Shown piece after piece: positions 1-38,010 of a stretch of 38,010 bases of DNA (its first letter is position 1; every line of letters starts with the position of its first letter). The notes beneath the pieces were generated by a model. It did not search any database. It saw only the letters and a list, made by a program, of their open reading frames with translations, and was not told where the DNA came from. The DNA comes from a virus, in IMG/VR virus record IMGVR_UViG_3300012931_000010, positions 1 to 38,010 of that record, one strand, 5' to 3'. The translations under genes were made by a program, and so were the position numbers.

Positions 1-123
1 CTGTGCCTTTCTTTATTATTAACAATAACATTGCGTTAAGTATTACACCATTTTATTATTGGAGTGTATAAACTAAGGAGTAGTGATGATATTTCCTCAA
101 TTATCGAATATGTACCTTGATGA
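1..123. repeat. Terminal direct repeat, left copy (same as 37888-38010)
   Basis: The first 123 bases are identical to the last 123 bases of the window. The repeat spans the leader and the first codons of the portal gene. Its length is limited exactly by the two window ends, as expected from the overlap of a circular assembly. A biological terminal repeat cannot be excluded. The unique genome length would be 37,887 bp. Confidence 0.95.
31..59 (+). promoter_or_regulatory. Probable sigma70-type promoter for the portal/head operon
   Basis: A TTGCGT box (31-36) is followed after 17 bases by TATTAT (54-59), a good match to a bacterial housekeeping promoter. It lies upstream of the portal start and between divergent genes: the leftward gene ending its upstream side at 37886 faces away. 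Inference from box match and position only. Confidence 0.5.
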
Positions 124-2203
124 TGCCGATAGAGATATTCAAGGACGCATGGAAGCCTGCTATACGCAAGCTATTATGGCTAATATGAGTTTTTGGAATG
201 ATGCAGACCTTGATAGTAGGTTTTATGCAGGTGACCAAACCGTATATGCGGCCCTTTATAACAATGTCCCTGGTATCAATAAACGTACGTTTACATTTAA
301 CCGCATCAAACGTGTTGTTAATATGGTTTCTGGTAACCAACGAAAGAACCGTAAGCAAACTGTTGTAGTTCCTGTAGAGAATGGTGACCAAGAGACAGCA
401 GACCAATATTCAAAGATAATATCTTATATACATGATCGTGAGAATGTCCTAGAAACGATATCAGAAGCATTTGAAGCATCATTGATCACAGGCCTTAGTT
501 TTCTTCAATTGTGGGTCGATTTTCGCAATGATCCTCTTTCTGGTGATATCAAAGTATCTAAATGTGATTACAACTCATTTGTTGTAGATCCTTATTTTAG
601 AAACCCTGATATGAGCGATTGTAATTTTTTATGGAAACGATCATTTCTAACTAAGCGTGAGATTATATCACTTGCACCGAATAAGACAGATATTATTGCA
701 GACCTTTATGGCGAACAGATGAGAGATGGCAAGTTTAACTTTATGCCTGAATCATATGGTTATGCTATGAAGAATCTTCTTACCTACGATGAATTCTATT
801 ATCGTGATTATCGTGAGCAGACTATGCTTATCGATAAGCAGACAGGTGAAACACTTGAATGGAAGAGCCAAGATGAAGAGCGTTTAAAGCTATTCTTGCA
901 AACATATCCACAGGTTTCTATTGTAAAGCAAACAATACCTACAGTTAAGCTTGCTATATTAGCCCAAGGTAAAACGTTGTATGACGGGCCTAATCCTTTA
1001 GGAATTGATACGTATAACTTTGTGCCTGTGTTCACGTACTGGCAACCTGAACTACCCTATATGAGTTTCAGAATACAAGGTATAGTACGTAATCTGCGCG
1101 ATGCTCAGTGGCTCTATTCTCGTCGTAAAGTGATTGAACTTGATATGCTTGAAAGTCAGATCAACTCTGGTTGGAAATATAAAGAGAATGCCTTAGTTAA
1201 TCCTGCAGATGTGTTTATGTCTGGTCAAGGTAAAGGGTTATGTCTTAAAGAAGAAGCACAGATGACCGACGTTGAACAAATAACTGCTACACCTATACCA
1301 CCTACAACACTACAAGTTTCTCAGATCCTAGGGCAAGAGATCAACGAACTTGCTGGTGTTTCAGAAGAGCTTCTCGGTACTGCTACAGATGATAAGGCGG
1401 GTATATTATCGATAGTCCGCCAAAATGCTTCTCTTGTTACTTTGCAGCCTGTATTTGATCAACTTGATAGGTCGCAGCGTCTTCTGGGTAAAATGATGAT
1501 TGATGTTATATCATCGAACTATATGCCTGGTAAGATCAAAAAGATCCTTGGCGGCCAAGAACCTACTGCACAGTTCTACAATAAGGCTTTTGGAATCTAC
1601 AATGCACGTGTTGAAGAGGCTGTACTTACGCAGACACAACGGCAACTTGAATTTGTACAGTTATTACACTTACGTGAAGTTGGTGTTCCTGTACCTGATG
1701 ATGTGCTACTTGATACGTGTACCTTGCAGAACAAGAATGATCTTGTCAAACGTATAGAAGCGCAACAACAGCAACAACAACAGATGGCGCAGCAACAGCA
1801 GCAACTTGAGATGCAACAACTTGAGATGCAGAACAAGCTTGTTCAATCACAAGTTAATGCTAATGAAGGAATGGGCATGGAACGTATCTCGCGTATGGCT
1901 GAAAATAGAGCATTAGCGGAAGAACGTAGAGCGCAAGCAGTACGTGATGAAAACTCTGCACTTCTTGATCTTGTTAAAGCACTTAAAGAAATAGACAATG
2001 CTGATCTTGATCAGTTGCAGAAACTGTTAACTATGCAAGGTATGATAAAATCTCAAGAAATGCAGAATGCAATGCAAACTGAAGTAGTTAAACCAATGAA
2101 GGAATCTAATGGAACAAGACCTATGCGACAAACTCGCAGAAAAACTCAAAATAACGTGGGACAAGTACGACAAGAACCAATTCAAACAGGGTATGAAGGT
2201 TGA
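86..2203 (+). CDS. Portal protein (P22-like family)
   Basis: A 705-residue protein of the P22/podovirus portal type. It would form the dodecameric ring at the capsid vertex through which DNA is packaged and ejected. Recognisable features are the N-terminal F-Y-x-G-D-Q-T segment, the N-R-I-K-R-V-V-N stretch near residue 70, and a conserved D-P-Y-F-R-N-P-D-M-S-D-C segment near residue 170. The C-terminus (about residues 555-650) is a Gln-rich helical/coiled-coil barrel-like tail with poly-Q runs. I start at ATG 86 rather than the overlapping GTG 83, because AAGGAG lies 5 bases upstream of it. It opens the late operon. The following gene begins inside its 3' end. Confidence 0.9.
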   Translation: MIFPQLSNMYLDDADRDIQGRMEACYTQAIMANMSFWNDADLDSRFYAGDQTVYAALYNNVPGINKRTFTFNRIKRVVNMVSGNQRKNRKQTVVVPVENGDQETADQYSKIISYIHDRENVLETISEAFEASLITGLSFLQLWVDFRNDPLSGDIKVSKCDYNSFVVDPYFRNPDMSDCNFLWKRSFLTKREIISLAPNKTDIIADLYGEQMRDGKFNFMPESYGYAMKNLLTYDEFYYRDYREQTMLIDKQTGETLEWKSQDEERLKLFLQTYPQVSIVKQTIPTVKLAILAQGKTLYDGPNPLGIDTYNFVPVFTYWQPELPYMSFRIQGIVRNLRDAQWLYSRRKVIELDMLESQINSGWKYKENALVNPADVFMSGQGKGLCLKEEAQMTDVEQITATPIPPTTLQVSQILGQEINELAGVSEELLGTATDDKAGILSIVRQNASLVTLQPVFDQLDRSQRLLGKMMIDVISSNYMPGKIKKILGGQEPTAQFYNKAFGIYNARVEEAVLTQTQRQLEFVQLLHLREVGVPVPDDVLLDTCTLQNKNDLVKRIEAQQQQQQQMAQQQQQLEMQQLEMQNKLVQSQVNANEGMGMERISRMAENRALAEERRAQAVRDENSALLDLVKALKEIDNADLDQLQKLLTMQGMIKSQEMQNAMQTEVVKPMKESNGTRPMRQTRRKTQNNVGQVRQEPIQTGYEG

Positions 2204-2336
2204 GTTGGAACATGGCAAGAAATCTAAAAAGACTGATGTAACACACAACGATCCATTAAAGACTGCTAAGATAGTATTGGCACATCTTAATGAAAAGAAA
2301 GATTACTATACAAGACTCAAAAAAGTTGAAAAGTAG
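2109..2336 (+). CDS. Small conserved phage protein, DUF5661-like
   Basis: A 75-residue protein with the pattern K-Q-G-M-K-V-E-L-E-H-G, then K-T-A-K-I-V-L-A-H-L-N-E and a C-terminal Y-Y-T-R-L-K-K-V-E. I recognise this as the DUF5661-type family found beside portal genes and in other phages; its function is unknown. It overlaps the last 95 bases of the portal gene in another frame, and AAGGA lies before the ATG. Translational coupling to the portal is likely. Confidence 0.75.
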   Translation: MEQDLCDKLAEKLKITWDKYDKNQFKQGMKVELEHGKKSKKTDVTHNDPLKTAKIVLAHLNEKKDYYTRLKKVEK

Positions 2337-2407
2337 TTATTATAAGCCCTCTGTAGTAGGGGGTAAATCCTTGTCTACAATGTAGACAGTTCTACGAAAG
2401 GCGTACT

Positions 2408-2671
2408 ATGGCAAAGAGATTCTACGGGTCCATCAAGGAACAAGGTATGGACTATGTACATTCACAAGAAAGAGCAGACGGTGCTATGATCCGTGAAGAT
2501 TATAGTAAGATGTCTAATCTTCCTCAGAATGTAGTGATTCGTGAATATCCTGCACGTGAATATTTCTTATCTGATGAACTCCATGGCGATACACTTCGTG
2601 GTGTAGATGAGCAAATCAATCGTCTTGATGGTGCAGCATTGCGCAGATCAAAGAACCCTAAAAAGGTTTAA
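2408..2671 (+). CDS. Hypothetical phage protein
   Basis: An 87-residue, charged, soluble protein with no domain I can name. GAAAGG lies before the ATG. It is co-directional with the head genes and followed 1 base later by another small gene. The basic C-terminus (R-R-S-K-N-P-K-K-V) suggests nucleic acid or capsid contact, but this is not evidence of function. Confidence 0.7.
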   Translation: MAKRFYGSIKEQGMDYVHSQERADGAMIREDYSKMSNLPQNVVIREYPAREYFLSDELHGDTLRGVDEQINRLDGAALRRSKNPKKV

Positions 2672-2672
2672 G

Positions 2673-2819
2673 ATGCCTGCAATGATTAGATCTTCTAAGA
2701 ATCAGAAGATAGTGAACGGTATTATAGGCAAGCCTAATGCGCTTAATGAGAAACAACCAAGTAATATGGCTCGTGTTAACAGTTCACTAAAAAACCAAGA
2801 ATCATCACGCTTAAGATAA
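2673..2819 (+). CDS. Small basic hypothetical protein
   Basis: A 48-residue basic, Ser/Asn/Lys-rich protein starting at ATG 2673, just after the stop of the preceding gene, with AAAAGG upstream. The longer reading frame starting at 2607 would overlap the previous gene and has no ribosome binding site, so I use the short start. No family is recognised. A strong hairpin follows it. Confidence 0.5.
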   Translation: MPAMIRSSKNQKIVNGIIGKPNALNEKQPSNMARVNSSLKNQESSRLR

Positions 2820-2823
2820 TAGA

Positions 2824-2839
2824 GGGGGCTTCGGCCCCC
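2824..2839 (+). terminator. UUCG-capped GC hairpin
   Basis: GGGGGC-TTCG-GCCCCC forms a perfect 6-bp stem with a stable UUCG tetraloop. It lies between two small genes and is followed by only two T residues, so it may be a partial terminator or an mRNA processing/stability element. An identical hairpin occurs at 7391-7406. Confidence 0.6.
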
Positions 2840-2850
2840 TTAGGAAATAT

Positions 2851-3081
2851 ATGGCAAAAGTATCTGTTAAAAATCCTATGCTCTCATCTGGTGAAACTCC
2901 TATGCCTTCATGCAAACGTAAAAAGGCTGCTAAGGGAAAAATAGAAAAAGTTATGCATGAATGGAAAGAAAAAAAATTGCGTTCTGGTTCTAAAAAAGGC
3001 CCTGTAGTAAAGGACCGTAAACAAGCTTTGGCAATAGCAATCTCAGAGTCTCGCAAAGCTGCTCAAGGTAAAAAGAAATAA
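2851..3081 (+). CDS. Small basic protein, DUF6496-like
   Basis: A 76-residue very basic protein. The core K-G-K-I-E-K-V-M-H-E-W-K, then L-R-S-G-S-K-K-G-P-V-V and R-K-Q-A-L-A-I-A-I-S-E-S-R-K-A is the pattern of the DUF6496 family, common in phages and of unknown role. AGGA precedes the start within the tail of the GC hairpin. DNA binding is plausible from composition only. Confidence 0.75.
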   Translation: MAKVSVKNPMLSSGETPMPSCKRKKAAKGKIEKVMHEWKEKKLRSGSKKGPVVKDRKQALAIAISESRKAAQGKKK

Positions 3082-3085
3082 TCCC

Positions 3086-3126
3086 ATAGCCAAATCTATA
3101 TTGCTTTATATTGTAGATTTGGCTAT
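3086..3126 (+). terminator. Long hairpin, possible terminator/attenuator
   Basis: ATAGCCAAATCTAT (3086-3099) pairs with GTAGATTTGGCTAT (3113-3126): 14 pairs, one of them U-G when read as + strand RNA. The loop is 13 nt. It sits just after the stop of the preceding gene. It overlaps the upstream extension of the next frame, which supports starting that gene at 3173. Confidence 0.55.
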
Positions 3127-3172
3127 TGTCCTTACAAGAGTAGTAATATCCTATAGGGATAAAGGGAGTGTA

Positions 3173-3661
3173 GTGAAGCGACAAACTGTAGGAAAACTTT
3201 CCTGCGATCTTCTTTCTAAATCTGATGATAAACATACTATTCAAGAACAGATGTCTGAGCAGTTACAAGACTATGATAAAGAACTGTATAGTTGTTTTTA
3301 TGATAATAAAGATAAGTATACAGGTATCTTTTATATTGTAGTGCTCACACGTGGTGACCGTTTGTTGTACAATGTCATAAGACACATGTTTTTTGCACGA
3401 CATTCATGCCCGACACCTGATTACGATCAATGTGTTTACCAGTGTCATAAAGATTGGCCTGAGCCTAAATTTATGTGGGTTATACCGTGCAAAGATTATT
3501 GCTTATATCTTAAAGATCTTATTACAGTTCCAGAAGAACATACGCCCATATATCCGTTTGTTCGTGACTTTTATAATGGGACCTTACTTTCTTTATGTAA
3601 AAAACTTAATCATGAAACAGAAGATACAGGGCAACTTATTCTAGGAGAGCCACATGGCTGA
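3173..3661 (+). CDS. Conserved podovirus protein, function unknown
   Basis: A 162-residue protein starting at GTG 3173 (K-R-Q-T-V-G-K-L), with AGGGAG 7 bases upstream. The frame is open back to 3101, but that extension runs through a hairpin. The core resembles a conserved podovirus family found between portal and scaffold genes: F-Y-I-V-V-L-T-R, N-V-I-R-H-M-F-F-A-R, S-C-P-T-P-D-Y-D-Q and F-M-W-V-I-P. It contains five or more Cys residues. Its 3' end overlaps the scaffold start by 8 bases, indicating coupled translation. The role is unknown, probably head assembly. Confidence 0.7.
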   Translation: MKRQTVGKLSCDLLSKSDDKHTIQEQMSEQLQDYDKELYSCFYDNKDKYTGIFYIVVLTRGDRLLYNVIRHMFFARHSCPTPDYDQCVYQCHKDWPEPKFMWVIPCKDYCLYLKDLITVPEEHTPIYPFVRDFYNGTLLSLCKKLNHETEDTGQLILGEPHG

Positions 3662-4352
3662 CAATGAAGCATTAGAAACACAAGAAGTAGTAGAAACTCA
3701 ACCTGTTGAGCAAGAAGTTCAACAACCTCAACAAGAAGCTCAACAAGGTCCAACACCTCAAGAAAGTTTTAGAGAATTACGTGCTAAAGTAGATCGTATA
3801 GAACGTGAACGTGATGAATATGCGCGTATGGTCCAGCAAATGCAGCAACCTAAGCAACAAGTTGAAGAAGACGAAGAGATCAGACTTAACCCTGATGAAC
3901 TTGTTGAAGGTAAACATCTATCTGCATATGAGAAAAAGCTTCGCAAAATAGAGCAAAAGATACAACAACAAGCACAGCAGAATGCTGCTATGAACGCTGA
4001 AGCACTTATTCGCATAGAAATGCCTGATTTTGATAAGATTGTTACTAAAGAAGCAGTGCAGGCTCTACAATATCAGTTTCCTGAACTTGCAGAATCTATT
4101 GCTAACAACAATAATCTGCATAGTAAGGCAAAAGCAGCCTATCAGGCTATAACTAAGCTTAATCTTTCTCAGAATTATTCAACTGAAACAGAAGTTATTA
4201 CTAAAAATACAGCAAAACCAAAACCCTTGGCTTCATTATCCCCTGCCCAAGGTGATAGTCCTTTAACACATGCTAATGCGTTTGCTAATGGGCTTACTAA
4301 AGAACTTAAAGACAAGCTCTATCAGGAAATGCTTGACGCCGCTTCACGTTAA
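3654..4352 (+). CDS. Head scaffold protein
   Basis: A 232-residue protein, acidic and Gln/Glu-rich at its N-terminus, with a long predicted coiled coil (about residues 35-125) and a short C-terminal helical segment. This composition and its position between portal and MCP are typical of podovirus scaffold proteins. Such proteins template procapsid assembly and are then released; the C-terminal helix usually contacts the coat. GGAG precedes the ATG. No protease motif is visible. The assignment rests on composition and synteny. Confidence 0.75.
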   Translation: MADNEALETQEVVETQPVEQEVQQPQQEAQQGPTPQESFRELRAKVDRIERERDEYARMVQQMQQPKQQVEEDEEIRLNPDELVEGKHLSAYEKKLRKIEQKIQQQAQQNAAMNAEALIRIEMPDFDKIVTKEAVQALQYQFPELAESIANNNNLHSKAKAAYQAITKLNLSQNYSTETEVITKNTAKPKPLASLSPAQGDSPLTHANAFANGLTKELKDKLYQEMLDAASR

Positions 4353-4362
4353 GCATTAAAAA

Positions 4363-4393
4363 TCCCTATAGGTTCACAATAAACCTATAGGGA
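4363..4393 (+). promoter_or_regulatory. Perfect 12-bp hairpin upstream of the MCP gene
   Basis: TCCCTATAGGTT (4363-4374) and AACCTATAGGGA (4382-4393) pair perfectly with a 7-nt loop. An A-run rather than a T-run follows on the + strand, so it is not a classic rightward terminator. It may be an RNA stability/processing hairpin at the 5' end of the capsid message. Confidence 0.5.
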
Positions 4394-4403
4394 AAAAAGG
4401 AGA

Positions 4404-4615
4404 GTAGTAATGAAGCTCAGACAGTATAACTCAAAATGGCATATGTTCAAGAGGTCTATTGTCTTTAAGGTTATTTTGATTTATTAATAAATATGAGCGC
4501 AATATGCAGTGACGCTCGCTGCACATATCGACGCAATGAGTACTCGTCATACTCCTTCGGCGCAACTGTAAAGATCTCGCCAATCTTAGTCTACATTATA
4601 GTTTTGTAGTAATGA
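4404..4615. other. About 200-bp segment between 10-bp direct repeats in the MCP leader
   Basis: GTAGTAATGA occurs at 4404-4413 and again at 4606-4615. The DNA between them looks unlike its surroundings: it is locally richer in CG dinucleotides, and has a 7-bp hairpin GCAGTGA/TCGCTGC around 4507-4523. It holds a 25-codon frame at 4410 and a 38-codon frame at 4493-4609 that lacks a ribosome binding site. Removing one repeat plus the segment would place the strong AAAGGAGAG just upstream of the MCP start. It may be an insertion, a remnant of a mobile intron, or a leader RNA. Confidence 0.4.
4410..4487 (+). CDS. Possible leader peptide
   Basis: A 25-residue basic peptide (M-K-L-R-Q-Y-N-S-K-W-H) with a strong ribosome binding site, AAAAAAGGAGAG, ahead of its ATG. 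It lies in the unusual leader of the MCP gene. It may be a genuine leader peptide, or just the beginning of a gene interrupted by the inserted segment. No homology recognised. Confidence 0.35.
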   Translation: MKLRQYNSKWHMFKRSIVFKVILIY

Positions 4616-4622
4616 GGTCATC

Positions 4623-6335
4623 ATGCCTATGACAACTACGAGCACACTACCATCACCAGTGCAGCAAAGCTTCAATGCTAAGCTTCTTAGTGTGCCTACT
4701 CCGAATTTTATATTTAATTTGGCTGCATTAAAGCGTAAGATGCCAGCTAACGGGGGAAATACGCTCAGACAAAGGCGTTACAATCAATTAAACGCAGCCC
4801 TCGTTCCATTGGGAAATGCGGGAGTTACACCACCAGCGCAACAATTAACCGCTGTCGATATTGACGCTAAGATAAGTTTTTATGGCACTTTCATCCAATT
4901 GAACGAGCAGGTAAACTAGTTGCCTGCTATAAATCCGCTCTGATTGACTTGGAACTCTGACCGGGTAAAGCCGAAGACAACAAGGGCCAAGTGTCATGAG
5001 TCCATGGAAGAATAATTACGACAATGCAAATTACGAATTTCATTAAACAAACGAAGGCGCAAATCGAGTATATCTTGAGTAACTGGTTTAGTACCTGCCG
5101 CTCCTCTATGCATTCCAGTTTGTTTATATGTTTCTCGCATTTTAAGCATTATTTCGATTTCCTTTTTCTTGCATTGAGAGAAAGGGTATATAAGTTCGCA
5201 TATATGCGTAACAAGTTCTCCATGGATTATCCATCTGTAGACATCTTTACGGGAATTATTAGGAAGTTGTTTCCTTGTATATTTGCTAATACATCCATCA
5301 AATGTTTTTTGAAGCCAATTAATAAGGTTTTTAGACGTATTTGTGACTTCGATATTTGTTTGGTAGTAGGGAACTCCTTTTTTGCTCTTGCTAAAATTTC
5401 CGATATAGATACTTCCTTCGCCATCAATAATACCTGCGAGGTAAGCAATATCTTCGATGGAGTAGTCTTTTCTTATGTACGATCTATATTTCATAATTTA
5501 TCCTTTTATTTGGTATGTGTATACACATTATACGTAAGAAAGAACATGATGTACAGGCTGACAGACTTAGGCGAGTGGACACCGAAAGGTGAAGCGAAAG
5601 TCGGGACTGTATAGAAATATACAGAGCAGGGAATAACAAGACCTGCCGCCAGAAATGGTCATATAAGTAACAGATTGAACCTTACAGGCACAAGATGCAC
5701 CTTTAAATGAGGCTGCAATTCGTCTTGGTGTTTCACTGCGTTTGACAGAAGATACACTTACCAGAGATATGCTTGCAGCAACTGCAGGACAAATTAACTG
5801 CGTAGGCGGTGTCAACGGAGACAACCCTACTGAGATCACACTCTCCGATGTAGAATCGGTAACAACCACTTTGTTGTCAAACAATGCTTATACCATTCTT
5901 GATAACATAGAAGGGGAGAATCGTTTCGGCACAGCTCCCGTCAGGGATTCCTATTTGGCATTTACTCATACCAATATGACGGGACAATTATCAAATGTGC
6001 AAGGATTTATTCATAAGAATAACTATCCTTCTCAATCTAATATTGCACGTTCAGAATGGGGCAGTATTGGCAACTTGAGATTCTATGTAACCTCAAATGG
6101 GTCCTATACTGAAGCTGCTTCTGCTGCAGGTGCAAGGGTCTACAATACCTTTGTAACAGGTATGGAAGCCTACTCATATATTGAGCAGGACCATATGAGT
6201 GCCACCTTTATTTATCGTCCAGCTATCTATGATGGGCCATTGGCTCTCAATTGCACAGTTGGCTATAAATTCGGTGCATGCCCTCGTCTCTTGAATGATC
6301 TTTGGTTGTTCAACTTACGTTCAACAGTAGCTTAA
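4623..6335 (+). CDS. Major capsid protein, N4-gp56-like, split by a group I intron (join 4623-4912, 5678-6335)
   Basis: The coat protein that forms the icosahedral head. Exon 1 (4623-4912) encodes 96 residues plus two bases. The typical coat-protein N-terminus has L-P-S-P-V-Q-Q, R-Q-R-R-Y-N-Q-L and S-F-Y-G-T-F-I-Q-L-N-E-Q. Without splicing translation stops at 4917-4919. Exon 2 (5678-6335) continues in frame across codon 97 (GT|A, Val), giving V-T-L-Q-A-Q-D-A-P-L-N-E-A-A-I-R-L-G, as expected for the family. The spliced product has 315 residues. GAGG lies before ATG 4623. It follows the scaffold gene. The gene is non-functional unless the intron is removed from the RNA. Confidence 0.85.
4913..5677 (+). 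ncRNA. Group I self-splicing intron in the MCP gene
   Basis: A 765-nt intervening sequence. The end of exon 1, AGCAGGT (4906-4912), pairs with the guide GCCTGCT (4922-4928), forming P1 with the diagnostic U-G wobble at the 5' splice site. The first exon-2 bases AAC (5678-5680) pair with GTT (4919-4921) as P10. The intron ends in G (5677). Near the 3' end are GAAA-capped stems, CACC-GAAA-GGTG and CTGTATA-GAAA-TATACAG, then a GCAGG/CCTGC stem. I could not assign P3 and P7 by hand, so the subgroup is open. Confidence 0.85.
4994..5494 (-). CDS. LAGLIDADG homing endonuclease, antisense within the intron
   Basis: A 166-residue protein with a single LAGLIDADG motif (L-A-G-I-I-D-G-E-G-S-I-Y-I, near residues 19-31). 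Single-motif enzymes of this family act as homodimers that cut an intronless allele, so that repair copies the intron in. The rest fits the fold: the I-E-V-T-N-T segment and a basic K-K-K-E-I-E-I helix. The gene is encoded opposite to the intron and capsid gene, with AAGGAT before its own ATG. It cannot be translated from the capsid pre-mRNA and needs a leftward transcript. Confidence 0.88.
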   Translation of the reverse strand: MKYRSYIRKDYSIEDIAYLAGIIDGEGSIYIGNFSKSKKGVPYYQTNIEVTNTSKNLINWLQKTFDGCISKYTRKQLPNNSRKDVYRWIIHGELVTHICELIYPFSQCKKKEIEIMLKMRETYKQTGMHRGAAGTKPVTQDILDLRLRLFNEIRNLHCRNYSSMDS

Positions 6336-6345
6336 GGAGAAGATC

Positions 6346-7386
6346 ATGGCTTTCGGAACATTATTGGATTCTGGATATTTTATTGCTGATGGATCTGCGA
6401 AGATATTACCTTTTGTACAGGGTGTATCTTGGATCAAACTTGTTAATATGACAGAAGCTGCTGCTGCTAATGCATCTCATGGTGTAGAATACTTCTGGCA
6501 ACCAGGTATGATTACCAATGACTGTTTAGTCACTATGCGTAATGCTGCTGCGACAGAAATGAATACTACTACTGCTTTGGCTTTAGGTGTTAACGGCATC
6601 AGACTTGTAGATACGTCTATTATTCAGACACCTGATCTTACACGTACGCCAACTGCGATTAGTAATGCTGCTATACCTGTAGTATCTGACGTAGGTTGTG
6701 CTGCTGCAGGTCTTGCTGCAGGTGACATTGTACGTATGTATAGTACACTTGGTGCATTACAGATTGATGGTATTGATTTTACTGTTGGTACTGTTAATGC
6801 AAATGACTTCCAATTGGCTCATATGGCACAGATCGTAGCAGCTGCTGCACCAGGTGCAAGCGCACGTTATGTACGTATACCATATGATTCTTATTGGTAT
6901 CCTAAACATCGTTACATTTCTAAAGTACGTGCATGGCCTACTGATACAACTAAAGCGCAGATTACTTTAACAGTAACTCATGGTTATCAGATTGGCCAAA
7001 AGGTTCGTTTTGTAGTGCCTGCACAATATGGCATGACACAACTTAACGGGCTTCAAGGTACTATTATTCAGATGAATGTAACTGATACTAATTCGACCAA
7101 TACAATCATAGTTGATATCGATGTTAATGCATTTACAGCATTTACATTCCCATTGACTGCAGCAGTGCCATTCAGTCCTGCAATGGTTGTACCTATTGGT
7201 ATGGATACTGCTGAAGCTCTTGCTCCAGTACCACCATTACCAGCATTTCCACCATATGACATCTTGACTGATGCAACTAAGAATATTGCTTATAGAGGTC
7301 TTATTCTTGGTGCAGGTATTACATCTCCAGCAGGATCGGTCAATGACAAGATCTTCTGGTATGCAGGCACAAGTTACGGTATGTAA
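6346..7386 (+). CDS. Virion protein with two FCCH-like beta modules
   Basis: A 346-residue Ala/Thr-rich beta protein directly after the MCP, with GGAG before the ATG. Residues about 110-185 and 203-270 look like two copies of one beta module: a G-D-I-V-R-M or G-Q-K-V-R-F strand, then Q-x-D/N-G, then N-D-F-Q-L or equivalent. The second copy has T-H-G-Y-Q and G-M-T-Q-L-N-G, the signature often labelled E1 FCCH-like in phage structural proteins. A head decoration, completion or connector role is inferred from position. It ends before a GC hairpin. Confidence 0.65.
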   Translation: MAFGTLLDSGYFIADGSAKILPFVQGVSWIKLVNMTEAAAANASHGVEYFWQPGMITNDCLVTMRNAAATEMNTTTALALGVNGIRLVDTSIIQTPDLTRTPTAISNAAIPVVSDVGCAAAGLAAGDIVRMYSTLGALQIDGIDFTVGTVNANDFQLAHMAQIVAAAAPGASARYVRIPYDSYWYPKHRYISKVRAWPTDTTKAQITLTVTHGYQIGQKVRFVVPAQYGMTQLNGLQGTIIQMNVTDTNSTNTIIVDIDVNAFTAFTFPLTAAVPFSPAMVVPIGMDTAEALAPVPPLPAFPPYDILTDATKNIAYRGLILGAGITSPAGSVNDKIFWYAGTSYGM

Positions 7387-7390
7387 TCAT

Positions 7391-7406
7391 GGGGGCTTCG
7401 GCCCCC
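7391..7406 (+). terminator. UUCG-capped GC hairpin, second copy
   Basis: GGGGGC-TTCG-GCCCCC, identical to the hairpin at 2824-2839, is followed by TATTTCTT. This is a better T-rich tail than the first copy. It may reduce read-through from the coat genes or protect the 3' end of their message. Confidence 0.6.
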
Positions 7407-7425
7407 TATTTCTTAAGGAGTAGTT

Positions 7426-7851
7426 ATGGCAGCACAATTGAATACTGAATCAAAAACAGAAAAGAAGCAGAAACCCAATCTCAAGTATATGCGCGATAAA
7501 GACAGAGAGCCTGTCAAAGGTATCTTCAGATATTATGAAGCGCCTCTTGGTACCTTATCGTTCTGTTATAGGGCATATAAAGAAGATCCAGTTGAGACCT
7601 TCAATCTTAAAGATGGTCAAGTATATACCATACCATTAGGCGTAGCCAAGCATCTCAACAAATCAGGTTGGTACCCAGAATATCAGTTTGTTCCTGGTGA
7701 ACCTGGTATTGTAGGAGCATTCTCGCCTGATGGAACGCGTATGCAGATAGCACGTAAAGTACGTCGTTATGGATTCCAGAGTTTAGAATTCTTGGATATT
7801 GATGATCTTGGTGAACCAACGGATATTGTAGAAGTAACAAAGGCTGAATAA
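7426..7851 (+). CDS. Conserved phage structural protein, function unknown
   Basis: A 141-residue protein. It starts with a Lys-rich tail, then K-Y-M-R-D-K-D-R-E-P-V-K-G-I-F-R-Y-Y-E, P-L-G-V-A-K-H-L-N-K-S-G-W-Y-P and R-R-Y-G-F-Q-S-L-E-F. I recognise this pattern from a conserved family lying between coat and connector genes in podovirus-like phages. Its role is not known. GGAG precedes the start. The next gene begins 1 base after the stop. Confidence 0.7.
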   Translation: MAAQLNTESKTEKKQKPNLKYMRDKDREPVKGIFRYYEAPLGTLSFCYRAYKEDPVETFNLKDGQVYTIPLGVAKHLNKSGWYPEYQFVPGEPGIVGAFSPDGTRMQIARKVRRYGFQSLEFLDIDDLGEPTDIVEVTKAE

Positions 7852-7852
7852 C

Positions 7853-8200
7853 ATGTGTCCAATATCACCTGTACAATATCCGATGTTCCAACCTGCGATG
7901 CGTGAGATAACAGGCATTACCAACACTGACCCTGCTATCGTAGCTACATCGTTTGATCATCAATATTATACAGGACTTATTGTGCGTTTGGATATCCCTA
8001 AATCATATGGCATGCAAGAACTTGACGGTTGGATCGGTCCTATCGAAGTTTTAACACCGACACAATTCGCACTTGATATTGATGCTACTTTGTTTGAAGC
8101 TTTTATTGCAGCAGGAACAGAACAGAGTCCACAAGTTATTCCTGTAGGTCAGGATACACTGCTTCTGTTTCAAGCTACACGCAATGTCCTACCATACTAA
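7853..8200 (+). CDS. Small virion protein with an FCCH-like module
   Basis: A 115-residue protein consisting largely of one beta module like those of the 346-residue protein upstream: a V-R-L-D-I strand, Y-G-M-Q-E-L-D-G, P-T-Q-F-A-L-D-I-D and a terminal Q-V-I-P-V-G. It is packed between structural genes, with only a weak AAGG upstream, so translation is probably coupled to the preceding gene. A connector or head-completion role is inferred. Confidence 0.65.
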   Translation: MCPISPVQYPMFQPAMREITGITNTDPAIVATSFDHQYYTGLIVRLDIPKSYGMQELDGWIGPIEVLTPTQFALDIDATLFEAFIAAGTEQSPQVIPVGQDTLLLFQATRNVLPY

Positions 8201-8209
8201 GGAGAGAGT

Positions 8210-9238
8210 ATGCCAGCACCTTATACATCGTTACAGAATATATATACGATTGTACGTAGACTTGTTCGTGCACCATCAACAGCACAATTGACCAATGATG
8301 ATATCAATGATTATATCAATCGATTCTACATGTATGATATGCCTCAACATCTGCGTATATTTGACTTAAAACGAACGTTTACCTTCTATACTAGGCCTTA
8401 TATCGGCGATTATAGTACTGATACTGTAGACCCAACTTCTGCTTTATATGAGTTTAAAAATAAATATACATCTGTTCATGAACCTTGTTATGTAGCAGGG
8501 CAACGACGCCTGTTTTCTCAATCACGAGAACAGATATTCAATATATATCCCAATATATCTCAGATTGGTCAAACAGGTTTATTCGGTGATGGTATAACAG
8601 TAAACTTTGCAGGGACATTGCCTACAGGTGCAGTTCCATCTGGTGTTCCTGTTATGCAGAACCATGTACTCTTTAACAGTATAGGACCCAATTACTATGG
8701 TCTTGAACTTCATGATGTACCAACTGATGCTCAAACAGGTACTCTTACAGGTGATGTAGGCGGTGGTGCTAATACAATCAACTATATTACAGGTGTTTAT
8801 AATCTATCATTTGCAGCTGCTCCTCTTGCAGGACAACCTATTAATTTCCAAGTTGTACCTTATCAACCTGCGATACCGCAAGCAGTACTCTTTTATGATA
8901 GTGTGTTTACGTTGCGGCCTATACCTGACCAAGTATATCCTGTCACCTTTGATGTATATGTAGTTCCTACTGAACTTCTTTCGACAGATCTGACCCAACA
9001 TCCTGATATTAACCAATGGTTCCAATATATAGCATATGGAGCTTCACGTAAGATATTACAAGAACGTTTGGATATGGACAGTTTAGCACTTATAGAGCCT
9101 GAATATCATAAGCAAGAACTTCTTTGTCTGCGTAAGACTAATATGCAGCTTTCTAATCAGCGTGTTGCTACAGTATATACTGAGGGTTCCGCAAACTGGC
9201 CGTACGGGGGATGGGGTTTCTTTAACAGCCCATACTAA
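8210..9238 (+). CDS. Head-tail connector/tail adaptor-like protein
   Basis: A 342-residue protein. The N-terminal helices (Y-T-S-L-Q-N-I-Y-T-I-V-R-R-L, then D-D-I-N-D-Y-I-N-R-F-Y) resemble adaptor or stopper proteins that dock under the portal. The long central beta-rich insertion and the C-terminal helical region (Y-G-A-S-R-K-I-L-Q-E-R) are also typical. AAGGAGAG precedes the ATG. Position between head and tail genes supports a connector role. The exact family is not certain. Confidence 0.65.
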   Translation: MPAPYTSLQNIYTIVRRLVRAPSTAQLTNDDINDYINRFYMYDMPQHLRIFDLKRTFTFYTRPYIGDYSTDTVDPTSALYEFKNKYTSVHEPCYVAGQRRLFSQSREQIFNIYPNISQIGQTGLFGDGITVNFAGTLPTGAVPSGVPVMQNHVLFNSIGPNYYGLELHDVPTDAQTGTLTGDVGGGANTINYITGVYNLSFAAAPLAGQPINFQVVPYQPAIPQAVLFYDSVFTLRPIPDQVYPVTFDVYVVPTELLSTDLTQHPDINQWFQYIAYGASRKILQERLDMDSLALIEPEYHKQELLCLRKTNMQLSNQRVATVYTEGSANWPYGGWGFFNSPY

Positions 9239-9247
9239 GGAGAGATT

Positions 9248-9793
9248 ATGCCATATTATGATACGCCGTTGGCTGCCAATAGAATCAATGCTACGCAGCC
9301 GTTAATACGTGCAAATTTTGGTGCTATAAATGGTGGGTTTACTATAGATCATATTCCTTTTGATGCACCTGGAGATATCGGTAAACATAAAAAAGTAACA
9401 TTAGTACAGCAACCTGCACCTGTTTTTGGAGTTGGTGAAATAGGATTCTATAATCTTGCAGGAGCGCTTCTTTATCATAACCTTGCTGGTGCTAATCTTG
9501 ATATAAGCACTAAGACTGCTCAATCTGTTACATTACCTTCTGGTTTGATTATTAAATATGGAGTACAAGGAGGAGCAGGAGCTAATGGTCCTAAGACTAT
9601 TGCATATGTAGCACCATTTCCTACTGTTTGCTATACAGTTGTAATTTCTGTGTATGATGCAGCTCTAGGATTCAATCAATATTACGCTGCATTACAGAGT
9701 TATACTGTTAATGATTTTATTGTGAAGCGTTTTAGGATAGATACTGGTGCAACATCTAATTTTGGATTTTCTTGGATTGCATTAGGAGCATAA
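9248..9793 (+). CDS. Hypothetical structural protein
   Basis: A 181-residue Ala/Gly-rich beta protein between the connector-like and tail hub genes, with AAGGAGAG upstream. It contains repeated small-residue segments (L-A-G-A-L-L-Y-H-N-L-A-G-A-N) and a C-terminal F-R-I-D-T-G-A sequence. I recognise no family. Position suggests a tail or head-completion component. Confidence 0.65.
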   Translation: MPYYDTPLAANRINATQPLIRANFGAINGGFTIDHIPFDAPGDIGKHKKVTLVQQPAPVFGVGEIGFYNLAGALLYHNLAGANLDISTKTAQSVTLPSGLIIKYGVQGGAGANGPKTIAYVAPFPTVCYTVVISVYDAALGFNQYYAALQSYTVNDFIVKRFRIDTGATSNFGFSWIALGA

Positions 9794-9794
9794 G

Positions 9795-12059
9795 ATGGAC
9801 AGATTTCTTATAGCTCCTTATGATAATGGTCTTCAGTTAGATATCAAACCATTCATGATACCTGATAATGCCTTTGCACAGCTTGATAATGCCTATGTAT
9901 TCCGAGGAAGGGTTCGCAAACGTTTCGGTGCTCGTCTTATGGATGAATCAGTAGATTCTGCTCTACAACCATTACGTTCTCGTTTGCGTTATCAAGTAGG
10001 AGTTCTTGGTGGAGGCAGCGTGCTAGCAGCTAATGTTAACTGTACAGCACATGCTATAGGACAGATGTTCTCTGTAGGAGATATCTCTTTTACCGTATTC
10101 CAAGATGCTGCAGGTTTCCAGAATATGTTACGCTCTGATGGTTCTGCAGAAGTTGCACAATATTGTGTTGCAGCAGGTGGTGGTGCCTTAGCTGGAGATT
10201 TTACTATTACTATAGCAGCATATCCTGCAGGCACTCCTGTATACTTCTATCCTGCATTACCTGTTATGGGATTTGCAGAATATCAGATAGGTCATTCTAT
10301 AGACAACCCAACATTTGCGTTCGATACATGTTTTTCATATGAATATCTTATTGGTGGTTGGAGTCGTATTGATGCTACTGCATGGACAGGTAACGATCAT
10401 CAATTCTTTTGGAGTACCAACTGGCAAGGAGATACTCCTAGTGATACTTTACTATTTACGACCAATTATAATGCTGCTGATGGTATAACATGGTATGACC
10501 AGATTGTAGGCAACTGGGTTAGAAATACTGCAGCACAATGGAGATTCTATACTAATAAGACAGGTACTACTGATTACCTTAAAACAGCACGCATTATACT
10601 ACCTTTTAAGGATCATCTAGTAGCTTTCAATACTATAGAAAGTATCAATGGTGCAGAACTTACATTCTTCAATAGAGCACGATGGTGCCAGAATGGTTCT
10701 CCTTTAGAACAAGATGGTATACCTGAAGTTATAGCATGGCGTGAAGATATACCAGGTCGTGGTGGCTGGTCAGATTGTCCTTGTAAGGAACCTATTATAA
10801 CAGCGCAGTTCCTTCGTGACAGATTGATTGTATATTTTGAATCGAGTACCTGGGAATTTGTATATACAGGCAACCAGATATTGCCATTTACATGGCAACA
10901 GATTAATACAGAACTTGGCGCTAAAGCTACTATGTCACAAGTGCCCTTTGATAAAGTAGTTCTTGGTGTAGGTAATGTAGGTATCCATGCTTGCAATGGT
11001 ACTCAAGTAGAACGTATTGATAGTTCTATACCTGATGAAGTATTCAAGATCAATAATGATAATAATGGCCCTGAACGTGTATGCGGCATCAGAGATTATT
11101 ATACAGAGATGGTTTATTGGTCTATGGAAGTACCTACTTATCAATTATTAGCTACCTATAAATATCCTAATAGAATCCTTGTATACAATTATAGAAACTC
11201 ATCATGGGCATTTAATGATGATAGTATTACAGCATTTGGATATTTTTATGCACAACAAGCTCGTACCTGGGCATCTATGGGCATGACATGGGACGATTGT
11301 GCAGATACATGGGGTTCGGGAGAACTTGCAGATCTTCCAAAACTTATTGTCGCAGGTAATCAAGAGGGTTATACCTTCTTTATTGATGTCACCAGAACAC
11401 GCAATGCTCCTTCATTGCAGATAACCAATATCACCAATCCAGGTGGCGTATTTACGGTTATGAATCATAACCTACCTGCCAATAGTTATGTTCTTATAGA
11501 GAATTGCGCTGGTATGACACAGATGAACGGCAATATATATCAAGCTGTTGTTCTAGATGAGCATACATTTACGCTCGATAATATGCCTGCTCTAGGTGCT
11601 GATATATATCTGGGCCAAGGAACTATAACACGCGTAAGCAAGATAGATATTCTTACTAAACAGTTTAACTTTTACCTTAAGAACGGTGCTAATACATCTG
11701 TTAACAAGGTAGATTTCTTAGTCAACAGAGAACCTGTTGGTCCTAATGCGCTTAATCCACAAATGTATATCGAATGTTATCCTACCTATTCACAGTGTCC
11801 TCTTGTAAGTGACGGATCTCTTGCAGGTTGTTTACTTGGCAATAGTATGCTTGAATTAACACCATATCCTTCAATACCATTAGAAGGATGGCAAGATCAG
11901 TTATGGCATCCTGTATACTTCCAGAATGAAGGAGCATCTATACAGTTCCATATAACATGGACTGAAGAACAGATGACTGTTATTGATTATGTACTGTCAG
12001 ATTTCCAGCTTAATGCGATGCTTATACATACAAGACCTACAACATCACGACTTTATTGA
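9795..12059 (+). CDS. Large tail protein, tail-tube/stabilisation type
   Basis: A 754-residue protein whose N-terminus (L-D-I-K-P-F-M-I-P-D-N-A-F-A-Q-L-D-N-A-Y) and V-R-K-R-F-G-A-R match podovirus tail tube/stabilisation proteins. These form the tail below the adaptor. The middle has a beta-propeller-like character with repeated Trp-rich strands. Residues about 540-605 form another FCCH-like module (M-N-H-N-L-P, G-M-T-Q-M-N-G-N, H-T-F-T-L). AGGAG lies 7 bases before the start. It is the last gene of this block and is followed by a terminator-like hairpin. Confidence 0.75.
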   Translation: MDRFLIAPYDNGLQLDIKPFMIPDNAFAQLDNAYVFRGRVRKRFGARLMDESVDSALQPLRSRLRYQVGVLGGGSVLAANVNCTAHAIGQMFSVGDISFTVFQDAAGFQNMLRSDGSAEVAQYCVAAGGGALAGDFTITIAAYPAGTPVYFYPALPVMGFAEYQIGHSIDNPTFAFDTCFSYEYLIGGWSRIDATAWTGNDHQFFWSTNWQGDTPSDTLLFTTNYNAADGITWYDQIVGNWVRNTAAQWRFYTNKTGTTDYLKTARIILPFKDHLVAFNTIESINGAELTFFNRARWCQNGSPLEQDGIPEVIAWREDIPGRGGWSDCPCKEPIITAQFLRDRLIVYFESSTWEFVYTGNQILPFTWQQINTELGAKATMSQVPFDKVVLGVGNVGIHACNGTQVERIDSSIPDEVFKINNDNNGPERVCGIRDYYTEMVYWSMEVPTYQLLATYKYPNRILVYNYRNSSWAFNDDSITAFGYFYAQQARTWASMGMTWDDCADTWGSGELADLPKLIVAGNQEGYTFFIDVTRTRNAPSLQITNITNPGGVFTVMNHNLPANSYVLIENCAGMTQMNGNIYQAVVLDEHTFTLDNMPALGADIYLGQGTITRVSKIDILTKQFNFYLKNGANTSVNKVDFLVNREPVGPNALNPQMYIECYPTYSQCPLVSDGSLAGCLLGNSMLELTPYPSIPLEGWQDQLWHPVYFQNEGASIQFHITWTEEQMTVIDYVLSDFQLNAMLIHTRPTTSRLY

Positions 12060-12086
12060 TATGGCTTCAACCCTCCTTTTTTGAAG

Positions 12087-12120
12087 AGAATGCTTCGTCT
12101 GTAACAAGATGAGGCATTCT
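12087..12120 (+). terminator. Terminator-like hairpin after the tail gene
   Basis: AGAATGCTTCGTCT (12087-12100) pairs with AGATGAGGCATTCT (12107-12120) over 14 positions. Two of these are G-U wobbles in + strand RNA and would be A-C mismatches on the other strand. The structure therefore favours rightward transcripts ending after the tail gene. The T-rich tail is weak (TAGTATTT). Confidence 0.6.
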
Positions 12121-12659
12121 TAGTATTTAATGTATTCAAGTACTACAAAGGTATTGGTATAAGCAGTTTTATCATCTGTTGTTGTTATATTGATATTATT
12201 GATGTCTACATAAAGTTCTATATAACCTGGTGTAGGCCCTGCATAAGGTAGTGGTATATAATTGAGTCCTGTTGTATCAGATGCTACACCATATATACGT
12301 GTAAATTTGAACGAGGAGAGAGGATTTATTCCATGCGCTACAGTTTTATTGGCATTATTTAAAAGTGCGCCACAATTGAATACTTTCCTAAATACGTTAC
12401 GTTGTGTCGGAGTCTGCGCAGAAGTAGCACTTCCTGTAGGATCAGGGAAATATAATTGGCTGCATATAAATTCAGTTAATGGATAAAATCCTGTGTCCTT
12501 GTTGTTTAATGATAATGCATGGCGGTTAATACTTTGAGTCAACAAGACTAAGAATTCTTTAAACTGTTGGCTATTGATATCCAAAGAATAAATAGATTGT
12601 ATATCATAGATACTCGTATTTTCTATATAAAGTCCTGGATCTTTTTGTGATGATGGCAT
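12120..12659 (-). CDS. Lone leftward virion protein, fibre-like
   Basis: A 179-residue protein starting at M-P-S-S-Q-K-D, with AAGGAGATAATA directly before ATG 12659; the frame extends to 12680 without a better site. The second half has K-T-V-A-H-G-I, F-T-R-I-Y-G-V-A, a P-L-P-Y segment and Y-I-E-L-Y-V-D ending in V-V-L-E-Y-I. This resembles beta-rich domains of small phage structural or fibre proteins, but I cannot name the family. It is the only leftward gene in the late region and ends at a hairpin. Confidence 0.65.
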   Translation of the reverse strand: MPSSQKDPGLYIENTSIYDIQSIYSLDINSQQFKEFLVLLTQSINRHALSLNNKDTGFYPLTEFICSQLYFPDPTGSATSAQTPTQRNVFRKVFNCGALLNNANKTVAHGINPLSSFKFTRIYGVASDTTGLNYIPLPYAGPTPGYIELYVDINNINITTTDDKTAYTNTFVVLEYIKY

Positions 12660-12693
12660 TATTATCTCCTTAAGGATCACTTTTAGTGTAATT

Positions 12694-12711
12694 CATACTA
12701 CGCTTAGTATG
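12694..12711. promoter_or_regulatory. Inverted repeat between divergent genes
   Basis: CATACT-(6)-AGTATG lies midway between the divergent starts at 12659 and 12742. It could be an operator or a small RNA hairpin. No convincing -35/-10 pair accompanies it. Confidence 0.35.
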
Positions 12712-12741
12712 TATATAGTTTATTACTTTAGGAGAGAAAGT

Positions 12742-13353
12742 ATGCCAGCACAATATGGGAATCAGGTTTACCAACCTCAGGGCAATATCATGGGCCAACA
12801 GACAGCCCGACAGCCAAGTTTCGGAACACGGTTTAAAGAGTTCTTCACAGGATCTCCGATGAGATCAAACCAACTTGCATTATATACTCCAGAAGCGCAG
12901 CAAATGATGAGTAATGCAATGCGAACAGGGTTTGAAGGTCTCAAACAGTTCGATTTTGAACCTATACGACAACAGGCTATGCAGAATTATCAGCAGAATA
13001 TTGTTCCTGGTCTTGCAGAACGGTTTACTTCAATGGGAGGACGTCGTTCCTCAGGGTTCCAGCAAGCATTAGGAGCATCAGGGGCAAATCTTATGAGTAA
13101 TCTCGCAGCTCTTGAAGAGGATTATAATGTGCAAAGACAACCAATGTTTCAAGATCTCATGAAGATGGGTATGCAGCAACAATGGGAAAATGTTGTAAGT
13201 CCAGAAACAACTGGGTTTGGTGCTGAATTCTTGAAGAATTTACTTTCTAGTGGTGGTCAAATGGCTTCTCAGTTTGGATCTAGTGTTCTCTCTGACCCCA
13301 AAATGATTAGTGGCGTTGTAAGTAAATTGTTGCCACTTTTAGGTTTAGTTTAA
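12742..13353 (+). CDS. Ejection/internal virion protein A
   Basis: A 203-residue protein starting at M-P-A-Q-Y-G-N, with AGGAGAG 8 bases upstream; the frame extends to 12709 without support. It is Gln/Met/Gly-rich and mostly helical, with Y-T-P-E-A-Q-Q-M-M, N-I-V-P-G-L-A-E-R-F and the G-G-R-R-S-S-G-F segment common in small podovirus internal core proteins. Its C-terminus is hydrophobic (S-K-L-L-P-L-L-G-L-V). First of three genes likely encoding proteins ejected with the DNA to form a channel through the host envelope. Confidence 0.65.
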   Translation: MPAQYGNQVYQPQGNIMGQQTARQPSFGTRFKEFFTGSPMRSNQLALYTPEAQQMMSNAMRTGFEGLKQFDFEPIRQQAMQNYQQNIVPGLAERFTSMGGRRSSGFQQALGASGANLMSNLAALEEDYNVQRQPMFQDLMKMGMQQQWENVVSPETTGFGAEFLKNLLSSGGQMASQFGSSVLSDPKMISGVVSKLLPLLGLV

Positions 13354-13362
13354 GGAGTAAAA

Positions 13363-13989
13363 ATGGCAATAGTATTACCTCAAATTAATACAGGGGCTTA
13401 TATAGGAAAAGGTCTTGGTGAAGGAATGCAGAAGGGTATATCAAATACTCTTGAAACATTGCAAAAATTACGCGCAGAAGATCTCCTTTCACGCCAGCAA
13501 TATCAAAGGCAAAAAGAACAGTATAAAGGAACCATGTTTGAAGGTCTTGAAGGGTTAGAACCTTCGGTTCAAGCTGCGTATGCAAGAAACAGAACTACCC
13601 AAGATAGACAAGCATTCAAAAATATAGATGTGCTTAATAAAATAACACGAAGTGAGAGATTTTGGTCGCAAATATTACCTGGAGCATCTAGGGATTTAAT
13701 TGAAGGTTTGGCGAGTGCATCTGATGCTGAACGTAATACTTTTTTAATATCCGTTCTTCAAGATCCTGAAGCAAGAGAGCGTATGAAAGAAGCGCAAGCA
13801 TTAGGAATGCCTTACGAGTCTCAGCAAATAGAAAAACCTAGTGAACCACAATCAACGAAATCATCTCCTGAAAAAACAAAACCTAAGAAGAAACTTACTG
13901 CGAATATTGTTGATGCTTTCTTAAAAAAATCTAATAACGATCCTATGGTAGCAAGACAAATGGCAATAAAATATGGTTATGAGGTTTAA
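13363..13989 (+). CDS. Ejection/internal virion protein B
   Basis: A 208-residue, mostly helical protein. The N-terminus (L-P-Q-I-N-T-G-A-Y-I-G-K-G-L-G-E-G) and charged coiled helices resemble second internal proteins of podovirus ejection modules. The C-terminus is Lys/Pro/Ser-rich (S-P-E-K-T-K-P-K-K-K) followed by a short helix. GGAG precedes the start and the next gene begins 2 bases after the stop. Function is inferred from position. Confidence 0.6.
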   Translation: MAIVLPQINTGAYIGKGLGEGMQKGISNTLETLQKLRAEDLLSRQQYQRQKEQYKGTMFEGLEGLEPSVQAAYARNRTTQDRQAFKNIDVLNKITRSERFWSQILPGASRDLIEGLASASDAERNTFLISVLQDPEARERMKEAQALGMPYESQQIEKPSEPQSTKSSPEKTKPKKKLTANIVDAFLKKSNNDPMVARQMAIKYGYEV

Positions 13990-13991
13990 AT

Positions 13992-16922
13992 ATGCAAGAA
14001 GCAGAAGACATATTTAAAAAGCGTGCTGCTGAATTAGAAGAACAAAGTTCAGGAGATATATTTGAAAAACGTGCTGCTCTGAATAAACGAGACGATTCAT
14101 TGCTTGGTGATATTAAACGTGGGTTCAAGCGTTCATCTATAGCAACGCCATTTGTAGCTCCTGATGAAGAACAAGCTCCTACATTTGGAGGACGTCTTAC
14201 TGAATCGTTAGGAGAAATTGCAGGTGATGTGCCTGCCATGACAGGTGGCGGACTAGGTGGTGCTCTCGGAGGTGCTGCGCTTGGTAGTTTTGCAGGACCA
14301 ATAGGTACCGCAATTGGCGCATTGCTTGGTGGTGGTGCAGGTGCGTTCGCGTTGCCTCAAGCTATAAAGAGTACAGCTAAAGAAGTACGTAAAGGATCGC
14401 CTGTTGGAGAAGCTCTTAAAAATGTTCTTTATGAAACAGGTAAATCTGGCCTTGTCGGTGCTGCAACTGGTGCAGCTGGTAAAGCAGCAGGGCCATTATT
14501 ACGTTCTGTTGGTGGTAAAGCTGGTGAGAAAATTCTTTCATCTGCTTTAGGTCGTGGAGCAACAGAGACAGCTGGCGAATTGGCTGGTATGACTGCAGGA
14601 CAAGCATTTACCAGGGAAAGTCCATCACTTGAAGGGCTAGCCCAAAATGCATTGTTAATGGGCGGATTGAAGGGTGCGCATGCATTAGGTTCTAAAATAA
14701 TGCCAAAGGCTCCTACTGCTATTGATGAAGCTTTTAAAACGGGGCCGAAAGAACGTAACCGCTATTTCGATATGCTTAAAGATCATGTCGGAGAACGTAA
14801 TGCAAAGACAGTTGAGAGTGTTTTTAACTGGCGTGAGAGACTAAGTAAAGCTGAGGAAAAAGGTAAATTCACTTCTGAACAACTTGAAGATATGACGTAT
14901 TATAGGCAACGTACTGGTAATCCGCATAAAGAAGGTGATTCAATTGCTGCTTTAACTAAACGTTTACCAGAACATGCTCGTGACTTTGTAGATAATGTTA
15001 TTGGGCCACATCTTAAAGAAACATTAGAAACATATAATAGTAATCCTGTCACTAAAGATATTCATCCTCGTCAGATACTTGAAGATATTTATCTACCTGG
15101 TCTATATGAAGGTGATGAATCTTCCTTAAGAAAAGCGATTCAAAGAATAGAGGGTAAATTCAAACTCAAGAATCCGTTTGCTGATGCTAAGACATTCTTA
15201 ACATATGAAGAAGCTTTCAAGGAGGCAGGGTTAAAGCCACGTTACAAGAATATTGTCGATCTCGTTAAGCATTATGACAAAGTCATGATACGAGCTACTA
15301 CTAATGCTGAATTCATAGATAAGATACACAACTTAGAAAAGCAAGCAGGTAAACAATTAATTATACGCGCTCCGAAATCAAAGATTAGTCGCGCTTATAA
15401 TGATGCTAGAAACAATGGTTACGTTCCTTTTGATGATATCTTTTTAAAGGGCGATTCTAGTAAACCAGCCTTGGTAGATCCTGAATTAGCACCAGCATTG
15501 CAAGGCATATTCATGAAAGATGCTTATAAGCCTGATAGCAAGATTATGCAATATTATGATGCTATCGGTGACAAGTTGCGTTATCTTCATGTCAATTTAT
15601 CTCCGTTCCATTATGTAGCGCTTACTGAACATGCTGTTCCAGCATTAAGATCTATGAATATACGCAACTGGATGCAACAAGGTCATGAACTACGCAACAA
15701 TAAAGAATTTATGATGGACGCAGCTCGCTCTGGTTTGACACTTGGCCATGGTGATACTAAGGGATCTTATTTGTTTAATGAGTTCCAACCTAATATCAAA
15801 GCGATGACATGGGATAATTGGTCGCAAAAGATGATAGATAAGCTCATTAAAAACGAAACACCTCCTAATGCTGAGCAGATTAAATCTATAAAACGTGATA
15901 TGGCAACCTTTGTTAATAATCTTTATGGCGGACAGCAATGGGAGACATTACAGTACTTTAATGATCCAAAAAATCTAAAGAACATTCGTCGTCTTATAGC
16001 TTATCCTGACTGGTCTCTCTCGGCTATAAAGAATGCGCAGTCTATCTTTGCTGGTGGTCCTTTAGGAGAAGCGACAAGAAAGACTTGGTTTAACTATGCA
16101 CTGTTTTATTTTGGTACTCGTGCCTTAATGGATGCTTTTTATAAGGGAATAGTCCAGACAGATAAGGATAAAAGTCCGTCAGGTATACGATTTGATCCAA
16201 AAAAGATGATCGATTCATTATCTCTTACAGGTAAAGGCCCTGAACAATGGTATCAATTTCCATTACCAGATGTTCCAGTAAAAATAGCAGGTTATGAATT
16301 CAATCCTGGAAGAGATGCTAAAGGGCATCGAACGTATGGCCACTTAGGCAAATCTGCTATTGAAATTGGCCACTATTTTACCAAGCCTATAGGTGAAATG
16401 TTTTCGAAATCCAATCCTTTATTGCAGATAATTTATAAACAGCTTACAGGAACAACGCCGTCTGATAAAGGACCATTCATGATACAAGGTGCTTATAAGC
16501 ATGGCAGACATGTTCCTTGGGGTGGCACAGAACCAGGGACATATGATAGGTTTGTAGCACGTAGCAAACAATTAGCTTCTGAAGTATTACCGTTTTCAGC
16601 TCGTGGCATACTTCCTGAATCAATAACTGGCGAGAAATCTGAAGGCATTAGCAGACTTGTTGGTTCTTTGGGTGGTGCGCATGCAACAAGTAAAGGACTT
16701 ACACCTTATAAAGCAGAACCTTATATCGAGGAAGCTATCAAAAAAGGTGATACAAAACGACTCAAAGAATTGAAAGTTCTTCTTGTTGAAAATGGATATA
16801 GCGAGAAAGAAATTAATAAAAAAATAAATCTTATCTATAACAAGGAGCACCCAAAACAAAAGTCTCTTAAAAAGAGATTAACGATGAAAAGGGAGAAAAC
16901 AACGTATGCCGATACGATCTAA
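13992..16922 (+). CDS. Large internal/ejection virion protein
   Basis: A 976-residue protein. Residues 1-55 contain two copies of a D-I-F-(E/K)-K-R-A-A motif. A Gly/Ala-rich hydrophobic stretch (about 80-120; G-G-A-L-G-G-A-A-L-G-S-F) with a second near 150-170 could insert in membranes. The rest is long, helical and soluble. Length and location after two small internal proteins fit the largest ejection protein of podovirus-like phages. I see no lysozyme or transglycosylase catalytic motif. No clear ribosome binding site is visible, so it is probably coupled to the gene ahead. Confidence 0.7.
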   Translation: MQEAEDIFKKRAAELEEQSSGDIFEKRAALNKRDDSLLGDIKRGFKRSSIATPFVAPDEEQAPTFGGRLTESLGEIAGDVPAMTGGGLGGALGGAALGSFAGPIGTAIGALLGGGAGAFALPQAIKSTAKEVRKGSPVGEALKNVLYETGKSGLVGAATGAAGKAAGPLLRSVGGKAGEKILSSALGRGATETAGELAGMTAGQAFTRESPSLEGLAQNALLMGGLKGAHALGSKIMPKAPTAIDEAFKTGPKERNRYFDMLKDHVGERNAKTVESVFNWRERLSKAEEKGKFTSEQLEDMTYYRQRTGNPHKEGDSIAALTKRLPEHARDFVDNVIGPHLKETLETYNSNPVTKDIHPRQILEDIYLPGLYEGDESSLRKAIQRIEGKFKLKNPFADAKTFLTYEEAFKEAGLKPRYKNIVDLVKHYDKVMIRATTNAEFIDKIHNLEKQAGKQLIIRAPKSKISRAYNDARNNGYVPFDDIFLKGDSSKPALVDPELAPALQGIFMKDAYKPDSKIMQYYDAIGDKLRYLHVNLSPFHYVALTEHAVPALRSMNIRNWMQQGHELRNNKEFMMDAARSGLTLGHGDTKGSYLFNEFQPNIKAMTWDNWSQKMIDKLIKNETPPNAEQIKSIKRDMATFVNNLYGGQQWETLQYFNDPKNLKNIRRLIAYPDWSLSAIKNAQSIFAGGPLGEATRKTWFNYALFYFGTRALMDAFYKGIVQTDKDKSPSGIRFDPKKMIDSLSLTGKGPEQWYQFPLPDVPVKIAGYEFNPGRDAKGHRTYGHLGKSAIEIGHYFTKPIGEMFSKSNPLLQIIYKQLTGTTPSDKGPFMIQGAYKHGRHVPWGGTEPGTYDRFVARSKQLASEVLPFSARGILPESITGEKSEGISRLVGSLGGAHATSKGLTPYKAEPYIEEAIKKGDTKRLKELKVLLVENGYSEKEINKKINLIYNKEHPKQKSLKKRLTMKREKTTYADTI

Positions 16923-16931
16923 TAGTATCGG

Positions 16932-17090
16932 TTATGTTCTGTCCTCTTGTTGTATTTTAAGAGCTATAGATTTTAATATCCAACGACGTAATGTCATGCC
17001 TTGAGATAGAGCGCGAAGTTTTATTTCTTTGCGCAACTGTTCAGGTATATCTACAACAAGCCTTGTAGGAATATTACGTCGTTTTTGCAT
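16932..17090 (-). CDS. Small ribbon-helix-helix DNA-binding protein
   Basis: A 52-residue basic protein with the Arc/MetJ-like layout. A short strand (T-R-L-V-V-D-I-P) is followed by helix 1 (E-Q-L-R-K-E-I-K-L-R-A-L-S-Q), a G-M-T turn, and helix 2 (L-R-R-W-I-L-K-S-I). Such proteins bind operators as dimers through the beta strand. AAGGATTC precedes the ATG on the leftward strand. It diverges from the fibre cassette and shares its promoter region, so it may autoregulate and control that cassette. Confidence 0.75.
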   Translation of the reverse strand: MQKRRNIPTRLVVDIPEQLRKEIKLRALSQGMTLRRWILKSIALKIQQEDRT

Positions 17091-17113
17091 AAGAATCCTT
17101 TATATATAGGAAT

Positions 17114-17165
17114 ATAGTACATCTTGAAGCCCATGTTTGCAATGAACTTATGGCTATATTGTAAT
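17114..17165. promoter_or_regulatory. Divergent promoters sharing one palindromic -35 box
   Basis: The palindromic hexamer TTGCAA (17137-17142) serves as a -35 box on both strands. Rightward, 17 bases then TGTAAT (17160-17165) face the fibre cassette. Leftward, 17 bases then TACTAT (complement of 17114-17119) face the RHH gene. The two promoters would overlap and compete or be co-controlled. Confidence 0.5.
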
Positions 17166-17209
17166 TAAAGAAGAAGTAGTTTCAACGAAGTAACTTTATA
17201 GGAGAGTAT

Positions 17210-17383
17210 ATGGAAGTAAAAAACACTGTCGTTTTAGAATCTATTAAAGAAGATAGAGTATTCTCATTTGTTATGCCTGTAGGTGCCAAGATCGGTGATG
17301 CATATGAAGCATGCTGGGAATGTCTTCAAAAGATTTCTGAATTAGCTACAGAAGCAGTCGACAAAGCCAAGAAATCAGAGTAA
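17210..17383 (+). CDS. Small hypothetical protein
   Basis: A 57-residue protein (M-E-V-K-N-T-V-V-L-E) with a beta-like first half (R-V-F-S-F-V-M-P-V-G-A) and a C-terminal amphipathic helix (C-W-E-C-L-Q-K-I-S-E-L). AGGAGAG lies before the ATG. It opens the fibre cassette. No family recognised. Confidence 0.7.
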   Translation: MEVKNTVVLESIKEDRVFSFVMPVGAKIGDAYEACWECLQKISELATEAVDKAKKSE

Positions 17384-17387
17384 TGCC

Positions 17388-17717
17388 ATGATTATCAATC
17401 GTATTATTCCTTTAGTATGCACTTCAGTTGACGCTGCTACTCTAGGCCCGGCAGTATTTGTTTTATTAAAGACCCTTGAGGATCCAGCACTATACCTCAA
17501 GATCGTCAATGATTCAGATACTGCCGTGTCTATAAGCTATGATGGTGCGACTATTAATGACTATCTATTAGCACATGGCGAGCTTGTTCTCAATCTGCAG
17601 ACTAATAGTATACCTCGTGCATATCAAGCAAATATGGCTAAGAATACATCTATATATCTGCAAGGTATTCCTGGTACTGGTCGTATAACATGCACTGCAT
17701 ATACAACATACGAGTGA
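17388..17717 (+). CDS. Small beta protein, paralogue 1 of 3
   Basis: A 109-residue beta-rich protein. The shared core is Y-L-K-I-V-N-D-S-D, then S-Y-D-G-A-T-I-N-D-Y-L, a hydrophobic strand (L-V-L-N-L-Q-T-N), and Y-L-Q-G-I-P-G-T-G-R-I-T at the end. The two genes that follow share this layout. The family name is unknown to me. Position suggests a virion component, perhaps a fibre attachment or decoration protein. Confidence 0.7.
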   Translation: MIINRIIPLVCTSVDAATLGPAVFVLLKTLEDPALYLKIVNDSDTAVSISYDGATINDYLLAHGELVLNLQTNSIPRAYQANMAKNTSIYLQGIPGTGRITCTAYTTYE

Positions 17718-17723
17718 GGTATT

Positions 17724-18077
17724 ATGAAACTTACTAATAGAGTACATGCAGAAGAAGCATCGTTTTTTGATGCTACTACAATACTTGATACAGGATATCT
17801 TCCTATCAATACAACTCCTTTAGAATATCCATGTTTTTTGATACGTATTATCAACGCTTCTACAGAGAATATCTGGCTTAGTTATGATGGCACTACTAAC
17901 CACGATTATCTTCCTGCAGGTCATACGGCCACTATAGATTTCCAAACTAATGCGTTGCCATCTGCTTTTGTAGCACAGAAGCAGAAAGGTACTGTTGTAT
18001 ATGTCAAAGATGCGATAGCTCCATTTAAGCCATTAGGATCTATTATATTGGCCGCATATACACAATGGAGAGAGTAA
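17724..18077 (+). CDS. Small beta protein, paralogue 2 of 3
   Basis: A 117-residue protein closely parallel to its neighbour: I-R-I-I-N-A-S-T-E-N, L-S-Y-D-G-T-T-N-H-D-Y-L-P-A-G, T-I-D-F-Q-T-N-A, and a final I-I-L-A-A-Y. It most likely arose by tandem duplication. GAGG lies before the ATG. Its stop overlaps the next start (TAATG). Confidence 0.7.
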   Translation: MKLTNRVHAEEASFFDATTILDTGYLPINTTPLEYPCFLIRIINASTENIWLSYDGTTNHDYLPAGHTATIDFQTNALPSAFVAQKQKGTVVYVKDAIAPFKPLGSIILAAYTQWRE

Positions 18078-18439
18078 TGAACAAAGCTATTAAACTTATG
18101 CCTGAGCATCTTAGATCGGTTACTGCAGCTGTTATAGCAGGCGCAGGTGCTGGTGTTTATACTTCAATAAGCGTTGCCAATCCAGCTCTTGATTATCCTG
18201 CACGTATGATATTATTGCAGAATTTTACCAATGCAGATCTTATGATAAGTATGGACGGTATTAATGATGATTTTCCTATAGCATCACGTTCATCTATCAT
18301 ACTTGATGTTACTACCAATAGATCATCTACAGGTGGTATCTATTGTATAGCTCAAGGTTCTCGATTTTATGTAACACAACTTGAAGTACCTACAACAGGT
18401 TCTATCTATCTTACATCATTCTATGCATCGGAGGATTAA
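18077..18439 (+). CDS. Small beta protein, paralogue 3 of 3
   Basis: A 120-residue protein starting at ATG 18077 (M-N-K-A-I-K-L-M), with GGAGAGAG just upstream; the upstream ATG 18065 has no site. It shares the core with the two preceding genes (L-Q-N-F-T-N-A-D, I-S-M-D-G-I-N-D-D-F-P-I-A, I-I-L-D-V-T-T-N, S-I-Y-L-T-S-F). It is more diverged, with an Ala/Gly-rich N-terminal segment. The start overlaps the previous stop, indicating coupling. Confidence 0.7.
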   Translation: MNKAIKLMPEHLRSVTAAVIAGAGAGVYTSISVANPALDYPARMILLQNFTNADLMISMDGINDDFPIASRSSIILDVTTNRSSTGGIYCIAQGSRFYVTQLEVPTTGSIYLTSFYASED

Positions 18440-18441
18440 GT

Positions 18442-20211
18442 ATGTCACAGATATCCTCATATACAGGAGGAGCAGTCCCCGGTGCAGGTATCCAGACTAT
18501 AACAGGAAATAATGGTGCTATACATGTAGGTCCTGATGGTGCTGGTGATGTTATTATTCAAGGTGCAGGAGATATAACAGTAACTGGTGATGCATTAACG
18601 CATACCTTAACTATATCTACTGCAGGAGTAGCTTCTACGTATACAACAGATGCTGGTAATGCTGTTCCTCTTGCAGGTGTTATACAGATCTTAGGTACTG
18701 CAGATGAGATAGATACTACAGGTGCAGGTAATACAGTACGCATTGGATTGCCTGCAAATGTTCAGATAACAGCCAATCTTGACGTAGGTTCAACATTGAC
18801 GGTATGGCATGATCTTAATGTTGTTGATGATATAACATCTACACTAGGATCAATATATGCTCCATTTGGAGATATTGTATCAGGCAATGGTCTTATAGGT
18901 AGTGATCTTGTTGTTACTAATGGTGTTGATATAACAGGTCCTTCTGTATATCAGAGCCTTAATAGAGGTGTTGTTCAGGTTAATGCTGCTCATACGTTGT
19001 TTACTTCTGAAGGTGCAGATGGACAAGTTCTTATTGGATCTTCTGCAGGGGCGAGTATATGGTCTACATTAACTGCAGGTGCAGGAATAGCTATAACTAA
19101 TGCTGCTAATTCTATAACAATAGGAACTACAGGAATATTGGCATCTACCTATCGTACAGATGGTGGTGATGCACAGCCTGTTGCCAATATCATAAAAATA
19201 GTTGGTGGTGTTAATATAGGTACGACAGGTGTTGGCGATACAGTAACTATCAATCTTGATCCTAACATCAATCTTACATCGGTAACGGCAAATACTATAA
19301 CTGCTACAGGGAATCTACAAGGTCTCAATTGTATTGTAGGTAATAATCTAACGGTAACCAATGCCATAACTGCATCATCATTGACTGCAACGGGTGCTGT
19401 TCAAGGTGCTTTATTGCATAGTACGGGTGACATTACTGCTGTACATGATATAAATGCAGGTAATGATATATCTGCTGTGCACAATGTTATAGCAGAAGCT
19501 GTTACAGCTACTGATCATATTGAGACGTTAGGCGAGTTATATATATCGCATCATAATGGTGTATTACAGTCGGATGGAACAGGACTTGTATCGGCAACTA
19601 ATGGCAATCCTACAGGAACCAATGGCCAAGTACTTATATCTTCAGGATTGGCTAATCCAACATGGAATGCTCTTGAATCTGCTGATGGTTCAGTAGTTAT
19701 TACCTATCCTGGAGATGCAAGAATCAATCTGAGAGCAGTATCTGGAGTTGCTCCTGCTACTATATCATCATTCTTTGCAAGACCTTCTGCTGCTATTACA
19801 CGAGCATTCGGTGCTAATGTTAAATATTATTTTGGTGCTGAAGCTGCATATACTATTGCAGGAACAGATTGTTTCAATACTGGAGGTAATTTCTATCTTG
19901 GTAATGGAGCAGGTACTCCATGCAATTATACGGCACCTTCAACAGGTCTTTATTATTTTGAAGTTAGATGTGAACCACGAGATGGTGCATACAATAAAAT
20001 TTATTTAAGAACTTATGTAGGTATAGAAAACATTACACGAGGAATAAGTTACAACACGTGGGTCTTAGGCAATGATGTTGGCGTACCATGGTGGCAAGGT
20101 ATGGTCCAATTAGCTGCAGGCAATATTGTAAGATTCTTTTTCTGCCCTACGCAAACATTAGTTGGTTGTACTTTATCAGGTGGTTATATCTGTGGTTATA
20201 AGATAGCGTAA
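18442..20211 (+). CDS. Long tail fibre-like protein with internal repeats and a C1q-like C-terminus
   Basis: A 589-residue Thr/Gly/Ala-rich beta protein. One module is present three times, at about residues 5-45, 65-115 and 240-290: a Y-T-x-(D/G)-x-G-x-A-V-P start, then I-x-I-(L/V)-G and T-G-x-G-(D/N)-T-V. Between and after the modules are short N-L-T-V-T-N and T-A-T-G repeats typical of fibrous trimers. Residues about 440-589 form a jelly-roll like C1q/TNF, with Y-T-A-P-S-T-G-L-Y-Y-F-E-V. It probably forms a trimeric fibre whose C-terminal head binds the host surface. Confidence 0.75.
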   Translation: MSQISSYTGGAVPGAGIQTITGNNGAIHVGPDGAGDVIIQGAGDITVTGDALTHTLTISTAGVASTYTTDAGNAVPLAGVIQILGTADEIDTTGAGNTVRIGLPANVQITANLDVGSTLTVWHDLNVVDDITSTLGSIYAPFGDIVSGNGLIGSDLVVTNGVDITGPSVYQSLNRGVVQVNAAHTLFTSEGADGQVLIGSSAGASIWSTLTAGAGIAITNAANSITIGTTGILASTYRTDGGDAQPVANIIKIVGGVNIGTTGVGDTVTINLDPNINLTSVTANTITATGNLQGLNCIVGNNLTVTNAITASSLTATGAVQGALLHSTGDITAVHDINAGNDISAVHNVIAEAVTATDHIETLGELYISHHNGVLQSDGTGLVSATNGNPTGTNGQVLISSGLANPTWNALESADGSVVITYPGDARINLRAVSGVAPATISSFFARPSAAITRAFGANVKYYFGAEAAYTIAGTDCFNTGGNFYLGNGAGTPCNYTAPSTGLYYFEVRCEPRDGAYNKIYLRTYVGIENITRGISYNTWVLGNDVGVPWWQGMVQLAAGNIVRFFFCPTQTLVGCTLSGGYICGYKIA

Positions 20212-20234
20212 TAGTTTTTTAACAAAGGAAGAGT

Positions 20235-20828
20235 ATGTCCAAACAAACACAAGTACAGAGGGCCTACGGGCAATATCCTGCACTTATCAATATCGCTAAT
20301 GAACCAAGAATCTCGACACGTAATCCTACAACTGCAGATCGTGCAGAGTTAGGTCAGATGTGGATCAATAAGCTTACCAATGAAGTATATCAACTTACTT
20401 CCGTAGGCACCGTAGCAGGAGGCAATCCTGGCTATGCTATATGGACTCGCCTTGATAATGGTGCAGGGGCTACAGGTATAGTATGGATAACGAGTGGTGC
20501 TGCTGCTGTAGCAATGGCTGTTAACTCAGGATATTACCTAACTAATGTTGGAGCTGTTACATTGACGCTTCCAGGAGCTTCTGTTGTTGGTGATGAGATA
20601 TGGATCACAACTGCTGACGCTTCAGGGGTAGGCGCAGGTATTCAAGTTACACAAGGAGCTGCACAGATTATACGAGGAGCAGGAGAAGCTACAGGTGCTG
20701 GAGCAGGCACCAAATTCTCTATACTTAATAGTATGCAAGAATCTGTTGTTGTACATCTTATCTGCACTGTAGCCAATACACAATGGGATGTTGTTAGTGT
20801 TAACGCTGTTGCTAATTATGCTGTTTAG
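20235..20828 (+). CDS. Tail fibre-associated protein with a shared C-terminal module
   Basis: A 197-residue protein. The N-terminal half (about 20-75) has S-T-R-N-P-T-T-A-D and G-Q-M-W-I-N-K-L-T-N-E-V-Y, often seen in phage tail/fibre proteins. The C-terminal hundred residues have V-T-L-T-L-P-G, G-D-E-I-W-I-T-T, Q-G-A-A-Q-I-I-R-G and Q-W-D-V-V-S. The next protein ends with the same module. AAAGGAAGAG precedes the start. Fibre trimerisation or capping is inferred. Confidence 0.65.
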   Translation: MSKQTQVQRAYGQYPALINIANEPRISTRNPTTADRAELGQMWINKLTNEVYQLTSVGTVAGGNPGYAIWTRLDNGAGATGIVWITSGAAAVAMAVNSGYYLTNVGAVTLTLPGASVVGDEIWITTADASGVGAGIQVTQGAAQIIRGAGEATGAGAGTKFSILNSMQESVVVHLICTVANTQWDVVSVNAVANYAV

Positions 20829-20836
20829 GAGAGATT

Positions 20837-22225
20837 ATGGCTATAAGTTCACAGACTTCTGTCTACAATTCCTATAAATACATTGTTACAAGTACTGAAC
20901 CAGGACCATTTCATACAATACAATCTTGTTTAGATTATGTTCAGGCGTTAGGCGAGACAACTACTATATTGGTACGTCCTGGAACCTATACTGAAAACCT
21001 TACATTGTATACTGGTATTAATATAACAGGTGCTTCAGAAGGGCAAGTTATTATTGTAGGTGCACATACCCCACCTGCTGCTGGATCAATTGTATTGACC
21101 AATCTTACATTGCAATCGGCTACATCAGTATTGGTATCTGCTGCTGCAGGTACAACTGATATTGTATTCCAAGATTGTACATTTGGTACTTCTATATTTG
21201 TTGTAGATTGTGCTAATTGGACAGGTGCATTGCACTTTGATAACTGCTTAGAACAATCTGCGTCTAATGGTATCGTTAATAATACAGGCGGTTCTGCTGT
21301 TGAGATACTCAATAGTAGTATAGGTGCTGGTATTGCTCCTATGGTAGCTTCTGGTATTACTCGTATATTTGGATCAAGAGTTTATGTTCCTGTGACATTA
21401 TCAGGCGCTTCATCTATTGATACCAGTTATATCGAAGGGGCCCTTGTTCTTACAGGTACTGCTGATATTACATTAACAAGTTCCAAGATCAATTCTGGTG
21501 CTGCTACAGCTATTACAACAACAACTACAGGACTGGTACGTATCGAGAGTTGTATTATTCATACTACAGGACTAACAGTTATTGATGGTACTTCATCGGT
21601 AGAACTTACATCCTGTTCATTTGGAGATACAGATACTATTGCAGGAACTATAGTATTGTCTTTAGCTTCTGAATTTAAATCTACACGAGGTAAGATTGTA
21701 TCATATCTTGAACTTGAAGATGCTGCATTCAGATGCAATAGTACAGATCCTGATAATGGTATGGTCCTTATTGGTAATACTGTAACAAACAAGCCTGTTT
21801 GGGCTAATATCACAAGCTCAGATAGTTCTATAATTATCACAAACGGTGCCAATACTTTAGATATTACGGCTCATGCTGGAGGACTACCTTATGTAGTAGC
21901 TACAGCAGATCTTACAGCTGCACCTAATACAGCGTACAGCATCCAACATGGTACCCCTGCAAACTTACTTACGGTAACTCTTCCAGCTGTAGCAAGTTCT
22001 ACCGCAGGCGACGTTATTCATATCATGGGCTATACGTCAGGCGGCTGGAAAATTGCCCAATCAGATGCTGCACACCAGATTATATTTGGTAATCAGGCTA
22101 CTACAGTAGGTGTTGGTGGCTCCTTAGCTTCTACCTTGCAATATGACTGTGTAACAATCAGATGTATCACAACTTCGATATGGCAAGTAGAGACTGGACC
22201 ACAAGGAAACTTAACGGTTGTATAA
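20837..22225 (+). CDS. Right-handed beta-helix tail protein
   Basis: A 462-residue protein. Residues about 20-60 carry the start of a pectin-lyase-like beta-helix (F-H-T-I-Q-S-C-L-D-Y-V, then I-L-V-R-P-G-T-Y-T-E-N-L). Many short parallel-strand rungs follow to about residue 300. The C-terminal 105 residues repeat the L-T-V-T-L-P-A, G-D-V-I-H-I, G-G-W-K-I-A-Q, I-I-F-G-N module of the preceding protein. A tailspike or host-surface binding protein is likely. Polysaccharide cleavage is possible, but I see no catalytic residues I can defend. Confidence 0.75.
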   Translation: MAISSQTSVYNSYKYIVTSTEPGPFHTIQSCLDYVQALGETTTILVRPGTYTENLTLYTGINITGASEGQVIIVGAHTPPAAGSIVLTNLTLQSATSVLVSAAAGTTDIVFQDCTFGTSIFVVDCANWTGALHFDNCLEQSASNGIVNNTGGSAVEILNSSIGAGIAPMVASGITRIFGSRVYVPVTLSGASSIDTSYIEGALVLTGTADITLTSSKINSGAATAITTTTTGLVRIESCIIHTTGLTVIDGTSSVELTSCSFGDTDTIAGTIVLSLASEFKSTRGKIVSYLELEDAAFRCNSTDPDNGMVLIGNTVTNKPVWANITSSDSSIIITNGANTLDITAHAGGLPYVVATADLTAAPNTAYSIQHGTPANLLTVTLPAVASSTAGDVIHIMGYTSGGWKIAQSDAAHQIIFGNQATTVGVGGSLASTLQYDCVTIRCITTSIWQVETGPQGNLTVV

Positions 22226-22250
22226 TCGTACAGAACGATAGATTATCAAG

Positions 22251-22283
22251 GCCTAAAGGGGCTTACATTAGGCTTCTTTAGGC
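22251..22283 (+). terminator. Hairpin after the beta-helix gene
   Basis: GCCTAAAG (22251-22258) and CTTTAGGC (22276-22283) form a perfect 8-bp stem with a long loop, followed by TTATTTATT. It is a moderate candidate for a rightward partial terminator before the C1q-like genes. Confidence 0.5.
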
Positions 22284-22301
22284 TTATTTATTGGAGAATA
22301 C

Positions 22302-22808
22302 ATGGCAACAAATAATGCGAGTAATACATATATTACTCCTACAAGTGGGCAGATAATAAAGCCTGTACAATGTAGTGTATCTGCTCTATTAGGTGCTGAT
22401 AAAAATAATGTGACAGGTGATGGAACGGCGTATACACTCGCTGGCTGGACAAATGTGCTCTCTAACATCGGAGGACATTTCGATGCTACTACGGGGATAT
22501 TTACAGCTCCAGTCACAGGAATATATGTTATTGATATAATGATTTGTTTTAATAGCAGTACAGATATTAACGAAGAAGTAAGTTATATCGTTTCAACAGC
22601 AAGAAGTTATATATTCAGTTGTTTTCCCGAAAGAAAAAGAAGCAGCGCTTTCTATGGTGGCAATGCCTGGATTCAAGATAGAGGGTTACATATTATTAAT
22701 ATGACGCAGGGAGATACGTTATATATTGTTAATAAAGCATCAGGCGCAGCTTCAAAAGGAGGTTCTGTTATACAATATTCATATATTTCTATAGATCTTT
22801 TACAATAA
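22302..22808 (+). CDS. C1q/TNF-like domain protein 1
   Basis: A 168-residue single-domain protein. The core matches the C1q-like pattern: V-S-A-L-L, V-T-G-D-G-T-A-Y-T, G-G-H-F-D-A-T-T-G-I-F-T-A-P and V-T-G-I-Y-V-I-D. The C-terminus has D-T-L-Y-I-V-N-K-A-S-G. Domains of this type form trimeric jelly-rolls that bind ligands. In phages they occur as fibre heads. Here it is a free-standing gene with GGAG upstream. Confidence 0.75.
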   Translation: MATNNASNTYITPTSGQIIKPVQCSVSALLGADKNNVTGDGTAYTLAGWTNVLSNIGGHFDATTGIFTAPVTGIYVIDIMICFNSSTDINEEVSYIVSTARSYIFSCFPERKRSSAFYGGNAWIQDRGLHIINMTQGDTLYIVNKASGAASKGGSVIQYSYISIDLLQ

Positions 22809-22816
22809 GGAAACTA

Positions 22817-23338
22817 ATGAATAACAATTCATGTAATATTAATATAACGGTAACGAGCAACCAAATATTATTGCCATCACAATGCACATTCTCAGCATAT
22901 CTATCAAGCACCCAGAGTGATGTAACAGGTAACGGAACCGCATATACTATTATTTCAGATACAGAATTATTTGATATAGGTAGTAATTATAATAACACTA
23001 CAGGGATATTTACAGCACCTGTTACAGGACGCTATACATTCTCAGGACAAGTTGCCTATCTTGCTGCTACTGATAATACAGGAGCCACTCAAGTTCAAAT
23101 AGGAATACGTTGTGGCGCAAATACTATATACGGTAATGCGTTTCCTGGAAGGCAACGATTAAGTACATTCTATGGCCCTAACAATCTTATTATATATAAA
23201 GTAAATGGTACCATGTCACTTACTGCTGCCGATCAAGTATATATATTTATTACTGGTTATGATGGCGCTAAAGTAGATGATGTCTACGGTCATGCTACTG
23301 ATGTATATACATGTTTTTCAGGTAATCTTATAGGTTAA
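22817..23338 (+). CDS. C1q/TNF-like domain protein 2
   Basis: A 173-residue protein, the clearest C1q-like domain in the window: C-T-F-S-A-Y-L-S, V-T-G-N-G-T-A-Y-T, Y-N-N-T-T-G-I-F-T-A-P-V-T-G-R-Y-T-F-S-G, and D-Q-V-Y-I-F-I-T-G. It is close to the previous gene over the whole core, including F-P-(E/G)-R-(K/Q)-R near the middle. The pair is probably a tandem duplication. AAGGA precedes the start. Confidence 0.78.
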   Translation: MNNNSCNINITVTSNQILLPSQCTFSAYLSSTQSDVTGNGTAYTIISDTELFDIGSNYNNTTGIFTAPVTGRYTFSGQVAYLAATDNTGATQVQIGIRCGANTIYGNAFPGRQRLSTFYGPNNLIIYKVNGTMSLTAADQVYIFITGYDGAKVDDVYGHATDVYTCFSGNLIG

Positions 23339-23347
23339 GGAATAATC

Positions 23348-23878
23348 ATGGCAACAGTCAATAATGCAACAAACCAATATGCATATCCATATTATTTTGC
23401 ATATGGAATGAGTGCTAATCAGGTTTCATTTCCTAATAATACAGCTACGAAGATTAATTTTGATACAAAGATAATTGATCCTAATAATATTTGTATCGCA
23501 GGAACTGTAACTTTTCCTATAACTGGTATTTGGGAAGTAGGAGCATTTATAAATATATCTGGTGAATCTTTGGGAGCAGGAGCAACTGCTCGTATTTATA
23601 TGCCAAATACTCTTACAAATAATTATTCAGATCAATATAAAGAATGGATGTATATATCAAGTGAGCCAACAGAGATAGCTATAATAGTTAGTAATCATAA
23701 TGCAGGTTCTCAATATAGTACTGCTCTTTGGATTGAATCAGGTACTATATGGGATGTGAGCTTATATATTGCTAGTCAGAGTGGTTTAGATGATATGACT
23801 ATTTTGAAAACAGGTGCTAACTATCCTACTACATTATTTGGGTATCTACGTTCAGAACTTCCTGCTGTTTTACTATAA
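23348..23878 (+). CDS. C1q/TNF-like domain protein 3, diverged
   Basis: A 176-residue protein in the same row, with a weaker C1q-like pattern: V-S-F-P-N-N-T-A-T-K-I-N-F-D, T-V-T-F-P-I-T-G-I-W-E-V-G and W-D-V-S-L-Y-I. The TG-I-W position corresponds to the TG-I-Y of its neighbours. AAGGAATA precedes the ATG. It is the last gene of the fibre cassette. Either a third duplicated copy that diverged or a different jelly-roll. Confidence 0.65.
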   Translation: MATVNNATNQYAYPYYFAYGMSANQVSFPNNTATKINFDTKIIDPNNICIAGTVTFPITGIWEVGAFINISGESLGAGATARIYMPNTLTNNYSDQYKEWMYISSEPTEIAIIVSNHNAGSQYSTALWIESGTIWDVSLYIASQSGLDDMTILKTGANYPTTLFGYLRSELPAVLL

Positions 23879-23889
23879 ACAATAATAAA

Positions 23890-23917
23890 CCCCCAATGAA
23901 TGTCGGTTCATTAGGGG
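23890..23917 (-). terminator. Hairpin, leftward-type pairing
   Basis: The CCCC/GGGG and AATGAA/TTCATT arms are interrupted by one C-A mismatch on the + strand. In leftward RNA that position is a G-U pair, so the hairpin is complete only for leftward transcripts. No strong T-run follows. Confidence 0.4.
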
Positions 23918-23978
23918 AAATATTTAACCTCACATGACAAGAGAGACTTTTCATGTGATAAAGCATTGTAACAATACT

Positions 23979-24016
23979 AAAAAACCGCCCAGTTGTATAG
24001 ACTGAGCGGTTTTTTG
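23979..24016. terminator. Strong bidirectional rho-independent terminator
   Basis: An A6-CCGC arm (from 23979) pairs with GCGG-T6 (to 24015); a CAG/CTG extension closes the top. T6 on one strand and A6 on the other make it bidirectional. One internal C-A position becomes G-U in leftward RNA. It separates the converging late (rightward) and recombination (leftward) blocks. Confidence 0.85.
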
Positions 24017-24059
24017 TGTCTTGTACACGGAGTTAACATGTACTATCTCATTATAATAA

Positions 24060-24092
24060 CCGCCCTACAGAAAAAGAGTAACTGTAAGGCGG
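24060..24092 (-). terminator. Hairpin, probable end of the leftward operon
   Basis: CCGCC-C-TACAG (24060-24070) faces CTGTA-A-GGCGG (24082-24092). The single C-A mismatch is a G-U pair in leftward RNA. It is the first structure met by transcripts leaving the gene that ends at 24115. Confidence 0.5.
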
Positions 24093-24114
24093 AAAAAAGG
24101 AGAACATTGAGTGA

Positions 24115-24390
24115 TCATAGAGATTGTATTATCTCACAAAGTCTCTTTTTAGGATGTTCAGGATCATGATAGATCTTCATGAGTTCTTCAATGAATTCTT
24201 CATTATCGAATAGATAAGAAAGTACTTCAGCAAGTACAGCATCAACAGGTTCCCATTCTGTTGTTTCATCTTTAGAAGCCTGTATGTAATAGGTTATTTT
24301 ATCATTTATCACTTTGCAGATAGTACCTTGCTTAGCATAATCATAACGTGTCGGAGGGTTATAGCGCGTAATAATAAGTTCTTCGTCCAT
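24115..24390 (-). CDS. Small acidic hypothetical protein
   Basis: A 91-residue protein with strongly acidic stretches (D-N-E-E-F-I-E-E-L, E-W-E-P-V-D-A). GAGGAAG lies before the ATG. It is the last gene of the leftward recombination operon, directly after an ERF-type gene. It may assist DNA recombination or be unrelated. No family recognised. Confidence 0.65.
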   Translation of the reverse strand: MDEELIITRYNPPTRYDYAKQGTICKVINDKITYYIQASKDETTEWEPVDAVLAEVLSYLFDNEEFIEELMKIYHDPEHPKKRLCEIIQSL

Positions 24391-24397
24391 AACTTCC

Positions 24398-25153
24398 TCA
24401 TCGTTTAGAGTTTGAGCGTAACAGTTTTATCTGCCTTACGCGTGATATCACATCTCTGTACATACTCTTAGGTATATCAGACAGTGATTCTATGCGCAAG
24501 CTATCGAATATATCTTTGCATACATCAGGATAATCTTGAAGTTCATAATCAAGTTCTGCTATCTGGTCTTTAGATATAGTCTCAATTCCTTCTTGAGGCT
24601 TATAGTCTTTATTGAGTGCTGTCCCCTTGTCGAATGCTATACGAGATTTCTCCATAGCAGATACGCCATCATCATCACTGTAATCTTGCGCTGAAGCTAT
24701 ACCAACAATACTCATTAATGCCTGTCGTTTAGAGAATGTTATAGCACTGTCGGTAGCTTTCTGATCTCCCGCAATAGCTATAACACGTGTCCTCGATTCA
24801 AGATATTGTCCCGAACTATGGATCAACCTGGTATGTATAATAATTTCTCCTGCTTCTTTAACGTGGATAATCTGTGTAACCGATAGATTATTATCCGCTA
24901 ACGGTTTTCGTATAACTTTGAGGATCTCTGCAAGATCTGCATACTCAGTTTTTGTAAAAGCATTAACCTGGGAAAATTTCAGTTCTGGGAATGACCCCTG
25001 TGCGACGGAAAGAGCTTGTGCCAATAGATCGATCGCTGGAGATTGAAACGTTTCTCTTGGTTGATTTTTGAGGGCTGTTTCAATCTCCTGAGCCACGATC
25101 GATTTCATAGTGGTGTAAAAGTCCAATAGTGTAGTTATATCTTGCTTCTCCAT
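24398..25153 (-). CDS. ERF-type single-strand annealing protein 1
   Basis: A 251-residue protein of the ERF recombinase family. Evidence: F-T-K-T-E-Y-A-D-L-A-E-I-L-K-V-I-R-K-P-L, N-L-S-V-T-Q, T-R-L-I-H-S-S-G-Q-Y, then F-S-K-R-Q-A-L-M-S-I-V-G-I-A and D-Y-S-D-D-D-G. These match the family's Y-x-x-L, H-x-S-G and D-D-D-G landmarks. The protein would anneal complementary single strands and help in recombination-dependent replication and genome circularisation. It neighbours an SSB and a second ERF-like gene in the same operon. Confidence 0.85.
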   Translation of the reverse strand: MEKQDITTLLDFYTTMKSIVAQEIETALKNQPRETFQSPAIDLLAQALSVAQGSFPELKFSQVNAFTKTEYADLAEILKVIRKPLADNNLSVTQIIHVKEAGEIIIHTRLIHSSGQYLESRTRVIAIAGDQKATDSAITFSKRQALMSIVGIASAQDYSDDDGVSAMEKSRIAFDKGTALNKDYKPQEGIETISKDQIAELDYELQDYPDVCKDIFDSLRIESLSDIPKSMYRDVISRVRQIKLLRSNSKR

Positions 25154-25168
25154 GCTACTCTCTTTTTG

Positions 25169-25324
25169 TTATTGGTCCATTTTTTCAATAAACTCTTTGA
25201 TCATGGCTGCGATTGTCTCTGATATAGTTGAATTGTGTTTATGTACTATATCAGAGAACTTCTTACAGGTTTCCTCGGTTACATAGGTTTGCAAGCGTTC
25301 TGTTTTTCTTTCATGTACTTCCAT
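25169..25324 (-). CDS. Small RHH-like protein between SSB and ERF
   Basis: A 51-residue protein with AAGGAGATACT directly before its ATG. The layout is ribbon-helix-helix-like: R-L-Q-T-Y-V-T strand, E-E-T-C-K-K-F-S-D-I-V helix, H-N-S-T turn, I-S-E-T-I-A-A-M-I-K-E-F helix. It could be a small operon regulator. Weaker than the RHH protein at 16932. Confidence 0.6.
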   Translation of the reverse strand: MEVHERKTERLQTYVTEETCKKFSDIVHKHNSTISETIAAMIKEFIEKMDQ

Positions 25325-25333
25325 AGTATCTCC

Positions 25334-25747
25334 TTAAAAGGGTAGATCGTTATCTTGCTGTTGAGGACGTATAAGTTCTATCTTTTCAGATTGTTTGTTA
25401 TTGTATGCTTCTTTTTGCGGCATATCAGTATGTGTTACAACAGCAATATGTGCAGGTGCTATGATATGTTTATAGCGTTTGTTGCCGTTATTGTCGTCCC
25501 AAGTTTCTTGTTTTAAGTAACCTTCAACGAGTACGGTAGCTGTATCTATGAGTTCCTTTTCACATTGTTCTGCAAGTTTGTTCCATGCAGATATTTCTAT
25601 ATAGCATATATCTTGCATCGGATTGCCTTTAGCTTCATAAGTTCTTACAGATTTAAGGACAAACTTACATAACTTATTGGTGCCTACAGTCTTATGTTCT
25701 ATCTTGTGAGCTGTACCCATAAGCGTAATACTATTGAATCCTGCCAT
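25334..25747 (-). CDS. ssb: Single-stranded DNA-binding protein
   Basis: A 137-residue SSB with an N-terminal OB fold: N-S-I-T-L-M-G-T, F-V-L-K-S-V-R, Y-I-E-I-S-A-W-N-K-L-A-E-Q and T-V-L-V-E-G-Y-L-K-Q-E-T-W. A flexible Gln-rich linker ends in the D-N-D-L-P-F tip used to recruit partner proteins. It protects single-stranded DNA during replication and recombination. AAGGAGAT precedes the start. It is flanked by two ERF-like genes, which are known functional partners of SSBs. Confidence 0.93.
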   Translation of the reverse strand: MAGFNSITLMGTAHKIEHKTVGTNKLCKFVLKSVRTYEAKGNPMQDICYIEISAWNKLAEQCEKELIDTATVLVEGYLKQETWDDNNGNKRYKHIIAPAHIAVVTHTDMPQKEAYNNKQSEKIELIRPQQQDNDLPF

Positions 25748-25756
25748 AATATCTCC

Positions 25757-26428
25757 TTATAATTGTTTAGCTGCTTCTATGTCTTCCAATATATTCTGGT
25801 AATCTTCTTTCTTTATATATTCGGTAGTTCTTGAAGTATACTTCTTGCGTATTGTTGTACGAATAGGTTCAGCAACAGTATATAATTGCTTCATAATGTA
25901 ACTAGATTCTTCTTCGTTAATGCAACCTGGTTGCTGAGTAAACTGCCAGCCTGACTTAGATTTGGTTGTGTTTGAATATGGTTTAGATTCAACCTCTGTT
26001 TTTATATCATCGAAGTCTTCATCAGCTAATGGTAGTCCCAAGAAGTTCTTCAAAGCATAACGGCATTGATAGGTCTTAATACAGCCAAGCATCTTTTGCA
26101 TGTTGCCTGCTTCTTGCATTGATGAGCATGACTGCGATGCTGTCTCTTGGCTATAAAGATAATCTATAGAAGACAAGAATTCTCCTGTAGCATGAACGAT
26201 ACGTGTCTTAAGGTATATATGGCCTTCGCAAACAAAAGAAGATTGTGTAAGGCTCAATCCGTTCTCATGCAATGGTTCTAATATACGGTTAAGGATAGTC
26301 TCAAGCTTGGCATATTTGAACTGCCCTTTATCTTCTTTAAATAACTTACCTACGACACTTTTCTGAAAGTGAGATAGAGCTATACTTACTTCTTTTATAG
26401 ATTCTGATTCATAGACAAATGGATTCAT
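25757..26428 (-). CDS. ERF-type single-strand annealing protein 2
   Basis: A 223-residue protein with ERF landmarks: F-K-Y-A-K-L-E-T-I-L-N-R-I-L-E-P-L, G-L-S-L-T-Q, T-R-I-V-H-A-T-G-E-F, T-Y-Q-C-R-Y-A-L, and L-A-D-E-D-F-D-D in place of the D-D-D-G tip. It is clearly related to the ERF gene at 24398 but diverged. Two ERF proteins in one small phage operon are unusual. It is the first gene after a leftward promoter; its site before the ATG (AAGAGAATG) is weak. Confidence 0.8.
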   Translation of the reverse strand: MNPFVYESESIKEVSIALSHFQKSVVGKLFKEDKGQFKYAKLETILNRILEPLHENGLSLTQSSFVCEGHIYLKTRIVHATGEFLSSIDYLYSQETASQSCSSMQEAGNMQKMLGCIKTYQCRYALKNFLGLPLADEDFDDIKTEVESKPYSNTTKSKSGWQFTQQPGCINEEESSYIMKQLYTVAEPIRTTIRKKYTSRTTEYIKKEDYQNILEDIEAAKQL

Positions 26429-26464
26429 ATCATTCTCTTATATATAGGTTAAGACTCTTGTTAT

Positions 26465-26494
26465 TATATACCCTGTTTTATAAATACGTGTCAA
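26465..26494 (-). promoter_or_regulatory. Leftward sigma70-type promoter for the recombination operon
   Basis: On the leftward strand TTGACA (complement of 26489-26494) is followed after 18 bases by TATATA (complement of 26465-26470). It lies between the helicase stop and the first ERF gene and would drive ERF2, SSB, RHH, ERF1 and the 91-residue protein. Confidence 0.6.
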
Positions 26495-26505
26495 TCAAAG
26501 AACCA

Positions 26506-28740
26506 TTATTTCCTCCATTTATTGGAATCTACATTCTTTTTAAAGAGGCCTATAGCTGCGAGTCGCGCCATCTGGTTCCCTTCGAATTCTCTGTGGTTTC
26601 TGTATTTCTCACGTTGTCGCACTATCCAGCGACGTAGTTCTTGATGTTGTTCATCGCTTTTACTTATGGTGAATGTTCCGTATTGTTGTTTATATTCTTT
26701 AGCTTCTATGTATTTATTTTCCCATTCTTCTGAGCGGCTTTTTTTGTTGCGATTGAATTCTGTGAAGCCAATACGTTTTAGTCGTACTTTGTACTTAAGA
26801 GCAATACCTTGCTTAGGCGTTACTAGCCATTTGGCAACTCGTTCATTATCTTTGTAGCGTACATGTATATGGCCATGCTTTGCATAATATTGTTCAAGAT
26901 ATTCAACGTTTTGTTCTACTATATTTATACGACTTTTTAATATTATACCATTGTTGATACCGCACGATTCTATAAGACTTTGTATACGCGTCGCCCATAT
27001 ATCGTGCTTATTATCCAATATCAATTTACGTTTATTATAAAGCCAATTATATGCCGATCTTTCTATATCTTTACATGTAGGGAATTTATGATGCTCTTTT
27101 AAATATTTTTCTATGATCTCGTAGTTTCTTTTATCGCGTTCTTCTTGTGCATCGAAAGGGAACTCAAGACTTTTTAATATATCTATCTTCTCTTGGGAAA
27201 GCTCTTTATTATTTATAAAGTGACGTTGATTGCACATCCATCGTATTATTTTGGTGTACTTCTTGTTTTTGCGCTCGTTATAAGGAACTATCCATGATCC
27301 GTTATTTTCTTTCCATCTTTTAGCTTCTTCAAGTGATTCATACCAATCTTCAGAAACAGAATTTATAAGTTGTATCTCTATTGCATCAACGATATCATGC
27401 ATATGTGTATCAACATCGCTGAACTCTATTTTAGCACGCTTAGATCTTTTTCTTTTCTTTATATTTATAGAGTGTTGCCCACTATATTCCACGAAACTTG
27501 TATCATAATGCTTAATCGCTGAAAGTATATTCTTTATGAACTTATAATCAGAATGTTCAATGATCTCTTCAAGGTTGTCATCTTTTTTAATGTATAGAGG
27601 AAGAAGGATATAACCGAGTTCTTTACCTTCTTTCTTGCGGAGTACACGGCCAAGAGCTTGTATGATATCTATTTTGCTTTTCTTGGGTGTCATAAACCCA
27701 ACAAGTTCTATTTGTGGTATATCAACACCTTCAGAAAGGCAACGTGCATTACTTATGATAGCTCGTTTCTTGTTCTTGAACTCTTCCATAACAGCAGCAT
27801 GTTCATCATGCTTCATAGAACCGTTAACATCTAATACGGTAGCATCAAGTAACTTTGTTATACGTTGAGATTCTGTGAACTTCTTGGTATCTGCAATATC
27901 CTTAACAAACACGATACCTTTACTTATAGGATAGTCGTGCATGGCTAAACGTAATGCAGCAAGATGTGCAATAAGTATTGTATCTAGTTTTTTATTTTTT
28001 ACATTGATATAGGTATTATGAATTATTTCGTTTACAGTTTCGTCTGTAATGCACGATATAATAACACGGTAGTCACATATTATGTTATGCTTAATAGCTT
28101 CTGCAAACCCAAGTTCATAGACAATAGGTCCATATTTAGCCTTATTATCCATAGAATATTCTGATTTCTCTTTATTATTGCGTATAGCATATATCTTTGG
28201 AGTAGCTGTAAGGAACAATCTTTTATGTATCAATACACGCTTGTCACTCAAGCAATAGTTGAAATTCTCATTATGTTCTTGTGCTATTCTGTGAGCTTCA
28301 TCGAATATAGCCAGATGGAACCCATAATCTTTAGGCAATAGAGGGCTTGATAGATAGGTACAGAATATAATCTTGGTACTTGTAGTATCATCTTTTAAGA
28401 ATAAGTTTATTTGTTCTTTATCAGTGCATACATTGAAACAACAATCTTTAACATCAACATCAAGGGTATCATCATCAAGAAGTTTAGTATCACTACATAC
28501 AGCCATATATTTGTAGAGAAGCCACGGGTTCTGTTGAGTCCATGCTTCTATAGTCTGCTTAATAAGTAATAATGAAGGCATAAGCACCAGTATTGTTTGT
28601 GCCTGCATCTTTTGGGCAATCCATAGAGCTACCAATGTTTTACCAGTACCACAGGCCATAACAATTGTTGCTCTTGAATGTTCTTTGAATGAGTTAATAG
28701 CAGCGTCAATAGCTTTACGCTGGTAATCTCTTATTTCCAT
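26506..28740 (-). CDS. SF2 DEAH-box helicase with helicase-associated repeats
   Basis: A 744-residue protein. The N-terminal two-thirds form a superfamily 2 helicase core: M-A-C-G-T-G-K-T (Walker A, about 28-35), D-E-A-H (about 141-144), S-E-G-V-D-I-P (motif V) and Q-A-L-G-R-V-L-R-K (motif VI, about 360). From about residue 462 come four repeats of the helicase-associated (HA) type, with conserved Trp and W-x-x-x-Q-R spacing (I-R-W-M-C-N-Q-R; L-R-R-W-I-V-R-Q-R). No nuclease domain is visible. It probably unwinds or remodels DNA in replication or recombination. The gene starts beside a divergent promoter. Confidence 0.9.
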   Translation of the reverse strand: MEIRDYQRKAIDAAINSFKEHSRATIVMACGTGKTLVALWIAQKMQAQTILVLMPSLLLIKQTIEAWTQQNPWLLYKYMAVCSDTKLLDDDTLDVDVKDCCFNVCTDKEQINLFLKDDTTSTKIIFCTYLSSPLLPKDYGFHLAIFDEAHRIAQEHNENFNYCLSDKRVLIHKRLFLTATPKIYAIRNNKEKSEYSMDNKAKYGPIVYELGFAEAIKHNIICDYRVIISCITDETVNEIIHNTYINVKNKKLDTILIAHLAALRLAMHDYPISKGIVFVKDIADTKKFTESQRITKLLDATVLDVNGSMKHDEHAAVMEEFKNKKRAIISNARCLSEGVDIPQIELVGFMTPKKSKIDIIQALGRVLRKKEGKELGYILLPLYIKKDDNLEEIIEHSDYKFIKNILSAIKHYDTSFVEYSGQHSINIKKRKRSKRAKIEFSDVDTHMHDIVDAIEIQLINSVSEDWYESLEEAKRWKENNGSWIVPYNERKNKKYTKIIRWMCNQRHFINNKELSQEKIDILKSLEFPFDAQEERDKRNYEIIEKYLKEHHKFPTCKDIERSAYNWLYNKRKLILDNKHDIWATRIQSLIESCGINNGIILKSRINIVEQNVEYLEQYYAKHGHIHVRYKDNERVAKWLVTPKQGIALKYKVRLKRIGFTEFNRNKKSRSEEWENKYIEAKEYKQQYGTFTISKSDEQHQELRRWIVRQREKYRNHREFEGNQMARLAAIGLFKKNVDSNKWRK

Positions 28741-28772
28741 ATCGTCCTTATAGTATGTTTACTTATATACAT

Positions 28773-28816
28773 ATTTTATATAATATGTTGACATATGTCA
28801 ATAGAAAGTATAATAT
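28773..28816. promoter_or_regulatory. Divergent promoters sharing a palindromic -35 element
   Basis: TTGACATATGTCAA (28788-28801) is a perfect 14-bp palindrome, giving a TTGACA box on both strands. Rightward, TATAAT lies 15 bases downstream (28809-28814), with TAATAT at 17. Leftward, TAAAAT lies at 17 bases (28773-28778) and TATAAA at 15. One operator occupying this palindrome would control both the helicase and the early rightward genes. Confidence 0.65.
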
Positions 28817-28852
28817 TTTATAATAATACAACATTTATATATAGGAACCATT

Positions 28853-29296
28853 ATGAACGATATACGAAGCCAAGAAAAAGAGTTCATGAAGTCATACGGT
28901 GAACTTCTATTAAAACTTGCTCAAGCTGATGAGAGATTGCATAATTTCTTCGTAAACAAAGAAGAATTGGATATAGAAGAAGGCAATAAGATACTTAATG
29001 ATATACAAGATATACTTAATGATCTTGCGCCTATAACAGCATTTATTTTAGCGTTTCCTATGGAACGTATTATTGCTCTAGCGCAATCTATACATGAAAC
29101 ATTACAGATGGAATCCGATATGCCTGAAGAAGAGAAGAATGCGTTTCGTTATTATCCATTAAGATGGGATATTAAGGAAACATGTACTTCTAAAGATGAA
29201 CTGGAATCTTTAGAAACTTTATTGAAACGTAGAGATAAAATACTTAAAAGAATAGCGCAAGAATGTACGATAGAAAGAAAAATAATAAAGGAATAG
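28853..29296 (+). CDS. Early hypothetical helical protein
   Basis: A 147-residue, acidic, mostly helical protein. The segments R-S-Q-E-K-E-F-M-K-S-Y and the Leu-rich T-A-F-I-L-A-F-P-M-E-R-I-I contain no motif I can name. AGGAAC precedes the ATG. It is the first gene rightward of the divergent palindromic promoter. The next gene starts 2 bases after its stop. Confidence 0.65.
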   Translation: MNDIRSQEKEFMKSYGELLLKLAQADERLHNFFVNKEELDIEEGNKILNDIQDILNDLAPITAFILAFPMERIIALAQSIHETLQMESDMPEEEKNAFRYYPLRWDIKETCTSKDELESLETLLKRRDKILKRIAQECTIERKIIKE

Positions 29297-29298
29297 AA

Positions 29299-29520
29299 AT
29301 GGACAATATACGTACAGTAGATGATCTCGTAAACAATGTAGACCAATTACACAAAGAACTTCTTGAACTTATGTTAAAACGCTGTATTAGCAAATATAAA
29401 TTCTCAATGATGAGTGGTATATGCAATGCTGTTGTTCATAAGTTTGTAGAGACCAAGCAGGCTTCGCCACGTACATTGAACAAGATATATAATTGTATGC
29501 AGGATATTATCAATGAATAA
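29299..29520 (+). CDS. Small HTH (Cro/XRE-like) protein
   Basis: A 73-residue protein starting at ATG 29299 with AAAGGA upstream. Its second half fits a Cro/XRE helix-turn-helix: I-S-K-Y-K-F-S-M-M-S-G-I, then N-A-V-V-H-K-F-V-E-T-K, then S-P-R-T-L-N-K-I-Y. It would suit an early regulator near the palindromic operator. The following gene starts inside its 3' end (ATGAATAA). Confidence 0.6.
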   Translation: MDNIRTVDDLVNNVDQLHKELLELMLKRCISKYKFSMMSGICNAVVHKFVETKQASPRTLNKIYNCMQDIINE

Positions 29521-29743
29521 ATTGTTAGCACTGCTTGTTATGTCTTGTATTTCTTTACTGGGAGTACAGGACATAACAGTTAATGTACAGTATACATGCT
29601 TTAGATGTCATAAAGCTATTGAACGACCAAGTGAATTATTCAATGATATAGTTTTATGTGATCAATGTGCATTAGAGTTTGAAGAACAATATAATGAATT
29701 TCTATTGAGATTCTTTATAGAAGATCCTGCAATTCTTACCTAG
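29513..29743 (+). CDS. Small zinc-ribbon protein with signal sequence
   Basis: A 76-residue protein. Residues 1-17 form a hydrophobic signal-like or lipoprotein-like stretch (L-L-A-L-L-V-M-S-C-I-S-L-L-G). It is followed by a four-Cys zinc ribbon (C-F-R-C near 30, C-D-Q-C near 50). The start overlaps the stop of the HTH gene, so translation is coupled. A zinc ribbon behind an export signal is unusual; the ribbon would sit outside the cytoplasm or the N-terminus would anchor it. Function unknown. Confidence 0.65.
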   Translation: MNKLLALLVMSCISLLGVQDITVNVQYTCFRCHKAIERPSELFNDIVLCDQCALEFEEQYNEFLLRFFIEDPAILT

Positions 29744-29747
29744 CAAG

Positions 29748-29769
29748 GGGCTGCAATAAAAAGCAGCCC
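29748..29769 (+). terminator. Short GC hairpin
   Basis: GGGCTGC and GCAGCCC form a perfect 7-bp stem with an 8-nt A-rich loop just after a stop codon. The following ATATTAAT is only weakly T-rich, so this is a possible partial terminator. Confidence 0.5.
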
Positions 29770-29787
29770 ATATTAATAAGGGGCAGT

Positions 29788-30267
29788 ATGAATATTACAG
29801 AAGATATATTATCGAAGAAGGATATTGAATTTTTAGAACGCAAGATAGATTATGGGTATTACCTAAAGTCATTAACTTTTACTGCTCCAGTAGAAGGCAT
29901 TTACGCCTTTACGCTTTTATTTAATACCCCATCGCCCGTGGATTGCGACAAAGTAGCATTTTATAGACATGGTTATCGCCCAGAGAGAGATCATCCTGAT
30001 ATTATTGCTAAGAAACGCTATGGAACATCTGGCTGTTATGTGTATCTCACTACATATTTAGAAGCTGAAGACGAGATATGGTTTGAAATTAATGCATATA
30101 ACAAAGAAATCCTTTGCGAATCTTATACTGTGTTTGAAGATGTAGCACGTTTGTCCTGTTCTTTAGTACTTCGAATGACTAAGTATGAGCTATACGAAAA
30201 GTACGTGATATGTGCTAATAAGCTTGAAGAACTACAAAAAGAATATGAACGAGTTAAAGAAGAATAA
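29788..30267 (+). CDS. Early-region protein with a C1q-like core
   Basis: A 159-residue protein. Residues about 29-50 (L-T-F-T-A-P-V-E-G-I-Y-A-F-T) repeat the F-T-A-P-x-x-G-x-Y signature of the C1q-like tail proteins. Y-L-E-A-E-D-E-I-W-F-E-I-N-A matches the later D-x-I/V-x-I strand. The C-terminus is a charged helix (L-E-E-L-Q-K-E-Y-E-R). AAGGGG precedes the start. It is far from the structural cassette, among early small genes. It may be a host-interaction or regulatory protein, or a misplaced fibre head. Confidence 0.6.
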   Translation: MNITEDILSKKDIEFLERKIDYGYYLKSLTFTAPVEGIYAFTLLFNTPSPVDCDKVAFYRHGYRPERDHPDIIAKKRYGTSGCYVYLTTYLEAEDEIWFEINAYNKEILCESYTVFEDVARLSCSLVLRMTKYELYEKYVICANKLEELQKEYERVKEE

Positions 30268-30628
30268 CTACCTAAGAGAAGAAGTTATTCTGTTCCCGTG
30301 GATATTTGAAGATAAATCAACCATGGATATAAAGGGAGATAAAGGGACGTATACGTTTAGATATGTTCTTTTAATAGGAGAGCTAACAAATAATGTCTAT
30401 AAAGTAGCTTTATTCATTGGCAATGAATTTGAAGGTATGGAAGTTGAAAATCCATCGTGGATATTGAGAGAACTAAAAGGCAGTATCGACAATGGTACAG
30501 TTAAATTCGGGCTACATATTATAGGTGAGATTGATAAGGCTATAGAAAACATTAACAAGTCTTTGCCTGGTTATACTATTACATGGGATAAGAATGTGAC
30601 TATAGAGAAGATTAACGATCAAGAATGA
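30245..30628 (+). CDS. Early hypothetical protein
   Basis: A 127-residue alpha/beta protein starting at ATG 30245 (M-N-E-L-K-K-N-N-Y); ATG 30212 in the same frame is possible but overlaps the preceding gene further. Segments include V-I-L-F-P-W-I-F-E and F-R-Y-V-L-L-I-G-E-L. The start lies inside the end of the preceding gene. No family recognised. Confidence 0.6.
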   Translation: MNELKKNNYLREEVILFPWIFEDKSTMDIKGDKGTYTFRYVLLIGELTNNVYKVALFIGNEFEGMEVENPSWILRELKGSIDNGTVKFGLHIIGEIDKAIENINKSLPGYTITWDKNVTIEKINDQE

Positions 30629-30684
30629 TAATAAGAAATACGCTTATTATCGAAAAACAAAGAAAACGAAAATAAGGAATGATC

Positions 30685-30813
30685 ATGAATAAACTATTAT
30701 TATTGGTATTACTGTGCTGTACAACTGGAATCTATGCAATGGAAGACGTTTCTATTCAAGATGCTACTGATATGACTATAACTACAACAAGCGGCAGCGT
30801 TTCAAGAAGGTAA
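30685..30813 (+). CDS. Tiny secreted peptide
   Basis: A 42-residue peptide. Residues 1-18 form a canonical signal peptide (M-N-K, then L-L-L-L-V-L-L-C-C, ending I-Y-A). The mature part would be a 24-residue acidic/Thr-Ser peptide. AAGGAAT lies before the ATG. Exported peptides of this size are unusual in phages; superinfection exclusion or envelope modification is conceivable, but nothing proves it. Confidence 0.6.
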   Translation: MNKLLLLVLLCCTTGIYAMEDVSIQDATDMTITTTSGSVSRR

Positions 30814-30814
30814 G

Positions 30815-30937
30815 ATGGAAGATAATTTCGACAACACTACGTTAGAAATGATAAAAAGATTACAGCCACTTAAAAATAACAGATGTATGGACAACGGTAG
30901 TGTTATACGCATGAAAAGATATAAAGAAAAAGAATAA
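30815..30937 (+). CDS. Tiny charged protein
   Basis: A 40-residue protein starting 1 base after the secreted peptide's stop, with AAGG upstream. It is charged, with a basic C-terminal half (R-M-K-R-Y-K-E-K). No family recognised. It is probably translationally coupled to its neighbour. Confidence 0.5.
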   Translation: MEDNFDNTTLEMIKRLQPLKNNRCMDNGSVIRMKRYKEKE

Positions 30938-30948
30938 AGACACTCTAT

Positions 30949-31098
30949 ATGAAGCATACCTTAAAGCATCGTTATAAGTTTAAGAGGACATATAAGCCAT
31001 ATAGAATACAAGAAATACGCTATAAATCTGGTAATTCTATACATATATTGAATGATGCATGGTTTGTAAATTTAAGGCAAATTTTTGAGAAACAATAA
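30949..31098 (+). CDS. Tiny basic protein
   Basis: A 49-residue highly basic protein (K-H-R-Y-K-F-K-R-T-Y-K near the start) that could bind nucleic acid. No clear ribosome binding site precedes ATG 30949. Its stop lies against the terminator at 31097, so its frame ends where the transcription unit does. No family recognised. Confidence 0.5.
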   Translation: MKHTLKHRYKFKRTYKPYRIQEIRYKSGNSIHILNDAWFVNLRQIFEKQ

Positions 31099-31121
31099 AG
31101 GCGGCCTTAGAGCCGCCTTTT
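31097..31121. terminator. Bidirectional rho-independent terminator
   Basis: AAAGGCGGC (31097-31105) pairs perfectly with GCCGCCTTT (31112-31120), followed by T. On the opposite strand the A-run becomes a T-run. It closes the rightward early unit and the leftward gene that ends at 31129. Confidence 0.85.
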
Positions 31122-31128
31122 AAACAAC

Positions 31129-31332
31129 TTAACCAACTTTGGTTTTAATATCCAATGCGCTAGCAGTAATGCTACTAACTGCGGTTACAATACTTTCAAG
31201 AATCTCAAGAAACTCACTTGGTGTGATCTTACCATCTTCAAGAGCTTCCTTAACAGTCTCGATAACGTTCTTGATATCTTCGGAACAACCGAGAATAGTG
31301 CTAATACCTTCGAGAATTGAGTTTGTAGCCAT
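31129..31332 (-). CDS. Small helical protein with a D-G-K-I-T-P-S-E motif
   Basis: A 67-residue helical protein: I-L-E-G-I-S-T-I-L, then V-K-E-A-L-E-D-G-K-I-T-P-S-E-F-L-E-I-L, then a Ser/Val/Ala-rich helix. The D-G-K-I-T-x-x-E turn recalls small phage proteins of unknown role with a loop like one EF-hand; calcium binding is not established. GAAAGGG precedes the ATG. It runs leftward from the probable origin region and ends at a terminator. Confidence 0.65.
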   Translation of the reverse strand: MATNSILEGISTILGCSEDIKNVIETVKEALEDGKITPSEFLEILESIVTAVSSITASALDIKTKVG

Positions 31333-31488
31333 GATATACCCTTTCTTAATAGGTTGACTAACTACAACAATCTTAGTGCACTACAGGGCAAATATAAAGC
31401 AATTAACCCCAGTTGCCCAGGGTTATGTTTGTTTGCTCGTCTAACACGACGATATTACATTTTTGGATTCTTTGATTTTGAGTGCTTC

Positions 31489-31516
31489 TTGGAAGAAGAC
31501 ATATGTCTTCCTCCAA
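31489..31516. promoter_or_regulatory. 28-bp near-perfect palindrome with divergent start codons
   Basis: TTGGAAGAAGACAT (31489-31502) is the reverse complement of ATGTCTTCCTCCAA (31503-31516) except for one pair. The centre GACATATGTC is the same 10-mer found in the palindromic promoter at 28788. CATATG at the centre gives an ATG on each strand, with GGAGGA upstream on the leftward strand. Confidence 0.6.
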
Positions 31517-31661
31517 TTCTCTCTTTACTTTTTATAAGAGTTTATTTACACTATGTACATTTGAAATAACACTTATGCGCATGAAGTTTTCGCCGACAGA
31601 TTACACACAAGTAACACTAACCAAACGTACCAACAAGAAAATAAACCTGTTAGCCAGCTAA
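31503..31661 (+). CDS. Candidate small protein
   Basis: A 52-residue frame starting inside the palindrome (M-S-S-S-N-S-L-F) and ending in the first direct repeat. It has a hydrophobic middle and a basic C-terminal half (L-T-K-R-T-N-K-K-I). GGAAGAAG upstream is a weak site. It may be fortuitous. Confidence 0.3.
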   Translation: MSSSNSLFTFYKSLFTLCTFEITLMRMKFSPTDYTQVTLTKRTNKKINLLAS

Positions 31662-31713
31662 CATAACTAACATAACAGTAGATACCAGCTAGCTAACATA
31701 ACTAACATAACAG
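31656..31713. repeat. Two 23-bp direct repeats upstream of the initiator-like gene
   Basis: The unit that starts AGCTAACATAACTAACATAA occurs at 31656-31678 and 31691-31713, spaced 35 bp start to start. Each copy contains the smaller motif CTAACATAA twice. The second copy runs into the ribosome binding site of the gene at 31721. This is iteron-like. It is too short and too few for CRISPR. Confidence 0.7.
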
Positions 31714-31720
31714 GAGATAA

Positions 31721-33019
31721 ATGTACACTAACATAGCAAAAAATCAAGCACCAAATAAAAATAAAATCATCGATGAAGTAATAAGAAAGACTGATTTAAA
31801 TGCAGATGGTCTTTATGAGTTACTTACTGACCATGCTGCGACAAAACGTGAAAGAGTTATTGCATACATTATCCATCAGTTATTATTCTATAAAAATAGA
31901 TTTTATGAATCTGAAATTACCATAGCTGAACGCATGAAGGTAAGTCGTAGGCAAGTTTCAAGGGTTATTCAAAAGCTTCTATCGCTTGGTGTTATAGCAC
32001 GTAAACGCAGAATAAATACATCGAATATGTATACCATTAACCCTGAGATGAAAACCCCTTCTATTGTAGAAAGGTTTGGTGGTCTTATACCATCGTTAAG
32101 AGGTATATTACATCTATCACTTTTACTGTCATTAACGGTGGGTATGACATGGTGTCAAAAACGACCAGAGAAGCCTATTGCGGAAAATGTCTCACAATAT
32201 TTAAATAATGATCTTGATTCTATTAAATTTCTTACTTCTTATACTCCCTCTGACGGGTGTAAGGGCAAAAAGTTGATCTCAAAAGAGTCAACAAAGGACC
32301 GAATACCACAAGATCCTGTCAAAGTTCGTAGGAACATAGTAGAGCACTACAAAGTAAGGGAACTATACCCTATGTTAGACGAATATGGCCAATGTCTTGC
32401 AGTTATTGGTCATATGTCACCCTATGAAGCCTGTTATTTGGCACTATACACCAAGGAAATCTTGCTCAGTTCGTTCGTTATTGTCATGGCCAATACAGAG
32501 TACTTAAAAACCAAAATAAAGAATCCTAAGGCATATGTGATAGGTATTATAAACAAGGTGTCATCAACCTGTGGGTATAAACCTGATATAACTTTCCTTG
32601 AGAGTATACGAGATCACTTCAAAGTCGATAGTACTTGGAGAAACTTATCCTACCAAGAACATTCCCTTTTGATGCAACGCTTAAAGAAGTATTTTGAAGA
32701 TTATAGACACCTTCAAGGACAATGCTTACAAACAAGAAAAGAAACCTTCAAAGATAAGGAACAGCAACAAGCGCAAGAGCGTATCTTAAAAGCACGAACA
32801 AACTCACACTCAGTATATTATACAGGGCCTGTATTAGATCAAAGAGAATCACTTAAGCAAACTTATGCTTCAATTAATCGTTCTTCTTCCCTTAAGAAAG
32901 AATCTTCTTCCGAACCCCCTCAGATCATTCTGCCGCAGCCCCCCAAAGCTCCAAAGTTCGAATCTTCTAAGGGTAATATATTTTTGGATATGTTCCCTGT
33001 ACCCGAGTTTATGAAATAA
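31721..33019 (+). CDS. Winged-helix replication-initiator-like protein
   Basis: A 432-residue protein. Residues about 55-105 form a winged HTH typical of phage/plasmid replication initiators (I-T-I-A-E-R-M-K-V-S-R-R-Q-V-S-R-V-I, then L-S-L-G-V-I-A-R-K-R-R). A hydrophobic stretch follows near 125-145 (L-H-L-S-L-L-L-S-L-T-V-G). The C-terminus is Gln/Lys-rich and ends in a Pro/Ser-rich tail. AGGAG lies inside the upstream direct repeat. The repeats before it and the phased AT repeats after it support origin recognition. The exact family is unknown. Confidence 0.65.
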   Translation: MYTNIAKNQAPNKNKIIDEVIRKTDLNADGLYELLTDHAATKRERVIAYIIHQLLFYKNRFYESEITIAERMKVSRRQVSRVIQKLLSLGVIARKRRINTSNMYTINPEMKTPSIVERFGGLIPSLRGILHLSLLLSLTVGMTWCQKRPEKPIAENVSQYLNNDLDSIKFLTSYTPSDGCKGKKLISKESTKDRIPQDPVKVRRNIVEHYKVRELYPMLDEYGQCLAVIGHMSPYEACYLALYTKEILLSSFVIVMANTEYLKTKIKNPKAYVIGIINKVSSTCGYKPDITFLESIRDHFKVDSTWRNLSYQEHSLLMQRLKKYFEDYRHLQGQCLQTRKETFKDKEQQQAQERILKARTNSHSVYYTGPVLDQRESLKQTYASINRSSSLKKESSSEPPQIILPQPPKAPKFESSKGNIFLDMFPVPEFMK

Positions 33020-33035
33020 TGGTACACAATTATAT

Positions 33036-33090
33036 AAGTTAATTTAAGTTACCTTAAGTTATATAAAGATATCTTATAATATCTTATAAT
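33036..33090. repeat. Helically phased 10-bp AT-rich repeats
   Basis: AAGTTA occurs at 33036, 33046 and 33056, spaced exactly 10 bp. ATCTTATAAT is then tandem at 33071-33080 and 33081-33090. The spacing matches one DNA turn, as in bent or easily melted DNA near origins and promoters. It lies between the initiator-like gene and the next promoter. Confidence 0.65.
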
Positions 33091-33095
33091 AAATG

Positions 33096-33124
33096 TTGAC
33101 TTTATATAAAATATGCAGTACATT
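33096..33124 (+). promoter_or_regulatory. Candidate rightward promoter
   Basis: TTGACT (33096-33101) is followed after 17 bases by TACATT (33119-33124), directly after the phased repeats and before the gene at 33167. A second TTGATT lies closer to the gene. The -10 box is imperfect. Confidence 0.4.
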
Positions 33125-33166
33125 ATATTCATGGTTGATTACTATATTTTATAGAGAGGGTTTCTT

Positions 33167-33439
33167 ATGGATTGTTCAATACAAGCAAGAGATTGCGATT
33201 TCGAGAAGGTATTTGAGGTTTACGACAAGAACTTAGAAAAAGTTGGTCGTGCAGGTTATGCCGTTATCTGGGTAGACCTTGAAGATAAAGAAATTAGCCT
33301 TATAGAACTTATGGGTTTATCTGATAAAGAAAAAGAAGAGCGCCCGATGATGTGTAAGCTAGAGGTCAATTTACATGAGGGATATTTTGGCGTACACGAT
33401 GGGAACTTTGTTGAGCCTGTAGAGTATGAAGGTTACTAA
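33167..33439 (+). CDS. Small acidic hypothetical protein
   Basis: A 90-residue acidic protein (W-V-D-L-E-D-K-E-I-S-L, K-E-K-E-E-R-P-M-M) with AGAGAGGG before the ATG. The last codons overlap the next gene by 14 bases. It is first in the rightward unit leading to terminase. No family recognised; acidic early phage proteins sometimes mimic DNA, but I do not claim that here. Confidence 0.6.
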   Translation: MDCSIQARDCDFEKVFEVYDKNLEKVGRAGYAVIWVDLEDKEISLIELMGLSDKEKEERPMMCKLEVNLHEGYFGVHDGNFVEPVEYEGY

Positions 33440-33614
33440 CCAAGAACCATTTAAGCACGACGGCCTAACAGGTACACTGTACGAGCCTAAGCCACGCATA
33501 GACGGCAAACTGTTGGCTGCAGCATATAAGCTTACTAATGAAGATATAAAGCCTTATTTGATATATACTAAACCGTATTTCCGTTTCACTGTTGAAAGAA
33601 TTATTAAACTGTAG
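33426..33614 (+). CDS. Small hypothetical protein
   Basis: A 62-residue protein (M-K-V-T-N-Q-E-P-F-K-H) with Y-E-P-K-P-R-I-D-G-K and a basic C-terminus (F-T-V-E-R-I-I-K-L). It overlaps the preceding gene's end. No clear independent ribosome site, so coupled translation is likely. Confidence 0.55.
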   Translation: MKVTNQEPFKHDGLTGTLYEPKPRIDGKLLAAAYKLTNEDIKPYLIYTKPYFRFTVERIIKL

Positions 33615-33622
33615 GGCATATT

Positions 33623-33832
33623 ATGGCAACTAAAGACGTGGTCCAATTGTATATTACATATCTTAATGGTATTTCAGAGAGTTATTTTGTGGAAAAAGAA
33701 ATCAAAGAACAAGTTATGTACGCTATTAAACACGACATCTATAGGATATTAAGCTTTGATGTATGTTCATGTGATGGTAAGTTACTCCATGGAATCAATA
33801 TAAATACAGAGTATATCGTTGTTTCATATTAG
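33623..33832 (+). CDS. Small alpha/beta protein, paralogue of 34063
   Basis: A 69-residue protein: V-V-Q-L-Y-I-T-Y-L-N-G, F-V-E-K-E-I-K, then L-S-F-D-V-C-S-C-D-G-K-L. The order of strands and the D-V/D-I plus G-K/G-Q-F turn match the protein at 34063. Both genes share the leader GGCATATTATG. Duplicated small protein of unknown function. Confidence 0.6.
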   Translation: MATKDVVQLYITYLNGISESYFVEKEIKEQVMYAIKHDIYRILSFDVCSCDGKLLHGININTEYIVVSY

Positions 33833-33839
33833 GAATATC

Positions 33840-33953
33840 ATGTTGTTTTTTCTGGTATGTTTATTGTTTTTATGTTGCTTCGTGTGCCCTATGTATCTAC
33901 CCGCTTTATTTTTTATCTTTATGATTTATTATTTCTTTATATGTGCAGTGTAG
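33840..33953 (+). CDS. Tiny integral membrane peptide
   Basis: A 37-residue, almost entirely hydrophobic peptide (M-L-F-F-L-V-C-L-L-F-L-C-C-F, then a Pro break, then F-F-I-F-M-I-Y-Y-F-F). It could span the membrane once or as a hairpin. AGGAAT precedes the ATG. Small holin or envelope protein is possible, but the gene is far from structural genes. Confidence 0.5.
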   Translation: MLFFLVCLLFLCCFVCPMYLPALFFIFMIYYFFICAV

Positions 33954-34062
33954 TATTAAAATAATCAATCCTATTACACTAGTTAGTTTATATCTATAAA
34001 GACACAGGAACGCGTATAATCGTTGTTTACAAGGCAAATTTGATACAAAAACGAGGCATATT

Positions 34063-34281
34063 ATGGAAGATAATAGAGGCAATGTAAAACCTAGTGAATT
34101 GGTTGAAGTGTACATTAAATTTATAGGCGGTGATGATGGTTTGACGTTTACCATTACTAAAGACGCCTGTTTACAACTAAAACGCTATTATAATGTGCGT
34201 TGCCTAGATATTTATGCCGCACAAGGCCAATTTGTAAAAAGAATCTATTTAAATCTAGCACATGTAGCATTCATGACATGA
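34063..34281 (+). CDS. Small alpha/beta protein, paralogue of 33623
   Basis: A 72-residue protein: L-V-E-V-Y-I-K-F-I-G-G, L-T-F-T-I-T-K-D, L-D-I-Y-A-A-Q-G-Q-F. It parallels the protein at 33623 and has the same leader before its ATG (GAGGCATATT). Its stop overlaps the next start (ATGA). Confidence 0.6.
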   Translation: MEDNRGNVKPSELVEVYIKFIGGDDGLTFTITKDACLQLKRYYNVRCLDIYAAQGQFVKRIYLNLAHVAFMT

Positions 34282-34571
34282 ACAACCATCAAATAGAGCT
34301 ATGTCTGGCCGGTACATGGCCGACAAGTATTTTGGTGTGTCCTATGCCATTAACAAGTGTAGGACGCCTTATCCTTATGGCTTTTGATGATAAGACGCTT
34401 ACACAGGCTAACAAGTTAGTCCACAAAGACTTTGAAAATTATGTGCGCTATGCCTGTAGTATACAAGCACCCAATTGGCCCCTTGTAGGTTCTTTGGCTG
34501 TTTCTCTCGGTGTTGATATGAGCAAGCCCAAGGTTAATGAGTACTTTCAAGCATTTCCCTTCCCATGGTAA
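34278..34571 (+). CDS. Small hypothetical protein
   Basis: A 97-residue protein starting at ATG 34278, which overlaps the previous stop; the upstream extension to 34200 lies inside the preceding gene. It contains L-I-L-M-A-F-D-D-K, F-E-N-Y-V-R-Y-A-C and V-S-L-G-V-D-M-S-K. No family recognised. The ATGA arrangement indicates coupled translation. Confidence 0.6.
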   Translation: MNNHQIELCLAGTWPTSILVCPMPLTSVGRLILMAFDDKTLTQANKLVHKDFENYVRYACSIQAPNWPLVGSLAVSLGVDMSKPKVNEYFQAFPFPW

Positions 34572-34611
34572 GACTTTTTTTGTATGTTAAATACAAAGTG
34601 AAGGAGTCTTA
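34569..34611 (+). promoter_or_regulatory. Hairpin that may hide the next ribosome site
   Basis: TAAGACT (34569-34575) can pair with AGTCTTA (34605-34611), the last base being the A of the next ATG. Inside, TTTGTAT and ATACAAA form a second stem. AAGGAG sits just inside the outer stem, so this structure could repress translation of the RusA-like gene. Confidence 0.35.
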
Positions 34612-35024
34612 TGAACTATATATTACTAGGTAGACCTGAAGTACTATCGAGGCGCCATACTGGCGATATAGGCAATGCACACGTACAACGCAGAGCGCAT
34701 TTACAACAACTGTTAAGCAATCAACATAACGGCTTATTTATGGTAGGGCCGCTTGTTGTTGAGGCTACGTATAACATGCCAATGCAGATCAAACACCCTG
34801 ATAATCTCATAGGTAAGTACTACTCAATGAAGCCACCGTTACATTTCCTTGATGATATGCTTCTTGATGTATGCAACGGAGTACTGTTTGAAGATCAAGC
34901 GCAGGTAGTGCGCATCGTTAGTAAAAAGGTGTATAGTAGAAGCCCGTCTATAGAGTTTAGCGTGTACGAGTTGCGCAATGAAGAAAATAAAAAAGTTAGA
35001 GAGAACAGCGAACCGCTGGTTTGA
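34611..35024 (+). CDS. RusA-like Holliday junction resolvase
   Basis: A 137-residue protein resembling phage RusA resolvases, homodimers that cut four-way junctions. Matching parts: L-V-V-E-A-T-Y-N-M-P-M-Q, H-F-L-D-D-M-L-L-D-V-C-N-G-V-L-F-E-D-Q-A-Q-V-V, K-K-V-Y-S-R-S-P and I-E-F-S-V-Y. The second acidic region (D-x-L-L-D, E-D-Q-A-Q-V) is present, but the usual D-x-D-N is altered to H-F-L-D-D. It may be a diverged or inactive member. AAGGAG precedes the start. It is adjacent to terminase genes. Confidence 0.6.
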   Translation: MNYILLGRPEVLSRRHTGDIGNAHVQRRAHLQQLLSNQHNGLFMVGPLVVEATYNMPMQIKHPDNLIGKYYSMKPPLHFLDDMLLDVCNGVLFEDQAQVVRIVSKKVYSRSPSIEFSVYELRNEENKKVRENSEPLV

Positions 35025-35439
35025 AGAGTATAGAAGCCCTATCACGGGTAAAACCGAACTTATATCTACAGATAAGCTAGAGAATCTAGCTAAAGAACTT
35101 GTTCAGTATTGCATGGAAGATCCAACAGCAACACTTACTAAATTTGCTGTGCAGCTTAAGGGCGTACCTTGGGATACTTTCATTCAATGGGTCGACAAGT
35201 TTCCTATCCTAAACGAAGCTTATAAGAATGCCAAAATCATTATAGGTGACAATAGAGAAGCTGGCGCCCTCAAAAATGAGCTTAACGACAAGATAGTGCT
35301 TAGGTCATTACCAATGTACCTTGAACGCTGGAAAGAGGCAGAGGAATGGCAATACAAGCTTAAAAAGGATACTGTAGGGTTTGGAGCTGGTGTATTCAAA
35401 ATAGAGATGCCTAGCTATGATGACGGAAACAAAGGTTAA
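34978..35439 (+). CDS. Terminase small subunit-like protein
   Basis: A 153-residue protein with a helical DNA-binding-like N-terminal half (T-D-K-L-E-N-L-A-K-E-L, T-L-T-K-F-A-V-Q-L-K-G-V-P-W-D-T-F) and a W-V-D-K-F-P-I-L-N-E-A-Y-K helix pair typical of small terminase/DNA-packaging proteins. The R-E-A-G-A-L-K-N-E-L segment and Y-L-E-R-W-K-E also fit. It overlaps the upstream gene by 47 bases and the large subunit by 23 bases. It would recognise the packaging start site. Confidence 0.7.
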   Translation: MKKIKKLERTANRWFEEYRSPITGKTELISTDKLENLAKELVQYCMEDPTATLTKFAVQLKGVPWDTFIQWVDKFPILNEAYKNAKIIIGDNREAGALKNELNDKIVLRSLPMYLERWKEAEEWQYKLKKDTVGFGAGVFKIEMPSYDDGNKG

Positions 35440-36763
35440 ACTTGATAAGTTCCAACCTAGACCGTATCAGTTACCGTTTATTAAAGCTGTAGAATCTGAT
35501 AAGTACCGTAAAATCATGGCTCTATGGTGCAGGCGCTCAGGCAAGGATGTCTGCGGTTGGAATCTTATTATTCGTGAAGCTATTAAAAGAACAGGTAACT
35601 ATTTCTATTGCTTACCTACTTTTAAGCAATGCCGACTTGTTATATTCGATAGTATAACTATTGATGGTACTAGGTTCCTTGATTACCTACCGAAAGAACT
35701 GGTACGTAGCATCAACATAGCTGAAATGAAAGTAACACTCCATAATAATTCAGTTATTCAATTAATAGGCTCGGATAGCTATGATACGTCTCTAGTCGGT
35801 ACTAACCCACGCGTTATAATATTCAGTGAGGCAGCTTTATCAGATGAAAGATCGTATCAGCTTATACGACCTATTATGAACGCTAATGATGGTAAAACCG
35901 TGTTCTTGTCTACCCCTAGAGGTCATAACTGGTTCTGGAATCTCTATGAGATAGCGCGCAACTCATCTGATTGGTACTGTTGTAAGCTTACTGTTGATGA
36001 TTGCCAGCATATATCTATTGAAGATATTCAAAAAGAAATAGAATCTGGTGAAGTATCTGAAGATATGGCCCAACAAGAATATTGGTGTAGTTTTGATGCT
36101 GGTGTAGAAGGGTCATATTACAGTAAATATATAGATAAGATGCGTTTAGAAAATAGAATATCTGATGTACCATGGGAGCCTAACTTTAAGGTCCATATCG
36201 CCATGGACATTGGTTATTCAGACGATACGACACTCATATGGTTTCAGGTTATTGGGACGACGATTCATATTATAGATTGCTACAGTAAATCTAAAGAAGG
36301 CTTAGAGCACTATGTTAATGTTATTAAGTCTAAGCCTTACACGTATGGCAAACATTTTGCGCCTCATGATATACAGGTTACCGAGTGGGGTTCTGGTATA
36401 TCACGTATAGAGAAAGCTAAACAACTGGGTTTGAAGCTTGTTCCACTTCCTAAAACTGATCTTATGGACGGTATAGAACTATGTAGGAGTACGTTTCCAA
36501 GGTTATGGATAGACCAAAAGTGCACTAATCTTCTACATGCCCTTGAATCATATAGGCAAGAGTATGACAGTAAGCGTAAAGTATATAATTTGAAACCATT
36601 GCACGATTGGGCATCTCATTATGCAGACGCGTTCCGTTACATGTGTTTATCAGTTTCACGTTGTCGTGACGGGTTAACACCTGAAGAGTTAGACAAAAGA
36701 TATACCGAAGCTATACTCTCCAATAGCAGTCAACAGTTCCCAAGGTCTTTTAGAGATATATAA
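35417..36763 (+). CDS. terL: Terminase large subunit
   Basis: A 448-residue packaging motor ATPase/nuclease. The ATPase region has a Walker A-like C-R-R-S-G-K-D (about 35-41), V-I-I-F-S-E-A (Walker B, with the E) and a coupling S-T-P-R-G-H. The nuclease region has M-D-I-G-Y-S-D-D-T-T (about 260), F-A-P-H-D and the late H-Y-A-D-A-F-R-Y. It cuts concatemeric DNA and pumps it through the portal. Two in-frame ATGs (35417 and 35420) overlap the small subunit gene. A tRNA-like gene starts 3 bases after its stop. Confidence 0.93.
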   Translation: MMTETKVKLDKFQPRPYQLPFIKAVESDKYRKIMALWCRRSGKDVCGWNLIIREAIKRTGNYFYCLPTFKQCRLVIFDSITIDGTRFLDYLPKELVRSINIAEMKVTLHNNSVIQLIGSDSYDTSLVGTNPRVIIFSEAALSDERSYQLIRPIMNANDGKTVFLSTPRGHNWFWNLYEIARNSSDWYCCKLTVDDCQHISIEDIQKEIESGEVSEDMAQQEYWCSFDAGVEGSYYSKYIDKMRLENRISDVPWEPNFKVHIAMDIGYSDDTTLIWFQVIGTTIHIIDCYSKSKEGLEHYVNVIKSKPYTYGKHFAPHDIQVTEWGSGISRIEKAKQLGLKLVPLPKTDLMDGIELCRSTFPRLWIDQKCTNLLHALESYRQEYDSKRKVYNLKPLHDWASHYADAFRYMCLSVSRCRDGLTPEELDKRYTEAILSNSSQQFPRSFRDI

Positions 36764-36766
36764 CAT

Positions 36767-36840
36767 GGCCTAGTAGCTCCAGATGGTAGAGCACCAGACA
36801 ATTTCACTGGAGGGCGTTGGTTCGAGTCCAACCTAGGCCT
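36767..36840 (+). tRNA. tRNA-like gene with an atypical anticodon loop
   Basis: A 74-nt cloverleaf. The acceptor stem GGCCTAG pairs with CTAGGCC, the D arm is GCTC/GAGC with GGTA in the loop, and the T arm is GTTGG-TTCGAGT-CCAAC. The anticodon arm CCAGA-CAATTTC-ACTGG has a mismatch next to the loop. Position 33 is A instead of the near-universal U, giving a formal anticodon ATT (which would read AAU, Asn). No CCA is encoded and the discriminator is T. It may be degenerate, or fold with a 9-nt loop. The amino acid is uncertain. Confidence 0.75.
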
Positions 36841-36862
36841 TAAACACTGTGAGAATAATACT

Positions 36863-37048
36863 ATGAAAGCATGGGTTCCGATAGCGGCAAGAAAGCCACA
36901 AAATAATAGATTTATATATGTATGCGATAAAAACCAAACCTTAGTCACAGTTTGTTTTACAGGTTTAGCAGAAAATAAGGCTAACCCTGAAGATTATAAC
37001 AAGTTAGTTGATTTCTTTATATCGACTCAAAAACATGAAAAAGACTAA
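36863..37048 (+). CDS. Small hypothetical protein
   Basis: A 61-residue protein: W-V-P-I-A-A-R-K-P-Q, R-F-I-Y-V-C-D-K-N-Q, L-V-T-V-C-F. It starts shortly after the tRNA-like gene without a strong ribosome site. Its 3' end overlaps the next gene. No family recognised. Confidence 0.5.
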   Translation: MKAWVPIAARKPQNNRFIYVCDKNQTLVTVCFTGLAENKANPEDYNKLVDFFISTQKHEKD

Positions 37049-37256
37049 AACTATACCATCATCATTACGTGAAGAAGTTACACAACTGCCTTGCGATCGT
37101 TGTGGGTTTACAGATCCTAAACATTCATATTCTTTTTTAGTAGCTGTTACCAAGAAAGATATTAAACGCTTCATCTTGTGTTCAACGTGCGTTAAAGAGT
37201 ATCTTAAGCAAGAGAATTTATTTAAATTATCATTTATGAAGGGTTATCATGAGTAG
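37035..37256 (+). CDS. Small zinc-ribbon protein
   Basis: A 73-residue protein with a four-Cys zinc ribbon (C-D-R-C-G-F near 20, C-S-T-C-V near 50). I start at ATG 37035; an in-frame ATG at 37008 would overlap the previous gene further. It ends with a basic/hydrophobic helix (N-L-F-K-L-S-F-M-K). The following membrane peptide begins inside its end. Role unknown; small zinc ribbons are common phage regulators. Confidence 0.65.
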   Translation: MKKTKTIPSSLREEVTQLPCDRCGFTDPKHSYSFLVAVTKKDIKRFILCSTCVKEYLKQENLFKLSFMKGYHE

Positions 37257-37341
37257 TTTATTCTGGCCTATTACCTTTGTTGTCGTCTCTATTCTTGCAG
37301 TCTATATACTTTATGAAATGTGCACCTATATTGGTGACTAA
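37249..37341 (+). CDS. Tiny membrane protein
   Basis: A 30-residue protein with one transmembrane helix (F-W-P-I-T-F-V-V-V-S-I-L-A-V-Y-I-L) and a short C-terminal tail. Its start overlaps the zinc-ribbon stop, implying coupling. A small holin or envelope role is possible. It meets the leftward gene at 37338, with the two stop codons overlapping. Confidence 0.55.
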   Translation: MSSLFWPITFVVVSILAVYILYEMCTYIGD

Positions 37342-37886
37342 TTACTTCCGTTATCCAAATAATGTGTAAGCAAAGCTGTTATTGCTACCGTGAATATTCC
37401 CCCTACCGTAGTAACAATCGTTGAAATGAGGGCATATTTGGCCTTCTTTTGTGCTGTTTCTACTTCTTTATCTTTGTCTTGAGCTACTTGTTGTAGTTTC
37501 TCTACTTCTTTTTGTTTGCTGTGTTCATATGCTTTGAGTTCTTGGAGCATCCATTTACGCAGTTCTGCATAATCAAGACCATCGAGAGAATGTCTTTTTG
37601 ATCGTATAAACCTTTGTACGATACCTCTACGCATTTCCTCAGTATCTTCGTCATCTTCTGATGAATCTGGTGATGCTATATGTCTACCCATTGATTGTTT
37701 AACGTAAGGAATATAGTAAATATCTTCTGGAGCGGCATTGAAGGTTATCAATGTAGCAAGTCTGATGAGATCTTCTACTATTTGTGTAGATTCTTCTGGG
37801 CTATATGGTACTTCAACAATGACTTCTACTTCTTGTGATGCAACGAGACTTAAGGTGCAAAGTAATAGTATATAAAATCGATTCAT
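37338..37886 (-). CDS. Secreted, membrane-anchored coiled-coil protein
   Basis: A 182-residue protein. Residues 1-17 form a signal peptide (F-Y-I-L-L-L-C-T-L-S-L-V-A-S). An acidic segment (S-S-E-D-D-E-D-T-E-E) lies near 76-85. A Gln/Lys/Glu coiled coil (about 108-150) is followed by a C-terminal transmembrane helix (I-S-T-I-V-T-T-V-G-G-I-F-T-V-A-I). Topology would span or face the periplasm; a spanin-like or host-surface role is possible, but the sequence does not prove it. AAAGG precedes the ATG. It diverges from the portal operon. Confidence 0.65.
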   Translation of the reverse strand: MNRFYILLLCTLSLVASQEVEVIVEVPYSPEESTQIVEDLIRLATLITFNAAPEDIYYIPYVKQSMGRHIASPDSSEDDEDTEEMRRGIVQRFIRSKRHSLDGLDYAELRKWMLQELKAYEHSKQKEVEKLQQVAQDKDKEVETAQKKAKYALISTIVTTVGGIFTVAITALLTHYLDNGSN

Positions 37887-37887
37887 A

Positions 37888-38010
37888 CTGTGCCTTTCTT
37901 TATTATTAACAATAACATTGCGTTAAGTATTACACCATTTTATTATTGGAGTGTATAAACTAAGGAGTAGTGATGATATTTCCTCAATTATCGAATATGT
38001 ACCTTGATGA
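37888..38010. repeat. Terminal direct repeat, right copy (same as 1-123)
   Basis: An exact copy of bases 1-123, including the portal leader and first codons. See the left copy for interpretation. The portal fragment here is not a separate gene. Confidence 0.95.

Follow-up and report, generated by a model that had tools for sequence, protein, structure and literature searches.

Relatives of the phage analysed here carry, within their major capsid gene, a minute intron that has splice signals but no ribozyme, and that probably borrows the catalytic core of a neighbouring group I intron. We propose that in these relatives a single group I ribozyme splices in cis both its own intron and this core-less satellite, a mini-intron about 30 nt long, which occurs at two sites in the gene and is held by a tether helix that is re-aimed to whichever core comes next (at codon 97, 105 or 117). 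We regard this proposal as likely, and are slightly more confident, to the point of considering it very likely, of the explanation as a whole, in which the window intron and the mini-intron are accounted for by one core that would perform two excisions in the relatives. For the phage itself, the evidence supports a capsid gene split by a group I intron that would splice itself.

The window, by which we mean the entire 38,010-base stretch of phage DNA that was analysed, has identical 123-bp direct repeats at its ends (1-123 and 37888-38010) and hence represents a complete phage genome. Joining bases 4623-4912 to 5678-6335 gives an open frame of 315 amino acids, the product of which aligns colinearly along residues 1-315 with some 50 uninterrupted IMG/VR capsid proteins (67-72% identity). 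Its match in PHROG is 1357, 'major head protein' (9.9e-33). The preliminary description had pointed to N4-gp56-like coat proteins for comparison; the assignment as a major head protein is clear, whereas the N4-gp56-like label is weakly supported, the score for Pfam Phage_capsid_4 falling under the cut-off. No second capsid copy was found in the complete record, and the intact coat gene elsewhere that would have spoken against an interrupted gene was thus searched for and is absent from this genome. Elsewhere in the window, a tRNA-Asn gene with anticodon ATT in place of the usual GTT lies at 36767-36840 (+), just downstream of the terminase gene, and a 35-nt AT-rich repeat is present in two tandem copies at 31652-31721, immediately preceding the gene at 31721.

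Table 1. Elements of the split capsid gene and of the intron within it (window coordinates).
Feature	Position	Strand	Basis
Major capsid gene, exon 1 (codons 1-96 plus two bases of codon 97)	4623..4912	+	Colinear with uninterrupted relatives
Site of the mini-intron in relatives (codon 88/89 region); no insert in the window	4881..4896	+	Comparison with relatives
P1 hairpin, AGCAGGT (4906-4912) with GCCTGCT (4922-4928), 7 bp	4906..4928	+	U4912.G4922 wobble
Group I intron, 765 nt	4913..5677	+	U.G at 5′ site, terminal G, covariation, covariance model
P10 5′ strand GTT, partner AAC 5678-5680	4919..4921	+	Read directly
P3 5′ strand CCGCTC, partner GAGTGG 5573-5578	4935..4940	+	Covariation, double changes in 6/6 pairs
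P4 (CTTG 4948-4951 / CAAG 4981-4984), with P5 inside (4956-4958 / 4975-4977)	4948..4984	+	Covariation alignment
P6 5′ strand GCC, partner GGC 5556-5558	4986..4988	+	Double changes in 3/3 pairs
LAGLIDADG homing-endonuclease gene, 166 aa, motif YLAGIIDGEG, in P6 loop	4994..5494	-	Pfam, PHROG
RBS-like AAAAGGAT, upstream of endonuclease start	5500..5507	-	Read from sequence
Predicted sigma-70-like promoter TGTACA-17-TATAAT for the endonuclease gene	5527..5555	-	Promoter scoring
P7 (GACTT 5564-5568 / AAGTC 5598-5602), with P8 inside (CACC 5580-5583 / GGTG 5588-5591)	5564..5602	+	100% of cells paired, both
P9 hairpin CTGTATA-GAAA-TATACAG	5607..5624	+	Covariation alignment
Major capsid gene, exon 2 (remainder of codon 97 through the stop)	5678..6335	+	Frame, homology

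The preliminary description had already proposed a group I intron in this gene, and its account of the splice sites is borne out. Exon 1 alone runs into a TAG at 4917-4919, the P1 pairing with its U-G wobble (4912/4922), the complementarity of AAC at 5678 to GTT at 4919 and the final G at 5677 can be read directly from the sequence, so that the coordinates 4913-5677 are exact to the base, and the frame is restored across codon 97. The group I assignment likewise stands, since P3-P9, including the P7 pseudoknot, are backed by covariation over 21 related introns. These were assembled in alignment A1, which combines the window core with 20 compact introns over about 195 positions; almost all of these introns come from the same capsid gene, at other sites or in other copies. 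The P3-P9 structure pairs in 94.9% of its cells compared with 69.0% after shuffling, a level reached in 0 of 500 shuffles, with 182 double-change (compensatory) cells against 51.7 when shuffled; when partners were slid by one base as a control, pairing fell below 50%. P7 is paired in every sequence, its middle C-G being swapped to G-C in four of them. A covariance model built from the 20 other capsid introns with the window left out (R2) matches the window at 4939-5021 (32.5 bits, E 8e-7) and 5494-5673 (80.2 bits, E 2e-18), and a search of the whole window genome with R2 returned nothing beyond these two intron halves.

Where the preliminary description went astray, besides the N4-gp56 label, was in naming the Rfam model RF00028 as the test of the intron: this model has no match on the window, either at the gathering score or at E<=10, and none at the gathering score on 11 relatives. 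The compact, endonuclease-free intron of one relative, L002, scores 27.9 bits with RF00028 (E 2e-5), which is its sole match among 4,227 families and lies under the gathering score of 50. RF00028 is unusable as a test for these capsid introns. This is a limit of the catalogue model; reaching its gathering score is no defining trait of group I introns.

About 0.5 kb separates the two core halves and is occupied by an endonuclease gene on the opposite strand that the preliminary description, correct about the intron itself, had overlooked. Its product passes the Pfam cut-offs for LAGLIDADG_3 (26.0 bits, cut-off 22.5) and LAGLIDADG_1 (26.5 bits, cut-off 23.1) and matches phrog_5046 (5e-21). When homologous ORFs in introns of this capsid gene were identified by phmmer with the window protein as query, 42 of 43 proved to be antisense. 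The endonuclease is probably transcribed from its own antisense promoter: the upstream sequences of the 42 antisense homologues have a mean promoter score of 7.9, against 6.0 for shuffled sequence (of 12), although the number of promoter-like sites in the region is not above chance. The enzyme would render the intron mobile into intron-less capsid genes. Group I introns in the nuclear rDNA of the slime mould Didymium also carry a homing-endonuclease gene on the opposite strand (PMC9548176), but these are eukaryotic rDNA introns with enzymes of the His-Cys family, whereas here a LAGLIDADG gene resides in a phage, and antisense orientation is the rule in the intron family of the window. We found no report of antisense endonuclease genes in phage introns in the literature searched. 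The antisense endonuclease is thus unusual, while the window intron is otherwise of a known type.

Related capsid genes are a hot spot for introns, being interrupted at no fewer than 10 sites, often several per gene, at codons ~27-30, 39, 53, 80, 97, 105, 117, 144-147, 172, 181-190, 221-224 and 261-274. The same intron family also occurs in P22-like coat genes, with three introns in L209, two in L218, and a further case in GenBank MW202674; L209 and L218 read as P22-like coat genes from their sequences. The introns of L209 (6060-6985, minus strand) and L218 (3692-4467) are compact, and some have a P2 hairpin. In MW202674 (16569-18084; L232, 2193-3708), the P22 coat gene is annotated as two genes and the intron between them, which scores 136.9 bits with R2, is unannotated. 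Since these capsid introns fall under the Rfam threshold, similar split capsid genes are probably misannotated, MW202674 being an example. The contigs that carry some capsid relatives (L229, L230 and L231) have been binned into genomes of Simkaniaceae and Lokiarchaeota, and L004, L005 and L031 have, upstream of the intact gene and beside a tRNA-like sequence, another capsid-like match that is partial (38-42% identity).

In 53 distinct relatives, codons 88 and 89 of the capsid gene are separated by a frame-breaking insert of 28-54 nt. The window phage has the ribozyme and lacks this insert; its nearest relatives, L001 (capsid exon 2 96% identical) and L002 (80%), possess it. All 53 inserts end in G and contain a stop codon when read through, and their lengths fall 13/18/22 into the three residue classes modulo 3. 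The exon end UACGGU pairs with GCCGUA in the insert to form a P1 (P1a) with a U.G at the junction, and L219 shows a compensatory change (TATGGT/GCCATA). Where loci were retrieved with the pattern TTTACGGT...GTGCCGTA, the P1a pairing is partly built in; in the roughly 16 loci retrieved through capsid homology it is independent of the search pattern. P10, the tether and the terminal G are unaffected by this pattern. P10 is formed by the bases directly 5′ of the guide, which pair with the first bases of the downstream exon in 52 of the 53 (ACC/GGT in 34, ACT/AGT in 9, ACG/CGT in 5, ACA/TGT in 3 and CAA/TTG in 1), so that the third base of codon 89 covaries with its partner. With 28-54 nt, the insert is too short for P3-P8 and has no catalytic core; hence it is not an ordinary group I intron, and its anatomy suggests that it would work like one with a borrowed core. 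Placements of the codon-88/89 inserts from a spliced dynamic-programming alignment with a minimum intron of 150 nt were wrong and were discarded.

A second mini-intron site was observed at codon 81 in a divergent capsid clade, in four phages (L233, L290, L251 and L262). These mini-introns also have a U.G P1, a P10 (UGCCGA/UCGGCA, UGCAGG/CCUGUG) and a terminal G, and their P1 shows compensation (GTCGAT/GTCGAC compared with GTGGAT/GTCCAC). The example in L233, on the same contig as L210, is 47 nt long and ends in G.

The mini-intron lies 26-90 bases upstream of a ribozyme-bearing intron, and its tail is complementary to the exon directly 5′ of the P1 of that next core-bearing intron, with no spacer. 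The target of the tail depends on which intron comes next: codons 92-94 where it is the intron at 97, CAAAATCAG where it is at 105 and GTCTTGGT where it is at 117. Among the 40 loci for which all three segments are known, the tail fits best to the segment before its own next intron in 38. In the codon-97 class, tether pairs score -9.8 kcal/mol with their own partner and -4.5 kcal/mol with exchanged partners (0 of 10,000 permutations), and exchange of partners in the 105 class reaches the observed total in 0 of 10,000 permutations; owing to the similarity of their exons, the five loci of the 117 class pair equally well with exchanged partners. At the codon-81 site, an exact adjacent tether is present in L233 and L290, is weak in L251 and is absent from L262. 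When P1a, P10 and the tether were combined in an alignment of 44 distinct sequences (A2), 97.3% of cells were paired compared with 77.4% in shuffled controls (0 of 500), with 141 double-change cells against 34.2 after shuffling. The predicted centroid fold of L002 has P1a, the tether, P1b (the P1 of the core intron) and P3 as expected (z -4.5). Many 97-site introns accompanied by a mini-intron (L024, L030, L033, L048, L074, L082 and others) have a conserved GTTCTTTGAAATTTCTTGGTTTTG in the P1b loop, a sequence absent from L001, L002, L032 and L079.

Mini-intron and core intron are also associated in their occurrence: the mini-intron was found with a downstream core in 53 cases and without one in none, while 49 loci have neither and nine, including the window and L210 (which has a mini-intron at another site), have the core only. 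The search for mini-introns ran regardless of what lay downstream, so the absence of mini-introns with no core intron after them is informative. An intact capsid gene elsewhere was found in none of 12 records tested, 11 of which have the mini-intron and eight of which are 33-40 kb in size. A sequence-tract account of mini-intron loss in the window was unsupported, identity to L001 being 81% over codons 1-88 and 77% over codons 89-97.

From the anatomy, covariation, association and reading frame described above, we infer both splicing reactions, their order and their action in cis. In the window, the capsid pre-mRNA would fold the ribozyme (P3-P9) from both ends of the insert, and P1 would present the 5′ site after U4912 to attack by guanosine; P10 and the terminal G5677 would define the 3′ site, and joining of the exons would yield the 315-residue capsid protein. 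In the relatives, P1a is followed by two or three bases, the tether, P1b, UUAAA and P3. Because this order of P1a, tether, P1b and P3 corresponds to the P1-P2-P2.1-P3 of an ordinary group I intron, the tether would set P1a at the usual place of P1. The core would therefore cleave at P1a first, joining codon 88 to codon 89 by means of its P10 (P10a) and the terminal G of the mini-intron, and would then dock P1b and excise itself; the mini-intron would have to leave first since the reverse order removes the catalyst. Skipping of the micro-exon, with codon 88 joined to codon 98, was rejected, as the mini-intron interrupts the gene in phase 0 and the downstream introns do so in phase 2, so that skipping shifts the frame.

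The mini-intron could alternatively be spliced in trans, by another or a freed intron, the adjacent core not acting in cis, and excision by group I ribozymes in trans is indeed chemically possible (PMC4094466). Yet the target of the tail switches from 97 to 105 to 117 along with the nearest downstream core, and mini-introns without a core intron were never found, which makes this route very unlikely. We consider it less likely still that the insert is the decaying remnant of a full intron at codon 88/89 that is no longer removed, leaving the capsid gene broken. The presence of P1 and P10 in the absence of a core is what such decay might leave behind, but the 53 unique copies include several in near-complete phage genomes without a second capsid gene, P10 and the tether still covary where a remnant would drift, every insert ends exactly in G, and codons 89-97 are conserved and in frame with the downstream exon.

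Bypassing of the mini-intron by ribosomes in the style of phage T4 gene 60, without RNA splicing, would be compatible with its length, as 28-54 nt is within the size range of known translational bypass gaps. However, bypass requires matching take-off and landing codons, and here take-off would be from GGT while the inserts end in AAG, CTG, ATG, TAG, TTG and others, never in GGN; it would also leave the U.G in P1, the P10 covariation, the terminal G and the pairing with the flank of the next intron's P1 unexplained, and is in our judgement extremely improbable. Just as little probability attaches to the idea that 4913-5677 is an unspliced endonuclease insertion, with two proteins forming the capsid. 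In its favour, each exon is an open frame and splicing is deduced from sequence, but uninterrupted relatives make a single protein, the first listed start in exon 2 is a TTG at 5742, some 20 codons in, and the ribozyme core is under strong selection for pairing.

A group I core that serves both itself and a mini-intron, as we propose for the relatives, can be compared with several known systems. In mycobacteriophage LittleE, splicing of a capsid-gene intron in vivo was demonstrated by RT-PCR and protein sequencing (PMC3706429); this too is a group-I-like intron of about 0.8 kb with an endonuclease gene in a major capsid gene, but it belongs to another host and capsid and is a single intron without a mini-intron partner. 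The structural gene orf142 of Staphylococcus phage Twort likewise contains several group I introns, two of them separated by an exon of 23 nt (PMC10136302). In Twort, each of these two introns has a full core and the exon between them can be skipped, whereas in the relatives studied here the upstream intron is core-less and micro-exon skipping breaks the frame. Engineered trans-excision ribozymes remove up to 28 nt by means of P1, P9.0 and P10, and engineered spliceozymes remove 100 nt (PMC4094466), so the chemistry for removal of the mini-intron is available. In these constructs, too, a group I core removes a segment other than itself through P1 and P10/3′-site recognition, but they act in trans, in contrast to the phage arrangement, which is natural and apparently operates in cis via the tether helix. 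The short group III introns of Euglena plastids have kept splice-site elements but no ribozyme core, which they lost, and depend on help for splicing; they differ in being derived from group II introns and in having a helper that is not known to be adjacent. Natural core-less, helper-dependent introns are, to our knowledge, exemplified on the group II side only, by these group III introns, and we found no core-less or neighbour-served natural group I intron in the literature searched (open-licence papers).

Since the gene concerned encodes the major capsid protein of a phage, splicing must be very efficient. No more than 100 nt separates the donor from the dependent intron, and the shortest of each (about 230 and 30 nt) fit on one in-vitro transcript. 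If its splicing is confirmed, a mini-intron served by the core of a neighbouring group I intron would be categorically new. An intron reduced to its splice signals and served by the ribozyme of a neighbour would represent the step that models for the origin of the spliceosome need, in which one catalyst has several dependents.
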